Source: Shewanella vesiculosa
Lineage (GTDB): Bacteria > Pseudomonadota > Gammaproteobacteria > Enterobacterales > Shewanellaceae
DNA length: 64,000 bases
Direction of reading: 5' to 3'
NCBI RefSeq assembly: GCF_021560015.1
Contig: NZ_CP073588.1
Span: forward strand, 4,386,501 to 4,450,500
Of the stretch, positions 1 to 64,000 are shown piece by piece. Below the pieces are notes generated by a model, which was not told the DNA's origin, did not search any database, and saw only the letters and a program-made list of their open reading frames with translations. How positions within the stretch are numbered: position 1 is the stretch's first letter; the number at the start of each line of letters is the position of its first letter. The translations under genes were made by a program, and so were the position numbers.

Positions 1-365
1 TTGCTGAAAGTGAATATGCCGCTTGGGTCGCTGCGTTAGGTTACCGCGCTAATCACTTCACAGTATCAATTAATGACCTACCAGAGTTTGAGCGTATTGA
101 AGATGTAAACCAAGCCTTAAAACAGGCCGGTTTTGTATTAAATAGTTCAGGTGGTGAGATTAAAGGTTCGCCAGAAGTACTGCTAGAACAGTCTTCTACC
201 ATGGCCGATAAAGTCGTGGTTAACTTCACTGATGGCGATGTAGAAATTCCAAGTTGTTTCTATGAATTCGCCCGTCGTTACCCAATGGATAATGGTCAGC
301 TTTATACTGGTTTTGTTGCAGCATCTGCAGACAAGATTTTTGAAAGTACCAATTCAATGATGTAA
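1..365 (+). CDS. DUF1338 family protein, C-terminal part
   Basis: Open frame entering from the left edge (first full codon at base 3) and ending at TAA 363-365, giving about 120 residues. The end contains the stretches FYEFARRYP and GQLYTGFVAASADKIF, which I recognise from the DUF1338 family. Some members of that superfamily (YdcJ/HglS) are Fe(II)-dependent 2-oxoadipate dioxygenase/decarboxylases. The metal-binding N-terminal half lies outside the window, so activity cannot be judged here. A strong terminator follows 15 bases after the stop, so this is the last gene of its transcript. The family call is from remembered motifs. Confidence 0.75.
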   Translation, partial: AESEYAAWVAALGYRANHFTVSINDLPEFERIEDVNQALKQAGFVLNSSGGEIKGSPEVLLEQSSTMADKVVVNFTDGDVEIPSCFYEFARRYPMDNGQLYTGFVAASADKIFESTNSMM

Positions 366-380
366 TGTTGTGTACAACTA

Positions 381-416
381 AAAAAGACCTAATTGAGTTA
401 TCAATTAGGTCTTTTT
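381..416. terminator. Bidirectional rho-independent terminator
   Basis: A perfect 16-bp stem (381-396 paired with 401-416) with loop GTTA. The stem begins with A5 and ends with T5, so it can work in both directions: for the DUF1338 gene on the plus strand and for the histidine kinase gene arriving on the minus strand. Confidence 0.9.
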
Positions 417-463
417 GTTGGCCTTAGCAAAGGCTTGGTTCAGTAAAAGGACAGCATGGAAGC

Positions 464-1798
464 TTAAGGATTGATCAAAATGCTGACATTAAGCCCTTGT
501 AATGTCTCACTACGATTAAATTTTAATATAAAACCATATTGCTCACAGATCTCTTTCACAATCGACAAGCCCAGTCCGTGACCCGTAGTTGCTTCATCGA
601 GGCGGGTTCCACGAGCGGTTAACAATGCAATTTGCTCTTGCATGACACCACAGCCATCGTCTTCTATTTGGATTAATATCTCTCCTGATGGCAAATCAAC
701 TATGCTGATGTTCACCTGTGAATTTGCCCATTTAAAGGCGTTATCGAGCAGGTTGCCAAACAACTCCATGCCATCTTCACGATGAATGGGGATGCGACTA
801 ATATGTTGTGCGTTAACCACTCGGCATTCAATGACGCGCTGATGATGCACCTTATGTAAGGTTTGAATTAAGCTATCGAAATCTTTTGGAACAGCCAGCT
901 GTGCAGCGGGTAGCATGTCACCCGTTATTCGCGCCGCAGCCAGTTTACGCTCAATCATTTTATGCACTAAATCTAATTGCTGCTGCATTGCTATTGCGGC
1001 GTCAGGGTGGGTGAGCCCGAGGGCTTCAACTTGTTGCTGCATCACTGCTAATGGTGTTTTTAAGCCATGGCTTAAATTGCCCAGGTTATTTCGACTGCGT
1101 TCAATTTGTTTGGCGGTGTAGTCTAATAGCTCATTATAGGTTTCTGCTAGCGGACGGATCTCCGCCGGTATTTGCGACATGGTTAACGAAGCTATTTCAC
1201 CTTCGCGCAATTTAGCCAGTGCGCCTTGGATTTGATTCACTGGTTTAAACGATTGGCGTAAAATAATGAATATACCGGCGATCATCGCCAATAACATGCC
1301 AATATTGATTGCCAGTTTAGCGCCAAAGACTTCACTGAAAACGCGGCGACCAATACTAAGATCTTGGGCTACTGTCAGTGTGGCCGTGTTGGGACTGTTA
1401 GGCGCACCAATACCAATAGAGAGCAGCTGCATATCATTATTTTTTGGTCCCTTAGCTTGCCATACGCGTTTTTGCTGCGCTTGTAAGGGTTCGATCTGCA
1501 GCTCTGCATCCCATAAGGATCGAGAGCGAATAGTACGGTCAGGTAAATTTAATTGGAAATAGCGGCCTGAATAAGCCGGGCGATAAAAACTGGATAATTG
1601 GCTTTGGTCGATAACCAGTTCGCCATCATCGAGCCGAGTGGCAATGATAATATGTTCTAAATCTTCTTCTAAACGGTTAATGATGGAGTCATGAAACGCA
1701 TCTCGCAGCATAGATTCAAACAAAAATAAGCCGATGAGAGTGGCAATGATGATCAATCCACTCAGCCATAAGCTTAGTTTAAAGCGAATTGACATCAT
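464..1798 (-). CDS. Sensor histidine kinase (PhoQ/QseC type)
   Basis: A 444-residue inner-membrane kinase. Visible order: membrane segment about residues 8-28, periplasmic sensor region about 30-155, second membrane segment about 160-180, HAMP-like linker to about 235, H-box NLGNLSHGLKTPL with the phospho-accepting His near 244, N-box GNLLDNAFKWA, G1 box EDDGCGV and G2 box GHGLGLSIV. All catalytic boxes look intact. Its ATG overlaps the stop of the response regulator by four bases (ATGA, 1795-1798), the usual sign of translational coupling. It should phosphorylate the adjacent regulator. The signal sensed is unknown; the PepSY protein at the head of the operon may be part of the sensing. The PhoQ/QseC label is by architecture only. 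Confidence 0.9.
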   Translation of the reverse strand: MMSIRFKLSLWLSGLIIIATLIGLFLFESMLRDAFHDSIINRLEEDLEHIIIATRLDDGELVIDQSQLSSFYRPAYSGRYFQLNLPDRTIRSRSLWDAELQIEPLQAQQKRVWQAKGPKNNDMQLLSIGIGAPNSPNTATLTVAQDLSIGRRVFSEVFGAKLAINIGMLLAMIAGIFIILRQSFKPVNQIQGALAKLREGEIASLTMSQIPAEIRPLAETYNELLDYTAKQIERSRNNLGNLSHGLKTPLAVMQQQVEALGLTHPDAAIAMQQQLDLVHKMIERKLAAARITGDMLPAAQLAVPKDFDSLIQTLHKVHHQRVIECRVVNAQHISRIPIHREDGMELFGNLLDNAFKWANSQVNISIVDLPSGEILIQIEDDGCGVMQEQIALLTARGTRLDEATTGHGLGLSIVKEICEQYGFILKFNRSETLQGLNVSILINP

Positions 1799-2469
1799 TC
1801 AATGATGCCATGAAAGATATAACCTTGACCGCGACGGGTTTCGATAGCCGTTTTACCCAGCTTTTTACGTAAATGAGTCACGTATACTTCAACGACGTTA
1901 CTTTCTTTCTCATCATCAAACTGGTAAAGCTTGTCTGTAAGCTGCTGTTTGGATAGTAGTTTTCTTGGCGACATCAAGAAAATTTTCAGTAACCTAAATT
2001 CCATTGATGTCAGCTCATACTCTTGTCCGCCCACCGTTACTTTCTGCTCATTTTCGTCGAGGTTAACCCCAGCGTAGCAGAGTTGTTTTGATGATGAATT
2101 CACCCGTCCATGAGCTCGATGGATAAGTGCCTGAATTCTTGCGAGTAGCTCTTGAGTGTGAAAAGGTTTACCTAAGTAATCATCAGCTCCAGCATTAAAA
2201 CCTTCCACTTTTTCGTGCCACTGACTGCGGGCCGTTAGCATAATGACTGGGGTACTGATGCCACGTTCACGCCATTGAGTCACCAATGACAAGCCATTGC
2301 CATCGGGTAAGCCAATATCGAGAATGACACAGTCATAATCTGTTTCTTTCATCAAATAATCGGCTTCAATGGCCTTATCTGTGACGTCCGTAATATAACC
2401 TGCTTGCTTGAGTTGTTTTTCAAGTTCAGCAACCAGTAATGGGTTATCTTCAACGAGTAACAGTTTCAT
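1795..2469 (-). CDS. OmpR/PhoB-family response regulator
   Basis: 224 residues. The N-terminal receiver has the acidic pair ED at residues 7-8, phospho-acceptor Asp51 in CVILDIGLPDGNG, Thr79 in MLTARS and Lys101 in YLGKPF. The C-terminal half (about 125-224) is a winged-helix domain with the ELTSMEFRLLKIF and VEVYVTHLRKKLG patterns. It is cotranscribed with the kinase downstream (4-base overlap) and with the PepSY gene upstream (20-base overlap, 2450-2469). It most resembles PhoP/QseB-type regulators. Targets cannot be read from the window. Confidence 0.92.
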   Translation of the reverse strand: MKLLLVEDNPLLVAELEKQLKQAGYITDVTDKAIEADYLMKETDYDCVILDIGLPDGNGLSLVTQWRERGISTPVIMLTARSQWHEKVEGFNAGADDYLGKPFHTQELLARIQALIHRAHGRVNSSSKQLCYAGVNLDENEQKVTVGGQEYELTSMEFRLLKIFLMSPRKLLSKQQLTDKLYQFDDEKESNVVEVYVTHLRKKLGKTAIETRRGQGYIFHGIIE

Positions 2470-2800
2470 GTTTAGTACATTCGCTCGGTAATTGAGTCAA
2501 TGGATCTTGCATGCCATTGGCTGCATCTAATTGCAGATTAACAACATGCCCTTGTTTTAGCCTAAATTGCAGGTCATAGCGCCACTTATCCTGATATTGG
2601 TATAGTTGCGCATCGATTAAGTGGCCATCACAATACTGTGATATCCAAGCTAAGTAATCATCTAATGACCTTATATTACCAGAAGATACTAATTTTTGGA
2701 CGTTATCATGATCCAGAGCGAGTTCTTTTGTGGGAATATCTTGCTGGTTAATCGTGATGGCCATTAAGCTGCTTATTGCTATGGAGAACAAGCTATTCAT
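2450..2800 (-). CDS. Small exported PepSY-like protein
   Basis: 116 residues with a short hydrophobic N-terminus (about residues 1-16) that looks like a signal peptide. Residues about 30-100 have the pattern of a PepSY domain (conserved spacing LVSSGNIRSLDDYL ... YDLQFRLKQGHVVNLQLDA). The start overlaps nothing upstream; its 3' end overlaps the response-regulator start by 20 bases, so the three genes form one operon. Genes of this kind often accompany PhoPQ-like systems and are thought to modulate the sensor in the periplasm. That role is inferred from context, not shown by the sequence. Confidence 0.7.
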   Translation of the reverse strand: MNSLFSIAISSLMAITINQQDIPTKELALDHDNVQKLVSSGNIRSLDDYLAWISQYCDGHLIDAQLYQYQDKWRYDLQFRLKQGHVVNLQLDAANGMQDPLTQLPSECTKHETVTR

Positions 2801-2810
2801 GGTCGCTCCA

Positions 2811-2849
2811 AAATAAAAAAAGTGGCGTTCAGAGTATGAACACCACTTT
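2811..2849 (-). terminator. crp terminator
   Basis: Read on the minus strand: stem AAAGTGG..GTTCA around a 5-base loop, one C/A mismatch in the arm, followed by a run of seven T and then ATTTT. It lies about 85 bases after the crp stop and just before the PepSY start, so it separates the two transcripts. Confidence 0.75.
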
Positions 2850-2931
2850 AAGTATATTGGCTTAAATCAAGCTGAAGCTTATATGATTAAGGCTTAAACA
2901 TTGCGTTTTAGCCCTATAAAACCTTAGTTGT

Positions 2932-3567
2932 TTAGCGTGTGCCGTAAACGACGATAGTTTTACCGTGTGCTTGAATCAAACTTTGTTCTTCAAGCATTTT
3001 TAAAATACGGCCTACCGTTTCACGTGAACAACCTACAATTTGACCAATCTCTTGACGGGTAATTTTAATTTGCATGCCATCAGGATGTGTCATTGCATCA
3101 GGCTGCTTAGCAAGATGTAATAGTGTCTGTGCAATACGGCCGGCGACGTCAAGGAATGCTAAGTCGCCCACTTTTTGGCTAGTACTTTGTAAACGATAGG
3201 CCATTTGCGCCGAAAGTTTCATGAGGATTTCAGGATTAACCTGGATAAGTTGCTTAAATTTCTTATAAGAAATTTCCGCAATTTCACATGCTTGCTTAGC
3301 ACGAACCCATGCTGTACGTTCAGATTGCTCTTCAAACAATCCAAGTTCACCGATAAAGTCGCCTTGATTAAGATAAGACAGGATCATTTCTTTACCTTCT
3401 TCATCTTTGATCAATACTGCGACAGAACCTTTGACTATGTAATATAAAGTATCAGATTCTTCACCAGCATGGATTAAGGTGCTCTTTGCTGGATACTTAT
3501 GAATGTGACAATGTGAAAGAAACCATTCTAATGTTGGGTCAGGTTTTGGCTTACCAATCAGAGCCAT
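2932..3567 (-). CDS. crp: cAMP receptor protein CRP
   Basis: 211 residues, essentially the length of E. coli CRP (210). The N-terminal cAMP-binding barrel includes [20 protein letters not shown], containing the Gly-Glu and Arg positions that hold cAMP. The long dimerisation helix follows, then the C-terminal helix-turn-helix with [19 protein letters not shown], the recognition helix expected for TGTGA half-sites. This is the global catabolite regulator, acting as a cytoplasmic homodimer. It sits near prkB-yheU-yheT as in E. coli, here with a SEL1 gene between. It is transcribed alone, ending at the hairpin at 2811-2849. Very secure. Confidence 0.97.
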
Positions 3568-3864
3568 ACGATATTCCTCGATTGATTAAAAATGAAAGTA
3601 AGTAATGTCTAATTAAGCATTCTACGCTATTGGTGCGGCGAAAACTTTGATAGAGATCGTATTTAGAAGTGTGTGTAGTGTATATTAACTTGTTAAATTT
3701 TAGATTAAATTTATTTTGTTTGTGATGGCGGTCGACTTTTTTGGCCAATTTGTCTTAATCATCACGACTATTGAATTATTGCAAAATACATGTGTCTATT
3801 GTATTGGATCCATGAGTTAGCTAGTGTTATCTAATCAGCATCATAAATAGTTGTCGAGGTATGC

Positions 3865-4647
3865 GTGAAAAAACTGAGTCAAATCGGGGTTATTGTCAGT
3901 GTTATGTTATTGAGTGGGCTAAGTTTGCCCGTGAACGCATTTGTTATCCCGCCTTCTATTCAGTCTCAGGCCGCTACTAAATTAGTCAATATTCAAATTA
4001 AAGCTAAGCAGGGCAATGCAGATGCGCAATTTTTATTGGGTTTAATGTATCTCTCGGGGCGATTTGTTATTCAAGACACAGAGCAAGGTTTGTACTGGAT
4101 TAACCTTGCGGCACAGCAGCAACACATCAAGGCGCAGCAAACCTTAGCTGATTTAGCTTTTGAGGGGCATAAATTATTTCCGCGTGATTTAGCGCTTGCA
4201 GAAAAATGGTACCTAAAAATGATTGAGCAAGGTGATAAGTGGGCTCATTTTCGTTTAGGGTTTATTTATTCTGCTGGTGGTGATGGCGTGGCACGAAATT
4301 GTGGCAAAGCCATGGAGCAGTTTTTGGCAGCAGGTGATGCGGTTTCAATGGGGAATGTTGCGTGGATATTAGCCACGTGTCCAGAAGCAGAATATCGAGA
4401 TGGTTCACGTGCGGTATCAATGTCGCTAAAGTTACTTGAGAATAATAAAAACGATCCCACAGTATTAGATAACCTTGCGGCCGGCTATGCAGAACTGGGC
4501 GATTTTACTGCAGCGATAGATACGCAGAAAAAAGCGATTGATGCACTAAAAGATAACCCTGAGATTGTGCGCAGCGATGAGTTTATTTTACGTTTGGAGC
4601 AGTATAAAAATAAGCAGGCTTATCGAGAAGTTATCCCACTGATGTAA
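3865..4647 (+). CDS. Exported SEL1-repeat protein
   Basis: 260 residues. The GTG start at 3865 is preceded by GAGG at 3856-3859; an ATG at 3861 is in another frame. The N-terminus (MKK..., hydrophobic stretch, then VNAFV) is a Sec signal peptide with cleavage near residue 25. At least three SEL1/TPR-like helical repeats are visible, such as GNADAQFLLGLMYLSGR and DKWAHFRLGFIYSAGGDG. SEL1 proteins act as protein-interaction scaffolds; this one should be periplasmic. It is transcribed divergently from crp, so the 3568-3864 gap holds both promoters. Partner unknown. Confidence 0.8.
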   Translation: MKKLSQIGVIVSVMLLSGLSLPVNAFVIPPSIQSQAATKLVNIQIKAKQGNADAQFLLGLMYLSGRFVIQDTEQGLYWINLAAQQQHIKAQQTLADLAFEGHKLFPRDLALAEKWYLKMIEQGDKWAHFRLGFIYSAGGDGVARNCGKAMEQFLAAGDAVSMGNVAWILATCPEAEYRDGSRAVSMSLKLLENNKNDPTVLDNLAAGYAELGDFTAAIDTQKKAIDALKDNPEIVRSDEFILRLEQYKNKQAYREVIPLM

Positions 4648-4734
4648 CGCACCAGCCAAACCCAGTGGTTATCTTGTTGTCGCGGGATAGGTAAGGGCTT
4701 ATCTCGCGCTTGATTATCGGCTTTATTGGGTTTC

Positions 4735-4796
4735 GTTGATGTGCTTAATGCACTAACAGATCAAAAAGGGGGAATTAGCTCTTCAAGCACATCAAC
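4735..4796. repeat. Inverted repeat with 12-bp arms downstream of the SEL1 gene
   Basis: GTTGATGTGCTT (4735-4746) is perfectly complementary to AAGCACATCAAC (4785-4796), with a 38-base loop. A second, shorter hairpin, with arms 4681-4689 and 4700-4708 and one wobble pair, lies just before it. Both sit in the 210-base gap between the convergent SEL1 and prkB genes, so they may form mRNA 3' ends. No clear T-run is attached, so I do not call a simple terminator. Confidence 0.5.
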
Positions 4797-4857
4797 TGCC
4801 GTTCTTTCGCTTGAAATCACGATGCGCCTATCTTAGTGGTTCTGACTTAAATCAAAC

Positions 4858-5754
4858 TTAATCGAGTTTGATATCATTAAGATTTTGCAGCTCTAAGCGT
4901 TTATCCATTAAGTCTTTCACTAATGGCGTCAAAATTAATTCCATTGCCAATGACATTTTTCCACCGGGAACAACCAGTGTGTTGACGCGTGACATAAATG
5001 AGCCTTGGATCATGTTGAGATAATAAGGAAAATCAACATTATTAATACCGCGAAAGCGGATGACTAAAAAGCTTTCATCTAGGCTGGGTATGTCTTTTGC
5101 GCTAAAGGGGTTTGAGGTGTCCACGGTCGGCACGCGTTGAAAATTAATATGAGTCCGTGAAAATTGTGGCGTCATGTGCTTAATATAATCATCCATACTG
5201 CGCACAATCGATCCCATGACTTTTTCACGGCTATGGCCTCTATCGTTTGTATCGCGAATGATCTTCTGGATCCACTCTAAATTAACAATCGGTACCATGC
5301 CAATCAGCAGATCGACATGTTTAGCCACATCAGCATCTTCAGTTACTACACCACCGTGAAGACCTTCGTAATAGAGCATATCGGTATTGGCAGGTAAATC
5401 ACGCCATTGAGTAAATGTGCCCGGCATTTGATTAAATGGCACGGCTTCGTCAAACGTATGCAAGTAACTGCGAGTTTGACCATTACCTGTGTTGCCGTAG
5501 CTGGTAAAACACTCTTCGAGTTTTTTGAAATTATTCGCTTCGGGCCCAAAATAACTCAGATTACGATTTTCAGCCTGTGATTTTCTAATTAACACTTCCA
5601 TTTCAGCGCGAGTGAAATTGTGAAAACTATCACCTTCAACAAATGCGGCATTAATACCCAGCTGTCTAAAAATATGAATGAAGGCAGTTGTAGTTGTGGT
5701 TGTGCCAGCACCGGAAGAGCCGGTTACAGCAATAATAGGATGTTTTGCTGACAT
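4858..5754 (-). CDS. prkB: Phosphoribulokinase-family protein PrkB
   Basis: 298 residues, intact. The P-loop is near the N-terminus (VTGSSGAGTTTTTTAF), followed by EGDSFH and the YYEGLHGGV region typical of the PRK fold, which uses ATP. This is the short PRK family found next to crp in enteric bacteria and Shewanella. No RuBisCO genes are visible, so a Calvin-cycle role should not be assumed; the true substrate of this subgroup is not established to my knowledge. It is transcribed in the same direction as yheU and yheT, with a 133-base gap after yheU. Order yheT-yheU-prkB matches E. coli. Confidence 0.92.
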   Translation of the reverse strand: MSAKHPIIAVTGSSGAGTTTTTTAFIHIFRQLGINAAFVEGDSFHNFTRAEMEVLIRKSQAENRNLSYFGPEANNFKKLEECFTSYGNTGNGQTRSYLHTFDEAVPFNQMPGTFTQWRDLPANTDMLYYEGLHGGVVTEDADVAKHVDLLIGMVPIVNLEWIQKIIRDTNDRGHSREKVMGSIVRSMDDYIKHMTPQFSRTHINFQRVPTVDTSNPFSAKDIPSLDESFLVIRFRGINNVDFPYYLNMIQGSFMSRVNTLVVPGGKMSLAMELILTPLVKDLMDKRLELQNLNDIKLD

Positions 5755-5887
5755 GTTATTTGCCTAGGTAATGTGTGGACGCAAAAAAACCAGTCACTAG
5801 TTATACGGTAATCTTTACCCGTGGGTCAATTATTCAAGGGTAACAATGTGATCATTTTGTCGCAAAATCAGTGTTTTTGTATTGTAT

Positions 5888-6136
5888 CTAGTCGAAAGAC
5901 GGACGTGAAATGTGTTCCCGTTGCCGAATGGCAATAGACTCATCATCTTCACTGAATTCAACCACTAACTCGCCTTTTTTGAGCGCAAGCTTACATTGCT
6001 CTATTGCTCTGGTTAATTGTTGCTCGTTGGCGTCACTAAAACTGCCATCTTCAAGTTGTGATAATAGATACTCTTTTATCATACGTTGAAGTACTTCTTG
6101 AGGTAATGAGAGTAACGCTTCATAAGGCACAAGCAT
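5888..6136 (-). CDS. yheU: YheU family protein (UPF0270)
   Basis: 82 residues, slightly longer than the E. coli protein (about 72). The N-terminus MLVPYEALLSLPQEVLQRMI matches the family pattern MLIPWQxLxPETLxNLI. No enzyme motif is visible and the function is unknown. It starts 12 bases after the yheT stop, so the two are probably cotranscribed. The conserved linkage yheT-yheU-prkB supports the assignment. Confidence 0.9.
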   Translation of the reverse strand: MLVPYEALLSLPQEVLQRMIKEYLLSQLEDGSFSDANEQQLTRAIEQCKLALKKGELVVEFSEDDESIAIRQREHISRPSFD

Positions 6137-6148
6137 GGTGTATTCCTA

Positions 6149-7162
6149 TTAATGACTTAGTGAAGAAGATGATCCGTCTGGCTCGGTTAGCGTATGTTCT
6201 TCAGAGAAAATAAACGCGATGATACGTTGCTCAAGATAAAAATGTGGCTTCCAAGGCCAGCCGCCGGCAATAAATCCCACATGACCACCAAACTCATGTA
6301 ACTCGTATTCAACCATTGGCGATAATTGATCTTGGGTCGGGATCACTTCAGCGGTCATAAAAGGGTCGTCTTGAGCGTGGATAACCAGTGTGGGCTTAGT
6401 TATATACTGTAAATAACCTAGGCCGCTAGCTTGCTGATAGTAGTCATTAACGTCAGTAAAACCGTGTAATGGTGCTGTCACTTTATCGTCAAATAAATAA
6501 AAGGTGTTGAGCATTTTGAGCTGCTCTTTTGTGATCGGCATTTGTTCGGTTAAATCTGTAGTATTAATTTTATCGAGCATTTTTTGCTGTAAACGTTTAA
6601 TCAAAAAACGTTGATAGAGAGTTGAAAAGCCACTCTCCAAGCGTTTGGCACAAGCTCCTAACGTTAACGGTGCTGATACCACTACAGCACGTTCGAGTAA
6701 GCTATGTTGCTGAGTACTACCTTGATATTTTGCCAATACATTACCGCCCAAGCTGTAACCTACAGCATAAAGCGGTGAGTCCGGATAATAGTGTTTGAGT
6801 TGCCCTAGGGTATAGGCTAAGTCGTTAACATCGCCGCTATGATAACTGCGAGCTAAGCGATTAGGCTCACCTGAACAGCCGCGATGATGATGGACAACAG
6901 CTGCCAGCTTGGCTTTTTTGGCTTCAATCAGCATTCTGCGTACATAGTGAGATTCTGTGTTACCTTCAAGACCATGAATAATTACTAAGATAGGCTGGCC
7001 ATTCTGGGCCTGTCCTAACCAATCTAAGTCGACAAAATCGCCGTCAGGTAGCTCTTGCCTTTGCCGAAATGTTATTGGTTTGGCCACTTTAAATAGGAAT
7101 GGTAGAATCGTTTGCACATGCGGGCTAGCAGCCCACCAGGGCGGAGTGAACAAGGTTTTCAT
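6149..7162 (-). CDS. yheT: YheT-type alpha/beta hydrolase
   Basis: 337 residues of the UPF0017/ABHD family. Visible are the oxyanion-region motif VIIHGLEGN, the YVRRML helix, HHRGCSGEPN, and the nucleophile elbow AVGYSLGGNVLAKY, with Ser in GYSLGG. A late HAQDDPF segment supplies the acidic residue and GGHVGFIAG the catalytic His. The triad is complete. Members are cytoplasmic or membrane-associated esterases with unknown natural substrate. First gene of the yheT-yheU transcript; the 112-base gap to the divergent Tat-signal gene should contain both promoters. Confidence 0.92.
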   Translation of the reverse strand: MKTLFTPPWWAASPHVQTILPFLFKVAKPITFRQRQELPDGDFVDLDWLGQAQNGQPILVIIHGLEGNTESHYVRRMLIEAKKAKLAAVVHHHRGCSGEPNRLARSYHSGDVNDLAYTLGQLKHYYPDSPLYAVGYSLGGNVLAKYQGSTQQHSLLERAVVVSAPLTLGACAKRLESGFSTLYQRFLIKRLQQKMLDKINTTDLTEQMPITKEQLKMLNTFYLFDDKVTAPLHGFTDVNDYYQQASGLGYLQYITKPTLVIHAQDDPFMTAEVIPTQDQLSPMVEYELHEFGGHVGFIAGGWPWKPHFYLEQRIIAFIFSEEHTLTEPDGSSSSLSH

Positions 7163-7274
7163 AGACGGAATATTTCTGTAATTGTTTGTGAAAATTTAAA
7201 CGTATGTTTAAATGTTACTCATGCCACTCTACCACATAAAAAATATAGACAACAATAAACTCAAGGGGAAGTAA

Positions 7275-7787
7275 ATGAAGCGGCGTACCTTTCTCACTGG
7301 TGCTTTTGCTGGAACGGCTGCATTAGCATTAGGCGTTAATTTATATTTGCCAAACATCACAACTTCTTCGGAGGATATTCATCACCGCGTATTATTTGGT
7401 GTGTTGATCCCGGTATTCCTAGATGGCGCATTGCCTGAGGTTCCTAGTCAGAGAGAGCTTGCTATTAATCGCACTCTGGATGCTATCTCACAATCAATTA
7501 CCCACCTGCCTGTTGAACAGCAGCAAGAGTTGATGGAGTTATTAAATTTACTCGAAGGTCGTTTAGGATTGTTGCTACTCAGTGGCAGTATGACGCCGCT
7601 GTTAATGCGAGAACCTCAGCAATTGATCGACATGCTAGAGTTTTGGCGTCATAACTATTTAGACATGTTAACCACCGCTTATGGCGGATTACGTGAATTG
7701 ATTATGGCAAGCTATTACGCCTGTCCAGAGCATTGGGGAAATTTACGTTATGTAAAACCCACTTTCTTGGTGCCTAACGCGCATTAA
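7275..7787 (+). CDS. Twin-arginine signal protein, partner of GMC oxidoreductase
   Basis: 170 residues. The N-terminus MKRRTFLTGAFAGTAALALG is a Tat signal (RRTFL core), so the protein is exported folded. The start has AAGGGGAAG six to fourteen bases upstream. The body is mostly helical with no cofactor motif. Small Tat proteins beside GMC oxidoreductases (gluconate 2-dehydrogenase subunit-3 type) carry their flavoprotein partner across the membrane. That is the likely job here, because the oxidoreductase starts 23 bases downstream and has no signal peptide of its own. The family assignment is by context and length. Confidence 0.75.
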   Translation: MKRRTFLTGAFAGTAALALGVNLYLPNITTSSEDIHHRVLFGVLIPVFLDGALPEVPSQRELAINRTLDAISQSITHLPVEQQQELMELLNLLEGRLGLLLLSGSMTPLLMREPQQLIDMLEFWRHNYLDMLTTAYGGLRELIMASYYACPEHWGNLRYVKPTFLVPNAH

Positions 7788-7810
7788 TCCTACTTATAGG
7801 GAGTATTACC

Positions 7811-9401
7811 TTGGCCATTATTGATCCTATTATTACTGGTTTAAGCGCGGGTTGGCATCATATCGATGCGAGCACCTTAGAGATCGATCGTCACTTTGAC
7901 GCGGATGTGGTTATTGTGGGTACCGGTGCGGGTGGCGGTACTGCAGCAGAAATACTCACAGAAGCTGGCTTAAAAGTGATTATGATTGAAGGAGGTGCGC
8001 TCAAATCATCGACAGACTTTGATATGGAAGAGCGCCACGCTTATCCTAATCTATACCAGCAGGCTGCTGCGATGAAAACGGCAGATAAAGGCATAGGTAT
8101 ATTCCAAGGTCGTGCAGTAGGTGGTTCAACCACAGTCAATTGGACTACAGCGATTAGAACGCCGGAACAAACATTGGCTTTTTGGGAACAAGAAAAGTCG
8201 GTCAAAGGGTTATCTTCGCAAGTGTTACTGCCGTGGTTTGAGTTAATGGAAAAACGCCTCAATATTGAACAATGGCAATATGAACCTAACCGTAATAACG
8301 GTGCATTACGCGAAGGTTGCGAAAAATTAGGTTGGGATTACACCGTCATCAAACGTAATGTTAAAGGCTGTTGGAATACTGGTTATTGCGGTATGGGTTG
8401 TCCTGTTAATGCTAAGCAATCAATGTTGGTTACCACCATACCCGCAGCGCTTGATAAAGGCGCTACGCTAATTTCACGCGCCAGAGTGATTAAGCTTGAG
8501 CATAAAGGTGATAAAGTTGTCGGCTTAACCGCGCAGGCTTTAACGCAAGGCTTAAAGCCCACGTCGGTGAACATCACTTTCAGTGCCAGGCATTATATTT
8601 TAAGTGCCGGTGCGATTCATACCCCGACTATTTTAATGCGTTCTAATACCCCCGATCCGCACAAACAATTAGGCAAAACCTTCTTACACCCTTCATTGTT
8701 GTCAGGCGGGATATTTGATGAGCAAATTAATGGCCACAGTGGAGCGCCACAATCTATCTATTCCGATGAATTTGTCTGGCATGATGGCGCTGCTGGAGAG
8801 CTAGGTTATAAACTTGAAGTTGCCCCTGTTCATCCGGTATTAATCGCGTCAAAAACTATTGGTTATGGCGTTAGTCATGCCCAGTTAATGGCTAACTTTA
8901 ACCAAATGCAGGTGACTATTGCGCTTATACGTGATGGTTTCAATCAGCAATGTCCTGGTGGTCAGGTTCGGTTAACTGATAACAGCTTTGCATTAGATTA
9001 TCCTTTAGGCCAAGGTTTCTGGGATGGTGCTCGTCGAGCATTTTTGTCGATGGCTGAATTACAATTTGCTGCAGGTGCTAAAAAAGTATTACCAATGCAC
9101 GATGGCTTGTCATTTTTAAACTCATGGAGTGAAGCAAAGCAGGCTATCAATGATGTCGATTTAGGCTTACTAAAAACCATCGTTGCGTCGGCTCATGTTA
9201 TGGGCGGCTGTGCTATGGGTGAAGATAAAACGCTGTCAATGGTTGATACATTTGGTAATTCACATTACCTGGAAAACTTATCTGTGATGGATGGTTCGGT
9301 ATTTCCAACCAGTTTGGGGGGCTAATCCTCAATTGTCTATTTATGGCCTTGTCGCCCGAAATGCGACAGCATTAGCCCAAAAGCTGACTCAAACGAGTTA
9401 A
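7811..9401 (+). pseudogene. GMC-family oxidoreductase, frameshifted at its C-terminus
   Basis: TTG start at 7811 with GGGAG upstream. The N-terminus carries the FAD-binding dinucleotide fold VVIVGTGAGGGTAAEILTEAG, and GRAVGGSTTVNW is the GMC signature. SAHVMGGCAMG near residue 460 holds the catalytic His. As written the frame stops at 9323-9325 after 504 residues (ending SVFPTSLGG). If one G of the G6 run at 9316-9321 is removed, the frame continues as SLGANPQLSIYGLVARNATA and stops at TAA 9399-9401, the normal C-terminus of the family, including the conserved Asn/Pro of GANPQ and the last FAD-contacting helix. So this is a real gene with a one-base insertion, or a sequencing error. Confidence 0.85.
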
Positions 9402-9410
9402 CTGAACTGG

Positions 9411-9437
9411 CTCCTATACCGCTGATAGGAGTCTTTT
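9411..9437 (+). terminator. Terminator after the GMC oxidoreductase
   Basis: Stem CTCCTAT (9411-9417) with ATAGGAG (9425-9431), 7-base loop, followed by TCTTTTA. It lies ten bases after the restored GMC stop at 9401, which also supports the longer reading frame. Confidence 0.7.
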
Positions 9438-9534
9438 ACATTGATTGCTTGCGGTTGCATAAGAGTCAGCTTGAACATTTGACTTGATAAAGTTTATCAA
9501 TCGATGTCATATCGAGTGCTTAAAAGATGCCAAT

Positions 9535-9571
9535 AAAAAATCCGAATGTATTTAATACATTCGGATTTTTT
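9535..9571. terminator. Strong A/T-flanked hairpin, bidirectional terminator
   Basis: A 13-bp perfect inverted repeat around one central T (ATCCGAATGTATT / AATACATTCGGAT), preceded by A5 and followed by T5. It can end transcripts from either side, including any running leftward from the lipoprotein gene. Confidence 0.85.
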
Positions 9572-9951
9572 CGTTTGTTCAGCTGATTATTTGATACTAA
9601 TCAATCGGCATGACGTGGTGGAGCACTTTTAGTGAGGCTTAAGCTGAAGCGAGTTCGCCTTTGCATTAACTCGCCTTTACTCGGGGTAGTAAACACCTCT
9701 CAAACAGCCTTTCGCCTTGCCCACTGCGTTGAATTAACTAGCAATAGACCCGCTACTGACGCAGTTATTAATATGTCAGGAATTCGCCTTGTGAGTGAAA
9801 ACGACAAGTTTGATAGTGATTGCCCCTCAAGTTAATGATCAATATCATCATATTCTCATCTATTATCTCAAGAACAGATTAACTGCATTTTCTGTTCAGC
9901 ATCCCAAGATCAGTATTTTAAAATCAGTATTTTAAAACCGGTATGTTTAAA
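9572..9951 (+). other. Gap with a doubtful short frame (9632-9835)
   Basis: No secure gene. A 67-codon frame at 9632-9835 starts with GTG and ends VINMSGIRLVSEN..., which faintly resembles the C-terminal GFRLV ending of formylglycine-generating-enzyme-like proteins. It could be a remnant of such a gene. There is no good ribosome site and the similarity is weak, so I do not call a CDS. Confidence 0.25.
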
Positions 9952-11280
9952 TCAAGGCGTCAAAATCAGTGCATTGGCCTGATAGCTTAATCTGGCCATT
10001 TGACCTTGATCTTGCAGTTCTAACTCATTGAGTTCGAAGGGCGGCTGTAATCCCGAGGCTTGGATAAGCTTAGGATCTAACATCAGCTTTAACGTCGACG
10101 ACTCTGGAGTTAGCCAATTGGCCGCTTGGGTGCGCAGAATCGCCACCTTTTGACCTTCGGCATTGGTGCCGGTTAACGTGCCACTTAAACCAAAACGTCC
10201 CGCTTCAGCGACCGTTAACTCAAAGTCGATTTGCTTGGGCAGGCCTGTATCCCAGACAGTGAGCACTTCGGGCTTAATGCTTGCTGAATTAACATACGAC
10301 TTAAAGACAGATTTGACCGTCCGCTGCACAGGGCGGCCATCGACTTGGGTTTGCACTGTAAATTCAATTTCACTGAAACCCGCATTGCTGCTCGAAAGTG
10401 CCACGCCCGCAGGGATCACCGCTTGCCATGTCTCATCTTGTTTTACCATCGCCAACGGTTGCATATCGCCATCGGCTTGCTTGAGTGTTGCCTGCGGCAC
10501 GAAGGTGTTATCACTTTGACTGAGTACGAGTTCAAGGCCAATGGTTTGCGTATCAGCCGCGATGGCGGTGGGGGCTTTGACGCTCAGTTGATAGGGCGAG
10601 CCTTTTTCCTTCACATTGACTAAGTAACTAGCACTTGGCGTGAGAGGTTGGCTCACCTGCAAGCGATATCGCCCCGGTGTTGCTTTAGCGGACATTTGCA
10701 GTGCGCTGGAATCATCGGTTAACCCTGCGCTAGCAAGAGCGTCGGCGTTGGCCATCGATTTTACCAGTGAATCACGACTATTTACCGCACTGCTGTTAGC
10801 TGCTTTACCTTGAGGTGACTCTTCCTTAGGGGCTACGCGCTGAATTTGTACGCGCTCGGGGACAATACCCTCGGCGTGCATCAAGGCGCCAGAGCTGATA
10901 TCTCCCCTCGGCGCAATTCGCACTAAGCTCGACGCTTGGCTCATAGTGAGGATGACCCCAGCATTAAGGTCGGCGCCCGTGACATTGAGCCAATATTCGT
11001 TACTTTGGCTGGTTTGTTCAAGCTTAGGTATGCTCGCGTGATATTCACCGTACAGCGGGGAGATAAAGCTAATGTAATCGGTACTGGTGTTGATGGGCTC
11101 GAGTGTAGGGCTGACAATATTGCTATCGACTAAATCGGTATCGCTCGGCGCAGCTAAGGTTAATCCTTTCTTATAGATCGCATTGGAATTTGTTAAATCG
11201 ACTGGTGTAGCGTCATCTTGGCAGGCCGTGAACAGTCCGCTTAGCACCAAGATAATGGCAAGTTTGCTGAATGTGTGCAT
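9952..11280 (-). CDS. Lipoprotein of unknown function, Ig-like domains, GC-rich
   Basis: 442 residues. The signal peptide ends with lipobox LFTAC (Cys20), so this should be a lipidated envelope protein. The body is rich in Thr, Ser, Ala and alternating hydrophobic strands, which suggests several beta-sandwich domains. The C-terminal third (PFELNELELQDQGQMARLSY) reminds me of the DUF4785 family, a tentative memory. It lies ten bases downstream of the lipase gene on the same strand, so the pair is an operon. Three 60-base lines I counted (10081, 10141, 10381) gave 53-60 percent GC, against 37 percent in one line of yheT, so it may have been acquired from elsewhere. Function not known. Confidence 0.7.
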   Translation of the reverse strand: MHTFSKLAIILVLSGLFTACQDDATPVDLTNSNAIYKKGLTLAAPSDTDLVDSNIVSPTLEPINTSTDYISFISPLYGEYHASIPKLEQTSQSNEYWLNVTGADLNAGVILTMSQASSLVRIAPRGDISSGALMHAEGIVPERVQIQRVAPKEESPQGKAANSSAVNSRDSLVKSMANADALASAGLTDDSSALQMSAKATPGRYRLQVSQPLTPSASYLVNVKEKGSPYQLSVKAPTAIAADTQTIGLELVLSQSDNTFVPQATLKQADGDMQPLAMVKQDETWQAVIPAGVALSSSNAGFSEIEFTVQTQVDGRPVQRTVKSVFKSYVNSASIKPEVLTVWDTGLPKQIDFELTVAEAGRFGLSGTLTGTNAEGQKVAILRTQAANWLTPESSTLKLMLDPKLIQASGLQPPFELNELELQDQGQMARLSYQANALILTP

Positions 11281-11290
11281 CTTAGAGCTC

Positions 11291-12148
11291 CTATATGTGG
11301 TTGCGGATCAGCGTGTCTAAATTAAAACACGCACGGCGGCTTTGCTGGTGGCTCAAAGGCTCTTGGCCACGGGTTTTTTGTTTATCACTAAACCAGACTG
11401 TACCTGCCGCTTTTTGTGAGCTGCAATTTAAGAAGCCATCGGAGCAGCTATCTAACCAGTTTTGAGTGGTTTCAAGCGCCACTTGATATTGATAACCCGC
11501 GCAGTAGCTGTCGCTGTCCCAAATGGCGGAATCAACATCTGAGCCGACTACGACTTCGAAGGATTTCCCTAGCGACGGGCGACCAGTAGTGCCGTAAAGC
11601 ATAGTGCTGTTGTAGTTTGCCATCCAACCTACTTGCTGTTGTTTCACCGCATCGCTGCCATATCCTAAGATCCAGCCTAAGCTGGTTTCAAATACATTAC
11701 CTTGGTTAACGGCATCGGCGAGCGGCGTGCCAGCACTGGAAGGGGCGAGGGCGATAACTTTTGAGGTCGCGTTGATTACCGCTGGATAACGGCTGTCCCA
11801 CGTTGGGTTAGATAAAATCCATCGCACTATGTTGCCACCATTGGAGTGGGTCAGCAGAATTAAGTCGTCGATATTTTTGGCTTGAATAAAGCGATTGAGT
11901 TGGGTCGCTAGACAACCTGCGGCGCCTTCTTGCCACATATATTGATCAAAGTCGCAGTTGATCACTGTGTAATTGTTTGGCACTGGGATACCTTGACGTA
12001 CCGAATTAACAAATTCAGGCGTCCAGTAATCGGCTAAGGCGTTGGTCTGATTGCCTGTTCCGTGGATAAAAGCGATTCCGGTTGCAGCTAAAGTCTCTTG
12101 GCTGACAGCTAACAGGCCAAGGAGCATGAGGGCTTTTTTGGTCTTCAT
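11291..12148 (-). CDS. Secreted alpha/beta hydrolase (lipase/esterase-like)
   Basis: 285 residues with an N-terminal signal peptide (MKTKKALMLLGLLAVSQ..LAA). Residues about 25-40 give the oxyanion motif GIAFIHGTGNQ, and LLTHSNGGNIVRWIL is the nucleophile elbow with Ser in HSNGG. Several Cys residues in the C-terminal half (SYCAGY, DSCSDGFLNCSS, RRACFN) suggest disulphides, as in an exported enzyme. An acid and a His are present late in the chain but I cannot assign the triad with certainty. Operonic with the downstream lipoprotein. One counted line was 53 percent GC, higher than neighbouring core genes. Confidence 0.75.
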   Translation of the reverse strand: MKTKKALMLLGLLAVSQETLAATGIAFIHGTGNQTNALADYWTPEFVNSVRQGIPVPNNYTVINCDFDQYMWQEGAAGCLATQLNRFIQAKNIDDLILLTHSNGGNIVRWILSNPTWDSRYPAVINATSKVIALAPSSAGTPLADAVNQGNVFETSLGWILGYGSDAVKQQQVGWMANYNSTMLYGTTGRPSLGKSFEVVVGSDVDSAIWDSDSYCAGYQYQVALETTQNWLDSCSDGFLNCSSQKAAGTVWFSDKQKTRGQEPLSHQQSRRACFNLDTLIRNHI

Positions 12149-13164
12149 GACAATATCTCTTGTTGTTGGTCTTGTTGATAGTGGCCGCGCAGTCCGTTGC
12201 GACAGTTTAAGGCAAATCGGTTAATGCTAAGGATTTGCCGTAAGTTAGCGTTAAATCGGCTAGCATGGCTCGGTTTATAGGCGCGTTAAGCGCTGGTTAC
12301 TCATTTTGGGTAGAGCATGACTTAAGGCCTGAATCTAAAGGTATAGATTAAATGTGCTAGCTTACGTCGGCACTAAATAGGACTGATGCAAATAGGCAAT
12401 TATTTACAGGACTTAATTCAAGCTTATTAACCTAGACGCAACATTTTGTTCTGGCAAGTAAAAAAATTACTATAAAATTGAATAACATGGCCGTATGTTT
12501 ACGTATTCGTTTTATTGTTAGAGTGATGGCCTGTAAATTTTTGATAAGCAAAGCCTAATAAACAGTACAGTGTTTTGTGGTGTTTGAAATATTTGTTTGT
12601 TTAAGTAAAAGAATTTTCTGTTACACCGGCTTAGCCGTTTGATTAAAAGGGGTATCATTCTGTATATAAAGGTTTTTTGTATTTTTTGCGTGACATCTGC
12701 TTGGTTTTTTCTAATAACTCATAATACTCGTCGATAGGATAGTAGGCTCAGAGCCTTTGCCTTGCTGAATTGATGGATTTTTACTGTTATCGACGCTATT
12801 AGCTAAAAATTTTGAGTGGGTTTGCCTTTCGGTTGGCTTAATGATGTCGGTAATGTAGTGTTATTTTCAAGCTAACCACATTCACTTCGACAAGATTACG
12901 ATGGAAATTAATCTAGGGTTTAACGTCGCTTAAAAATCAGCTTCAGCTTATTTTATTCCACAATGAAAGTGTTAACGTTTTCAAGGGGGGCGTTTCCCTT
13001 GAATGCTTATTGGTCGTTGATGTTATTTTTCAACGGCCTTAAGCTCTGAGTCGAGTTTATACATTTTAACGTTAAGAACCCTAACTTGTGTTTGCTGCAA
13101 AGCTTGTTCGTTTCGATGAAGAGTCGAGCCTTCTCAAGGCTTATCTTAGTCCCTATTTGACTCA
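12149..13164. other. 1-kb non-coding gap with two hairpins
   Basis: No convincing frame on either strand. It must hold the lipase promoter (minus strand) and that of the TSUP gene (plus strand). Two hairpins stand close together: TTCAAGGG/CCCTTGAA (12980-13003, 8-bp stem, 8-base loop) and GGTCGTTGA/TCAACGGCC (about 13012-13038, one wobble). The sequence is AT-rich from about 12420 to 12720. The length is unusual for this compact window and may reflect an insertion or a decayed gene. Confidence 0.5.
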
Positions 13165-14004
13165 ATGAAAATGTGTTATCGTCTAGCCAATTTAATGCTC
13201 AAGGGATTGTTATTAAGTATGTTATTTGAAATGGTTTTTCTCTTCTTCGCAGGTGTTTTTGGCGGTGTTCTTAATTCAATTGCAGGCGGAGGAAGCTTTA
13301 TTACCTTTCCTGCGCTTATGTTTGTTGGTATACCTCCCATTATAGCCAATGCAACAAATACTTTTGCATCATGTGCTGGTTATATGAGTGGTACTTATGC
13401 CTTTCGAAAAGAGATTTCTGCTCATAAAGATGAACTGCTCCTAATCGTAACAATCAGCTTAATGGGCGGGATTACTGGTGCATGGTTATTGCTAAAAATA
13501 CCTGAAGCAGTGTTTCGAGAGGCCATTCCCTGGTTACTTCTATTTGCTACCGTACTGTTTATTTTTGGTGGGGCAATTAATTTTTGGTTAAAAAAAATGG
13601 CATCCCATCACCGGCATGCATCATCCATAGGCGGAGTTTTATTAGCCATAATACTCTTAGGAGTATCGATCTATGGCGGTTTCTTCAACGCTGGACTAGG
13701 CATCATTTCACTGAGCTATTTAGCATTAGCTGGTCACACTAATATCAATGCTATGAATGGGTTAAAGCTATTAATCTCATCTACAATCTCACTCATCGCT
13801 ATCGTACTGTTCATTTTTAATGATGTCATAGCCTGGTACGAAGGCTCTATTGTGTTATGTGGCACTATCGTCGGTGGCTATGTTGCGGCAAATGTGTCAC
13901 GCAAACTCCCGCAAAAGCATGTCAGACAGTTTGTTATTGTGGCGAGTATTGCCACTACAGCCTATTTCTTTTTTGATATTTATGCCGGTTTAGACAGTGT
14001 TTAA
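13165..14004 (+). CDS. TSUP (TauE/SafE-like) membrane permease
   Basis: Up to 279 residues. The segment FAGVFGGVLNSIAGGGSFITFPAL is the first TSUP repeat, and YGGFFNAGLGIISLSYLAL in the second half is the mirrored repeat; about eight membrane segments alternate with short loops. Family members export or import sulphite, sulphonates or related anions; the substrate here is not known. The first ATG (13165) has no ribosome site; starts at 13195 or 13219 (MLFEMVF) put the first membrane helix nearer the N-terminus and are as likely. Probably monocistronic, in the block separating yheT from TIGR02444/yheS. Confidence 0.8.
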   Translation: MKMCYRLANLMLKGLLLSMLFEMVFLFFAGVFGGVLNSIAGGGSFITFPALMFVGIPPIIANATNTFASCAGYMSGTYAFRKEISAHKDELLLIVTISLMGGITGAWLLLKIPEAVFREAIPWLLLFATVLFIFGGAINFWLKKMASHHRHASSIGGVLLAIILLGVSIYGGFFNAGLGIISLSYLALAGHTNINAMNGLKLLISSTISLIAIVLFIFNDVIAWYEGSIVLCGTIVGGYVAANVSRKLPQKHVRQFVIVASIATTAYFFFDIYAGLDSV

Positions 14005-14310
14005 GTATCCAGAATATAACCATTTTGCTAAACGGCTGCTGCGTGGTCTGGTTGAATAAATAGAGGAACCTTTCTGAGTTGGCGAAGAGCTGATCATCCA
14101 ATTGATGCCCAAAGGGCCTTTCGATGCCAAAAAGTTCGCCGAGTGAAAGAGCGAAATCAAGCCAATACAAAGTAAGACGTTGGCATGTAAGCCATTGGAG
14201 GAGGTTACTTTTAAGCCAAAATATGCGCTATGATCTATTTGACACTTAGTGGTATAGCTTGGGAGTCTGGAGAAGGAATTAAGTTACATCTATTACCAGT
14301 GAGTAAGCAC
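14005..14310. other. 306-base gap between convergent genes
   Basis: Lies between the 3' ends of the TSUP gene and the TIGR02444 gene. A 71-codon minus-strand frame (13955-14170) overlaps the end of the TSUP gene and resembles nothing I know, so I treat it as chance. No clear terminator hairpin was found. Confidence 0.5.
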
Positions 14311-14784
14311 CTACGAGGTTAACTCAGCCATAACGCTTTTATCTAAGCCAAATAAACTAAGATAGTGTTGTGTGTTTGTCGGTTCAGGGTTATCACAATC
14401 ATCAGCATCGATGATTTTACCATCCAGTAAATTCAATTTATGCAATAACATGTATTGAGATTTACGTTCCATAATTAACTCTACTTCGAGCATTTTCTGA
14501 TATTCGCCGCTGTTTAAATGGGCTTTGGCGATCCGGCGTAAGCCTCGGTAAGGCTGAAGTACACTTGCTTCCCATTGTTCTATGACTTTAGTTAATGTTT
14601 CCCAATGTTGCTGCGTTAACATATAACACTGTTCATCGAGGTATTGCGCCAATAATAAAATGTTAATATTGACGTGATAACTGTCTTGTAGATTTATGTA
14701 AAATATAGGGTTAATAGAATAACTTTGCTCGCAATTATGCCAAATAGTGTGACTAAAATTTTGGCGATTTAAAGGCTGCGACAT
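14311..14784 (-). CDS. TIGR02444 family protein
   Basis: 157 residues, soluble, no signal peptide. It has the family layout: an N-terminal half with YLDEQCYMLTQQHWETL and a central segment QPYRGLRRIAKAHL. This is the conserved hypothetical TIGR02444 family, commonly found beside yheS in Pseudomonas and Shewanella. It starts 72 bases after the yheS stop, on the same strand, so they may share a transcript. Function unknown. Confidence 0.85.
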   Translation of the reverse strand: MSQPLNRQNFSHTIWHNCEQSYSINPIFYINLQDSYHVNINILLLAQYLDEQCYMLTQQHWETLTKVIEQWEASVLQPYRGLRRIAKAHLNSGEYQKMLEVELIMERKSQYMLLHKLNLLDGKIIDADDCDNPEPTNTQHYLSLFGLDKSVMAELTS

Positions 14785-14856
14785 ACTGTATTCCTTGTGG
14801 CATTTGTGGTGTGGATTAACAGCACAAATGCCAATAAAATAATCAAGACTAACCGC

Positions 14857-16767
14857 TTATTGGAAGTCTTGCTCGATAAGCTCAATTTGTTCTTGAATAT
14901 CTAACCAATGCATTTCGCTTTCATCCATGGCTTGAGTCAGTGTGGTTCGCTCGTTGAGAACGTTAGTCATTTTAGCTTTGTTCTCGGCTTCGTATAAGCT
15001 GCCATCGGCTAATTCAATTTCTAATTCAGCTAATCTGGTACTCATTTTCTGTTGCTGGGTTTCTAACTTTACTTGTTGTTTTTTCAGTGGTGATACTTTT
15101 TGGCGCAGCTCAGCTTCCATTCTCTTTTGCTGCTTTTTATCAACCGCATCGCCGCTGGTGGGCATTTCTGATTTGTTGTTGGCTTGGGCTAATTTAGCGG
15201 CATCAAGTAACCATTGATGATAATCATCTAAGTCGCCATCAAAAGGTGTTACCACACCTTGATCAACTAGATAATAGTCACTACAACTCAATCGTAATAG
15301 GTGACGGTCATGTGACACAATTACCATGGCGCCTTCAAATGATTGCAATGCCATGGTGAGCGCGTGGCGCATCTCTAAATCTAAATGGTTGGTGGGCTCA
15401 TCGAGTAATAATAGGTTTGGACGTTGCCAAACGACTAATGCTAAAACCAGACGCGCTTTTTCGCCGCCCGAAAATGGTCGTACTGGCGATAATGCCATAT
15501 CACCATTAAAGCCAAATCCACCTAAGAAGTTACGTAATTCTTGTTCGCGCGCGCCTGCTGGCGCCAGTCTGATCAAGTGTTGCATTGGCGAATCATCAAG
15601 GGTTAAAAACTCAACTTGATGCTGAGCAAAATAACCAATATTCAATCCTGGGTTAGGTTGATACTTGCCCGTTTTAGCTTGTAACTGCCCAGACAACAGT
15701 TTGATCAGTGTCGATTTACCAGCACCATTTCTCCCCAATAGACCAATACGCGCGCCAGGAACAAGGTTTAACTCAACCTGTTTAAGAATCGTATTATCTT
15801 CATAACCAATAGAGACATTTTCCATTACCACTAATGGATTAGGCAGCGCTTCGGGCTCTCTAAAGGCCATTTGAAATGGATTATCTACTTGCGATGGTAA
15901 TAACTCCGCCATCCGTTCGAGCGCCTTTAAGCGACTTTGTGCTTGTTTAGCTTTACTGGCTTTATAGCGGAAACGGTCAACAAACGACTGCATATGTGAG
16001 CGTTCTTTTTGTTGACGTTCAAAGGCAACTTGCTGCTGGGCCATACGTTCGGCGCGTACGCGTTCAAAAGAAGAGTAGTTACCCTTGTAGTAATTTAATT
16101 TGTGATTCTCGACATGAACAATTTCACCGACAATCCCATCGATAAAGTCTCGATCGTGACTGATCAAAATCAGTGTTCCCTGATAGGATTTAATCCAACC
16201 TTCTAACCAATACATGGTATCTAAGTCTAAGTGGTTGGTTGGCTCATCGAGTAACAATAAGTCTGAGCGGCATAGTAGTGCTTGGGCTAGGTTAAGACGC
16301 ATACGCCAACCACCAGAGAAGCTTTTAACCGGATTACTTTGGTCTGCATCTTTGAAGCCTAGGCCGGCTAATAACGACCCTGCTCGAGCTTTAATGGCAT
16401 AGCCGCCAATAGCATCAATTTTGCCGTGGATAAGCGCAATGGCGTTACCGTTATTGTCTGCTTGAGCTTTCTCTAGTTGGGCCTCTAAATCACGGTATTC
16501 AGTGTCGCCATCAAGCACGTATTCTAATGCCGACACATCTAATGCTGGTGTTTCCTGTGCAACAGAGGCGACTTGCCAACCTGATGGGAAACTAAATTCA
16601 CCTTTATCAAGATGTAAATGACCCAGAATTAAGGCAAGCAATGATGATTTACCTGTACCATTGGCGCCGACAAGGCCTACCTTGTGTCCGGGATAAATTG
16701 TCAGTGAGGTTTCATCGAGTAAGGTTTTACTGCCGCGAATTAACTGAGCTTGGCTTATGTTGATCAT
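14857..16767 (-). CDS. yheS: ABC-F ATPase YheS
   Basis: 636 residues, no membrane segments, two ABC cassettes. The first has Walker A GANGTGKSS, signature FSGGWRMRLNLAQAL and Walker B LLLDEPTNHLD; the second has GRNGAGKSTL, FSGGEKARLVLAL and LLLDEPTNHLD. A charged linker joins them (about 235-310, with KASKAKQAQSRLKALERM) and a coiled C-terminal tail follows (about 520-636). ABC-F proteins act on the ribosome in translation rather than in transport; the precise role of YheS is not fully settled. Length matches E. coli YheS (637). Divergent from yheV. Confidence 0.95.
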   Translation of the reverse strand: MINISQAQLIRGSKTLLDETSLTIYPGHKVGLVGANGTGKSSLLALILGHLHLDKGEFSFPSGWQVASVAQETPALDVSALEYVLDGDTEYRDLEAQLEKAQADNNGNAIALIHGKIDAIGGYAIKARAGSLLAGLGFKDADQSNPVKSFSGGWRMRLNLAQALLCRSDLLLLDEPTNHLDLDTMYWLEGWIKSYQGTLILISHDRDFIDGIVGEIVHVENHKLNYYKGNYSSFERVRAERMAQQQVAFERQQKERSHMQSFVDRFRYKASKAKQAQSRLKALERMAELLPSQVDNPFQMAFREPEALPNPLVVMENVSIGYEDNTILKQVELNLVPGARIGLLGRNGAGKSTLIKLLSGQLQAKTGKYQPNPGLNIGYFAQHQVEFLTLDDSPMQHLIRLAPAGAREQELRNFLGGFGFNGDMALSPVRPFSGGEKARLVLALVVWQRPNLLLLDEPTNHLDLEMRHALTMALQSFEGAMVIVSHDRHLLRLSCSDYYLVDQGVVTPFDGDLDDYHQWLLDAAKLAQANNKSEMPTSGDAVDKKQQKRMEAELRQKVSPLKKQQVKLETQQQKMSTRLAELEIELADGSLYEAENKAKMTNVLNERTTLTQAMDESEMHWLDIQEQIELIEQDFQ

Positions 16768-16942
16768 TAATTACAACTTGATACTTAAGAATAGAATAAT
16801 GGTGCAGATAATATCGCATATCCGATTTATTTCCCACAATCACGGGACTCATGTGGGCTAATCATGGCAAAATAGGCGTATAAATTGATAAATGCCGTAT
16901 TGAGTCAACAGCTCATTGTATAAACACTAAGTCGAGTAAATC

Positions 16943-17140
16943 ATGACCAAAATTAAGAAACGTTTTGTTGCAGGCGCTAAATGTCCTAAATGCAGTGCCA
17001 AAGACAGTATTTTATTGTTTAAAGAAAATGGGATTGAAACGGTTGAATGTACTGAATGTGATTATCGTGAGCAGCAAACGGACATTAAAGTGCCGCAAAA
17101 AACGAATGGCAGCATGATAGGGGTATTTAAACCAGATTAA
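16943..17140 (+). CDS. yheV: YheV family zinc-ribbon protein
   Basis: 65 residues. Two Cys pairs, CPKC and CTEC, spaced about 22 residues apart, form a zinc ribbon; the end GSMIGVFKP is typical of YheV. E. coli YheV (66 residues) is encoded close to the kef genes and yheS, so the neighbourhood agrees. Function unknown, presumably nucleic-acid or protein binding. Divergent from yheS across 175 bases. Confidence 0.92.
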   Translation: MTKIKKRFVAGAKCPKCSAKDSILLFKENGIETVECTECDYREQQTDIKVPQKTNGSMIGVFKPD

Positions 17141-17194
17141 GCCTGACTAAACATTTTACTCACAACAAACCTCAATACTTTTCAGCCGTTGAGG

Positions 17195-17713
17195 TTAATT
17201 ACTCATGTATTCATCTGGTTGTGTTTCAGCGGTTATCTTCATTTTATGCTGATTTAGTACCTTGATCACATCGACGTTATTCTGAGTAAGATCATCAAAG
17301 CGATCGTTAACCTCTTGTAATTCTAAGCCATAACTTGGATCTTCTTTAGGCTTAGTTTGCCAAAAGCGTTTGCGATCAAGTTTTTGTATTTCGCTAGCAC
17401 GTAATATTTCAAAGTAGCTGTTTTCTTGCTTTAGACGATACATTTCACCATCAAGGAGTTGCAGTAACTTCTCTTTAGAAATAGTTTGTTTATTCAGCAG
17501 GGCTTTTAATGGATCTTCTTTAAGTTCGTGCTTGTCGGAGTCGACTTCGGTGGTAATACCTAATTGGTATTCAATTTTGTGCTGACGATACTCTTGTGGG
17601 CGGACGGTTTGGCTGAAAACGACTTTGTCATCCATCATACATTTGTAAATAGTATTGGATTGAGCGGTAAATGCGCTCATGGCGAGTATGATAAATAGCA
17701 GTCTTTTTGCCAT
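17195..17713 (-). CDS. Exported DUF4124-like protein
   Basis: 172 residues from the ATG at 17713 (MAKRLLF); a longer version from 17725 adds four residues, but its AAAGG sits only one base from that ATG. There is a clear signal peptide (RLLFIILAMSAFTAQS). The mature start NTIYKCMMDDKVVFSQT follows the DUF4124 pattern (YKCxDxxGxxxFSDxP). The rest is charged and helical. Function unknown; the protein is expected in the periplasm. Convergent with yheV, 54 bases apart. Confidence 0.65.
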   Translation of the reverse strand: MAKRLLFIILAMSAFTAQSNTIYKCMMDDKVVFSQTVRPQEYRQHKIEYQLGITTEVDSDKHELKEDPLKALLNKQTISKEKLLQLLDGEMYRLKQENSYFEILRASEIQKLDRKRFWQTKPKEDPSYGLELQEVNDRFDDLTQNNVDVIKVLNQHKMKITAETQPDEYMSN

Positions 17714-17725
17714 GCGGCCACACAT

Positions 17726-18227
17726 CCTTTTGTCATCACAATTATGATTTGATATCAGTTGGTTACGTTTTCTATGCGAGAGTTTTCGACATTAATTCAA
17801 TTTAACAACCGACTACCTTGTCTAGCTGCCAATGGTAGTGACATTTATTGTAAATGTACTACCAGTGTCATTGTATTTTTGCCTCTTACCAAGCCACTTG
17901 CTTTTGTTACCCTTGTGTTGGTTTTATTTGTGTTATTTGTCTATAACGTTAAGAATATTAGCATGTTTTTAGATTAAGCTACACGCAAAATTAGTAACAA
18001 ATAAACCACAATAAGCAGCAGAAATTTCATACATAGTTGTTATGCTGGCTGATAATATAGCCACATTCATACCGATAACATCATGTTATCGGTTAAATAT
18101 GGCCCAAGTTTATCGATAAAACCAGTTTTTTGACAATCGAGATTTGAATAAAAAACCATCTTTACTGTTATTTGATGTACTTAAACCGAAAACGGAATGT
18201 TTTCTTTGGTGATGATTAGCTGTTTAG
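17726..18227. other. 500-base gap with perfect palindromes
   Basis: A 72-codon plus-strand frame (17759-17977) with one hydrophobic stretch has no ribosome site and no recognisable relatives, so it is not called. ACCGATAACAT/ATGTTATCGGT (18071-18093, 11-bp arms around one C) is perfect, and TTTATCGATAAA (18109-18120) follows. They sit about 110-160 bases past the panC stop. The first may end the pan transcript, though it lacks a T-run. Confidence 0.5.
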
Positions 18228-19082
18228 TTAGCTTAAGTTACGTGAGAATGACACGTTATCAATTAAGCGAGCTTTACCTAAATAAGCGGCTGCAATAACC
18301 ACTAAGTCAGTGTCTGTTGCTGTTGCTTGACGTAACGTCTTGGCATTTCTCACTTCGAGGTAATCTGGGGTAAAGCCGGCATTAGTTAGCTGCTTTTTGG
18401 CTGTTACAATCGCTACTTCTGTTGATTCTCCGTGTTTAATGGCTTCAACAATAGTATCTAATGCTTGTTTTAACGCTGCAGCTGAGTGTTTTTCTTCTGC
18501 GGTTAAATAGCCGTTTCGAGAACTCATTGCCAGTCCTGATGCTTCACGAATAGTGTCAACACCAATCACTTCAATCGGCATGGATAAGTCACTCACCATG
18601 GTTTTAATAATCATCAATTGTTGAAAATCTTTACGACCGAATAAGGCGATATCTGGTTGGACAATATTAAACAATTTGGTCACTATGGTTGCCACGCCAC
18701 GAAAATGTCCAGGACGGCTTGCGCCACACAGTTGATCGCCAATGTCGGGTACTTCAACAAATGTTTGTTGTGCTAAACCATTGGGATAGATTATCTCGGG
18801 CGTTGGGGTAAATAATATTTCTGTTCCGGCAGCCATCAGCTTATCGCTGTCTTGTTCTAATGTACGTGGGTACCCGTCCAAGTCTTCGTTAGCGCTAAAC
18901 TGCATTGGATTAACAAAAATAGATACCACCACATGATCTGCACGCTTTTTAGCTTCGTTCACTAAGGTGATGTGGCCTTGGTGTAAGTTACCCATTGTTG
19001 GCACGAAGGCAACGGTTTCGCCTTTACGACGCCAAGCATTTACATGTTCGCGAATAGTTGAAATAGCAGCAGTGGTGATCAT
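18228..19082 (-). CDS. panC: Pantothenate synthetase PanC
   Basis: 284 residues from the ATG at 19082 ([13 protein letters not shown]); upstream codons in frame to 19133 do not fit the family. It joins pantoate and beta-alanine using ATP in the cytoplasm, the last step to vitamin B5. Motifs: [14 protein letters not shown] (the HIGH-like ATP loop), [19 protein letters not shown], and the late SSRNGYL with its KMSKS-like role. Length equals E. coli PanC (283). It follows panB on the same strand with a 78-base gap, as in the classical panBC operon. Confidence 0.96.
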
Positions 19083-19160
19083 TTTCTGTTGAAACCTTAA
19101 TAAAAACAATGTCGTTAATTGATGTACATTCAATGGCTCGTTAAAGGAGCAACTAAATCA

Positions 19161-19955
19161 TTAGTTAAATGTATGTTCTTCGGCAGGGAAGCTACCGTTA
19201 GCGACTTCATCAATATAAGCTTTGATTGCTGAGCGGATCTCGCCAGTTTGTTTGAGGTAGTTTTTAGAAAAACGTGGGATATAACCACTGGAAATGCCCA
19301 ATACATCATGCATTACCAAGATTTGGCCGTCAGTGTCTGCTCCAGCACCAATCCCAATAACCGGAATGGTCAGTGCTTCAGTAATGGCTTTAGCAAGCGA
19401 TGCCGGAATACATTCAACCACTAATAATTGCGCACCAGCTGCTTGTATTGCTTTGGCTTCATCTAAAATACGCTGGGCATTATCAGCATCACGACCTTGC
19501 ACTTTAAAGCCGCCAAATACGTTGACCGATTGTGGGGTTAATCCTAAGTGGGCACAGACTGGAATACCACGCTCTGTTAACATTTTTACGCTTTCAAGTA
19601 ACCAATGACCGCCTTCTAATTTAACCATGCTGGCACCAGCTTGCATAAGAATTGCCGCGTTAGTCATGGTTTGTTCTGGGGTGGCGTAACTCATAAATGG
19701 CATATCTGCGATCAGTAATGCGCGCGAAACCCCCCGTTTAACACAAGCTGTATGATAAGCAATATCGGCAGTCGTAACGGGCAAGGTGTCGTCATGGCCT
19801 TGAAGTACCATACCGAGTGAGTCGCCCACTAAAAGTACATCCACACCTTCGCTGTCAAATGCGCTGGCAAAACTAGCGTCATAAGCTGTTAATGCGGTGA
19901 ACTTTTTACCTTCTTGTTTGAACTTGATCAGGGTAGAGCTGGTGACTTTTGACAT
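19161..19955 (-). CDS. panB: Ketopantoate hydroxymethyltransferase PanB
   Basis: 264 residues, exactly the usual length. It makes ketopantoate from 2-oxoisovalerate and methylene-tetrahydrofolate. Motifs: [39 protein letters not shown] (metal-binding Asp), VKLEGG, and [19 protein letters not shown]; the catalytic Glu lies in VVECIPAS. Preceded by folK on the same strand (68-base gap), so folK-panB-panC are probably cotranscribed; its product feeds PanC directly. Confidence 0.97.
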
Positions 19956-20023
19956 AGTAGACTCTTAAAACAATATTGAAATACTAAAAGCTGAGCTTAA
20001 TGTGCTGTGCATTAATATCAACT

Positions 20024-20509
20024 TTAATCGATAAGCTTTTGCAATTCATCACGCATTGTCACACTAATAAGACTTTCAAGGCTTGTGTTACAAGGCAGTG
20101 TCAAAGTGGGTGCAATGTCTGCTAATGGTACTAACACAAAACTACGTTGTTTCATGCCGTAGTGAGGCACGCAAAGACGAGGTTGGTTTATGTGTTGTGC
20201 ACCATACAATAACAAATCTAAATCTAAGGTACGAGGTCCCCAGCGTTCGAGACGCAAACGTCCTTGTTGTTGCTCGATATCTTGTAAAGCATCGAGCAAT
20301 TCAATCGGCAATAGCTCGGTTTGAAACCCTGCTACAGCATTGACATAATCGGGTTGTATCACATCGCCCATAGGTTTAGAGCGGTAATAAGCTGACACCG
20401 TCAAGGTGTTATTAAGTGCTAATGTTTTGAGCGCCGTTACAGCAACATCGAGTTGTTGTACCGGCTCTGCTAAATTTGCGCCCAAGGCGACATACACTTG
20501 CACCGCCAT
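20024..20509 (-). CDS. folK: HPPK (6-hydroxymethyl-dihydropterin pyrophosphokinase) FolK
   Basis: 161 residues, as in E. coli (159). It transfers pyrophosphate from ATP to hydroxymethyl-dihydropterin in folate synthesis. Motifs: ALGANLAEPVQQLDVAV at the N-terminus, LDALQDIEQQQGR, and the signature RWGPRTLDLDLLLYG with the two magnesium-binding Asp residues, then PHYGMKQRSFVLVPLADI. It begins five bases after the pcnB stop, so the two genes are translationally close. Confidence 0.96.
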   Translation of the reverse strand: MAVQVYVALGANLAEPVQQLDVAVTALKTLALNNTLTVSAYYRSKPMGDVIQPDYVNAVAGFQTELLPIELLDALQDIEQQQGRLRLERWGPRTLDLDLLLYGAQHINQPRLCVPHYGMKQRSFVLVPLADIAPTLTLPCNTSLESLISVTMRDELQKLID

Positions 20510-20514
20510 GGTGG

Positions 20515-21921
20515 TTACTCTTCTGTAGGCTTGGCAGCGGGTTTTCGACGACGCTTGCGCTGTGGTGCATTTCGATTGCGAGTATTACTGCCTTTGATGC
20601 TTTTGGCGATATCACTGCGGTCAGTTTCATCGGCTTCAACAAACGCTTGCCACCAATCCGCTATCTTGGCGGTATTACCCGCTTCAACTTCACCGCGCAG
20701 TAGCAGCAAATCATAAGCTGCTCTAAATTTCGGGTGCTCTAGCAGTTTAAAGGCGCGGGTGCCTTGACCACGTTCTAAGCGCAGTTGTAATTGCCAAATG
20801 TCACGTGCTGGAGTACTAAAACGACGTGGTAAGCTAATGGTTAAACACTGTTTCTCAAGCACATCACCCATAGCTGCAACATAGGCATCGTAATGCGTTA
20901 GGCCACTTTCAATCGCGATATCATCTGCGCGTTGTTTAACTGGGTACCATAATATTGCGGCAAAGAAAAATGCTGGCGTAACGGTTTTATCTTCACTGAC
21001 TCGTAGGTCAGTATTACGCATAACGGTTTGCAGCATTTTAGCTGTATGACCTTTAGGCGACTCTTCAATTAGGGCACTCACTTGTGGGAACAGCGGAGCA
21101 AATAAACCAAAATCTTGCATCATGTGGTAATTCGCTTCGGCTTTACCGGCAAAGAATAATTTCAATACTTCTTCATACATGCGCGCCGCGGGAATATCAC
21201 CTAATAGTGGTGCGAGTGCTTTGATAGGATCGGCGGTAACGGCGTCGATTTGCATATCAAGTTTAGTCGCAAAACGAACGGCTCGAAGCATGCGCACCGG
21301 ATCTTCACGGTAACGGGTATCTGGATCGCCGATAAGTTTTATCTTGCGTGCATTAAGATCGTTTATTCCACCGCCATAACTGCGAATAGAGTAGTCGCTA
21401 ATGTCGTAGTAGAGTGCATTGATAGTGAAGTCACGACGTTCAGCATCTTCATCTATCTCACCATAAACGTTATCACGTAATAAACGACCTTCAGCGTTTG
21501 ATTTCGATACTTTGTCATTGCTTTCACTGTGGTGACCGCGGAACGTGGCAACCTCAATAACATCACGACCAAAAACGATATGTGCCAGTCTAAATCGACG
21601 GCCAACTAAACGACAGTTGCGAAATAACTTTTTAATATCATCTGGGGTAGCATTCGTCGCTACATCAAAGTCTTTTGGTTCTATGCCAAGCAGAATATCG
21701 CGAACACCACCGCCGACTAAATAGGCTTTGTAGCCCGATTTATTCAGACGATAGAGTACTTTAAGTGCATTTTCACTAATTTGGCGACGTGAAATTGAGT
21801 GACCATCTCTGGAGATAATATCCAGACGTAAGCCATCTTCTTGAATTGGCTCTTCAAGGACTGGAGCTACTTTGTTGTTTTCAAATAGCTGTTTGCAGAA
21901 TTGGCTAATACGGCGAAAAAT
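20515..21921 (-). CDS. pcnB: Poly(A) polymerase I PcnB, AUU start
   Basis: 468 residues if translation starts at ATT 21921-21919. No ATG, GTG or TTG in this frame fits the expected N-terminus. The first residues, (M)FRRISQFCKQLFE, line up with E. coli MFTRVANFCRKVL, whose gene is known to start with AUU. GAGG lies six bases upstream (21928-21931). The first in-frame ATG (21297) would remove the whole catalytic domain: YLVGGGVRDILLG, DFDVATNAT, FRNCRLVGRRFRLAH and RRDFTINALYYD all lie before it. The C-terminus is a basic Arg/Lys tail for RNA binding. PcnB adds 3' poly(A) tails that promote RNA decay. An IS lies just upstream. Confidence 0.93.
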   Translation of the reverse strand: MFRRISQFCKQLFENNKVAPVLEEPIQEDGLRLDIISRDGHSISRRQISENALKVLYRLNKSGYKAYLVGGGVRDILLGIEPKDFDVATNATPDDIKKLFRNCRLVGRRFRLAHIVFGRDVIEVATFRGHHSESNDKVSKSNAEGRLLRDNVYGEIDEDAERRDFTINALYYDISDYSIRSYGGGINDLNARKIKLIGDPDTRYREDPVRMLRAVRFATKLDMQIDAVTADPIKALAPLLGDIPAARMYEEVLKLFFAGKAEANYHMMQDFGLFAPLFPQVSALIEESPKGHTAKMLQTVMRNTDLRVSEDKTVTPAFFFAAILWYPVKQRADDIAIESGLTHYDAYVAAMGDVLEKQCLTISLPRRFSTPARDIWQLQLRLERGQGTRAFKLLEHPKFRAAYDLLLLRGEVEAGNTAKIADWWQAFVEADETDRSDIAKSIKGSNTRNRNAPQRKRRRKPAAKPTEE

Positions 21922-21931
21922 AATACACCTC
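21919..21931 (-). promoter_or_regulatory. Ribosome site and AUU start codon of pcnB
   Basis: On the minus strand: GAGG (21931-21928), six bases, then ATT. A second ATT (21924-21922) lies directly before it, but only three bases from GAGG, and would add one residue. An AUU start makes initiation weak and sensitive to IF3, which in E. coli keeps PcnB scarce. Confidence 0.8.
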
Positions 21932-21994
21932 GGGACGCTAGAATAATTTGATTAAAAATCTGGCGGGTATAATACATTAAATGTGACTGAATGA

Positions 21995-22002
21995 GTATAC
22001 GT
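21995..22002. repeat. Target-site duplication, left copy
   Basis: GTATACGT, identical to 23043-23050, directly flanking the IS1595-family element. Eight bases is the duplication length expected for this family. Confidence 0.9.
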
Positions 22003-23042
22003 AAGGGCTATCCACTTAGCACAACCAACCACTATATATTGTGGTTATCGATTTTTAATTGATTGGTACGTTATCGGCTTAGAACGCACTGCTTGTTCAA
22101 GCAACCTGTAGAATAATAATCCCCGAGAATCTGACTTTCTTCTATTGAAGCGAAATGTAAACTCATCTAAATAATAATCAAGTTGCTTAGCCTTTACCGC
22201 GCCTTGATATGTACCTAAAAGCCATCTTTTACATAATGATGAGACTCGATGCACCCCAGCCATTGTTTCATGTGCAGGTACAGATGAACCTAAATGCACT
22301 ATTCGGTTATGCTTATATCCTTTCTTGTCTATTTGTTTGTATGCTTGAGAGCCATCACTACAAATTGTACTACCAGGTTCAATTACATCTTGAATGAATT
22401 GATGGATATGTTCTTTGGTTGCACTTTCCACTTGCCTTAAACGTATCCGGCCAAATCCAGAGCGTGATAGCAGCTCAACTGCTACCAAAACTACAGCCTT
22501 ACGCTTACCCTGTTGATTTTTAATAGATGATTGGGGAACGACGCCACCTATTAGTGTTTCGTCAACCTCTACGATGCCGGACAGTTTATCCCTTTCAGGA
22601 TCAACCATGGCATACCTTAACTTGTGCATTAATGACCAAGCGGTTTGATAACTCCCAAGACCTAATAACCTTTGAACTCCAAGAGCGCTGACACCATTTT
22701 TTTGATTTGTAATAAACCAGACGGCAGCAAACCAACTTTTCATGGGGGTTCTTGTTTTGTCAAAAAGTGTACTTGATGTTACTGAACACTGAGAACGACA
22801 AGCATGACATTTTAACTTGCCATTACTTAACTGATAAGGTGATTGATGGCTTGAACAGCTTGGGCATATGAATCCGTTTGGCCAACGAAGTTTGTAAAGG
22901 TAGCTAATGCAGGATTGTTCATCATGAAACCAATCAACAAATTCGCCCCAACTTGTAGGGTAATCTACACCAGCTTTTAATAAATACGATGAAGTTTTCA
23001 TCACTACATATTGACACTGGTGGCGCTAAATGGATAGCCCTT
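22003..23042 (-). mobile_element. ISSod11-like IS1595-family insertion sequence (1,040 bp)
   Basis: The ends are inverted repeats: the left begins AAGGGCTATCCACTTAGC, the right (reverse complement) AAGGGCTATCCATTTAGC, with 21 of 24 end bases matching. Each side is flanked by the 8-bp repeat GTATACGT. One transposase gene fills the element. Size, ends, duplication length and transposase type all fit the IS1595 family, probably the ISSod11 group. It lies between gluQRS and pcnB, which are normally adjacent, and is oriented like them, so transposase transcripts may run into pcnB. Perfect duplications and an intact transposase point to a recent insertion. Confidence 0.92.
22045..23004 (-). CDS. 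IS1595-family transposase
   Basis: 319 residues, intact. An N-terminal zinc ribbon (CPSC ... CHAC, residues about 48-72) is followed by SSTLFDKTRTPMKSWFAAVW. The catalytic ISXO2-like DDE domain has its first Asp in VEVDETLIGG and second in TICSDGSQAY. The third position lies in GVHRVSSLCKRWLLGTYQG, where a His stands at the place often taken by Glu or Asn; this is typical of one subgroup of the family. The end LDEFTFRFNRRKSDSRG is conserved. Starts MM; either Met is possible. Confidence 0.93.
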   Translation of the reverse strand: MMKTSSYLLKAGVDYPTSWGEFVDWFHDEQSCISYLYKLRWPNGFICPSCSSHQSPYQLSNGKLKCHACRSQCSVTSSTLFDKTRTPMKSWFAAVWFITNQKNGVSALGVQRLLGLGSYQTAWSLMHKLRYAMVDPERDKLSGIVEVDETLIGGVVPQSSIKNQQGKRKAVVLVAVELLSRSGFGRIRLRQVESATKEHIHQFIQDVIEPGSTICSDGSQAYKQIDKKGYKHNRIVHLGSSVPAHETMAGVHRVSSLCKRWLLGTYQGAVKAKQLDYYLDEFTFRFNRRKSDSRGLLFYRLLEQAVRSKPITYQSIKNR

Positions 23043-23050
23043 GTATACGT
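23043..23050. repeat. Target-site duplication, right copy
   Basis: GTATACGT, matching 21995-22002 exactly. Confidence 0.9.
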
Positions 23051-23104
23051 ACAGTGGCGCTAAAAAGGGCTTAATGCAATAACTCGTCATGGTAATGATG
23101 ATAC

Positions 23105-23987
23105 CTAGTCGTTTCTAGTCGATATGATAATTTCTTTTTGTGCAGGAATCGCACTGAGATCAAATTGTGCTACTGCCTGCTTAAGCATCACATCAACTGC
23201 ATCAATATCCACTGTTTGTTGACCTAAAAATGTCAGCGCGGCGTTGATACTGGCTTGAGGGTGGACGATATCGATGGCAGAGGCATGATTCTGCTTTGAT
23301 AATTTAAAGCCTTTTTGTGTGCAGACTAAAGGTAAATGTAACCAATCAGGTGACGGAAAATTCAATTGAGTAAACAAGCTTATTTGGCGGCAACTTGCTT
23401 CAAGTAAATCACAGCCCCTAACCACTTCAGTAATACCTTGATAAGCATCATCAAGCACCACGGCGAGCTGGTATGCGAACAAACCATCGCTACGTTTAAT
23501 GATAAAGTCTTCATCAGCGAAGGCTTTATCAACCATCACATGACCTTGCAGTTGATCAACAAAGTGGTCCATTTTAACTTGGTTACGAATCCGAATTGCA
23601 CCTTGGGTCAGCCGTGGTGTCAATCGTCCGCATCGGCCATCGTACACTCCGCCACTGGTTTGAATAATTTTACGTGTGCACTGGCAATAATAACCCGCAT
23701 CACTTTCGATAAACGCATCAATCTGATCTTGATATACTTGATGTCGTTGATGTTGATATAGCACGCTACCATGCCAATGTAAGCCATAGGCATCAAGTGT
23801 GCGGAGGATATTGTCGCTGGCACCGGGTACTTCCCTAGGGGGGATCGATATCTTCTATGCGGACCAGCCATTGGCCTTTAAGGCTATGCGCACGCAGATA
23901 ACTGCCTAATGCCGCAATGAGTGAACCAAAATGCAGTGAGCCTGACGGGGATGGCGCAAAACGGCCAATATACGATGGGGTGATCAT
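23105..23987 (-). pseudogene. gluQ: Glutamyl-Q tRNA(Asp) synthetase GluQRS, frameshifted
   Basis: The enzyme glutamylates queuosine in tRNA(Asp). The N-terminal part (from [16 protein letters not shown], start 23987; a TTG at 24041 is possible) holds the ATP motif [14 protein letters not shown] and then stops right after RIEDIDPP at a TAG. Removing one base of the G6/C6 run at 23838-23843 restores [30 protein letters not shown] and joins it to the rest, which has zinc ligands (CQC, then DGRCGR) and the KMSKS-like KLSKQNH. So the coding content is complete except for one inserted base. It may be a real null mutation or a sequencing error. Order dksA-gluQ-pcnB is conserved in E. coli. Confidence 0.9.
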
Positions 23988-24111
23988 GTTATTTTGTAGC
24001 GTAGTCTTAATTAACATCGCTGTGCCATTATCTTCTGTCAAAGTGACAACACTCTAGCGCGGGTAACCAATTAAATGAGTGGCGTGTTTTATTGATGAAT
24101 AAAATAAACAA

Positions 24112-24134
24112 AAGGGCGAGATAATCTCGCCCTT
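24112..24134 (-). terminator. dksA terminator
   Basis: Stem AAGGGCGAGA (24112-24121) with TCTCGCCCTT (24125-24134), loop of three. On the minus strand the stem is followed by TTTGTTTATTTTATT. It starts 14 bases after the dksA stop. Confidence 0.85.
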
Positions 24135-24147
24135 CTTCGATAGCGGA

Positions 24148-24591
24148 TTAACCCGCCATTTGTTTTTCTTTTATTTCAGCTAGCGTTTTACAGTCGATAC
24201 ACTGATCGGCTGTTGGACGGGCTTCAAGTCGACGGATACCAATTTCTACACCACATGAGAAGCAGAAACCAAAATCATCTTCTTTGATCAGCTGTAAGGT
24301 CTTTTCAATCTTTTTGATCAATTTACGTTCTCTGTCACGAGCGCGTAATTCTAAGCTGAATTCTTCTTCTTGTGCTGCACGGTCGACAGGATCAGGAAAG
24401 TTTGCAGCTTCATCTTGCATGTGAGTTAACGTACGGTCGACTTCTTCACGCAATTGGTTACGCCATGCTTCGAGGATCAATGTAAAGTGACCACGTTGCT
24501 TGGTATTCATATACTCTTCACCAGCCGATTCCTGGTAAGGATCTACTCCAGCGATAGCGAGTACGCCAAGTTTTTTCGTGCCTTGAGGCAT
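24148..24591 (-). CDS. dksA: RNA polymerase-binding transcription factor DksA
   Basis: 147 residues from ATG 24591, preceded by AGGAG at the right distance; frame upstream to 24675 is not part of the protein. The coiled-coil hairpin (about residues 35-105) carries the tip motif DPVDRA (DxxDxA), which acts in the polymerase secondary channel together with ppGpp. The C-terminus has a four-Cys zinc finger (CFSCG ... CIDC). It controls the stringent response and growth-rate regulation. Terminates at 24112-24134 before gluQRS. Confidence 0.96.
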
Positions 24592-24709
24592 AACGCATCT
24601 CCTGTAATCATTTGCGTTTAAGGACGTCTTAAATTTATGGCCGCTATCTATACCAGAAACTCTATAGCGTGGCAAATTTTTTACATGTATTTGAGCTTTA
24701 TATTTTTAT

Positions 24710-25413
24710 CTATACGACCACATTACAAGAATCGGTGATGGAACTTGCTTGCGGTGAAAGTGTTGTTTTATAGGCTAGCACTTCAACGCCATGTTCCATG
24801 GCTTGTTGAAGTAAGTCTGCATATTGCGGATCAATATGGCGCGCGGGTTGAACAGTGGTTATGCCACTGTGTTGTACCACAAATAATAATACCGCTCGAT
24901 GACCTAGAGTGACCATATGCATCAATTCTCTAAGATGCTTTTGCCCCCGAGTGGTAACGGCATCAGGAAAATAACCTATGTGTTGTTCTAAAAGGGTGCA
25001 ACTCTTCACTTCGATATAGCAATCTGCTCGATTAGGGCTGGTGAGCAATATATCGATCCGGCTATTTTCACTGCCGTACTTCACTTCACGTTTTAGATGC
25101 TCATAACCTAACAGTTCCGAAATCACTTGCCTCTTTATAGCATCTTCGGCAAGAGCATTGGCACGTCCGGTGTTAATCCCGATAAGGTGCTGCTGATCGG
25201 TTTGCATCAATTCCCAGGTGTGGGCGTATTTACGTTTTGGATTGTCTGAGGTAGAAAACCACACCGTCTCACCAGGAAATAAGCAATTTTTCATTGAACC
25301 AGTATTAGGACAATGAATGGTGATCTGTTCGCCATTGGCAAGCATGATGTCGGCAAGAAACGCTTATAACGTTTAATTAATATGCCAGATTCTAATTCGG
25401 GGATAAATTTCAT
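24710..25413 (-). pseudogene. sfsA: Sugar fermentation stimulation protein SfsA, frameshifted near its start
   Basis: The body (from [18 protein letters not shown]) has the SfsA pattern: [32 protein letters not shown] (Asp and ExK of a nuclease-like fold) and [17 protein letters not shown]. It lacks about 23 N-terminal residues. They are present upstream in another frame: ATG 25413, then [19 protein letters not shown]. One missing base near 25351-25357 (TTGCCGAC where TTGGCCGAC or similar is expected) separates the two parts. SfsA is a small conserved protein of unclear function linked to maltose metabolism in E. coli. Real mutation or read error is undecided. Confidence 0.82.
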
Positions 25414-25557
25414 CCATGACCCAAGTGTTGAGTTGATTTACAACAATGCTAACAAACTTTAGCTTGGTTTATCGATTATGTTTTGTCTACACTACTGCCA
25501 TTAGCTCGTGATTACGTGCGAGTATTGGTGTTCTTAGGCTTACAACAAGGGATTATT

Positions 25558-26832
25558 ATGAATATTATGACCGTTACTCTGACCACAGAAGCCCCAGCCG
25601 CTCATTGGGGTAAAGCTGATGTGACCTATCAAGGCTCTTTGGCGACAATTCATTTATCAGGTAGCGATGAACTTCGCCAAGTGCAAATGGCGGCACGCAA
25701 AATTCGCACCCAAGGGATTAATTATGTGCAATTAGATGGCGGCTTATGGAACCTGCATTCTCAGTGGGCATTTGCGCAAGGTTTTGCGACAGCGAAAGCT
25801 GGTTACCAAGTTGACTGGTGTGGCAGTGATGCCGATAAAGAGACCTTGAATCAACGCGCTGTCGCGACTCAGTTTGCCCGTAAATTAATTAATGACACTC
25901 CTGAAGATTTATCGCCATTAGCGTTAGCTAACCAGGCGGCATCTTGGTTAAAAAATATTGGTGGCGACCATGTTAGTTTCAACATTATTGAAGGCCAAGA
26001 ATTATTAGAGAAAAAGTGGGTTGGTATTCATGCTGTTGGTCGTGGCAGCGAGCGTCCTCCTGCGCTATTAGAGCTTGATTTTAATCCATTAGGTGCTGAT
26101 GCTCCTGTATCTGTTGCCTTAGTCGGTAAAGGCATTACGTTTGACTCAGGCGGTTACAGCCTAAAGTCGACCGAAGGTATGCTGACAATGAAATGTGATA
26201 TGGGTGGCGCTGCGACTGTCACTGCCGCTTTGGGATTAGCGATTAACTCCGGTTTGAATAAACGCGTTAAGTTATTCTTATGTTGCGCAGAAAACCTCGT
26301 CAGCGGACGTGCTTTTAAACTAGGTGATATTTTAACCTATAAAAATGGCACTACGGTTGAAGTCGTCAATACCGACGCTGAAGGACGCTTAGTATTGGCT
26401 GATGGTCTACAAGCCGCATCTGAAACTGGCGCAGGCTTGATTATCGATGCCGCAACCTTAACCGGCGCAGCAGTGATGGCGGTTGGTTCAAATTATAATG
26501 CGATTTTCTCACCACAAACCGCGACATTACAATTAGCACAAAAAAGTGCAGCCGCTGTGTCTGAAAACGTATGGCCATTACCGTTAGATCCATGGCATAA
26601 AGACATGTGCCCATCAGCGTATGCCGATACCGCTAACAGTCGTCCAGTAAAAGGTGGCGGCGCAGGTGGCGCCTCTAACGCCGCAGGTTTTCTATGGCGT
26701 TTTGTATCACCACAAGCCAATTGGTTGCATGTCGATTTAGCTGCAGCGTTTGAATCATCAGCGTCGGCGCTATGGGCCGCAGGTGCGACAACTCATGGCG
26801 TATTGACCATTGCTGAATTATTGAAAGACTAG
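25558..26832 (+). CDS. pepB: M17 leucyl aminopeptidase (PepB-like)
   Basis: 424 residues from ATG 25558, with AAGGG six bases before; upstream frame to 25483 is untranslated. It removes N-terminal residues from peptides using two metal ions. Motifs: VGKGITFDSGGYSLKS (Lys and first Asp), TMKCDMGGAATV (Asp), and the family signature NTDAEGRLVLADGLQ with Asp/Glu ligands and the catalytic Arg. Length matches E. coli PepB (427) better than PepA (503), so the PepB name is preferred. Cytoplasmic. Transcribed alone. Confidence 0.9.
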   Translation: MNIMTVTLTTEAPAAHWGKADVTYQGSLATIHLSGSDELRQVQMAARKIRTQGINYVQLDGGLWNLHSQWAFAQGFATAKAGYQVDWCGSDADKETLNQRAVATQFARKLINDTPEDLSPLALANQAASWLKNIGGDHVSFNIIEGQELLEKKWVGIHAVGRGSERPPALLELDFNPLGADAPVSVALVGKGITFDSGGYSLKSTEGMLTMKCDMGGAATVTAALGLAINSGLNKRVKLFLCCAENLVSGRAFKLGDILTYKNGTTVEVVNTDAEGRLVLADGLQAASETGAGLIIDAATLTGAAVMAVGSNYNAIFSPQTATLQLAQKSAAAVSENVWPLPLDPWHKDMCPSAYADTANSRPVKGGGAGGASNAAGFLWRFVSPQANWLHVDLAAAFESSASALWAAGATTHGVLTIAELLKD

Positions 26833-26906
26833 CCGATAAAAGTGCTAATATAAGGCAGATTTGAAGCCGTTGTTATTTAATGTTAACTCAGTTTAAGAGC
26901 TGGACA

Positions 26907-27473
26907 TTAGATAATAGCGGCTTTTTTGTTGTCTTCAGTTAGCGGCCAACTTTTAAGAACAGAGTAGTCAGTTTGGCGTTTATTCTTGATAGATTTATAC
27001 AGATGTAACTCAGTTGGCATCAACGATAACCTAGTGGTGCATCTCAACGTAGGTAAAGTAGTGATGTTAACTTGGCGAAATAAACTAATGTGAGGGACGT
27101 ATTGGTGTTCGCTAATCAATACCTTGTGATTTTTCGCAATCAAGAGTAGCGATTGAGCCATAAGCAATAGCGGCTCGCTAGCGTGTCCTTTTAGGCAAAT
27201 TAATCGTGCTGATTGCCATAACGATAGTGTATCTAACTCTTGCATAAAAGTCGGTTTTGGCATCAACTCGATCGCATCGACAACACTGGCATAACTGGTC
27301 TGATCTATCTGGCCTAAAAAACCGAGTGTCATGTGTAAATTACTATTATCCACTACCTTTGCTGTATCATTAATAAATGGGCTAAGACGCTGTTTTATTA
27401 GAGATGTTTTTTCTATTTCTGACTTTTTTAAGCCAAAGCCGACAAACAATCTTCGCGAAGATGTGGCTTGCAT
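26907..27473 (-). CDS. thpR: RNA 2',3'-cyclic phosphodiesterase ThpR (LigT)
   Basis: 188 residues of the 2H phosphoesterase superfamily. The two catalytic motifs are visible: HMTLGFLG (HxT) near residue 46 and HISLFRQ (HxS) near 130. The start RRLFVGFGLKKSEIE fits the family (RxFxALxLP...). It opens 2',3'-cyclic phosphates at RNA ends and was first found as an RNA ligase activity in vitro. Convergent with the aminopeptidase gene, 74 bases apart. Confidence 0.9.
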   Translation of the reverse strand: MQATSSRRLFVGFGLKKSEIEKTSLIKQRLSPFINDTAKVVDNSNLHMTLGFLGQIDQTSYASVVDAIELMPKPTFMQELDTLSLWQSARLICLKGHASEPLLLMAQSLLLIAKNHKVLISEHQYVPHISLFRQVNITTLPTLRCTTRLSLMPTELHLYKSIKNKRQTDYSVLKSWPLTEDNKKAAII

Positions 27474-27660
27474 ACGCTTATCCTTAATGAGTAATGAGTT
27501 GAAACCCTAAGCCGAATAGATTATTAATATTGAATGATGTAAACAAATATCGTTATTTGTGAGTGACTAAACTACACTTAGGTGAATGTTAACGATAATA
27601 TAGCGCATGTTTTTTTTATTCCTAAGCAAATTGAATTGCTAACCTTGACTGAGTTGATGA

Positions 27661-29962
27661 ATGGCAGATAGCACCCAGCAACTATTGAAAAGTGTTTTTA
27701 CAAATGGACCTATTGAGAGTAGTAATACTTCGGTGTTATCGCTGCTTAATCAAGCACTAGAGTTAGTCTGTAAAAGACTAGAATGCAGCGCGGCATTTGT
27801 ACTGACAAATCAGTACGATAAAGTATTTTCGGTCGATGTTGAAATTATCGACACGTCAGAGCAGCAATGTGCTAGTTATTTTGGTACTTCCCCCCGCTTC
27901 TGAAGCACTGTTCAATCAAAAGTTTAAAGATCATCTGTCGCTTTGCGAATCCTTATTATCTAATCATCAGCTTATCACTTATTCTCATAATGCTACGCAA
28001 GGGTTAACCGACCAACAAGATCTAATATTAACACCACTCATTAGCCTTTTTAACGCTCTCAATATTAATTGCCAGCATATTGCACTCAGCCCCGTTTTAC
28101 AGGTAGGCAATGTCAGAGTCGTGTTAGGCACTCTGTGTGCTTCAGATGCTAATCCTGTTGTGAGTCAGCATAAAGATCCCATTTCGTTTATACACAAGCT
28201 ACTCGAAGATACCGCTTATCAATTGGCATCGTCACTTGAGTTACGTCGTTTAGCCGTTTTGCTCGATAGTAAAGATAAACAATATCAAGAGCTGTTTCAG
28301 TTGTTGCCGATAGCCTGTGCGCTCATTGATTTACAGAATAATATTGTATTGCAAAATGATGCGAGTAAAGACAGTCTGCTTATTAGTGAAGGCCAAAGTT
28401 TATTTAACTTATTGCGTGAAGAAGATCACCCACTGCTACTCGATACGTTGCACATTGTCCGCGAAGGTATTTTACGTCAAGCCTGGTGTGAAGTACCGCT
28501 GCGAAATGGTGGGCAAATTCATTGGTACAAGTTTAGCTTTTGCCATGCTCTTAATAAGCAGCAGCAGTTATTGTTAATGATTGAAGATGTCACCGAGCGT
28601 TATCGACTTGCTGATGAATTATCATTTCACTCCAATCATGACGTATTAACCGGCTTACCGAATCGGCTGCAGTTTGAAAATATGCTCGAAGAGTTATTAG
28701 ACGATGAAGATCATACACCTGCTTGTATTGCCTTTCTCGATCTCGATCAATTTCAGGTAGTTAATGATCTAAGTGGTCATCAAGCGGGTGATTTGTTACT
28801 GCAGCAAGTGGCCACACGCTTAAAACAATTATTACGCAAAGGCGATGTTGTTGCGCGGCTAGGGGGCGATGAATTTGGCTTATTGATGAACAATTCTGAT
28901 GTGTCATCAGCACAACAAGTGGCGCAACGAATTTGTCAGCAATTATTTGAGCATGAATTTATTTGGAAGGGGGTTAAGCATAATATTAGTGCCAGTATTG
29001 GCATTGCTAAAGTTGATTATGTTGCTCCAGATATCTATGGTGTCATGAGTAAAGCGGATGCTGCTTGTCGATTAGCCAAAGAGGAAGGCCGTAACCGCTG
29101 GCATTTTTACAATCCAGATGACCCACAAATGAACCTCATGTATAACCAAATGCTTGCATCTGTAGATATTACTGGAGCACTTGCGTTAAATCAGTTTGAG
29201 TTATTTTATCAACTTATTGAGCCGCTAAATAAACCCGAAACTGGGATACACATCGAAATATTACTGCGCATGGTACAAAGCGATGGCCGATATGTATCAC
29301 CTGGCGTGTTTTTACCTGCTGCTGAGCGTTATAACTTAGCGCCTCGTGTTGATAGATGGGTTATCGATAACTTATTGAAATGGGGTGGCAATAATTTAAC
29401 CATATGGCGCCAATTGTCTATGGTTTCGGTTAATTTGTCGGCAATGTCACTGGCCGATCAAAAGTTCATGAATTGGCTTGAAATGCGCTTAATGGTTGAA
29501 CCAGAGTTGGTGAGTAAGTTATGTTTTGAGATCACCGAAACCGCAGCCGTAAGCCAGTTAGACCAAGCCACAGGGTTAATTGATTTGTTACGTCCGTTTG
29601 GCTGTAAAATTGCTTTAGATGATTTTGGTTCTGGTTTTTCAAGTTTTGCTTATTTAAAATGCCTCGATGTGGACTACGTTAAAATTGATGGCCAATTTGT
29701 GGTCAATTTATGTGAAAACCGCAGCGATAAAGCGATTGTGACAGCAATTTGTCAACTTGGTAGAGACATGGGGTTTGAGGTTATCGCCGAGTTCGTTGAG
29801 AATATTGAGATTGGCTTATATCTGAAAAATATCGGCGTTGATTATGCTCAAGGTTATGCCATTAATAAACCGACGCGCTTGGCCGAATTACCACACGGTT
29901 TGCGAACACCTTGGTTAACATCCGCTACGTTAGGAGATAATCTTACGGCCTTAAATGATTAA
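27661..29962 (+). pseudogene. GGDEF/EAL sensor protein, frameshifted near the N-terminus
   Basis: About 766 residues if one base of the C6 run at 27890-27895 is removed; as written, the ATG 27661 frame stops at 27903 after CASYFGTSP. The restored protein has a GAF-like N-terminal region, a PAS-like region (about 210-310), a GGDEF domain with intact RLGGDEF, and an EAL domain. In the latter the signature reads EILLR instead of EALLR, but DDFGSGFSS, KIDGQF and the final QGYAINKP are present. No membrane segment is seen. The parts suggest synthesis and/or breakdown of cyclic di-GMP; which dominates cannot be told. Both fragments are fully coding-like. Confidence 0.85.
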
Positions 29963-30049
29963 TTGATGTATGCCATCTGCAATTAATGACACCTTGATAT
30001 GATTGTGGGTAAAATGAGCCCCATAAAATTGCCGTAAAAGTTAATAGCG

Positions 30050-32635
30050 TTGACCTCAAAACAAGCATTACCGCGCCCAGAATCATCGATTATCACTTCA
30101 TTACCCATACAGGCGGTACTTAACTCGTTGCGGGTGCAGTTTGCCGATCATTCGCAGATTATTCTCGAAGCACCTACCGGTGCGGGTAAATCAACAGCCT
30201 TGCCATTAGCCATGCTAGCCTGGCCTGAAATTAGTGGCAAAATTCTCATGTTAGAGCCGCGCCGAGTTGCCGCCCGTAATGTGGCTCAATTTATCGCTAA
30301 ACAATTGGGCCAGGCGGCTGGCCAACAAGTGGGTTATCGTGTTCGCGGCGAATCAAAAGTCAGCGCTGATACTCGACTCGAAATTGTGACTGAAGGTATT
30401 TTGACCCGCATGATCCAACAAGACCCTGAACTGAGTGGTATTGATGTGATTATTTTCGATGAAATACATGAACGTCACCTCACTACCGATTTAGGCTTAG
30501 CTTTAGCATTAGAAGTGCAGCAATCATTGCGTGACGATTTACGCATTATTGCCATGTCTGCAACCCTATCTGGTTTACCGCTCGACACCTTAATGCCCGA
30601 TGCAGCTCAGATCCACAGTGATGGCCGCAGTTTTGCGGTTGAGATTGCTTATCAACCTTGTCCAAGTCAGCAAATGTGGCTTACGCACATGTCTCGGGTC
30701 ATTCTCGACACCATCACGTCGATTGAATTAGCCGCTTATCAACAAGGCAGTGTGCTAGCATTTTTACCCGGCAAAGGTGAAATCCGTAAGCTCGCTGGAT
30801 TGTTACGTGAGCGTTTGGATGCATCATGGCTAATTTGCCCTATGTATGGCGATTTATCGTCTGCAGAACAAGATCAAGCTATTCGAGCAGCAGAGCCTGG
30901 TAAACGTAAGATAGTCCTTGCGACCAATGTGGCGGAATCGAGTTTAACTATCGAAGGCATTACGCTAGTGATAGACAGTGGTTATCGACGTGAAGCGAGT
31001 TTTAACCCTAAAACCGGCGTGACACGCTTAGGGCTTAAGCGCATTAGCCAAGCTTCTGCCATTCAGCGAAGTGGTCGTGCAGGGCGTTTAGCTGCGGGTT
31101 ATTGCGTGCGTTTATGGAGCCAAGAAGAACAAGGACGTATGCGCAAGGTCGACGAACCTGAAATTACGCAAGCTGAACTGACTTCGATGGCTCTTGATTG
31201 TGCCAATTGGGGCGCTAAATCATTTGCCGAATTGTCATTGCTTACGCCGCCGCCAGCCATTCACGAACAGGTTGCTTGGGGATTACTTCAGCAACTTAAA
31301 TTGATTGACTCACAACATAAATTAACGCTATTAGGTCGAGATGCTTATGCATTAGGTTGCCATCCGCGTTTAGCGCATATGCTGCTTAAAGCTAAGCAAC
31401 TTGCTCAGGATGACAATCAGCCGCAACTGTGTTTATTGGCATGTGTGTTAGCGGGCATTATTGAAGCTCGCGGCTTACCCAAAAAAGGCGCCGATATTCA
31501 TCATTATTTGACTGAGGCTTTGCAGGGACAGATTAAGCAGCAAGTAAGGCAATGGCAGCAATCCTTGGCGATATCGGGTCAGATCAATGAAGCCATCCGA
31601 AATGCATCCACTCGCGATATTAGTTATTTGTTAGCACTTGCTTACCCTGATCGTATTGCCAAAGCCCGTGGTCATGAAGGCTTTTTATTAAGTAATGGTA
31701 CTGGCGTAGTGATCAGTGCCGATGATAGTTTGGCACATGAACCTTGGTTAGTGGTTGCTGACTTTCAAGAGACTCAAGGTCGTAATGCTGGTCAGGTTTA
31801 CCTTGCTGCAAGGTTGGATGAACGTTTATTTACGGCTGAGCTTACCTCGTTAGTGACCACTCATGTACACGCTGGTTGGGATGAAGCAAAAGGGCGTTTC
31901 TTTGCAGAGAGACACACTAAAATCGGTGAGATTATTATTAAAGTCGACACCGGTATTACACCTGAACGAGCACACATTACCGCCGCGTTGTTAGCACAAA
32001 TCCGCATTAAAGGGTTAACAATCCTTAATCGTGACGAGCTATTAATCCAGTTACAATATCGGGTTGAATTAGCACGACACTTTGATTCAGAGCATGATTG
32101 GCCTTGCTTAAGTGATGAGTTCTTGCTGGCTTCATTAGAAGATTGGCTTGGGCCACATTTAGACAATATTCGTTCATTGGCCGCATTAGCTAAAGTTGAT
32201 GCTTATGGATTGGTGAAAAATTTACTCAATTGGCAGCAGCAGCAAAGGTTAGAGCAATTGGTGCCTACACACTGGCCGATGGCAACTGGTACTCGTGCGC
32301 CAATTCGTTACCAGATGCCCCTTGACGCCGATGGACATTTTTATCATAACCATGATCAACAAGGGCGTGCGTTGCTCAGTGTACGATTACAAGAAGCATT
32401 AGGGATGGCGCAAAGCCCGACAATATTGCACGGTAAAATGACCGTGACTATGGAGTTGTTATCGCCAGCACAAAGACCATTAGCCGCAACGGCTGATTTA
32501 GCCAGTTTTTGGCAAGGCCCTTATATTGATGTGAAAAAAGAAATGCGTGGCCGTTATCCTAGGCATTTATGGCCTGATGACCCAGTGAATACTGTGGCTA
32601 CAAAATTTACTAAAAAGAAAACTCCTGGCGTGTAA
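30050..32635 (+). CDS. hrpB: ATP-dependent helicase HrpB
   Basis: 861 residues, start apparently TTG 30050 because no ATG precedes SLPIQAVLNSL, the expected N-terminus. DEAH-family helicase: Walker A APTGAGKSTALPL, DEIH box IIFDEIHERHL, motif III MSATL, then ATNVAESSLTI and QRSGRAGRLAAGYCVRL. The C-terminal HrpB-specific region ends with the WPDDP motif, as in other HrpB proteins. Its biological role is poorly defined. Downstream, mrcB follows after 52 bases on the same strand, the same order as in E. coli (hrpB-mrcB). Confidence 0.95.
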   Translation: MTSKQALPRPESSIITSLPIQAVLNSLRVQFADHSQIILEAPTGAGKSTALPLAMLAWPEISGKILMLEPRRVAARNVAQFIAKQLGQAAGQQVGYRVRGESKVSADTRLEIVTEGILTRMIQQDPELSGIDVIIFDEIHERHLTTDLGLALALEVQQSLRDDLRIIAMSATLSGLPLDTLMPDAAQIHSDGRSFAVEIAYQPCPSQQMWLTHMSRVILDTITSIELAAYQQGSVLAFLPGKGEIRKLAGLLRERLDASWLICPMYGDLSSAEQDQAIRAAEPGKRKIVLATNVAESSLTIEGITLVIDSGYRREASFNPKTGVTRLGLKRISQASAIQRSGRAGRLAAGYCVRLWSQEEQGRMRKVDEPEITQAELTSMALDCANWGAKSFAELSLLTPPPAIHEQVAWGLLQQLKLIDSQHKLTLLGRDAYALGCHPRLAHMLLKAKQLAQDDNQPQLCLLACVLAGIIEARGLPKKGADIHHYLTEALQGQIKQQVRQWQQSLAISGQINEAIRNASTRDISYLLALAYPDRIAKARGHEGFLLSNGTGVVISADDSLAHEPWLVVADFQETQGRNAGQVYLAARLDERLFTAELTSLVTTHVHAGWDEAKGRFFAERHTKIGEIIIKVDTGITPERAHITAALLAQIRIKGLTILNRDELLIQLQYRVELARHFDSEHDWPCLSDEFLLASLEDWLGPHLDNIRSLAALAKVDAYGLVKNLLNWQQQQRLEQLVPTHWPMATGTRAPIRYQMPLDADGHFYHNHDQQGRALLSVRLQEALGMAQSPTILHGKMTVTMELLSPAQRPLAATADLASFWQGPYIDVKKEMRGRYPRHLWPDDPVNTVATKFTKKKTPGV

Positions 32636-32687
32636 ATAAGTTATCTAGCTTATTAATAACATGTAATTATTCAGCGTTATATGGAAA

Positions 32688-35003
32688 ATGAAATCATTAT
32701 TTATGACTAAAAAAACCAAAAAGTCTTCGGTAACCACAAAAAAGACAGGACCCTCTTGGTGGCGAAAGCTGTGGTCACTCACATGGAAATTATCCATAGT
32801 TGGTATTGCCGTTGTAAGCTTTTATGCTATTTATTTAGACCAAATTATTGCGCAAAAATTTGAAGGCCAAAAGTGGCATTTACCTGCGCAAGTTTTTAGC
32901 CGTTCAATGGCGCTATACCCGGGAGCTGCGATAAGCCATCCTCAGCTAATGGCTGAATTAAAACTATTGGGTTATCGTAAAGTGGCTAACCCACGTCAAG
33001 TTGGCGAGTTTTCAGCATCCAGCACCCGCATTGAATTATGGCGTCGGCCGTTTTTGCACCCAGAAGGTAATCAAGTCGCACAAAAAGTGATGATTAGCTT
33101 TGATTCTCAGGGCGTGAGCTCGGTTAAGCGCATGTCTGATAAACGTGAATTAGCCGTATTTCATTTAGAACCAGTTTTACTTGACCGTATTATTGCCGGC
33201 GATGGCGAAGATCGCTTATTTGTGCGCGCGCCTGAAATGCCTTCGATGATCATCGATGCGCTTATTTTGGTTGAAGACCGCAGCTTTTATGATCACTTCG
33301 GGGTAAACCCATTGGCCATTGCAAGAGCTGCAGTTGTCAATATCACCGCGGGTCGTACCGTTCAAGGTGGTTCAACCTTAACTCAACAGTTAGCCAAAAA
33401 TTTCTTTTTAAGCAGTGAACGTTCAATTGTGCGTAAAGTACGTGAAGCCCTTATGGCGCTGATCATTGATTTTCGATATAGCAAAGATGAAATTTTAGAG
33501 GCTTATCTCAATGAAGTGTACATGGGCCAAGATAAAGCCCGTGGTGTGCATGGTATGGGGCTAGCATCACAGTTTTACTTTGGTCGCCCCATTGCTGAGC
33601 TGACCGTGTCGCAACAAGCCTTTTTAGTTGCGGTTATTAAGGGGCCTTCTTATTACAATCCTTGGCGTTATGCTGAGCGAGCCCAAGAGCGACGTGATCT
33701 AGTATTACGTTTATTGATGGAAAACGATAAATTAACCGTTGCTCAATATAAAGCTGCTGTAGAGTCGCCTATTGGTCTTCGCAGTGCGACAAAATCGGTA
33801 CATCAAAAATTACCGGCATTTTTTGCCGTGGTAAAACAAGAGTTGCGCGACCGTTATGGCGACTCATTACTCAAGCAATCGGGTGTTAAAGTCTATACCA
33901 CGCTTGATCCTATGGCCCAAGAAGCAGCTGAAAAAGCCGTGTTATCTACCATGGCATCACTGGATAAACGGGCTAAAAATATTCAAGTCGGTATGGTGGT
34001 TACCGATAAATACACCGGTGGTATTGCTGCCATGGTGGGTGATAAGCAACCCAGTTATGAAGGCTTCAATCGTGCGGTAGAAATTAGACGTCCAATCGGA
34101 TCGTTAATTAAGCCATTCGTGTATGCCAGCGCATTACGCCAAGCGGATAAGTTTACCTTAGCGACCCCAATTGAAGATAAACCTATTACGCTTCAAAATG
34201 AGCAAGGTAAAACCTGGTCACCTAAAAATGTCGATAAAAAGTTCAGCGGTCAAGTGCCTTTATTAAGTGCATTTAAAGATTCAATGAACGTTCCAACGGT
34301 AAATGTTGGTTTGGCTGTTGGAGTAGACAAGGTTGCTGCTACGTTAAAAAGTTCAGGTTGGGATGATGATATTTCTCCTTATCCATCCATGTTACTTGGT
34401 GCTGTAAATGGTTCACCATTAATGGTGGCTCAAGTTTATCAAACCCTTGCAGATGAAGGACGTTATCGTAAGTTATCATCGATTACTGCTGTGCTCGACA
34501 GTCAAAACCAAGCATTAGATGTTAGCCGTGTGCCATCGTCGATGGCGATTGATCCTGCTACCGATTATTTAGTCCAATATGCAATGAATCAAGTGGTGCG
34601 TTCTGGTACCGCTAAGCGCTTAGGTGCTGCATTCCCTGGCGTACGTCTAGCGGGTAAAACGGGGACCAGTAACGACAGTCGCGACTCATGGTTTGCAGGT
34701 TTTGATGAACGTAACGTGGCAGCTATTTGGGTTGGTCAAGACGATAACAGTAAAACTGGTTTATACGGCAGTAGTGGTGCAATGGCTGTGTATCAAGCTT
34801 TTCTAAATGAACGTCCGCCGCTTAGTTTGCGTATGATGCCTGTTAATGGCGTAATAAACGGTTATTTTGATCGAACAACTGGCGCGGCTAAACAAGGTAA
34901 TTGTGCCAATATTGTTGGCTTACCGGCTTTAGAATCAAGCTTTCACCCAGTGGCTAATTGTGGCGAGTCACTCTCGTGGTGGCAGAAGCTGGTGGGGCAA
35001 TAA
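32688..35003 (+). CDS. mrcB: Penicillin-binding protein 1B
   Basis: 771 residues, bifunctional peptidoglycan synthase. A basic cytoplasmic tail is followed by one membrane anchor (about residues 32-50) and a UB2H-like region. The glycosyltransferase domain has EDRSFYDHFGVNP (catalytic Glu) and TVQGGSTLTQQLAKNFFL. The transpeptidase domain has SLIK (active-site Ser), SMN and KTGTSNDSRDSW. Everything needed for both activities is present. The activator gene lpoB is also in this window at 60.9 kb, and PBP1B depends on LpoB in enteric bacteria. A strong terminator follows. Confidence 0.95.
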   Translation: MKSLFMTKKTKKSSVTTKKTGPSWWRKLWSLTWKLSIVGIAVVSFYAIYLDQIIAQKFEGQKWHLPAQVFSRSMALYPGAAISHPQLMAELKLLGYRKVANPRQVGEFSASSTRIELWRRPFLHPEGNQVAQKVMISFDSQGVSSVKRMSDKRELAVFHLEPVLLDRIIAGDGEDRLFVRAPEMPSMIIDALILVEDRSFYDHFGVNPLAIARAAVVNITAGRTVQGGSTLTQQLAKNFFLSSERSIVRKVREALMALIIDFRYSKDEILEAYLNEVYMGQDKARGVHGMGLASQFYFGRPIAELTVSQQAFLVAVIKGPSYYNPWRYAERAQERRDLVLRLLMENDKLTVAQYKAAVESPIGLRSATKSVHQKLPAFFAVVKQELRDRYGDSLLKQSGVKVYTTLDPMAQEAAEKAVLSTMASLDKRAKNIQVGMVVTDKYTGGIAAMVGDKQPSYEGFNRAVEIRRPIGSLIKPFVYASALRQADKFTLATPIEDKPITLQNEQGKTWSPKNVDKKFSGQVPLLSAFKDSMNVPTVNVGLAVGVDKVAATLKSSGWDDDISPYPSMLLGAVNGSPLMVAQVYQTLADEGRYRKLSSITAVLDSQNQALDVSRVPSSMAIDPATDYLVQYAMNQVVRSGTAKRLGAAFPGVRLAGKTGTSNDSRDSWFAGFDERNVAAIWVGQDDNSKTGLYGSSGAMAVYQAFLNERPPLSLRMMPVNGVINGYFDRTTGAAKQGNCANIVGLPALESSFHPVANCGESLSWWQKLVGQ

Positions 35004-35061
35004 TTGATCTGCTAACTCGTCTTAAAGTATAAGCCTATTTCAGGGCAAGACATCTGAATAT

Positions 35062-35095
35062 AAAAAGCCCAAGGTTAAATAACCTTGGGCTTTTT
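35062..35095. terminator. mrcB terminator, bidirectional
   Basis: 15-bp perfect stem (35062-35076 with 35081-35095), loop AAAT, flanked by A5 and T5. It serves mrcB from the left and the ion-channel gene from the right. Confidence 0.92.
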
Positions 35096-35123
35096 ATTGG
35101 ATTCAACGTTGGTTTAATAATGG

Positions 35124-35951
35124 CTAATGTTTATCTAGCTGTTGCCTTAACTTTTTGATTTCATCGAGCATGTGTTGTTGGTTTTGTTCCATTTTCTGCT
35201 GGTTTAGCTGCATTTGCTCCAGCGCCATATTTAGCTGATTGTTAATGTGTTCTTTATGTGCCGTTTGGGCTTCTTGTGCCTCGGTACGTTCTTGCTCATC
35301 AGGAGCGACGAAAACAGAAGCCATGTAACCCGATATCACCCCAAAAAAGCTAACCCCGCTGATAATCACTAGCCCACCAATAACATGACCAATTGTAGTG
35401 ACAGGGTAAAAATCCCCATAACCGACTGTTGATATGGTCACTAAAGCCCACCAAATGGCTTGTTCTGCAGTTTGGATGTTGGCGTTAGGCTCAGCGCTTT
35501 CTACTAATAAAATAAGTACTGATGCAGCCGCTAAAATTAACACCATAGCGACCAATAAGCTGGCCAGAGTCGTTTGTTTACGTTGACGCAATAATGGGAT
35601 GAGTAATGAGCGACTCATGCGGATTAACCGAATGACTCTTAATATTTGGAATATACGTGCAAAACGCAGTGCTTCAATAGCCGGAATACTGGCAATAAAG
35701 TCAATCCAATGATGGCGGATGTAAAAGGCTTTGTTGCGTGCTTTGACTAAACCATAGAAAAATTTGGTCATGAAAATGACACATATGGTCGTGTCGATAT
35801 AGAGTAAGACTTTGTTCGTTTCAGCGCCTAACTTGCCGAACGTCATGGTCAATACAATAACCACTGAAATTAATGATAACACCATCATCGCGAGTTCGAA
35901 TGGACTCGGACCATCGACGTTTTTAATTGACCAACTTTTAGATTCGAGCAT
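35124..35951 (-). CDS. Ion transporter, voltage-gated potassium-channel type
   Basis: 275 residues. Several membrane segments between about residues 15 and 210: an S1-S4-like part including the Arg-rich FARIFQILRVIRLIRMSRS (S4), then S5, pore and S6. The pore loop holds the potassium filter ISTVGYGDFYPVT. The C-terminal 60 residues are a Gln/Glu-rich coiled coil (EHINNQLNMALEQMQLNQQK), likely for tetramer assembly. It lies next to the PspA-like module on the same strand but is separated by a terminator at 36015-36051, so it probably has its own promoter. Confidence 0.9.
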   Translation of the reverse strand: MLESKSWSIKNVDGPSPFELAMMVLSLISVVIVLTMTFGKLGAETNKVLLYIDTTICVIFMTKFFYGLVKARNKAFYIRHHWIDFIASIPAIEALRFARIFQILRVIRLIRMSRSLLIPLLRQRKQTTLASLLVAMVLILAAASVLILLVESAEPNANIQTAEQAIWWALVTISTVGYGDFYPVTTIGHVIGGLVIISGVSFFGVISGYMASVFVAPDEQERTEAQEAQTAHKEHINNQLNMALEQMQLNQQKMEQNQQHMLDEIKKLRQQLDKH

Positions 35952-36014
35952 GTCGTTAAATCCGTTTACATTCGTTAGCCGTTAGGCCTAGTGAATTGAT
36001 TAGCTTTATCATAA

Positions 36015-36051
36015 CAAAAAACGCACAAGGCAGGGGCCTAGTGCGTTTTTT
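36015..36051. terminator. Terminator between the PspA-like operon and the channel gene
   Basis: Stem AAAAAACGCAC..AGGC (36015-36030 region) with GCCT..GTGCGTTTTTT (to 36051), loop AGGG and one A:A mismatch between the outer and inner stem. T-run on both strands. Confidence 0.88.
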
Positions 36052-36080
36052 TAGTTGGCATAATTAGCATAAAACCGTGT

Positions 36081-36416
36081 TTATTTTGCTGATTTATTAT
36101 CAACGAAGTGGACTAAGTCATCTAACACACGCTTTTTAATTTCCAGTTGTGACTCACTGTCTAAACCGTATTTCTGCGCTAAAATAACATAGTCAGCAGC
36201 ATCTAATGACACGGTTAAACGCGGACGTTTAGGTCGTTTAGATACCGATAATCCTAGTATCGTCCTAATTTGGTCTGATGGACTCACGCCTTTGTCTAAG
36301 GCCGCTTTGCGGATCGAGTATTGAAACTTCTCATCCAGATCAAAAGCCACTTGAGTCGCTTTCGCCGCTTGTTGGTTTTTAAGCCATTTCTCTGGTAACG
36401 GTTTGCCTGAACTCAT
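36081..36416 (-). CDS. Tandem ribbon-helix-helix-like protein
   Basis: 111 residues, no signal or membrane segment. Two units look like ribbon-helix-helix folds: about residues 20-54 (TQVAFDLDEKFQYSI... DKGVSPSDQIRTIL) and about 62-102 (RLTVSLDAADYVILAQKYGL...KKRVLDDL), joined by the basic linker KRPKRPR. Each has a short beta strand, two helices and an RHH-like turn. It is the last gene of the DUF2170-PspA-DUF2491 operon (23-base gap). I infer a DNA-binding autoregulator; the palindromes upstream of both operons of the module would be natural targets. I do not know a family name. Confidence 0.65.
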   Translation of the reverse strand: MSSGKPLPEKWLKNQQAAKATQVAFDLDEKFQYSIRKAALDKGVSPSDQIRTILGLSVSKRPKRPRLTVSLDAADYVILAQKYGLDSESQLEIKKRVLDDLVHFVDNKSAK

Positions 36417-36439
36417 TAGAAAATCGTCTCCTACCTGTA

Positions 36440-37093
36440 TCAGCTTGCTGGCCAGTATTCTCTAATATCTGTCAGTGGTCGATATAATGTCAACATCACT
36501 TCAGTGTCGCCACTTTCGTAAACTTCAATATCTACCACATGAGAGTCAGCAGAGTTGACTAAGCTGTAGCCTTCAAAACCTTCACCGCGGGCATCATCGT
36601 CATTTTGAGGCGGCTTTAAATCTCGATAATCTTGACGATGGAAGTAGCCAAAACTAGCAAATTCGGCTTGATGATATTCATCACTGAGCCATTTATCTAG
36701 CTCGGTCGCTAATTCGTCATTCAGAGTTTGCAGAGTGAGTGTTGCTTTACCTGGTTCTTCAAATATTTCTGCAAATGCATCAAGGTCAAACAATTGTTCA
36801 ACCAGATCACGATTTATTTTGATTGAAATACTTAAGTAAGATTCGTCTTCTTGAATATAGGATAGGTAAATTGCCGTGCCGCTATGGCCACGCAATAAGA
36901 ATTCACAAAGCTGCGAGCGCTGGTATTCATAAGTATGAATAGCCTCAACCTTAAGCTGTTGCCCACGTAATTGCGTGGGCAAAGCAAAACTGTCATCAAA
37001 GGTGATCATATCACCCTTGAGCAGTTTATTAGGGTGGTCAAGCTGACGCTTCGGGGCTTCTTTTTTGCCGAATAGGCCGCTAAGAAATCCCAT
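36440..37093 (-). CDS. DUF2491 family protein (YjfK-like)
   Basis: 217 residues, soluble, acidic. The N-terminus MGFLSGLFGKKEAPKRQ and the late stretch EVYESGDTEVMLTLYRPL fit the DUF2491/YjfK family. It is found in the order yjfI-yjfJ-yjfK in E. coli; here it follows the PspA-like gene by six bases, which is the same order. Function unknown; linkage implies a role with the PspA-like protein at the inner membrane. Confidence 0.82.
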   Translation of the reverse strand: MGFLSGLFGKKEAPKRQLDHPNKLLKGDMITFDDSFALPTQLRGQQLKVEAIHTYEYQRSQLCEFLLRGHSGTAIYLSYIQEDESYLSISIKINRDLVEQLFDLDAFAEIFEEPGKATLTLQTLNDELATELDKWLSDEYHQAEFASFGYFHRQDYRDLKPPQNDDDARGEGFEGYSLVNSADSHVVDIEVYESGDTEVMLTLYRPLTDIREYWPAS

Positions 37094-37099
37094 AATCGC

Positions 37100-37789
37100 T
37101 TAGCCTTTACGTGCTTTGATGCGATCTAACACTGCATTAGCATTCGACTTTTGCTCACCAATACCCGCTTCTGCTAGTTTTGCGTGTAATGACTTATCGC
37201 TATTTTCTTCAGCTAAGGTTTCAGACGCTTTTAAGCGGTCATCAAACTGCTGCTGACGTGCTTTGATGCGCTCAAGTGAATCTTTAGCATTAAGCAGTTT
37301 TGAGTTGCTTGAAGCAAATGAGTCAGTGATAGTCGCAGTCGCTTTTTGTACACTTTCAGTTGTTTTGACCATGGTTAATTGACGTTGATAATCATTTAAC
37401 TGACGCTCGGTCTTTTTAACTAAGTCTTTTAAACGCACTGCATGCGAACTAAAGCTGTCATTGGCAGTTTGTTGCTCGGCTAACTCTTCGTCTAATTGAG
37501 CAATCTTTTCTGCAATTTCAATCGCTAATGCTTCATTGCCTTTTTCTAGCGCTTGGGTGACATAACCTTCGTGCTCAGCAACGCTGCGCTTTAAGCGATC
37601 AATTTCGCGGCTAGCTTGCATTTCTTTGGCCATCACGTCGGTTAATTCACGTTTAGCGCGAGTTAAATGTTTTTCTGCATCTCGAATTTCTTGTTCAAAA
37701 ATACGAGTTGAGTTTGCGTCAACGATATTTTGGCCAACTTCTGTTGCACCACCACGAAACGCTGTAAGAATCTTGTTTAGAATGCCCAT
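37100..37789 (-). CDS. PspA/IM30 family protein (YjfJ-like)
   Basis: 229 residues, nearly all coiled coil. The start MGILNKILTAFRGGATEVGQ is an amphipathic helix as used by PspA/Vipp1 proteins to touch membranes, and RAKRELTDVMAKEMQASREI resembles the PspA core. PspA proteins polymerise on stressed inner membranes. This is the YjfJ-type paralogue tied to DUF2170 and DUF2491, not the psp-operon PspA, since no pspB/C/F genes are nearby. Starts ten bases after the DUF2170 stop. Confidence 0.88.
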   Translation of the reverse strand: MGILNKILTAFRGGATEVGQNIVDANSTRIFEQEIRDAEKHLTRAKRELTDVMAKEMQASREIDRLKRSVAEHEGYVTQALEKGNEALAIEIAEKIAQLDEELAEQQTANDSFSSHAVRLKDLVKKTERQLNDYQRQLTMVKTTESVQKATATITDSFASSNSKLLNAKDSLERIKARQQQFDDRLKASETLAEENSDKSLHAKLAEAGIGEQKSNANAVLDRIKARKG

Positions 37790-37799
37790 AATTGGCTCC

Positions 37800-38213
37800 T
37801 TAGTTTAAAAATTCGACGAGTTCGTCGATGACTTCCAGACAGTTGTCTGACAGTACTGCTAATTCTTGTTCAATCTCTTCCATGCTTGAAAGCACAGATA
37901 AAGCTCCGTAAACCACATATTTATCATCAATTTTAGCAAACGATGATAATGGCATTGGAATGTTCAGTTCTAACATGGTCTCAAACATTTCAGACCGACG
38001 AGCTTGATTTACTTCGTTTTCGCCCCACAAGTAACTGATGCACAATATTTGGTTATCAGTTACTGATACAAACACCGGAATTTCTTCGCGGCCGACAATA
38101 TTGACTTGTAACACTTCAACATCACCGTCAATCGGATAACAATCAAATTGAAAACCGGTTTTGCTGTGATCGCACAGTCCGTTTAGATGACTTGCAATAG
38201 TATGGATGTTCAT
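37800..38213 (-). CDS. DUF2170 family protein (YjfI-like)
   Basis: 137 residues from ATG 38213 (MNIHTIASHLNGL), with AAGGA six bases upstream; the frame extends upstream to 38258, but that part overlaps the promoter. Acidic, soluble. Motifs such as DGDVEVLQVNI, VSVTDNQILCISYLW and EMFETMLELNIPMPLSSFAKI fit DUF2170. It is the first gene of the operon DUF2170-PspA-DUF2491-RHH. Function unknown. Two copies of a 15-bp operator flank its promoter. Confidence 0.85.
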   Translation of the reverse strand: MNIHTIASHLNGLCDHSKTGFQFDCYPIDGDVEVLQVNIVGREEIPVFVSVTDNQILCISYLWGENEVNQARRSEMFETMLELNIPMPLSSFAKIDDKYVVYGALSVLSSMEEIEQELAVLSDNCLEVIDELVEFLN

Positions 38214-38226
38214 ATTCGTCCTTAAT

Positions 38227-38241
38227 TGACATATTATGTCT
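38227..38241. promoter_or_regulatory. Operator copy 1 of the membrane module
   Basis: TGACATATTATGTCT, nearly palindromic (core GACATA-T-TATGTC). It lies 14 bases upstream of the DUF2170 start, covering or just following the expected transcription start (about 38242). The same 15 bases occur inverted at 38261-38275. Confidence 0.8.
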
Positions 38242-38248
38242 GTGAGTA

Positions 38249-38276
38249 AAGATAGCATCTAGACATAATATGTCAA
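38249..38276 (-). promoter_or_regulatory. Promoter of the DUF2170-PspA operon
   Basis: On the minus strand: consensus -35 TTGACA (38276-38271), 16-base spacer, -10 TATCTT (38254-38249, four of six consensus bases). The -35 is embedded in operator copy 2, so binding there should block RNA polymerase. Confidence 0.7.
38261..38275. promoter_or_regulatory. Operator copy 2 of the membrane module
   Basis: AGACATAATATGTCA, the exact reverse complement of 38227-38241. Centre-to-centre distance of the two is 34 bases, roughly three helical turns, so both could be bound on the same face of DNA. Confidence 0.8.
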
Positions 38277-38292
38277 GCGCTATCTGGTCCAA

Positions 38293-40054
38293 TTAAAAAA
38301 GATTAATTACTTCATTTTCTGACCAAGCTGCTAAATGGTAGTAATACAGCTGCAGTGAACCAATTTCGTTCACTTTGATCTTGTCTATATCGGCATAAAA
38401 ATGCTTAGGGAATTCAAATGAACCATGGATAAGCCCAGGAGTAAGCCATTCTTCTGGCACCGGAATATTATCGATGGCGGCTAATCGCTGTTGTGGATTT
38501 TTGCCCATCTTACTGCCGATACTCCAACCCCATTCCCCAAAGCTCGGCACATTATGATGATACTGTTTTACATTAAATCCTGCTGCAGTAAGGGTTTTTC
38601 CCACCGATATAAACGCTTTTGGCGCATGATAAGGTGACGTTGACTGCACAGTGATCACGCCATCTGCACTGAGTAATTCATTGAGCTTGCGATAAAATAA
38701 ATCTGAATACAATTTATTTAAGTCTGGGTGGCTTGGGTCAGGCAAATCGACAATGATGGCATCAAATATTTGACCTTTTTGGATCAGCTTATCAACCCCC
38801 GTTAAACGCATCATCGACCATTAAGGTTAAGCGTGGATCGTTTAACGCATCGCCATTTAATGCTAATAATGCATCGCTTAAGCGTTTGGGCATATCTGCT
38901 GGTGGCGATTTAAATAAGGCTAATAGGTCTTTATCCAAATCCATTAAAGTAACGGCTTTAGGTTGCCATTTGAGTACTTGTTTTAACCCTAGGCCATCAC
39001 CACCGCCAATAATTAACACATTATCGTGCCGTGCGCTGGCTGCTAATGTTGGGTGAACTAAAAAGCTGTGATAGATGTGTTCGTCGCTGCTCGAAAATTG
39101 CAAACGGCCATTGATGTATAAATTATAAACTGGCGGTAAACCACCTCCGCGCAGACGCTCAGTAAAATTGAGTTGCTGGAAGCGCGTTGCTTTGGCATAC
39201 ACCACATGATCTTTATATAACAGGTTATTAAAATGCTGTTCCCAGCTAGGGCCTTTAACGGCCAATAAACCAATCACCACACTGGCAATAATATGGCCTA
39301 TGAGCAGCAATTTAACATGATTGATTTTTGACCAGAAACGCCAAATAAAGATTAGCCCTGCGATGAGGTTAACACTGGCGGTGAGTGCTGCAGCCAGTTG
39401 AATATCGATGGCCAACATAAAGCCGACCCAAATCGCGGCACCTATGCCTGCACCAATGTAATCGGCACCATATATGGTGCCGGCATTATGCAGTAAGTGT
39501 GCTTCAGACAAAGATTGCCGAACGCGGGCAATCAGCGGTATTTCCATGCCAATCATTAACCCAAGCAGTACGCCCCAAACATAGGGTAGGTATGCGCTAA
39601 GGGTTTGCAAACTTGCAATAAAGCCACCATTAGGTAGGTGATCCGGCGGCAGCCCTAAAGTATTGGCGATGGTTAATGGCAGTTGTTGACCAAAGCCAAT
39701 TACGGCAGCGGTAACGATAATCGCAAATGAGCCACACAGTGCTACGGTTAATTCGAGCATAGCAAAGCCAGTGAAAGCGCATTTAATTTTCCGTGCAGCA
39801 AAGGCTCCCACACCCATAGACACAATCATCAAGCCTATCATGGTGTAAATAGCTGCTTCTAGTGCGCCAAGAATTCGGCCCGCATAGTGAGATAATAGAT
39901 ATTCATAAATAAGACCACATCCCGCCAACGAGGCCATGATGCCGAGTAATAAGGCATCATCAAACCACGATACTTGACGGGATGGAGGGGAACTTTGCTG
40001 TGAGCCCCCTGATGTAGTGTTAGCGGGAAGTTCATCGAGCAAAGGTGTTGTCAT
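38293..40054 (-). pseudogene. Membrane-bound spermidine-synthase-like protein, frameshifted
   Basis: About 586 residues when one base of the C5 run at 38796-38800 is removed; as written the first part ends MVDDAFNGG and the rest lies in another frame. N-terminal half: about seven or more membrane segments starting near residue 30. C-terminal half: spermidine-synthase fold with NVLIIGGGDGLGLKQVLKW (AdoMet-type glycine loop), VTLMDLDKDLL (acidic residue binding the ribose) and, after the break, DAIIVDLPDPSHPDLNKLYSDLFY. It probably transfers an aminopropyl or related group at the membrane; the substrate is not known. It starts three bases after DUF350 on the same strand. Confidence 0.85.
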
Positions 40055-40057
40055 AAA

Positions 40058-40957
40058 TTAAGCCATTAACGCCGTAAGAATAAGAGCCACGGCAATACTA
40101 ATCGCCATTTCAACGGCTGCGATACCGATGTTTTGTTGTTTTTCGACTTCCTCGGCAAGATTAATACCGGCCAATACCAGTTTTTTTACCACGGTTATCA
40201 ATAGCGATAATACCACCAACATAATCAGTGAAAATACGCACCAACCAATAATGTTACTGACGTGAGCCGTTGGATTGTATGCAATGAAATGGCTTGCGGC
40301 GTTAAAGCTTAACGCCATGGCAATCATGTAACCGCTATGACGCAATGCTAATGCCGTTTGGCCCTGGGTTAAGGCTTGTTGCATTGACGCACCTTGATTA
40401 CGTTGAGCGTAACGTTTTTCGCGCAGTCTGGTGAGAATAACTAACATTAATTGGGAGATTAAGAAGGCGCTGAAAATAGCGATGAAGGTATCGATGGTAA
40501 TATCTTCTGCCCACATTAATACTGCGCGGATAATAATGGCAGTGGCAATAGCCGCCGCCGCATCAACCACAGCCACAGAGACATTACCTTTGAGAATTTC
40601 AGCGTTTTTCGCAAATTCATTTAAGGCGATTTTGTCGTGTAAAAAACGACCCAATTTAATCAGTACTAAACCAAATAAGCCGTACGCCGACATGCCAATC
40701 GCTTCGGTTAAATAAGACGGTGCAGCCTCGCCGGTTATGGCGCCTGTAAGCACAATGCCTAATGCTGCGATTGCACCTGCTGTACTAATACCAAAGGCGA
40801 AATTGTCACGTTCTGCTAGCTCGGCACTGCTGTTAACTTTAACACTCCAGCCTTGCAAGTAACGCATTAGCGTCAGTAAAACGATAGCGATGGTTAAATC
40901 AATGGCTAAGATAATCGCCAAATGTTGAGTTAAGCCATATTCTTGAAAAAATGTCAT
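40058..40957 (-). CDS. DUF350 family membrane protein (YjfL-like)
   Basis: 299 residues with about eight hydrophobic segments arranged as two similar halves (residues 15-140 and 150-298), as in two DUF350 units. The E. coli relative YjfL is shorter and is encoded with yjfJ and yjfK. No transport motif is visible. Starts 13 bases after the lipoprotein stop and ends three bases before the spermidine-synthase-like start, so the three form an operon. Confidence 0.82.
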   Translation of the reverse strand: MTFFQEYGLTQHLAIILAIDLTIAIVLLTLMRYLQGWSVKVNSSAELAERDNFAFGISTAGAIAALGIVLTGAITGEAAPSYLTEAIGMSAYGLFGLVLIKLGRFLHDKIALNEFAKNAEILKGNVSVAVVDAAAAIATAIIIRAVLMWAEDITIDTFIAIFSAFLISQLMLVILTRLREKRYAQRNQGASMQQALTQGQTALALRHSGYMIAMALSFNAASHFIAYNPTAHVSNIIGWCVFSLIMLVVLSLLITVVKKLVLAGINLAEEVEKQQNIGIAAVEMAISIAVALILTALMA

Positions 40958-40970
40958 GGTGAGTCCTTAC

Positions 40971-41934
40971 CTATTTTCCACGGCTAACACCGCGACTAGT
41001 GCGGCTGCTTGAGTTACGGAAACTGCTGTCTTTTGAATAGCTCGAACGAAATTTTCTACTCGCGCTCTGAGTGGTACTACTGGCTTTGGGTGCGCTAGCA
41101 CTTTGACGCGACAAGCTTGTAGAACCTGTTCGAGTTTTTGCATAAGGGCTGTCAAATCGCTTCCCCTGGCTGTCAAAACGTTTCTTGGTTTGTTCAAAGG
41201 TTTTTGCTTGCGAAGTGGCTTGTTTTGGAGAGGTATAACGGTAACGTCCTACATCATTATAATAGCTGTAACCACGGTTACCCGACCAACGGTCGTAACT
41301 TGTTGGACGAGTGAAGTTAGAAAACATCGCATACATGCCATACCAAGCCCAAATCGATGTGCCACTTGAATTGTTTTGCCAGCTACCATAAGCAGGATTA
41401 CCCACAAGCTGGCTACCAGCACCACCAACGTCGGTTCCATTCGCGAGCGCTTCGGCTTCACGGCTGATTGCATTGACTCTGGCCAGTTGGCCATTAGACA
41501 TATCAGCGACAACATTGACTGGATCAGACAGCATATCATTATACAAACTGCTGTCTGCAGCTTGATAAACATTTTGAGCTTCAGCCAGTTGCTGGTCTAA
41601 ATCAATAAAGTTAGCGCTATCGTTTAAGTCTTTATAACGACGCGTTAATGACTGAAACATTGGACCTTCAGTGCCGGCATCTTTTGCCAACTCTTCGAGT
41701 AAAGGTGTTAAGTCTGATTGGCGCTGAGCGAGAATACTGGTGTATTGTTTAAGTAACGTCGCATTACGCAGCTGATTGTTGTCGAGTGAACTGGCCAACA
41801 GATCAAGACGTTGTTGGGTCAGTTGCTGGTACTTAGCAATTTGTTCCGGTCGGTCGTCACCGCAACCGCTAAGGGCTAACGTGGCAAACAATACCGTTAT
41901 CAATATGAGTACACGGGGGGAGGTGACCTACCAT
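40971..41934 (-). CDS. Lipoprotein of the DUF350 operon, frameshifted in its signal peptide
   Basis: The mature body starts at lipobox LALSGC followed by GDDRPEQIAKYQQL. As written, the frame opens only at TTG 41903. Removing one base of the C6 run at 41915-41920 gives a much better start: ATG 41934, with GGAG eight to five bases before, encoding MVGHLPRVLILITVLFATLALSGC, a complete lipoprotein signal peptide. The mature part has a helical N-half (to about 160), a Trp/Tyr/Gly-rich middle, and a long Ser/Arg-rich tail (from about 215) resembling low-complexity tails of YgiB-type lipoproteins. Function unknown. It is the first gene of its operon. Confidence 0.75.
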
Positions 41935-42037
41935 GTTTTCTCCAAAATGTAGATTTTTCATGTGCTAATTCAATATGACACAGGTTATAGTAATCTGGTT
42001 ATCAATGATATTAATCTGATCATTTTACTGACCAATA

Positions 42038-42066
42038 GATATACCATTTACGACATAATATGTCCA
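42038..42066 (-). promoter_or_regulatory. Promoter of the lipoprotein-DUF350-synthase operon
   Basis: On the minus strand: -35 TGGACA (42066-42061), 17-base spacer, -10 TATATC (42043-42038). The -35 lies inside the operator copy at 42052-42064, as it does in the DUF2170 promoter. Confidence 0.6.
42052..42064. promoter_or_regulatory. Operator copy 3 (core GACATAATATGTC)
   Basis: Thirteen bases identical to the core of copies 1 and 2 near 38.2 kb. It lies in the divergent gap between the lipoprotein gene and glnE, 34 bases from the glnE start, so glnE could also feel the regulator. Confidence 0.8.
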
Positions 42067-42097
42067 ACGTTCATTTTCTTTAGGGATCATTATTGCC

Positions 42098-44950
42098 ATG
42101 CAAAACCAAGGTAACAAGGTATTATCTGCCGCTATGTTAGACAGCGCAGATCGTTACTGGTTAAGACTCTGCGACAGTTGGCCTGAGGCTAAAACCGCAC
42201 TGCTTCCCTCGCAGCAGCAGCAAGAGCTAAAAGTCGTATTTGGCTTGAGTGATTATATCGCTGAGCAACTTTGTCGTCATCCAGAATGGATTGTGCAGTT
42301 ATTTGATGGCCTATTAGATGATGTGGTGCGCAGTGATTTTGATGCTCAGTTACATTCGCTGTTAGTTGAGTTAACTCAAGAAGAGCAGGTTAAGTCAGCC
42401 TTACGTTGTTATCGTAATCTACAAATGGTGCGTTTAGCATGGCGTGATTTTTTAAATTACACCCCAGTAGAAGAATCTCTACTCGATTTATCAGCACTTG
42501 CCGAAGCATTGGTTATTGCTGGACGAGATTGGTTATATCAAGAAATGTGTCAGCAATATGGTACCCCCATGAGTGCCGAAGGTAAGCCGCAACCTTTATT
42601 AATTTTAGGTATGGGTAAACTGGGTGGCCGTGAACTTAATTTTTCATCTGACATTGATTTAATTTTTACCTTTCCAGAGCATGGTGACACGGTAGGTGGA
42701 AGACGTACTCAGGCCAATCAACAATTCTTTATTCGCATGGGCCAACGCTTGGTAAATTTACTCGACCAAGTGACGGTTGATGGATTTGTATTTCGTGTTG
42801 ATATGCGTTTACGGCCTTACGGAGAAAGTGGTCCGTTAGTCGTCAGTTTCAGTGGTCTAGAAGATTATTACCAAGAACAAGGTCGCGATTGGGAACGCTA
42901 CGCCATGGTAAAAGCTCGTGTATTGGGCCCTTGGTCTGGCTATTGTGACGAGCTACATGATTTATTACGCCCATTTGTATATCGCCGTTATATTGATTTT
43001 TCTGCGATTGAATCACTACGTAAAATGAAGCAACTTATTGCTCAAGAAGTCAGGCGTCGCCAGTTAACCGATAACATTAAGTTGGGTGCGGGAGGGATCC
43101 GCGAGGTCGAATTCGTAGTGCAAAGTTTTCAGTTGATCCGTGGCGGCCGCGAACCCGCATTGCGGCAACAAAGTTTATTTGGTGCCATTGATACCTTGTA
43201 TAGCCTTGGGCAATTGGAATATTTAGCGGTTGATGAGCTTAAACATAGCTATATTCTTTTGCGTCGGGTGGAGAATTTATTACAAGCTATCGATGATAAA
43301 CAAACACAAACTCTGCCCAACAATGAGCTTGATTGGCAGCGGCTATGTTATCCATTAGATGTTGAAAACGAAGAAGAACTTCGTCAAAAAATTAATACTG
43401 CGATGGCTACCATTCACGGCCATTTTAATGCCACGGTCGGTGGCACTGACAGTCACGAACAGAATGATCATTGGACATCATTATTTTGGAATGTGCAGCA
43501 AGATGAAGACGCTAATGCCTTGCTGCAAGAACAACAAATCGATGATAGCGAATTATGGCCGTTATTAAGTGAATGGCATCAAACGGTGTCAAAACGTTCT
43601 ATCGGACCTCGAGGGCGTGAAACCTTAGACAAATTAATGCCTAAATTACTCGAGGAATTGGTTAATCAGGCGAAACCGAGTCAAGCTTTTAAGCCCGTTG
43701 CCAACGTGCTAGATAAAATATTAACTCGAACCACTTACCTTGAGCTTTTATGTGAAAACCCGGGTGCCAGACAACAATTAGTCAGTTTATGTTGTGCAAG
43801 CCCCTGGATTGCGCGTGAGCTAGCTAATTTTCCTATGTTGCTCGATGAGCTTATTGACCCGTCGCAACTGTATGACATCACTTCGATTGATGATTATCCG
43901 AGCGAATTACGCCAATATTTATTACGAGTACCAGAAGATGACATGGAGCAGCAAATGGAAGCGCTGCGCCAGTTTAAATTGTCTCAACAACTCAAGATTG
44001 CTGCGGCTGATGTCACAGGCGTTTTACCTGTCATGCAGGTCAGCGATCATTTAACCTTTTTAGCCGAAGCAATTATTGAGCAAGTCGTGCTGCAAGCTTG
44101 GCATCAAGTAGCGTCTCGCCATGGCACGCCTAAGGGAACAAGCCCAAGTAATATGGGGTTTGCAGTGATTGGGTACGGTAAGCTTGGTGGTATTGAACTG
44201 GGTTATGGTTCTGATTTAGATTTGGTTTTCTTACACGGTCACAGCGGTTCTGGCAGTACAGATGGCGAACGATCTATTGATAATGGCCATTTTTACCTAA
44301 AGCTTGCTCAGCGTGTGGTGCATTTATTTGCTACCCGCACCACATCTGGAGAATTATATGAAGTTGATATGCGTTTACGCCCATCGGGTGCATCAGGCTT
44401 ATTAGTTAGTGAAATAGAGCATTTTGGTGCTTATTTGCAGCAAGAGGCTTGGACCTGGGAGCATCAAGCTTTAGTGCGCGCTCGTTTTGTGTTTGGTGAT
44501 TATTCACTTGCGGGTCGTTTTAGTGAACTACGTGCGCAAGTGTTGCAAATTGAGCGCGATAAAGTGGAGTTGGCTAAAGCTGTTAGGGATATGCGCACAA
44601 AAATGCGCGAGCATTTACTTCAAGCAGAAGCAACAATATTTGATTTAAAACAGAGCGCAGGTGGTATTGCGGACATTGAATTTATAGCCCAGTATTTAGT
44701 CTTAGCCTATGCGAATCAATATCACGAGTTAACTATTTGGTCTGATAATGTGCGCATTTTTGAAGTGTTAGCCGAGTTGGAATTATTGCCGGTAATGCAA
44801 GCTCAGCATTTAACTCAAACTTACTGTTGGCTGCGTGATGAGAATCATGAACTGACCTTACAGCAATTGCCCGGTAAATTACCGCAGCAAAGCGTGCAAC
44901 CCAAAACTGATAGCGTCATTGAAATTTATAATAATATTTTACACATTTGA
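42098..44950 (+). CDS. glnE: Glutamine synthetase adenylyltransferase/deadenylyltransferase GlnE
   Basis: 950 residues, normal length (E. coli 946). Two nucleotidyltransferase domains: the N-terminal (removes AMP) with [20 protein letters not shown] and the C-terminal (adds AMP) with [20 protein letters not shown]; each has the DxD metal pair. [15 protein letters not shown] and [15 protein letters not shown] are the matching second motifs. [10 protein letters not shown] and [10 protein letters not shown] follow each. It tunes glutamine synthetase to nitrogen state through PII. No frame break in nearly 3 kb. Confidence 0.97.
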
Positions 44951-45033
44951 TACTAAATGAAGTGGTTAAGATCGATATTTAGTTCTATAACTGTCTTATT
45001 GAACTGGTGTTATTTGATTAAGTTGGACTTTTA

Positions 45034-46017
45034 ATGCTTCTGGCTCCGATACCTGAAAATGAGCATACTCGACTCGAAACGCTTCGAGGATTAAATATGC
45101 TCGATACCGCAGCTGAAGATCGCTTTGATCGTGTCACTCGGCTAGCAAAACGCTTATTTTCAGTATCGATTAGCGTGATAAGTTTAATTGATGCCGATCG
45201 TCAATGGTTTAAATCCTCACAAGGATTAGATGTATGCGAAACCCAACGTGATATTTCTTTTTGTGGTCACGCCATTAATCAGCATGGCATTTTCATTGTA
45301 CCTGATACGCTAAAAGATCAGCGTTTTGCCGACAACCCACTGGTACTCGGGCCACCTAATGTTCGATTTTATGCCGGTTATCCATTAACTATGCCTAATG
45401 GCGTGATAGTCGGAACCTTGTGTATTATTGATGACAAGCCGAGGTCCTTTTCTAAAGATGATGAAGCAACTTTAGAAGATCTTGGCAATATTGTTATAGA
45501 TGAGCTGTTATCGATTAAACAAAATACTTTGGATGCGTTAACGGGTATTTTTAATCGTCGCGGCTTTGAGTTACTTTCTCATAGAACAATGGCCCGCAGT
45601 GATAAGCTCGGCTTTAACACCTGTTTGATTTTTTTAGATTTAAATTATTTTAAATCTATTAATGACGCATTTGGTCATGAAGAAGGAGATAACGCATTAA
45701 AAATCTTTGCCCGTTTATTAGTCAGCAGTTTTCGTGGCTCAGATATTATTGCGCGATTTGCTGGTGATGAATTTGTGGTATTGCTGAGTCAAACTGATGA
45801 AACTATTGTCAACGATGTATTACACAGGTTCCAGCAGTCTGTTGAGCTGCATAACCAGCACAATGCTAAACCTTACCAATTAACTTACAGCAAAGGTGTG
45901 GTGCATCGACAAGCAAATCAGGCACTATCCTTGTATGAATATTTGGTTACTGTCGATAAAGCCATGTTTGTTGACAAAGCAAAACATCACCAGAAAAACG
46001 AAACGGTAACTAAATAG
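45034..46017 (+). CDS. GAF-GGDEF diguanylate cyclase
   Basis: 327 residues, cytoplasmic. The GAF domain (about residues 20-165) contains RQWFKSSQGLD, SFCGHAI and VGTLCIIDD. The GGDEF domain (about 175-320) begins LDALTGIFNRRGFE and has active-site ARFAGDEFVVLLS; AGDEF is a common functional variant. It should make cyclic di-GMP from two GTP, with the GAF part sensing an unknown ligand. No upstream RxxD inhibitory site is evident. It follows glnE by 83 bases on the same strand. Confidence 0.9.
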   Translation: MLLAPIPENEHTRLETLRGLNMLDTAAEDRFDRVTRLAKRLFSVSISVISLIDADRQWFKSSQGLDVCETQRDISFCGHAINQHGIFIVPDTLKDQRFADNPLVLGPPNVRFYAGYPLTMPNGVIVGTLCIIDDKPRSFSKDDEATLEDLGNIVIDELLSIKQNTLDALTGIFNRRGFELLSHRTMARSDKLGFNTCLIFLDLNYFKSINDAFGHEEGDNALKIFARLLVSSFRGSDIIARFAGDEFVVLLSQTDETIVNDVLHRFQQSVELHNQHNAKPYQLTYSKGVVHRQANQALSLYEYLVTVDKAMFVDKAKHHQKNETVTK

Positions 46018-46166
46018 CCTGTTACTCATGAATGATGCTGAATTACTCGCCGATAATGGATATATCCTTGTGCTTAATCTTAGTAAAAGATGATGTCCTG
46101 TCACTACTATTATTTTTCATTTCAACTTACTCAATTATTAATTTATCTACACTCAGCAGATTACCT

Positions 46167-46555
46167 CTATTGATGGCCTAGCCTAATACCTAGTGAATTA
46201 TAATGAATAAATTCATTATAAATCAACGATTTACTTTCAAGTGCTGTCTCAAGCGATACCAGCATAGCCAAGCCAATATTGGCATAGGGTATTGCCGCCT
46301 TAATGGCTTCTTTTTGCGGCAATTTGATAAGTTGGCGTAGCATTGAATACACACGCAGAAGAATAATAAATCCAAGCGCAATAACAGACGGCATTTAGTG
46401 ATCGCTAAATGACTTTTTTGCCTTTTCATGCCCTCTGCTATTCCTAGTATGAGCATTAACAAAGTGGATAAGGTTTCGCAGGTCGCCTTAGGGACTTTTA
46501 AATCTGACTTGATTAATCCTGCACTTAAACTGAGGGCAAAAAGCCATCATAGTAC
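46167..46555 (-). pseudogene. Remnant of SbtA-like (DUF897) sodium-dependent transporter
   Basis: Two overlapping minus-strand frames give fragments that fit the C-terminal half of the DUF897/SbtA bicarbonate-transporter family in order: LSAGLIKSDLKVPKATCETL and LMLILGIAEGMKR (family: SDLKIPE..., LLxIGLKGG), then IALGFIILLRVYSMLRQL and AAIPYANIGLAMLVSLETAL (family: AAHYGSVSxVTFxxA). A frame break and loss of several residues lie between. The upstream half is missing. So this is a decayed gene, not a sequencing artefact. The identification is from memory of the family and is moderate. Confidence 0.5.
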
Positions 46556-46774
46556 TAAGCATGTTATCGCTTCTATCTGTTATAAACTATGGTGATGCTG
46601 CCTTGTAGTCATAACAAAGTGAAATATTTTAAATCAAAATGGCGCAGTAATATTGAATAAATCTAGGCTGTTATAGTTATTAATAGCAGATCTGTGAAGT
46701 ACTGATCTATTAAGTATTGCTAGCGTATAGTATCGTTGAATAAGAACATAGCAATATTAATGGTAGAGCCTGTA

Positions 46775-47059
46775 ATGAAAAATGAAATTGATATTCATCG
46801 TGCGTTAAAAGTGTTTAACAAAGTCACTCAATACGGCGAAAAACGTGCGCTTGAAGATGGTCTTAGTGGCCATGATTATTGGTTGTGTGGTATTAGTGCC
46901 CAAACGGATCACGATGGCTACACCATTACCTTGTCTGATGCTCAAGTTAGTTTAACGGTGTTTTTTCACAATAAGTATCAGTTCGAATATCCTACCAATG
47001 ATGCGCTCGATAATTTTTTACGTCGATTTAATGACGTTGAAAATTTCCAAGCATCTTGA
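46775..47059 (+). CDS. DUF3081-like small protein
   Basis: 94 residues from ATG 46775 (MKNEIDIHRALKVFNKV); codons upstream to 46736 (TTG) lack a ribosome site. Short, acidic, soluble. The pattern GYTITLSDAQVSLTVFFHNKYQFEY matches DUF3081, known from Vibrio and Shewanella. Function unknown. Isolated gene. Confidence 0.65.
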   Translation: MKNEIDIHRALKVFNKVTQYGEKRALEDGLSGHDYWLCGISAQTDHDGYTITLSDAQVSLTVFFHNKYQFEYPTNDALDNFLRRFNDVENFQAS

Positions 47060-47105
47060 GTAAAGCATTAGGGTTATTAAGCACTTGTAACCTTACATCC
47101 TATAT

Positions 47106-48299
47106 TTACGCCCATTGTTGCATTTCGATTAGGCGACTGTAAGTGCGTCTAAATTCAAATTGTAATGCCCCATCAATGTATAAATCTTCCAAGCTAAACC
47201 TGCTATTGAGGATTAACATCACTTTTTGATCGTATAGTTCATCAACTAAACTAATAAAGCGTCTGGTTGGATCATCCTCACTGGCATAGGACAGTTGTCG
47301 CTCGCCTGTGATGGTTGCTAGTGAACCATCTTCGGTGCCACGCGCTCTAATCCAGCTTCGTAGTTCTCCGCCTAATATCGGTACATCGCTGAGTAAGATA
47401 TGGCTAAATTGTCCCGCGAGTTCAATATAATCTAATGCTGAGCGTGGGCTCTGGCACAAGGCTGAAAAGGTAAACCAAGCAAGCTGGCCGTGTATAGCCA
47501 TAATGGCAATGTCTCTATGGCATACCTCAATTGAATGTGGCAGGTTTTTGAGACTCGCATGGGGTTGTGGGTATTGTTGACATAATTGTTGAAAAACAAC
47601 GTCGGGCGCCATTGATGATGGTTGTTTTAGCCAAGGCGGTGTAGTCGTTAATATGTTGGCGTTAGCGTGTAAACGATGATCAATTTGACCATTTAAATGG
47701 ATTGATTCGGTATATTGTAGAAGCAGATCAATAGTGGGTAAAAAACGATCGCGCTGTAATCCGTTTTTATACAAGTCAACAATCGGCACATTTGACGTTG
47801 CAACTAGGGTCACTTCTGACTGAAATAATGTCTCAAATAATCGCCCAAGTAAAATGGCATCACCTATATCAGATACAAAAAATTCATCGAAGCAAATGAC
47901 AGAATATTTGGCTGCAATTTGCTTAGCGATATGAGCTAATGGATCGCGGATCCCCGATGTTTGATTTAATTGCTGGTGGATCATAGCCATAAAACGATGA
48001 AAATGAAGACGTAATACGGTTTTATTTGTTTCAGACTGCGGGCTATATAGGTACTGCTCAGACAAACTTTGATAAAACAGATCCATCAGAAAGGTTTTCC
48101 CACGACCAACATCTCCCCACAAATATAAACCGCGGTTTTTTTTGTTAATCGATAGACATTGCTGATAGAGCGAATCTAAGGCGAGTACTGCTTGCTGTTG
48201 CGCAGGATCATCAAGCATGTTTTGTTTAATGCGCTGCTGATAGGCTTGTAATGGCGACATAACACTTAAGCTAAATTGTTGAGCTGAGTAGTATACCAT
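47106..48299 (-). CDS. zapE: AFG1/ZapE-type ATPase
   Basis: 397 residues as read from ATG 48299 (AAAGG nine bases upstream); an inner ATG at 48260 (MSPLQAYQQRI) fits the family N-terminus better. AAA-type P-loop LWGDVGRGKTFLMDLFY, Walker B VICFDEFFVSDIGDAILL, sensor VATSNVP, arginine RFLPTIDLL and C-terminal RRTYSRLIEM, all in family order. ZapE acts in cell division under low oxygen in E. coli. Shewanella may carry a second paralogue elsewhere, so the gene symbol is tentative. Confidence 0.85.
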   Translation of the reverse strand: MVYYSAQQFSLSVMSPLQAYQQRIKQNMLDDPAQQQAVLALDSLYQQCLSINKKNRGLYLWGDVGRGKTFLMDLFYQSLSEQYLYSPQSETNKTVLRLHFHRFMAMIHQQLNQTSGIRDPLAHIAKQIAAKYSVICFDEFFVSDIGDAILLGRLFETLFQSEVTLVATSNVPIVDLYKNGLQRDRFLPTIDLLLQYTESIHLNGQIDHRLHANANILTTTPPWLKQPSSMAPDVVFQQLCQQYPQPHASLKNLPHSIEVCHRDIAIMAIHGQLAWFTFSALCQSPRSALDYIELAGQFSHILLSDVPILGGELRSWIRARGTEDGSLATITGERQLSYASEDDPTRRFISLVDELYDQKVMLILNSRFSLEDLYIDGALQFEFRRTYSRLIEMQQWA

Positions 48300-48411
48300 T
48301 AACTGTTGCCTTTATTATGGTGCGTATTTCCTTTAAGCTCTTGTGACAAAAATAACAATCTATTAACTCTGAGCGTGAACCCTGAGTATTAATCCTAACA
48401 AGGACCCAGAC

Positions 48412-49194
48412 ATGAATCATAAAAATAAGGGGATGACCTATATTGGTGCGGATATGGCATTAGAAGGTAATGTACGTATTCAAGGTCCTGCAATGGTTGC
48501 TGGCCACACTAAAGGTACTATTAACTCTACTGATCAAATCAAAATTGAGCTGGGAGGCGTGATTGAGGGTGACGTTTTTTGCCAAGAGATGCGCGTGTCA
48601 GGATTATTTAAAGGCAAGTTACATTGCAATAAGTTAATTATTGTCAGCTCGGGTATTGTAGAAGGTGAAGTGTCGAGTCATCAGATGGAAATTTATGATG
48701 GCGGTCAATTCATCGGTATGCGCACTAAAGGTCCTGATGCATCGCAGTTACCACAAGCTGAAGCAGAGCAATCATCACATCAACAGGCGCAGCAGGCTAG
48801 TGTTACTCATTCGGTTTTTTCTGGGCGTAAATTCACTTATGCCGCAGTTGCGACTATTTTGATTATTGCCGGCACAATATTACAACCAACCATTAGCTCG
48901 GCATTGAATCGTGGTCAAATATTGTCATCTGACAACAATCAAGCCAGCGTAGAACAATACTCACAATCAACTGCAACAGCAGAAGATGCTGAGGTCTTAT
49001 TTCAAGATATAGATCAACAGACTTCATTTGTCGATCAAGCTGAAGCATTGATGGGGGCTGGTCAAAGTGATATTAATGTGGCGATGGAAGATTTACATGA
49101 ACTCGCTAAAAGCAGTGAAGCTATGGGGGATAGCCAAACAGCGAGTGACGATGTCGAACAAATCGAGCCAGCGTTTGGCACGCCAGATAAGTAA
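48412..49194 (+). CDS. Bactofilin-domain membrane protein
   Basis: 260 residues. Residues about 8-105 form a bactofilin beta-helix: repeated hydrophobic pattern with YIGADMALEGNVRIQG, GVIEGDVFCQEMRVSG, LFKGKLHCNKLII and GIVEGEVSSHQMEIYDGG. A Gln/Ser-rich linker and one membrane segment (about 143-162, AAVATILIIAGTI) follow, then an acidic periplasmic tail. Bactofilins polymerise into cytoskeletal patches that often recruit wall enzymes; an L,D-transpeptidase gene lies directly downstream on the other strand. ACAAGGA is the ribosome site. Confidence 0.88.
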   Translation: MNHKNKGMTYIGADMALEGNVRIQGPAMVAGHTKGTINSTDQIKIELGGVIEGDVFCQEMRVSGLFKGKLHCNKLIIVSSGIVEGEVSSHQMEIYDGGQFIGMRTKGPDASQLPQAEAEQSSHQQAQQASVTHSVFSGRKFTYAAVATILIIAGTILQPTISSALNRGQILSSDNNQASVEQYSQSTATAEDAEVLFQDIDQQTSFVDQAEALMGAGQSDINVAMEDLHELAKSSEAMGDSQTASDDVEQIEPAFGTPDK

Positions 49195-49218
49195 GCATCT
49201 TTTTATTAAACCCATAAA

Positions 49219-49267
49219 AAAATGGTTTTATTAACCACAGTGTTTAGTGGAGTAATAAAACCATTTT
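49219..49267. terminator. Convergent terminator between bactofilin and L,D-transpeptidase genes
   Basis: 14-bp stem AAAATGGTTTTATT (49219-49232) with AATAAAACCATTTT (49254-49267), and an inner CCAC/GTGG stem. Confidence 0.7.
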
Positions 49268-49303
49268 ATGCTGTTTTGATACAGCCAAATATTTCTATAT
49301 TAC

Positions 49304-50221
49304 TTATGGATTAATGCGAGTTGGCATACCTGTACGTTGCTCTAGCAATCGCTTTAATATAAATGAGTCAGTTTGTGGGTGAGCAACAAAGCGAGTGGTT
49401 TCTTTATCAAATGATAATGCTACTGGCTCAGTCGAATCAAACTCAGCTTGAGTGCGTGATAGCGGCTGATGAACTTCTAAATAACGATTACCATCAGGTT
49501 CTTCAGTCGCTTTAATGGGTTGGTTAATAAATTCAACACGAGTACCTACTGGCACGGTATTAAATAAATGTTCAATATCTTCATCGCGTAAACGAACACA
49601 ACCAGAACTGACGCGTAAACCAATACCAAAGGTGGCGTTAGTGCCATGGATTGCATATAAGTTACCTACATACAGTGCGAACAAACCCATTGGATTATCA
49701 GCGCCTGCAGGCCATACTGCTGGTAATGTCACTCCTTTTGCTTCGTAAGATTTACGAATATTAGCAGTTGGTGTCCACGTTGGGTTTGCGCGTTTACGTT
49801 GAATGGTTGTTACCCACTTTTCTGGAGTGTCTTTACCAATTTGGCCAATACCAATAGGCAATACTTCAACAATCTTTTCCTTTTGGGAAATAATATAAAC
49901 GCATTTCAGCGCTGTTTATCACTACGCCTTCACGTTTAGTGTTCGGCAAAATTAGCTGATGTGGGATTAATAAAGTGCTACCGGCTTTGGGTAAAAAGAG
50001 GGATCCACGCCAGGGTTGGCTTCTAATAAGTTAGTTAATCCGAGCTGAAATTTTGAGGCGATTTGTTCTAGGGTTAACTTGCCCTCAGGAACAACATAGT
50101 ATTGATTTTCACCGACTAAATTGCTGCCTTTAGCAGGTAGACGATATTCAACAGCAGCACTCGAAAAACTGAGTACCATAGCCGTTGCTGCAATTAAAGT
50201 AGTGCGTAACGAATTCATCAT
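49304..50221 (-). pseudogene. L,D-transpeptidase (ErfK/YbiS type), two frame breaks
   Basis: Three fragments in three frames make one complete enzyme. The N-part (from ATG 50221) has a signal peptide and a LysM-like region ([25 protein letters not shown]). The middle reads [20 protein letters not shown] and [14 protein letters not shown]. The C-part has the catalytic YkuD motif [20 protein letters not shown] with its His, Ser, Cys and Arg. The breaks lie at 49993-50006 (around A5/GGG) and 49873-49885 (two T4 runs). It would cross-link peptidoglycan or attach lipoproteins in the periplasm. Two separate breaks make a true pseudogene more likely here than in the single-break genes. Confidence 0.85.
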
Positions 50222-50846
50222 AAGCGTTATATCATTCCAAAAACAGACGTTATACCAGTCAGACTACAATATCTTACCAAGTTTGACTATTTTGTACTGG
50301 TCATTAGTACATATTATTAGCGCGCATCCTCACTTATTACGCTTAATATTTCAACTGATTTTTTCCTGTTTCGTTATTTAAATCTTAAACGTTTAGTAAG
50401 CTGATGTAAGTTGTCTGGAGCGGTTGGCAACTGATGTTCTTTTAGCGCTAACTTATAACCTATTTGAGTGTCTATTTTGTGGAAGAATGACTCTTAAATG
50501 GATTTTTTATAAGACTTAAGCTTATGGGTATTTTATGCAATCGGCCTTAACACCGTAAGCGATGATGCACACTTTCAGCCTCTTTAATTAACGATGCTGG
50601 GTTACGCTCCTATCGCATCTAAAAATATGTATTTGGGATTTTTGCCTATATAGCTATCTCAGTATTTACCGAGGAAAATTGCAGTAAAAGATGTCCTCGA
50701 TGAATCCCCAAAGTACGTACAAGACGACAGTAAAACCAGATACTAGTGAACATTTATTTAAATTAATGTTTATTTTTAATTTATATATCAATTGGTTATT
50801 TTTTTACTCTGCTTATTCCTCATCAAAATAAATTGTTGCACTTTTA
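50222..50846. other. Gap with a possible gene remnant
   Basis: Minus-strand bases 50374-50493 encode 39 residues ending at TAA (ESFFHKIDTQIGYKL...TKRLRFK). The composition is coding-like and it may be the tail of a lost gene, but there is no start and I do not recognise a family. The remainder, to the MarR operators, shows no frame or hairpin I can support. Confidence 0.35.
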
Positions 50847-50884
50847 GTTAGCATGCTAACCAGTTATAATACTTAGCATGCTAA
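50847..50884. promoter_or_regulatory. Twin MarR-type operators around a -10 element
   Basis: GTTAGCATGCTAAC (50847-50860) is a perfect 14-bp palindrome. The core TTAGCATGCTAA recurs at 50873-50884. Between them lies a consensus -10 TATAAT (50865-50870). The marR gene starts at 50902. Occlusion of the promoter by the regulator itself is the natural reading. Confidence 0.85.
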
Positions 50885-50901
50885 CTAAGTGGTGACTTAA
50901 T

Positions 50902-51384
50902 ATGATTTCTACAGAATTAGAGCGATTAAAAGAGCTACATCTTGCTGAGCAACTCGGCCGGTTACATCGATTATGGCGCACTGTCGCAGATGTTGAATTA
51001 ATTCCTTTAGGCTTAACTCATCCTCGCTGGACCGCGCTGTGGAAGCTATTACGCTTAGGCGATAACGTCAGTCAAAAAGTACTCGCCGACGCGTTAGAAA
51101 TAGAATTGCCATCATTAATGCGCACTTTGGGACAATTAGAAGAACATGGATATGTTAAAAGGCGTTGTTGCGATACTGATAAGCGAGCACGAATTGTCAG
51201 TTTGACCCCTCAAGGAACCGACATTCAGAAGCAAATAGAAGCACGGATTATGCAAATCCGTGCTGAATTACTCAATGGCATTAGTCATCAAGAATTAAAT
51301 GAATTTGAACGTGTGATCAGTCTGATTAGTGCTAATGCTATGGCTAAGCTTAATCAGTCTGATGACCCTTTTAGTGAGAAGTAA
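50902..51384 (+). CDS. MarR-family regulator (SlyA-like)
   Basis: 160 residues. The winged helix includes LTHPRWTALWKLLRLGDNVSQKVLADAL and the wing VKRRCCDTDKRARIVSLTPQG; Arg and Asp of the DKRAR wing are conserved in the family. It is the first gene of a three-gene efflux cluster (HlyD, DUF2955) and has two palindromic operators directly upstream, so it most likely represses the cluster until it binds an aromatic or toxic ligand. A CC pair in RRCCD might also sense oxidation; that is speculation. Confidence 0.9.
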   Translation: MISTELERLKELHLAEQLGRLHRLWRTVADVELIPLGLTHPRWTALWKLLRLGDNVSQKVLADALEIELPSLMRTLGQLEEHGYVKRRCCDTDKRARIVSLTPQGTDIQKQIEARIMQIRAELLNGISHQELNEFERVISLISANAMAKLNQSDDPFSEK

Positions 51385-51385
51385 C

Positions 51386-52441
51386 ATGACTCCAGATCAA
51401 CAATTTGCCCGTCTCGTTAAAATATCGATTGCGATGTTTGTATTCGTATTCGGTTACTTTATGTTTGCCGATGCTGTCATGCCAATGACGCCACAAGCTA
51501 TGGCAACACGGATGGTCACCAAGGTAACACCACAAGTCAGTGGAAAAATAGCCTCTATTAAGGTCGCAAATAACCAATTTGTGGCCGAAGGTGATGTGTT
51601 GTTTAGTATCGATTCAGCCTCTTATGAGTTAGCGGTTGAGCGAGCAACATTAGCCTTAGAGCAAGCAAAACAAGATAATGCAGAACTCGATGCATCGATA
51701 TTAGCCGCCAAAGCCGACGTGCAGGCAAATCAAAGTAATGCACAGCAAAAAAGCAGCGAGGCAAAGCGTATTGATGCTCTTTATTCTACACGCGGTGTAT
51801 CGCAGCAGTTAGCCGATCAAGCTCAAAATGATGCCGCAACCGCCGAAGCTAACTTACTTGCCGCTAAAGCTCGCTTAACTAAGTTAATCGTTAGTCGTGG
51901 GTTTAACGGCGCGGATAATTTAAAAGTTCGCCAAGCTCAAAATCATTTAGCTCAAGCCGAGTTAGACTTGTCATATACTCAAATTCGCGCAGATCAAAAT
52001 GGGGTTGTCACTAACTTACAGTTAGAAGTCGGTAGCTTTGCAGTCGGTCAGCCTTTATTAGCACTCGTATCAGAAAACGTTGATATTATTGCTGATTTCA
52101 GAGAGAAAAGTTTACAAGGTATTGAGCCACAATCAATTGCGCTGGTTTCATTTGATGGCCAACCTGGCCATTTATACTCGGCTAAAGTGAGTTCTGTTGA
52201 TGCAGGTGTGAGTGCCGGACAATTTGATGCCAATGGCCGCTTGGCAGATCCCCAAGAGTCGGTGCGATGGGTCCGTGATGCCCAGCGCTTACGTTTACAT
52301 TTAGAGCTCGATCAACAAGCCGTTAGCCTATTACCTGCAGGGGCTCGCGCCACGGTGCAATTGGTGCCCAATAGCAGTTTTCTCGGTTTTTTGGCCAAGG
52401 TACAAATTAAAGTCATTAGTGTGCTGCACTATATTTATTAA
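51386..52441 (+). CDS. HlyD-family membrane fusion protein (EmrA/AaeA type)
   Basis: 351 residues from ATG 51386, two bases after the marR stop, with GAGAAG as ribosome site. One membrane segment (about residues 12-34), then a lipoyl half (VTPQVSGKIASIKVANNQFVAEGDVLF), a coiled-coil hairpin (about 80-175), the second lipoyl half (LSYTQIRADQNGVVTNL) and beta barrel. It bridges an inner-membrane pump and an outer channel. The partner is presumably the DUF2955 protein downstream. Confidence 0.92.
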   Translation: MTPDQQFARLVKISIAMFVFVFGYFMFADAVMPMTPQAMATRMVTKVTPQVSGKIASIKVANNQFVAEGDVLFSIDSASYELAVERATLALEQAKQDNAELDASILAAKADVQANQSNAQQKSSEAKRIDALYSTRGVSQQLADQAQNDAATAEANLLAAKARLTKLIVSRGFNGADNLKVRQAQNHLAQAELDLSYTQIRADQNGVVTNLQLEVGSFAVGQPLLALVSENVDIIADFREKSLQGIEPQSIALVSFDGQPGHLYSAKVSSVDAGVSAGQFDANGRLADPQESVRWVRDAQRLRLHLELDQQAVSLLPAGARATVQLVPNSSFLGFLAKVQIKVISVLHYIY

Positions 52442-52563
52442 ATGAAGCATTAACTTCAATCATTATTTCCCTAATCCATACTTATAGCTGGTTACCACTT
52501 TTTAGTGTTGACTGAACAAACCATTTATTAGGGTGGGTGATTTAGGGTGCCGTATTCTCTCCA

Positions 52564-53607
52564 ATGCGAAGGTATTTTTACATGTTGCTACGCCACAGTC
52601 CTTTGACTACAAACGATTTACGTCAATGCCTTCGCATTGCAACAGGCGCAACGCTTGGGTTTGCTATTTGTAAATTTTTCGACCTAAGTTATGGAGTATT
52701 TTTTACTGTAACCCCAATGTTACTGTTGGGTTTAGTACCAGTGATGAATGCCCATGCAATGCGGCAACTATTAGCATCATCGGTGATGGCTGGAATTGAG
52801 GTGGGTATTCTAGGTGGTTTATTTGGTACTCATCCAGGCATGATCTTGCCAATTGTGTTTATACTTTTTCTGTATCGATTTGCGGCAATGTCACGAGGCA
52901 GTTTGTTTTTGTTCGGCGCTAACGGGGTGATCAGCTTAAGCATTATGCTGCACTTTGCCAGTTATCCGAGTGTCGATATTAATAATCTTATTTTTAATAA
53001 TTTTTGGGCGACGGCAGCATCTGTCATCATTGCTTACGCTATGACCGCTCTTTGGCCAGATGTTGAACCACGTCCGCCAATGGCATCGGTTGCTAAAGCT
53101 TCTAATCGTATGCGTCATGAAGCATTACTCGGTGCATCAATTGCGACAGCATCATTTGTGGTTTTTCAGGTATTTAACTTGCGAGACTCTATGTCAGCTC
53201 AAGCCACCACCTTATTATTGTTATTCCCCATGCATTGGAATGGTGCACTCGGCTATGCCCGCAAGCGTGCTATCGGTACCCTGCTTGGAGTGACCTTTGG
53301 TTTACTAGGGCAAGGGTTACTTTATGATTGGTCTGGGCAACTGATTTTTGTCATACCGCTATTGTGGATAGGCTTAATGTTATTTAGCCAAGTGCATGTG
53401 AGAGAGGCGAGTGGCTCAGGAGTGGGGTTTGGCGCCATGACCACATTAGGCATACTATTTGGCCAATATTTAACCCCCAATAACGATCTAGTATTTAGTG
53501 CTTTGTATCGAGTCAGTAGTATTCTAGTGGCAATAGTGGCAACTTTATTATTGTGTTATTTAGTGCATCGCTTATTGAATCAATTTGCAGCGACTCGATT
53601 TGGTTGA
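52564..53607 (+). CDS. DUF2955/FUSC-like membrane transport protein
   Basis: 347 residues; a start at the inner ATG 52582 (MLLRHSPLTT, AAGG nine bases before) is equally good. About ten membrane segments in two similar halves, each starting with a LRIATGATLGFAI-like or LLGASIATASFVV stretch, as in aromatic-acid exporters of the FUSC/AaeB group. Forms an AaeAB-like efflux pair with the HlyD protein; substrates unknown. Gap of 122 bases to the previous gene. Confidence 0.85.
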   Translation: MRRYFYMLLRHSPLTTNDLRQCLRIATGATLGFAICKFFDLSYGVFFTVTPMLLLGLVPVMNAHAMRQLLASSVMAGIEVGILGGLFGTHPGMILPIVFILFLYRFAAMSRGSLFLFGANGVISLSIMLHFASYPSVDINNLIFNNFWATAASVIIAYAMTALWPDVEPRPPMASVAKASNRMRHEALLGASIATASFVVFQVFNLRDSMSAQATTLLLLFPMHWNGALGYARKRAIGTLLGVTFGLLGQGLLYDWSGQLIFVIPLLWIGLMLFSQVHVREASGSGVGFGAMTTLGILFGQYLTPNNDLVFSALYRVSSILVAIVATLLLCYLVHRLLNQFAATRFG

Positions 53608-53786
53608 ACGATAGATGTGTGCGGTAAATCGATCTAATTTGAGTATATTCGTTTATCGATATTATTCAGTAGTTAATTGATGATTTTAGCTGCAGCGTGC
53701 GGTTAGTTTTATAGACATAATTACTATAGACATTTGTTATATAAATGCTAATAGTAATGGATGGTATATAAAAAGGACTTAACATA

Positions 53787-54671
53787 ATGAAACAAAATAC
53801 TATTATTTTTAGCTTAATATTGAGCTTTCTCGCTTTCGCCCCATTTAAAAGCCAAGCAAATCAATTGCCTGAGTGTAACACTTCTGAATGTATTGAATAC
53901 TTTAAAGCCTATCGAATTTTAACTAAACGAGGCCATTCCTCAGCGATGGCCATGTTAGCTGAATTCTATTATACCGGTTATGGTACCGATAAAGATTTAG
54001 ACATGGCGTTAAAATGGTACCGACGTGCAGGTAAATATGGCGTACTGGATGCAAAATATAAAGCGGGCGTTTTGTATTTACAAGATACTCCTTTGAAAGA
54101 TGTCGATGAAGGTGTTGAGTTTTTAAAGTACGCATCAAAGATGGGCCACTCTCAATCATCGTATTTATTGGGTAAAATGTATTTAGGTGGTGGCATGGTA
54201 GAACAAGATTTGGCACTTGCAGATCAATACCTTGCTAGAGCTTATGAAGAAAAGAATCTTGCCGCCAGAAATTATGGGCAAGTACTTTATCTGCATGAAT
54301 CTACTAAAGATTTACCTCTGAGCAATCTTTATGCTTTAATTTCAAAAGATGTTGTCACGTTAACCCCTGAGAAAACGGGTTCAAATGAGCAAACTGCAGC
54401 GATCATTTTTCCTCAAGGTGAAATGGAAACCATTGACGTACAAATGGATACATTTGAAGACATGTTTGGCTCGCATATCACACAGTTGAACCACATGATC
54501 CCTGACACTTCAAAAGGCACTGGATCTAATATAGCCGGACAAACATGTGCAAAAATGTGGGGATGTAGTAGTGAAGGTGACGGTCAACGAATCCAGGATG
54601 TCATGTTATCTGATTGGGGCTTAGAAACACTTCAATTCAGACTTGAAGGTTCAATATTTATTATAAAATAA
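53787..54671 (+). CDS. Exported SEL1-repeat protein
   Basis: 294 residues. Signal peptide MKQNTIIFSLILSFLAFAPF, cleavage near SQAN. Three SEL1 repeats are visible: GHSSAMAMLAEFYYTGYGTD, GVLDAKYKAGVLYLQD and GHSQSSYLLGKMYLGGGM. A unique C-terminal 100 residues follow, with CAKMWGC forming a possible disulphide. Probably a periplasmic adaptor. AAAAGGAC precedes the ATG. Not close to the SEL1 protein at 3.9 kb beyond the repeat. Confidence 0.8.
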   Translation: MKQNTIIFSLILSFLAFAPFKSQANQLPECNTSECIEYFKAYRILTKRGHSSAMAMLAEFYYTGYGTDKDLDMALKWYRRAGKYGVLDAKYKAGVLYLQDTPLKDVDEGVEFLKYASKMGHSQSSYLLGKMYLGGGMVEQDLALADQYLARAYEEKNLAARNYGQVLYLHESTKDLPLSNLYALISKDVVTLTPEKTGSNEQTAAIIFPQGEMETIDVQMDTFEDMFGSHITQLNHMIPDTSKGTGSNIAGQTCAKMWGCSSEGDGQRIQDVMLSDWGLETLQFRLEGSIFIIK

Positions 54672-54793
54672 TAGCTGAGCTAAATAGAATAATTAGTTTC
54701 AATGACAAACGCGTTATGTTGCTAGTATGACTAATGACAGAGCAATTGCAGATTGTCATTAATGTCATAATTAACACATTAACAAGCAGTTTG

Positions 54794-54859
54794 ATCAGCG
54801 TTTATTTAACGCTGATATAAAAAAGTGACTCGTTTTGCATAAGCAAGAGTCACTTTTTT
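54794..54859 (+). terminator. Tandem hairpins, the second a terminator
   Basis: First ATCAGCGTT/AACGCTGAT (54794-54816). Then A6GTGACTC (54819-54831) pairs with GAGTCACT6 (54847-54859), with an inner TTGC/GCAA. It can end transcripts from both the SEL1 gene and the minus-strand Trp-rich protein gene. Confidence 0.8.
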
Positions 54860-54897
54860 ATTTTACAAACGTCATAATGAATATGTTTTGCAATAGA

Positions 54898-55113
54898 TTA
54901 TTGCCAGCCAATTTTCCACTGTTGCGGATCTTTAAGGTTGCGCCAGTCAATAGCAAACTCTTGTGCATTCATTTCTGCCCTTATGATGCATTCAATGACG
55001 TTTTGCTGCTCGTCATATTCCACTTTACTGATGCTAAAATGCTTCAGTTTCTGAACCACGTTCACCTTGGTCCATTTGCTATTGAGTAATTTCTTAGGAT
55101 GAATTGGGTTCAT
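54898..55113 (-). CDS. TIGR02450 family Trp-rich protein
   Basis: 71 residues. The start MNPIHPKKLLNSKWTKVNVV, the middle KHFSISKVEYDEQQNV and the end IDWRNLKDPQQWKIGWQ follow the TIGR02450 pattern closely. Small, soluble, function unknown. GGAG/AGAACG upstream is the ribosome site. Stands alone. Confidence 0.9.
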   Translation of the reverse strand: MNPIHPKKLLNSKWTKVNVVQKLKHFSISKVEYDEQQNVIECIIRAEMNAQEFAIDWRNLKDPQQWKIGWQ

Positions 55114-55195
55114 ATTCGTTCTCCTATTCTCAGTATTTCGATGCCCATATGAATATTCATGTTATGACTCATGACGAACCTAATCAGTACTGGTG

Positions 55196-55801
55196 TTAAT
55201 CATTGTGAGAGTGACTAACTAATAACTGCTGCAATTGGCTTAGATCATTGATAATAATATCGGCGAGATGTTGATATTCGCTATCAACCCCATGATTAAT
55301 AAAACAAGCTATCATGCCGGCATTGTTAGCTGCCTGAATATCATATAAATAGTCGCCGACATAGATAATATGTTGCGGCGAAATTTGCCATTGAGTTGCT
55401 ATCGCTAGCAGTGCATCCGGGGCCGGTTTTGCTGGATAATCTTCTCTGGTCAATACGTGATTGATGGCGATATTATTCTGTTTTACTTTCATAGCACTGG
55501 CGGCAAGGCTATTACGAGTCACTATAGCTGTGGGGAGTTTTGCCGCTTCAATAGCATTAATCAGCTCTGCCATGCCTTTAATCGGTTTGGCATTGATTGC
55601 ATCTTGGTATTCATGATCAAGGATAATCTGATTGGCGCTGGCTTGAGTGTCTTTGCAGCTTAACTCGTCGACATATTTAAGGAGATCGATACTATCAGGA
55701 CAACCAATTTGCTGACGAATTAAGTTAAAGTCTAAACTGGATTCAACTAAGGTACCGTCTAAGTCAAAAATAATACCTTTAATTTGCATTGGTAAATTCA
55801 A
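55196..55801 (-). CDS. HAD-superfamily phosphatase (phosphoglycolate-phosphatase-like)
   Basis: 201 residues; a second ATG at 55789 (MQIKGIIFD) is the likelier start. HAD motifs: FDLDGTLV (nucleophile Asp), VTRNS (Thr), KPAPD (Lys) and VGDYLYDI (acidic pair). The cap is the small helical insertion after motif I. Hydrolyses a small phosphate ester; the substrate cannot be told. Twenty-five bases from the restored end of the CIA30 gene, same strand. Confidence 0.9.
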   Translation of the reverse strand: MNLPMQIKGIIFDLDGTLVESSLDFNLIRQQIGCPDSIDLLKYVDELSCKDTQASANQIILDHEYQDAINAKPIKGMAELINAIEAAKLPTAIVTRNSLAASAMKVKQNNIAINHVLTREDYPAKPAPDALLAIATQWQISPQHIIYVGDYLYDIQAANNAGMIACFINHGVDSEYQHLADIIINDLSQLQQLLVSHSHND

Positions 55802-55825
55802 TTAATACCCTTATCTAATTTATAT

Positions 55826-56432
55826 TTATCGGTTAAATTGCATTGAGTGTAACTCAATTAAAAACGGACCTTGTTGTTTTTGTGCCACTAAAGCCAACCC
55901 GATCAATGTCATTAAAATCTAATGCTGGTGCATTTGCAACCTTACGTCCCCTGAAGTTAACGGTAAAATCAGCAGGGATAAAAGTATGTTGCGTTAGCGT
56001 ATTTGGGCGAGTGGTAAAATTCGCTACATACGCTTCACCATACGATAAGTTGGGTGATTTTAGGCGTATTTGATAGGTTTTACCATCGCCTTTAACTGTG
56101 AGACTAAGCTCTGATTGATCGATAATTGGATGCTTATAATTCGACTCTATCGATGCGAACCCGCCATTGTTTTCCAATGACACAGACCCTGTAAATAACA
56201 ACACTTGCTGGTTAATTTCAACTTTGCTTTGTGAAATACCGCCCATTACAGTGTCATTATTGATTAACCATTTTGTAAAGTGACTCGGATCAGTAAAATG
56301 AAATAACATATTATCCTCACTGGCACTCCATGCGGGTTGGCCAAACATTAGTAAAATTCCTGCGACAGTTCGAATACCTATTGGTACTTTTCGGCTAATA
56401 TGCCCGTCCTGTGTATTGAGTAATACCATCAT
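55826..56432 (-). pseudogene. CIA30-family protein, frameshifted at its C-terminus
   Basis: 192 residues as written, ending DRVGFSGTKTTRSVFN. The family normally ends with a strand like VGFLIADKQAGPF; exactly this appears in the next frame (LVAQKQQGPFLIELHSMQF, stop 55826-55828). The break lies at about 55888-55893, in a short A/T run. Upstream motifs NDTVMGGISQSKVE, FTGSVSLENNGGFAS and FRGRKV are typical of the complex-I-intermediate-associated 30 (galactose-binding-like) fold. Function in bacteria unknown. A weak signal-peptide-like N-terminus is present. Confidence 0.75.
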
Positions 56433-56820
56433 ATACTCCTATTCATTATCGTTCGATATATCGCTCCAAAGGCCATAAAAAAATGGCTTATCAGGGTGAG
56501 GGATAAGCCATAAAGGGTCTTACGGAGGATAATGTTACTTACTGCATCGGGTCTTGCTACATGGGGTCTAACGTATCGGGCTTTGGTCTACCAGGTGTCA
56601 TCTAACGGTTTAACTATTATTTATTACGCGTGCTATTCATTTTAGGTTCACTTATTTTGCCGTTCTTTTTCAATGCCAGATCCTTCCCATCTGGGGGAGA
56701 GTTATATTCGACAAGTTGGGATCTTGTCAGTACCCTTGGTATAGGTTTTATTAAGTGGCTATTTATCTTCGATGATGAGCAATCATATCAACAGATGATA
56801 GACCTGAGGGACAAGATATT
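56433..56820. other. Gap with a possible small membrane-protein frame (56630-56830)
   Basis: A GTG-started 66-codon plus-strand frame has a hydrophobic N-terminus (VLFILGSLILPFFF) and a polar tail (DEQSYQQMIDLRDKIF). It overlaps the TTG start of the EEP gene by ten bases, as coupled genes do. There is no strong ribosome site and I know no relative, so it stays a candidate only. Confidence 0.3.
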
Positions 56821-57954
56821 TTGGACGTAAACGGTGGGTTATCGACTCAGTCAGCCGCGCTTACCTTTAGTGTGGTAAGCATTAATTTATTTAATTTTAT
56901 TGAACCGCCTTATGCTTTTTATGATTTTGAAAATATCTATAGTGATAAACAGTGGCAAAAAAAGTGTGCCTGGTTAAGTGATTTTATTAACCAATCTCAA
57001 GCTGACATTATTGCTTTTCAAGAAGTGTTTAGTCCCGATGCCTTAGCTGTGCTGACTAAGTCTCTGGGGTATGAATATTTTGTGGCACTAGATTTACCTG
57101 AAGTGGTGAGTGACTATGTGTATCGAAGTCCAGTCGTGGCGATTGCATCTAAGTATCCTATTATCGATTCGGTTAATGTCGTGCCAGATCCGCAATGGGT
57201 CAATCAATTGGGTTTAGCTGAGTCATTTAGTTTTAGCCGTAAACCACTTCGAGCAACCATACAGTTACCTATTTTTGGGCCATGTGATTGTTATGTTATT
57301 CATCTTAAATCTAAACGTAGCGGTGTCAGTCGCGACGATATCAGTGAAAGTGGTTTACATGGTGGTGCAGATTTTGTTGCAAGGCAAGTGCTTGGGCGCT
57401 GGGCATCGAGTTTACAGCGAGGCAGTGAATCGGCATTGTTGTGCCATCAAATGTTAATGAGACGACAACAAAGTCAGCAACCTTTTATGTTGATGGGGGA
57501 CTTTAATGACACTATGGGTAGTGAACTCTTAGCCGCGTTTAATAATCAATTACGAGTGTTTCGCAGTGATATTGAAGACCCTGTGCTGGCTAAGTTAGGC
57601 GAAACGTCATTGATGGCTGAATTACACCAAAGCAGTTTGTTTGACAGCTATGAGTTGTTTATTGCCGCCACCAAGTGTAATGCGACCTTGGCCCAAGATG
57701 AGTTTGAATCAAGCGCATTAGTTGATGAGCAACCCCATCCGGTCAGACAGCCGACACATTACTATGGCAACAGTGGTTCTGTGCTTGATTACATATTAGT
57801 ATCGAGTGAGTTTAATCCAACTCAGCAACAAAATCTTGCTCATATAATTGATTATAAAACGTTTGATCGCCATCTCGTTCGACCTGACTATGAACGCGAT
57901 AGTGACAGTACAGACCATGCACCTGTGATGATGAGTTTTAGCGTACGCAGTTAA
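56821..57954 (+). CDS. Endonuclease/exonuclease/phosphatase-family protein
   Basis: 377 residues with a TTG start at 56821 (GAGGG ten bases upstream). EEP metal-dependent hydrolase: VVSINLFNF (Asn), IIAFQEVFS (Glu ligand), VIHLKSKRSG, MLMGDFNDTMGSEL (Asp/Asn) and final STDHAPVMMSF (Asp-His). All catalytic positions are present. No signal peptide. Could act on DNA, RNA or a phosphodiester such as a lipid head group. Confidence 0.85.
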   Translation: MDVNGGLSTQSAALTFSVVSINLFNFIEPPYAFYDFENIYSDKQWQKKCAWLSDFINQSQADIIAFQEVFSPDALAVLTKSLGYEYFVALDLPEVVSDYVYRSPVVAIASKYPIIDSVNVVPDPQWVNQLGLAESFSFSRKPLRATIQLPIFGPCDCYVIHLKSKRSGVSRDDISESGLHGGADFVARQVLGRWASSLQRGSESALLCHQMLMRRQQSQQPFMLMGDFNDTMGSELLAAFNNQLRVFRSDIEDPVLAKLGETSLMAELHQSSLFDSYELFIAATKCNATLAQDEFESSALVDEQPHPVRQPTHYYGNSGSVLDYILVSSEFNPTQQQNLAHIIDYKTFDRHLVRPDYERDSDSTDHAPVMMSFSVRS

Positions 57955-58028
57955 TGATATTTATTATGTAATTTATCAAATGTTATAAAATCCACTGGCT
58001 CAGTATAGAGTTGTTTTATTGAGCTAAT

Positions 58029-58060
58029 AAAAAAGCGCTGATATTTATCAGCGCTTTTTT
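58029..58060. terminator. Bidirectional terminator after the EEP gene
   Basis: A6GCGCTGATA (58029-58043) pairs with TATCAGCGCT6 through a two-base centre. It also lies downstream of the aminopeptidase gene arriving on the minus strand. Confidence 0.9.
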
Positions 58061-58127
58061 GTATTCACCCCATGGCTTCATCATTAAATGACTAATCCAT
58101 TGATTGTTATTACTACTAGAGTAGCGG

Positions 58128-60789
58128 TTACTGCAATAGCAGTTTTATTTTTACGCAGCGCTGCTCTTCTTGACGGGTTTCAAGTAGGGCGCGGCGCGCG
58201 AGTTGTGATAAACCTGTTTGCGTATCTAGGACATCACTAATTGCATTAATGTTGCCTGCACTGCACTGCGTCGGGATCAGTGCCGCGGCAAAACTACGCA
58301 TAAATACTGGTCCTTTATCGTCCATTAACGGTAGGTTAGCAAAGCGTTGTTCTGCGGTCGCCGCACTTAATAGTTTTTTGCTCCGCAGGATAGAGGTTAA
58401 ACATCGCAATACGGATCTTAGAGAAAGGCATAGTGTCATTATTCTCAATGGTATTTAACCATTGGCGTTTAAGCGCTGATTGCGGACGGATGGCTTCAGC
58501 TGCAATGGCTGCTTTTTCGCCGGAGTCAGATTGATCAAGATGTTTTTCTTGAGCAAGTAACGCTTGAGCGTCACCATAATCATAGCGGTTTAACTGGCGG
58601 ATCATGGCCCAGCGCAAGTCTTGATCTATGCTTAACCCTTTAATATGGCTTTTACTTTGCAGTAAAGATTGAATATGTTTTAACGCCTCACCGTGACTAG
58701 ACAGGCTAATATAGGCATCGAACCAACGGCGTTGGAAGTCTCGGTTACGGTAGCTTTCCATGCTCATACGCAAGCTCATTTGGCTTAATGCCTTTGATAT
58801 TTTGCTGTTGTAACTTGCATGCATGGGCGCCATAAGATCAAGATAGTTTTTGGCTTGCTGAAGATTACCAAGCACTTGACCTAATATGGTGTAATCTTTT
58901 TCCAGTGGTGCATTAATTAACGCGATATTTAAGAACTGTTCCATTGATGTATTACCATCAATGACGCTGTCCCACATACTTTGCCACAACATTGAGCGTA
59001 ATAACGGATCGCTCACTTGGCCTAGAGACTGCTTAGCGGTATTAAATGAACTCGTGTCTAACTCAACTTTTACAAATCCCCAGTCGTCATAGTTTGGATA
59101 GACTAAATCAGGGCAAACCTCACCGATTAACTGATCAACTTTGGTGTAAGCGCCTTTATAGGTAACCGCGATGATTTGTTGTTTTTCAAGTTCGTACCTG
59201 TTTTTGTTAAATAGCCCAATTTGAACACGTTGCTCGCGTAGTGTTGGAAATTGGCTATCTGTTGTTTGTACTAAAGCGAATGAGTTAATTTGTCCACCTT
59301 GGCAGGTGAACTGGGCTTTGATGGTATTGACCCCTGCGGCATATAACCATTCTTTGGTCCATTGGGATAAATCTCGACCACTGGCAGTAGCTAGACTATT
59401 GATAAAGTCATTGAGCTCAGCATTTTGATAGCTATATTGTGTAAGATATTGGCTTACACCACGGCGAAAAATGTCTTCACCGAGCAAGTGACGTAATTGC
59501 TTAATGGTTGATGCGCCTTTTTGATAAGTAATGGCATCGATGTTATCAAAGGCATTTTTGCTGGTGGCCACAGGTACTTCAATAGGATGGGTCGTGACTA
59601 AGCTGTCTTGATGGTAAGCTGCCTGCTTACCTTTAGCATAAAAGCTACGCCATGCATTGCTAAACTCGGTTGCTTCGCTGGTAGCAAGGGTGCCCATAAA
59701 CGAGGCAAAGCTTTCATTTAACCATAAGCCATTCCACCACTTCATTGTCACTAAGTCGCCAAACCATTGGTGCGCCATTTCGTGCATGATAACGCCGGCC
59801 AACCGTTCTTTTTGTTCAGCTGTCATTGCGGCATTAAATAAGAAACGGTCTTCTGAAAAGGTAATTGCCCCAGCATTTTCCATTGCACCGTAAAGGAAGT
59901 CGGGCACCAATACTTGGTCGTATTTTTTAAACGGGTATGCAATACCAAAGTAGCGATCAAAAAAGTCTAACCCTTGTTTGGTGTAAGTAAACCAATCTTG
60001 TGGTGAAACTTGATCTGCTACTGATTGACGCGAAAACAAGCGCATTGGATAACGGCCTGAGTTGTCTTCCCAAACATGGTAAGGACCAGCGTGCATAGAA
60101 AAGTTATAGGGGCTCAACTTAGGCGTGGCAGGGAAGGTCCATAAGTTGGTTTCACCTTGGTCGACGATATTGGTTTCACGCATAGCACTGATCACTTGCC
60201 AGTCTTTGGGGGCATGAACATTGATTTGATAGCTGGCTTTAAGGTCGGGTTGATCAAATACGGCAAACATTTGCTGAGCGGCAGCAGGTTCAAAATGCGA
60301 GTACAAGTAAACTTTACCGTCTACGGGATCGACAAAACGATGTAAGCCTTCACCATTGGTGCTGTGCTCACGAGTAAATTCGACTTCTACGGTATTGTGG
60401 CCATCTACTAGTAGGCTTTGATTTAGTACAATATAAGCACCATTGTAATTAGGATATACCTTAGTACCGTTAATGATAAATTGTTTGATATTGGCTTTAT
60501 TAAGGTCGAGCGTAAGCGCTTTTGGCACTCTGCTTAAGTCAAAGTTAACAACTGATTTTGCACTGAATTGACTGTGTTCACTTAGAAAGAAAGTTAGCTC
60601 ATATTGCGCATTTGATATCACACTGGACCTAGCTTGCGCTTGTTCTTGGCTAATGTAGGCTGAGCCATCCCGTTGAAAGGCGGTGGTGGATATTGAGCTG
60701 CTGCAGCTAATAACGCTAGCACAACATAATGCGATGAGACTGGTTTTAATAACCCGAGGACTAAACAATTCAGTGGATAACAATTTCAC
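58128..60789 (-). pseudogene. M1-family aminopeptidase lipoprotein, frameshifted near its end
   Basis: About 886 residues when one base of the T6/A6 run at 58374-58379 is removed; as written the main frame stops after 817 residues at 58336. The rest of the family C-terminus (LLSAATAEQRFANLPLMDDKGP...) lies in another frame to 58128. Lipobox VISC (Cys near 29), so a lipoprotein. Catalytic motifs are intact: GAMENAGAI for the peptide amino group, and HEMAHQWFGDL with the third ligand in WLNESFASF (zinc). Homologous to PepN and Ala/Arg aminopeptidases, but exported. The break removes about 70 C-terminal residues, so some activity might remain. Confidence 0.87.
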
Positions 60790-60823
60790 GTTAGTGTTCC
60801 TAACTTATTATTAGATTAATGAA

Positions 60824-60847
60824 AAAGCCGACAACAATGTCGGCTTT
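60824..60847 (-). terminator. Terminator of the def-COG3014-lpoB transcript
   Basis: AAAGCCGACA (60824-60833) pairs with TGTCGGCTTT (60838-60847). On the minus strand it ends in TTTTTC. It lies 19 bases after the lpoB stop. Confidence 0.85.
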
Positions 60848-60865
60848 AATGCTATAGGTTGTGAC

Positions 60866-61459
60866 TTATAAACCTAAAAATGACTTTGATTTCATTTTAC
60901 GGATTTCTTTTTCATCAGACCATTCAATTAAACCTGTTTCAAGATCCATTAAACGCATGGTCATCTTGTAATAAACGTCTTTGGTACTACCATCTTGCTT
61001 AACAATGCTCGACAAGTTGCCATAAAGCATATATTGTGCGCCAATTTGGCGACCAAATTTAATTGCAGTAGATGGATCGACCATGCCCGCATTGTTTTGA
61101 TAATCGAGTTGTTTGCGAACAGTATCAACCTTAGTCATATCAATAAAACGGAACTTACCAGAGCGTAATAGCTTGTTACTAATGCTATCGGTTACCGATT
61201 CAGTATCAATATGCTCAGAAGTTTTATTTTTAATTTTATCCACAAATACAATCGGACGGTTGCTCTGCGTCATTACCACCACTGGTGGGAATGCCATCAT
61301 GCTGTCGACCATTTTAGCTGCAATAGCTTGAAGATCGGTGGAGCCGAAGTTCTCGTTAACGGTTTCAACTTCAGTAGCGTCGCCATACTCTACTTTAGAT
61401 TGACAGGCGCTCAGCCCCATCACTGCTGCGAGTATCAATATCAGTTTCAAATTTTTCAT
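60866..61459 (-). CDS. lpoB: PBP1B activator lipoprotein LpoB
   Basis: 197 residues from ATG 61459 (MKNLKLIL); an ATG four codons earlier is possible. Lipobox LSAC puts it in the outer membrane. Body: PVVVMTQSNRPIVFVDKIKNKTSEHIDTESV and SGKFRFIDMTK are the LpoB pattern; the C-terminal strand LIEWSDEKEIRK is typical. LpoB reaches through the wall to stimulate PBP1B, whose gene mrcB is at 32.7 kb. Follows the COG3014 lipoprotein gene. Confidence 0.93.
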   Translation of the reverse strand: MKNLKLILILAAVMGLSACQSKVEYGDATEVETVNENFGSTDLQAIAAKMVDSMMAFPPVVVMTQSNRPIVFVDKIKNKTSEHIDTESVTDSISNKLLRSGKFRFIDMTKVDTVRKQLDYQNNAGMVDPSTAIKFGRQIGAQYMLYGNLSSIVKQDGSTKDVYYKMTMRLMDLETGLIEWSDEKEIRKMKSKSFLGL

Positions 61460-61508
61460 AGTAAATTCCATTAGTGATGAGTGACAGTTGATATGTAATT
61501 ATCGTTTA

Positions 61509-62879
61509 TCAGATTATTATCGAATAAAAACGGGTACGATTTCCAGTCTCTATTGCCCAAATTAATGTTGTACGGTTTGCTGTTACGTCAATTTTTACAT
61601 TTTTACTGTTATCTAGGTGAATATTATAGCTGCCAGCGTCGATAAATTGTCGGGCAATTTGAGCTTGCCGTGGCAGCGTGAGCCAGCTTCTACGATCAGC
61701 TTGCTCAGTGATAACATTAAATATTTGCATCACCATCGCAGCAGCATCAACTTGATTATTGGCGCGTTGGTCACTGTTTTGTACGCTACGGTTCATTTGG
61801 TATTTAGCATAAACTCTTGCCGCTTGACGAAACAAGGCTGCGGGTAAATCTTCTTTTAATGCATTAATGGCTAACGCATCAATATTGGCAATGGCTTGCG
61901 CGGTCAGTGGCGCATCAAGCCCTTGAATTTGGTTATTATTCGCTAATGGATGTTGCGGTAAGTAAGTGGCTAATGAGGCTGATTGTATATTACCGTTGAT
62001 GGGGAAAGGAACCGTAATACTTTGTTTTTCAGGTACAAAGCCTTTTTCAATAATAAAGATTACTTGCCCCTGACCCGCAGTGGGTAATGTCGCCTCTCCC
62101 CAGCGCCGTTTAAACTCATCATATTGAGGCATGCTTAATTGTTTGGCTAAACGGACCAAGTCTTGTTGGAGAAAAACATTATCTGGGGTAATTTGCGCCG
62201 CTTTTCGGTAATCAATAAAGGCATCGTTAGGTTCGTTAGCCAGTTCGTGCAATAACCCCGTGGTGTAATAACTGTAAGCATTGAGAAACGAACTCGTCAC
62301 ATTTCCAGCTTCTTTACCTAACCGCTCCACTTGATCATCGATGACGCCATTAGCCATATCTTGCACTGACTTTTGTGATTGTTGATAGCGTGCTTGCTCA
62401 AGGCTTTGCAGCTCATTGCTGCGGCGGACTTCTACTAATGCACCTTGAATATCGCCGCTGAATAAATAATTAAGCGCCTGATATTGATGTAGCATGATGC
62501 GCTCATAACCTGGACCTCGATATGGAATCGCATTATCGTTTAGTAACAGGCTGCTTGCACCTGCGCCTAACTTGCTGGCGCTAACGATGGCTTTGTCATC
62601 AAATCTTTGATAAGCATCAATGGCTTGTTGGTAGTAGGTTTTACTGCGAGTAAAATCGCCCGCAACTTGCATAATACGTCCCGATTCTTGGGCATAAAGT
62701 AAGCCATCATTGCCGCTGATATTATTGGCTAAATCGGTGATATTTGCTGCTGGAGTCTCGCTGTTGAGCTGTTGTTTAAATGGAGCAATTTGCGACGGGT
62801 AATTAACAAATACACTGTTAAAAGCGCAACCGGATAGGCTAAGGCTGAGAATTAACCCAATACAGAATGTTCTTAACAT
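61509..62879 (-). CDS. COG3014 family lipoprotein with TPR-like helices
   Basis: 456 residues. Lipobox LSGC, then a mostly helical protein with TPR-like repeats (YAQESGRIMQVAGDFTRSKTYYQQAIDAYQ; YYTTGLLHELANEPNDAFIDYRKA) and a beta-rich C-terminal half. Matches the COG3014 family encoded next to lpoB in Vibrio and Shewanella. Role unknown; the linkage suggests cell-wall assembly. Its ATG overlaps the def stop by seven bases. Confidence 0.85.
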   Translation of the reverse strand: MLRTFCIGLILSLSLSGCAFNSVFVNYPSQIAPFKQQLNSETPAANITDLANNISGNDGLLYAQESGRIMQVAGDFTRSKTYYQQAIDAYQRFDDKAIVSASKLGAGASSLLLNDNAIPYRGPGYERIMLHQYQALNYLFSGDIQGALVEVRRSNELQSLEQARYQQSQKSVQDMANGVIDDQVERLGKEAGNVTSSFLNAYSYYTTGLLHELANEPNDAFIDYRKAAQITPDNVFLQQDLVRLAKQLSMPQYDEFKRRWGEATLPTAGQGQVIFIIEKGFVPEKQSITVPFPINGNIQSASLATYLPQHPLANNNQIQGLDAPLTAQAIANIDALAINALKEDLPAALFRQAARVYAKYQMNRSVQNSDQRANNQVDAAAMVMQIFNVITEQADRRSWLTLPRQAQIARQFIDAGSYNIHLDNSKNVKIDVTANRTTLIWAIETGNRTRFYSIII

Positions 62880-63385
62880 TGTGTCACCTGGATCTTGGTT
62901 GCCATCAGATTGACCCGTTCAAGTAAGGTTATGCCTTGTAAATGGTCATATTCATGTTGAAAAATACGGGCAACAAAACCCGTTAATGTTTGTTGATGTA
63001 ACTGGCCATCTAGTGACTGGAATTGCACTTTAATTTCGCAATGTCGTGAAATCGATAGCCGCTGCCCTGGGATCGATAAACAACCTTCAACTCCAACTTC
63101 AGTCGCAGCCGATGTGGTTAATATCTGTGGGTTTATGACCACAGTTGGAGCCATTAATGGGGCATCGGGATAACGTTCGTTGGGATTTGACGCCATAATG
63201 AACATGGCCGCTTTACTAAACACTTGCGTTGCCGCAATACCAACACCGTTTGCGTTTAGCATAGTGCTAAGCATATTATCAGCTAAAGTGCGTAACGCTT
63301 GGTCAAACACCGTCACGGGTTCAGCTTTTTGAGTCAATATCTCTTCGCCTGTCGTGGCAATGCTGAGTAATGGCTTTAGCTGCAT
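62873..63385 (-). CDS. def: Peptide deformylase
   Basis: 170 residues with the three deformylase motifs: GVGIAATQV (motif 1), EGCLSIPG (motif 2, Cys metal ligand) and FQHEYDHLQG (motif 3, two His ligands and the catalytic Glu). It removes the formyl group from new proteins. It is the first gene of the def-COG3014-lpoB transcript. Being linked to lpoB rather than fmt, it is probably a second deformylase, since Shewanella also has one next to fmt. Confidence 0.93.
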   Translation of the reverse strand: MQLKPLLSIATTGEEILTQKAEPVTVFDQALRTLADNMLSTMLNANGVGIAATQVFSKAAMFIMASNPNERYPDAPLMAPTVVINPQILTTSAATEVGVEGCLSIPGQRLSISRHCEIKVQFQSLDGQLHQQTLTGFVARIFQHEYDHLQGITLLERVNLMATKIQVTQC

Positions 63386-63614
63386 AAGTGACGGCTGTCC
63401 TTGTTGTTTGTGTTAATGACGATCGGCATTAATCTATTTTTCAAATCGTGATTGCTTCACATATAGCGACTTAAAAATGTTACAACTTACTCATAATATC
63501 TTCAATTTCACCCATAATTAACTGATTCTCAATGAGAGTCTAGCCACATAGTTGGGCGTCGAATCTATAGTGCGACTTATCATTTTTCCTAGAGATGTAC
63601 TTTACTGTAAAGAG

Positions 63615-63827
63615 TTAGTAATGCGGCGGAGGTGTCTCTTCAGCTGGAGACGCCATGTTACTTGGCTCAATAGAATGCAGTTTATTTACCATTAATAGCA
63701 TTTGCTGTTGTTGTCTGGCAACTAATGCATTGAGTTTTATCACTTCTTGGTTTAACTCTTCAATAGAGATATCTTGAAATGATAGTTTCATTTCAAGATC
63801 ATCAATTTTTTGCAAAATGCTGTCCAT
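63615..63827 (-). CDS. slyX: SlyX family protein
   Basis: 70 residues. A coiled coil over residues 1-50 ([22 protein letters not shown]..., the SlyX signature LEtrlafQe.tIeeLN) and a Pro-rich end EETPPPHY, both typical. Function unknown. In E. coli it lies by fkpA and slyD. Confidence 0.92.
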
Positions 63828-63847
63828 GTAGACCTCTTATTAATTAA

Positions 63848-64000
63848 TTACTGCTGCCAATATTCAACTAAACCTTGGCTGCTAATACTGACGATTGAGC
63901 CAGGTGCTGGCATAGTGGCAGAGTATACTACAGCCCCTCTATTTTGGGTGTTTTTACTCAATTGAACTTGCCAATGTGAAACTTGTTTACCCGAGTTAAT
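63848..64000 (-). CDS. C-terminal end of a protein, possibly WD40-repeat type
   Basis: Frame open from the right edge to TAA 63850-63848: 50 residues ending APGSIVSISSQGLVEYWQQ. The strand pattern with a closing W-Q at the end fits a WD40 blade, and in Shewanella a WD40 protein gene is often next to slyX. Too short to be sure. Confidence 0.5.
   Translation of the reverse strand: MNSGKQVSHWQVQLSKNTQNRGAVVYSATMPAPGSIVSISSQGLVEYWQQ

Follow-up and report, generated by a model that had tools for sequence, protein, structure and literature searches.

A run of genes on the minus strand of Shewanella vesiculosa contig NZ_CP073588.1 encodes what may be, at its core, an enzyme–substrate pair: a periplasm-facing, membrane-embedded transferase would aminopropylate the C-terminal lysine of a neighbouring lipoprotein. 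Judging from sequences and predicted structures, we put the probability of this reading at roughly 0.4. It gives the operon enzyme a defined candidate substrate, the last lysine of the lipoprotein. The evidence, obtained computationally, comprises the linkage of the genes, the retention of active-site columns, a predicted topology, a lack of cysteine, the lysine tail and the co-occurrence of an AdoMet decarboxylase.

An ORF check of the window, that is, of the whole stretch of 64,000 nucleotides analysed, found all the genes of the preliminary description on the minus strand and at the positions it had assigned to them. The first gene of the run (40971–41903) codes for the lipoprotein, with the lipobox LSGC, Cys14, a helical body and a disordered Ser/Arg-rich tail, and is followed by that for a DUF350 membrane protein with two DUF350 stretches (40058–40957; PF03994, E 1e-37). 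The enzyme comes next, in two parts that both match PF01564 and NF002956: a 5′ part with seven helices and the first half of the catalytic domain (38792–40054) and a 3′ part (38293–38814) that is read in a different frame and has the xDLPDP motif. Further along are a DUF2170 protein of the YjfI/BacA family (37800–38258; PF09938, E 8e-37), a YjfJ-type protein of the PspA/IM30 family (37100–37789; PF04012, PspA_IM30, E 5e-41), a DUF4178-like protein (36440–37093), a small protein (36081–36416) and, as the last gene of the run, an ion channel of the voltage-gated potassium type (35124–35951; PF00520, PF07885). The earlier DUF2170, PspA, DUF350, spermidine-synthase-like and ion channel labels are each backed by Pfam matches. 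The DUF2491 label of the 36440–37093 product lacks support from Pfam, in which no DUF2491 match was obtained at E up to 0.1; its sole Pfam match is to DUF4178 (PF13785), sub-threshold at E 0.08, and DUF4178 is the name used for this gene in passages on the published operon (PMC11237479). As a YjfK homologue this protein is likewise unsupported (25.6% probability, hhalign against a single YjfK sequence). The small protein had been called RHH-like; it has no Pfam or NCBIfam match above cut-off, and the label stands by analogy with an RHH gene reported there for some cases in passages of PMC11237479. The DUF2170 proteins are described as CesT/Tir-like in passages of PMC11237479 and PMC10948618. 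A second PspA is encoded elsewhere in the genome.

The preliminary description had split these genes between two operons and had missed the broken enzyme frame, along with the DUF4178 label and the prior publication of the operon type. Because the enzyme frame is broken at 38796–38800 and resumes in another frame to 38293, the genes form a single run, in which the 3′ part of the enzyme ends 34 bases before the DUF2170 gene. The 38792–40054 frame ends at a TGA right after a run of five Gs (38796–38800, minus strand); the 5′ part covers positions 1–83 of PF01564 and 6–367 of NF002956, and the 3′ part positions 85–179 and 369–521, respectively. All 27 readable relatives (22 from the same genus, 5 others) are in frame at this spot, and a programmed frameshift was rejected on this ground. 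One same-genus copy (L057) escaped the motif of the frame script, yet has a full-length open frame, and another (G001) is split at a different place. Three further genes of the window, gluQ, an L,D-transpeptidase gene and sfsA, also look frame-broken, making an assembly error likelier than gene decay; the break in the enzyme is probably such an error.

The view of these genes as a co-inherited membrane module gained support from 80 loci of named genomes, 65 of which have the lipoprotein, DUF350, enzyme, DUF2170, PspA and DUF4178-like genes together, seven of them in permuted order. Counted by family, the lipoprotein is present in 75 loci, DUF350 in 76, DUF2170 in 70, PspA and the DUF4178-like gene in 69 each and the small RHH-like gene in 63. 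The potassium channel, earlier suggested to be associated, occurs in 47 of the 80 loci and lies inside the run in several of the permuted ones. PspA, supposed in the preliminary description to coat damaged membrane, is not obligatory, since 10 of the 80 loci, one of them a 6.6 kb contig (L151), have the lipoprotein, DUF350 and the enzyme without it.

All 13 tested active-site columns of the enzyme are invariant in an alignment of 93 relatives, and they include columns around what we take to be the site of the amine acceptor. The preliminary description would have been refuted by genes that do not co-occur or by missing polyamine-site residues; the genes do co-occur and the residues are retained. 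The relatives have the SpdSyn fold together with its active-site residues, which in the window copy are split over two frames, and the structure matches listed for the enzyme are filled by the SpdSyn domain (sequence homologues: 120 listed of 4356; the split enzyme of L065 was left out of the enzyme profile). Two other SpdSyn-like proteins of the genome, which have no GGGDG motif, were set aside. An intact relative of 592 aa is modelled as seven helices followed by the SpdSyn fold, and transfer of its helix coordinates to the window enzyme, by a 6-residue offset, places the membrane domain at 39224–39967 (minus strand). The K/R-rich N-terminus and the even loops of this domain are predicted to be cytoplasmic, and the positive-inside charge bias sets the catalytic domain outside the cytoplasm in 59/59 rows, so that this domain seems to face outward from the inner membrane. 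The catalytic domain is devoid of cysteine in 80/80 sequences, the canonical relatives averaging 4.8 (18 ORFs of 240–345 aa, from 20 control synthase loci). As evidence of topology the lack of cysteine is weak alone, since the cytoplasmic PspA is also nearly Cys-free. The seven modelled helices, the uniform charge bias and the cysteine-free domain all argue against a cytoplasmic enzyme that acts either on the lipoprotein tail prior to its export or on a cytoplasmic partner such as PspA. The donor and most of the partners are cytoplasmic, as presumably is the sister ligase YjfC, acting before export, and a cytoplasmic domain would agree with this; we nevertheless consider such an arrangement very unlikely.

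The lipoprotein has no Pfam family above cut-off, and its model has no solved-fold match at E up to 0.001; homology with YjfM is not supported (0.7% probability, hhalign with a single E. coli sequence). In the AlphaFold model the body is confident and residues 275–310 have a pLDDT <50. This C-terminal tail (40974–41081, minus strand) ends in SRGVSRGK and, by comparison with homologue tails, offers Lys310 as the candidate site; K310 is invariant in a 46-row alignment. A -GK end is found in 73 of the 75 lipoprotein ORFs of the survey, one of the others ending in -SK and one (L171) being short and without the tail; the initial count was limited to 290–380 aa, outside which lay L171 and L152, which ends in GK. 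The same end is present in 28/28 lipoproteins of the relatives set and in 120/120 among the lipoprotein matches listed (699 homologues in total), the three sets sharing species. One locus (L156) has the enzyme and no recognised lipoprotein.

Lysine-ended tails also accompany distant relatives of the enzyme, which lie beside other membrane-anchored proteins of this kind in 18/34 loci, against 5/445 in the control, or in 14/29 when five loci seen before the tail filter was fixed are omitted, the filter having been set after examples were seen. In the stretch tested, no lysine-tail ORF was found at the remaining 16 of the 34. The five control ORFs ending in GK are three DUF4178-like proteins, one PspA and one unlabelled ORF (L169), at a place assigned elsewhere to an AdoMet decarboxylase-like ORF. 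The partner proteins differ in body yet have the C-terminal lysine, and some are small, single-helix proteins. Some neighbours of the distant relatives end in poly-Asp.

A lysine at the very C-terminus of a lipoprotein recalls the Braun lipoprotein Lpp, in which it is joined to peptidoglycan by L,D-transpeptidases. The lysine could be an attachment point of this sort, the enzyme having another job, and the partner is indeed a lipoprotein whose long tail is disordered and ends in Lys. Moreover, an L,D-transpeptidase-like gene is present in 10/80 loci, in six following the operon within ~3 kb on the other strand and in four lying 4–8 kb upstream (Pfam YkuD was confirmed for one of these genes), and in the window such a gene is found from 49304 onward, >7 kb from the lipoprotein. 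The same profile, however, finds none in the 34 distant loci, and the tail tracks the enzyme family across differing bodies, including the small single-helix proteins. We regard peptidoglycan attachment as a serious, if rather improbable, alternative.

An AdoMet decarboxylase is present in 29/29 related genomes that have the enzyme. The S. vesiculosa genome has a class 2 decarboxylase (PF01536, E 8e-57), and the class 1 enzyme (PF02675) was not found in it; the absence of any AdoMet decarboxylase from the genus, suggested by PF02675 alone, would have spoken against an aminopropyl donor and is ruled out by matches to PF01536, the eukaryotic-type family, in this and in 23/23 same-genus genomes. 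All 24 same-genus genomes searched (own included) keep the decarboxylase, and in 21 of them the query had no synthase-like match other than the operon enzyme, which bears on the use of decarboxylated AdoMet in the genus in question. In the class sample 11 fused enzymes were counted, weak or partial matches (G077, G119, G120 and G123) being excluded. One genome (G181) has the fused enzyme and a GK lipoprotein, and an AdoMet decarboxylase was not detected in it.

From these features we infer aminopropyl transfer, donor transport and a downstream role. The seven-helix membrane enzyme would hold its spermidine-synthase-type domain on the periplasmic side and would move an aminopropyl group from decarboxylated AdoMet onto the amine in the side chain of the C-terminal lysine, the modified lipoprotein tail gaining a spermidine-like tip. 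The donor would come from the class 2 decarboxylase encoded elsewhere in the genome (in this genus) or from a class 1 enzyme encoded near the operon (in some others). We know of no extracytoplasmic pool of decarboxylated AdoMet; possibly, the membrane domain exports it. Under membrane stress, the channel, DUF350, PspA/DUF2170 and the DUF4178-like protein may then recognise the modified envelope protein or make use of it. The preliminary description had favoured a membrane or lipid target; the evidence favours a protein one, the lysine-ended tail of the lipoprotein. Alternatively, the enzyme may make or sense free polyamine at the membrane, or aminopropylate an unspecified substrate so as to alter the membrane, the Lys tail being a docking or membrane-binding element only. 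Polyamine monitoring or membrane alteration is what Ravi et al. proposed, in passages of PMC11237479. The retention of the synthase-family active-site columns would suit an enzyme that makes polyamine, but this alternative does not account for a C-terminal lysine common to partners with different bodies. Moreover, Li et al. in 2019 are said to have described membrane fusions of the MFS-SpdSyn type in genomes with AdoMet decarboxylase, reportedly finding that the fused enzymes are not spermidine synthases and that spermidine was absent, and naming no substrate for them. On balance we find a role in free polyamine or in general membrane alteration unlikely and retain the lipoprotein lysine as the candidate target.

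Operons of this type have been described before (Ravi et al., 2024; PMC11237479). As described in passages of that paper, the second group of CesT/Tir-PspA operons (e.g., AAN56744.1, AAN56746.1 and AAN56747.1) has in common with the window DUF2170, PspA, a 7TM-SpdSyn fusion, an 8TM DUF350 protein, a lipoprotein and DUF4178; the run fits this gene content, with a DUF4178 match below threshold. Those passages name a potassium channel for the third group only, whereas here the channel is in a group-two run. The word 'periplasm' is absent from the text of PMC11237479, and in the passages covered there is no mention of a C-terminal Lys tail that is conserved. Set against search listings and passages of PMC11237479, PMC10948618, PMC12492005, PMC12270671, PMC12568646, PMC11107197 and PMC10407285, the active-site, topology, cysteine, lysine-tail and decarboxylase findings appear to be new. 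The enzyme has in common with SpeE and polyamine aminopropyltransferases (1uir, 7xif, 3o4f) the fold and the tested columns of the active-site region; it differs in its additional seven-helix membrane domain and C-terminal extension and in a domain that has no cysteine and is predicted to be extracytoplasmic. Lpp and the operon lipoprotein are both lipoproteins with a C-terminal Lys, but we know of no polyamine enzyme partner for Lpp. A polyamine-derived group on a protein lysine has a precedent in the deoxyhypusine of eIF5A, and an aminopropyl group on a peptide in microcin C, although these involve other enzymes and other sites and are cytoplasmic.

The E. coli yjfI-J-K-L-M-C locus is as the preliminary description had it. 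It shares with the run DUF2170, PspA and DUF350 near a polyamine enzyme, and beside that enzyme it has a DUF1190 protein whose tail is basic and of low complexity; in E. coli ygiBC, too, a DUF1190 gene adjoins the ligase gene. In contrast to the transferase-type enzyme described here, YjfC and YgiC, which are peptide-spermidine ligases, are ATP-grasp ligases; the yjf locus has DUF2491 where the operon has the DUF4178-like protein; and the DUF1190 homologues are mostly Gly-ended, none of the 110 examined ending in Lys, as the operon lipoprotein does. The nine window ORFs scanned gave no ATP-grasp or DUF1190 match, DUF1190 was not found in the S. vesiculosa genome, and no ORF in the 80 related loci was labelled YjfC by a profile made from one sequence. 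YjfC of E. coli may catalyse an equivalent modification, with Gly-ended tails as its target. More broadly, and tentatively, since we would not call it probable, there may be a widespread envelope system in which membrane enzymes with extracytoplasmic aminopropyltransferase domains tag membrane-anchored proteins on their C-terminal lysine, YjfC and YgiC reaching a similar spermidine-like tip by way of the carboxylate of the glycine at which DUF1190 proteins end. Such a system, if real, would be a periplasmic bacterial counterpart of hypusine, would suggest a substrate for YjfC and YgiC of E. coli and would provide the uncharacterised yjf stress operon with a biochemical core.

The genes under study form one run on the reverse strand, from position 41903 down to 35124, which encodes, in 5' to 3' order, a lipoprotein, a double DUF350 protein, a membrane spermidine-synthase-like enzyme, DUF2170, PspA, a DUF4178-like protein, a small RHH-like protein and an ion channel. 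The enzyme is read in two frames, 38792-40054 and 38293-38814, which match positions 6-367 and 369-521, respectively, of one shared NCBIfam profile; the frame breaks at five G at 38796-38800, where all 27 relatives that our script could read are in frame. Because inclusion of the 3' part of the enzyme brings the gap to the DUF2170 gene to 34 bases, the two operons of the preliminary description merge into a single run. The break is more probably due to an assembly error, since gluQ (23105-23900), sfsA (24710-25430) and an L,D-transpeptidase gene (49304-50150), all on the reverse strand, also look frame-interrupted, which suggests an indel-rich assembly. An IS1595-family transposase gene (22045-23004, reverse strand) sits between gluQ and pcnB (20515-22000, reverse strand). 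The open frame of pcnB extends upstream, and the ORF scan found no ATG, GTG or TTG start for it; pcnB of E. coli starts with AUU and, by analogy, the gene in the window may have a conserved unusual start codon.

The enzyme is encoded in the window's genome and in all 23 same-genus relatives, and is split in the former and in one relative (G001, locus L065), at a different position. One intact same-genus copy is identical to the enzyme of a named Shewanella, and the named entries among its listed homologues likewise come from Shewanella, which makes this genus the very probable source of the window. The order lipoprotein-DUF350-enzyme-DUF2170-PspA-DUF4178-RHH is found in 22/22 of the same-genus regions that reach past the enzyme (the remaining one of the 23, L043, stops at a contig edge), and the channel gene comes next in 21 of these 22, L048 being without it. 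Among the best 80 of 576 loci from named genomes, the enzyme is present in 80, DUF350 in 76, the lipoprotein in 75, DUF2170 in 70, PspA and the DUF4178-like protein in 69 each, the RHH-like protein in 63 and the channel in 47. Both halves of the gene set co-occur in 65 of these 80 loci, which bears out the linkage first proposed from the sequence; the lipoprotein occurs without PspA in ten. Moreover, in seven loci (L158, L166, L167, L169, L172, L173 and L176) the core genes are permuted, lipoprotein-DUF350 lying at the far end; the RHH-like gene is missing from three of these loci and the channel gene from one. Since the core genes are kept together in spite of the permutation, these loci argue for function rather than inherited neighbourhood.

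The lipoprotein (40971-41903, reverse strand) is modelled as a confident helical body followed by a disordered Ser/Arg-rich tail at residues 275-310. Its last two residues are -GK in 73 of 75 ORFs from the best 80 of 576 loci (-SK takes their place in L153, and the tail is absent from the short ORF of L171), in 28/28 lipoproteins of the relatives and in 120/120 of the database homologues listed among 699, three sets that share species; by way of control, 5/867 other ORFs from the same loci end in GK. The tail is kept in all ten surveyed loci without PspA. We also screened 34 distant loci, whose fused enzymes share 30-44% identity with the query or are the query itself and its neighbours, for ORFs ending between -400 and +250 bases of the enzyme start, with at least 11 G/S/R/T in the last 20 residues, a terminal K and a G among the preceding three residues. 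Such an ORF was found in 18/34 loci, several of them closely related to one another, versus 5/445 other ORF starts; the filter was fixed after seeing examples, and 14/29 loci remain positive when the five first viewed are removed. In the other 16 loci no tail ORF was found within that interval; K-ended tails are present elsewhere in the regions of L232, L234 and L235, and others of these 16 loci have a neighbour with a poly-Asp end. By inspection, the bodies of the distant tail proteins are lipoproteins, proteins of 50-100 residues with one N-terminal hydrophobic segment, or long proteins. The long type (L226, L232, L233 and L234) ends in ...YSSGGGHK or similar, and in L226 and L233 starts with a zinc-ribbon-like stretch; in L233 a hydrophobic segment lies immediately ahead of the tail, which would therefore face the periplasm. 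Neighbours at L219, L220, L241 and L242 end in poly-Asp, that of L220 on the opposite strand, and are perhaps a different type of tail.

In the structure model, seven helices precede the catalytic domain of the enzyme. Across 59 aligned sequences the mean K+R count is 10.7 in the N-terminal stretch plus loops 2, 4 and 6 versus 1.7 in loops 1, 3 and 5, with no exceptions; the distant set has the same loop bias and a weaker one at the N-terminus. On these charges, the positive-inside rule predicts a cytoplasmic N-terminus and a periplasmic catalytic domain. The catalytic domain (about 316 residues) lacks Cys in all 80 sequences from the best 80 of 576 loci, although the cytoplasmic PspA is nearly Cys-free too; in the membrane part of these enzymes Cys makes up 1.1%, and 18 canonical synthases average 4.8 Cys, none being Cys-free. 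The last 270 residues of the 34 distant fusions contain 0.11% Cys, and 25 are Cys-free.

We tentatively propose, with a probability of about 0.4, that the enzyme, working on the periplasmic side, aminopropylates the C-terminal lysine of the lipoprotein. Supply of decarboxylated AdoMet there would be the weakest step; the membrane domain might, at a guess, export it. The presence of PspA, DUF350 and the channel hints at a putative role of the mark in membrane stress. As for the donor, the 24 same-genus genomes yielded no class 1 AdoMet decarboxylase, but the class 2 (eukaryotic-type) enzyme is present in the window's genome (G000:C1:1475650-1476492) and 23/23 relatives; among 185 class-wide genomes, class 2 occurs in one, the window's own. 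Of 40 genomes including this one, 29 (mostly one genus; six by family) encode the fused enzyme, each of them together with a decarboxylase; among the remaining 11, a decarboxylase occurs in exactly the three with a weak match confined to the synthase domain. In the class-wide sample, 101/185 genomes have a decarboxylase, as do 10 of the 11 with a strong fused match (seven close, four distant), G181 lacking it. A home-made profile finds a decarboxylase-like gene within 11/80 close (best 80 of 576) and 11/34 distant loci, and Pfam confirmed four of the four checked among these 22. Among the SpdSyn-like proteins found in the window's genome, GGGDG is present in the operon enzyme only.

The strongest rival is that the terminal lysine is joined to peptidoglycan. 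Braun lipoprotein, likewise lysine-ended, is attached in this way by L,D-transpeptidases, and the window holds an L,D-transpeptidase gene. L,D-transpeptidase-like genes occur in 10/80 loci (best 80 of 576), six directly behind the operon on the opposite strand (L122, L125, L126, L129, L137 and L138; that of L125 confirmed by Pfam as YkuD, Ldt_C and LysM) and four upstream (L098, L099, L116 and L117), and are possibly relevant to the lysine-ended lipoprotein; the identical profile, however, finds none in the 34 distant loci.

Ravi et al. (2024; PMC11237479) describe three PspA groups, of which this operon is one, and propose for it the monitoring of polyamines or the aminopropylation of other substrates; a 2025 report (PMC12492005) describes up-regulation of E. 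coli yjfIJKL in heat-adapted strains. With these papers and the annotation of YjfC and YgiC as peptide-spermidine ligases, the core idea of the preliminary description is already in print. The operon is known; our searches of open-licence papers, as far as their accessible text goes, brought up no reading of it as a pair for extracytoplasmic protein modification. In the E. coli sister system, YjfM and YgiB have tails ending in -GG. This also holds for three DUF1190 proteins of other genomes; two of these proteins are encoded beside a gene matching GSP_synth (YjfC family), the third at a contig edge. The last residue of 110 DUF1190 homologues is Gly in 92 (GG in 73), Ser in 17, Thr in one and Lys in none. 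The side chain of lysine resembles putrescine, and aminopropyl-lysine would therefore resemble spermidine. A ligase of the YjfC/YgiC type, joining an amine to a carboxylate, would suit a Gly end, whereas a transferase of the operon type, which needs an amine, would suit a Lys end.
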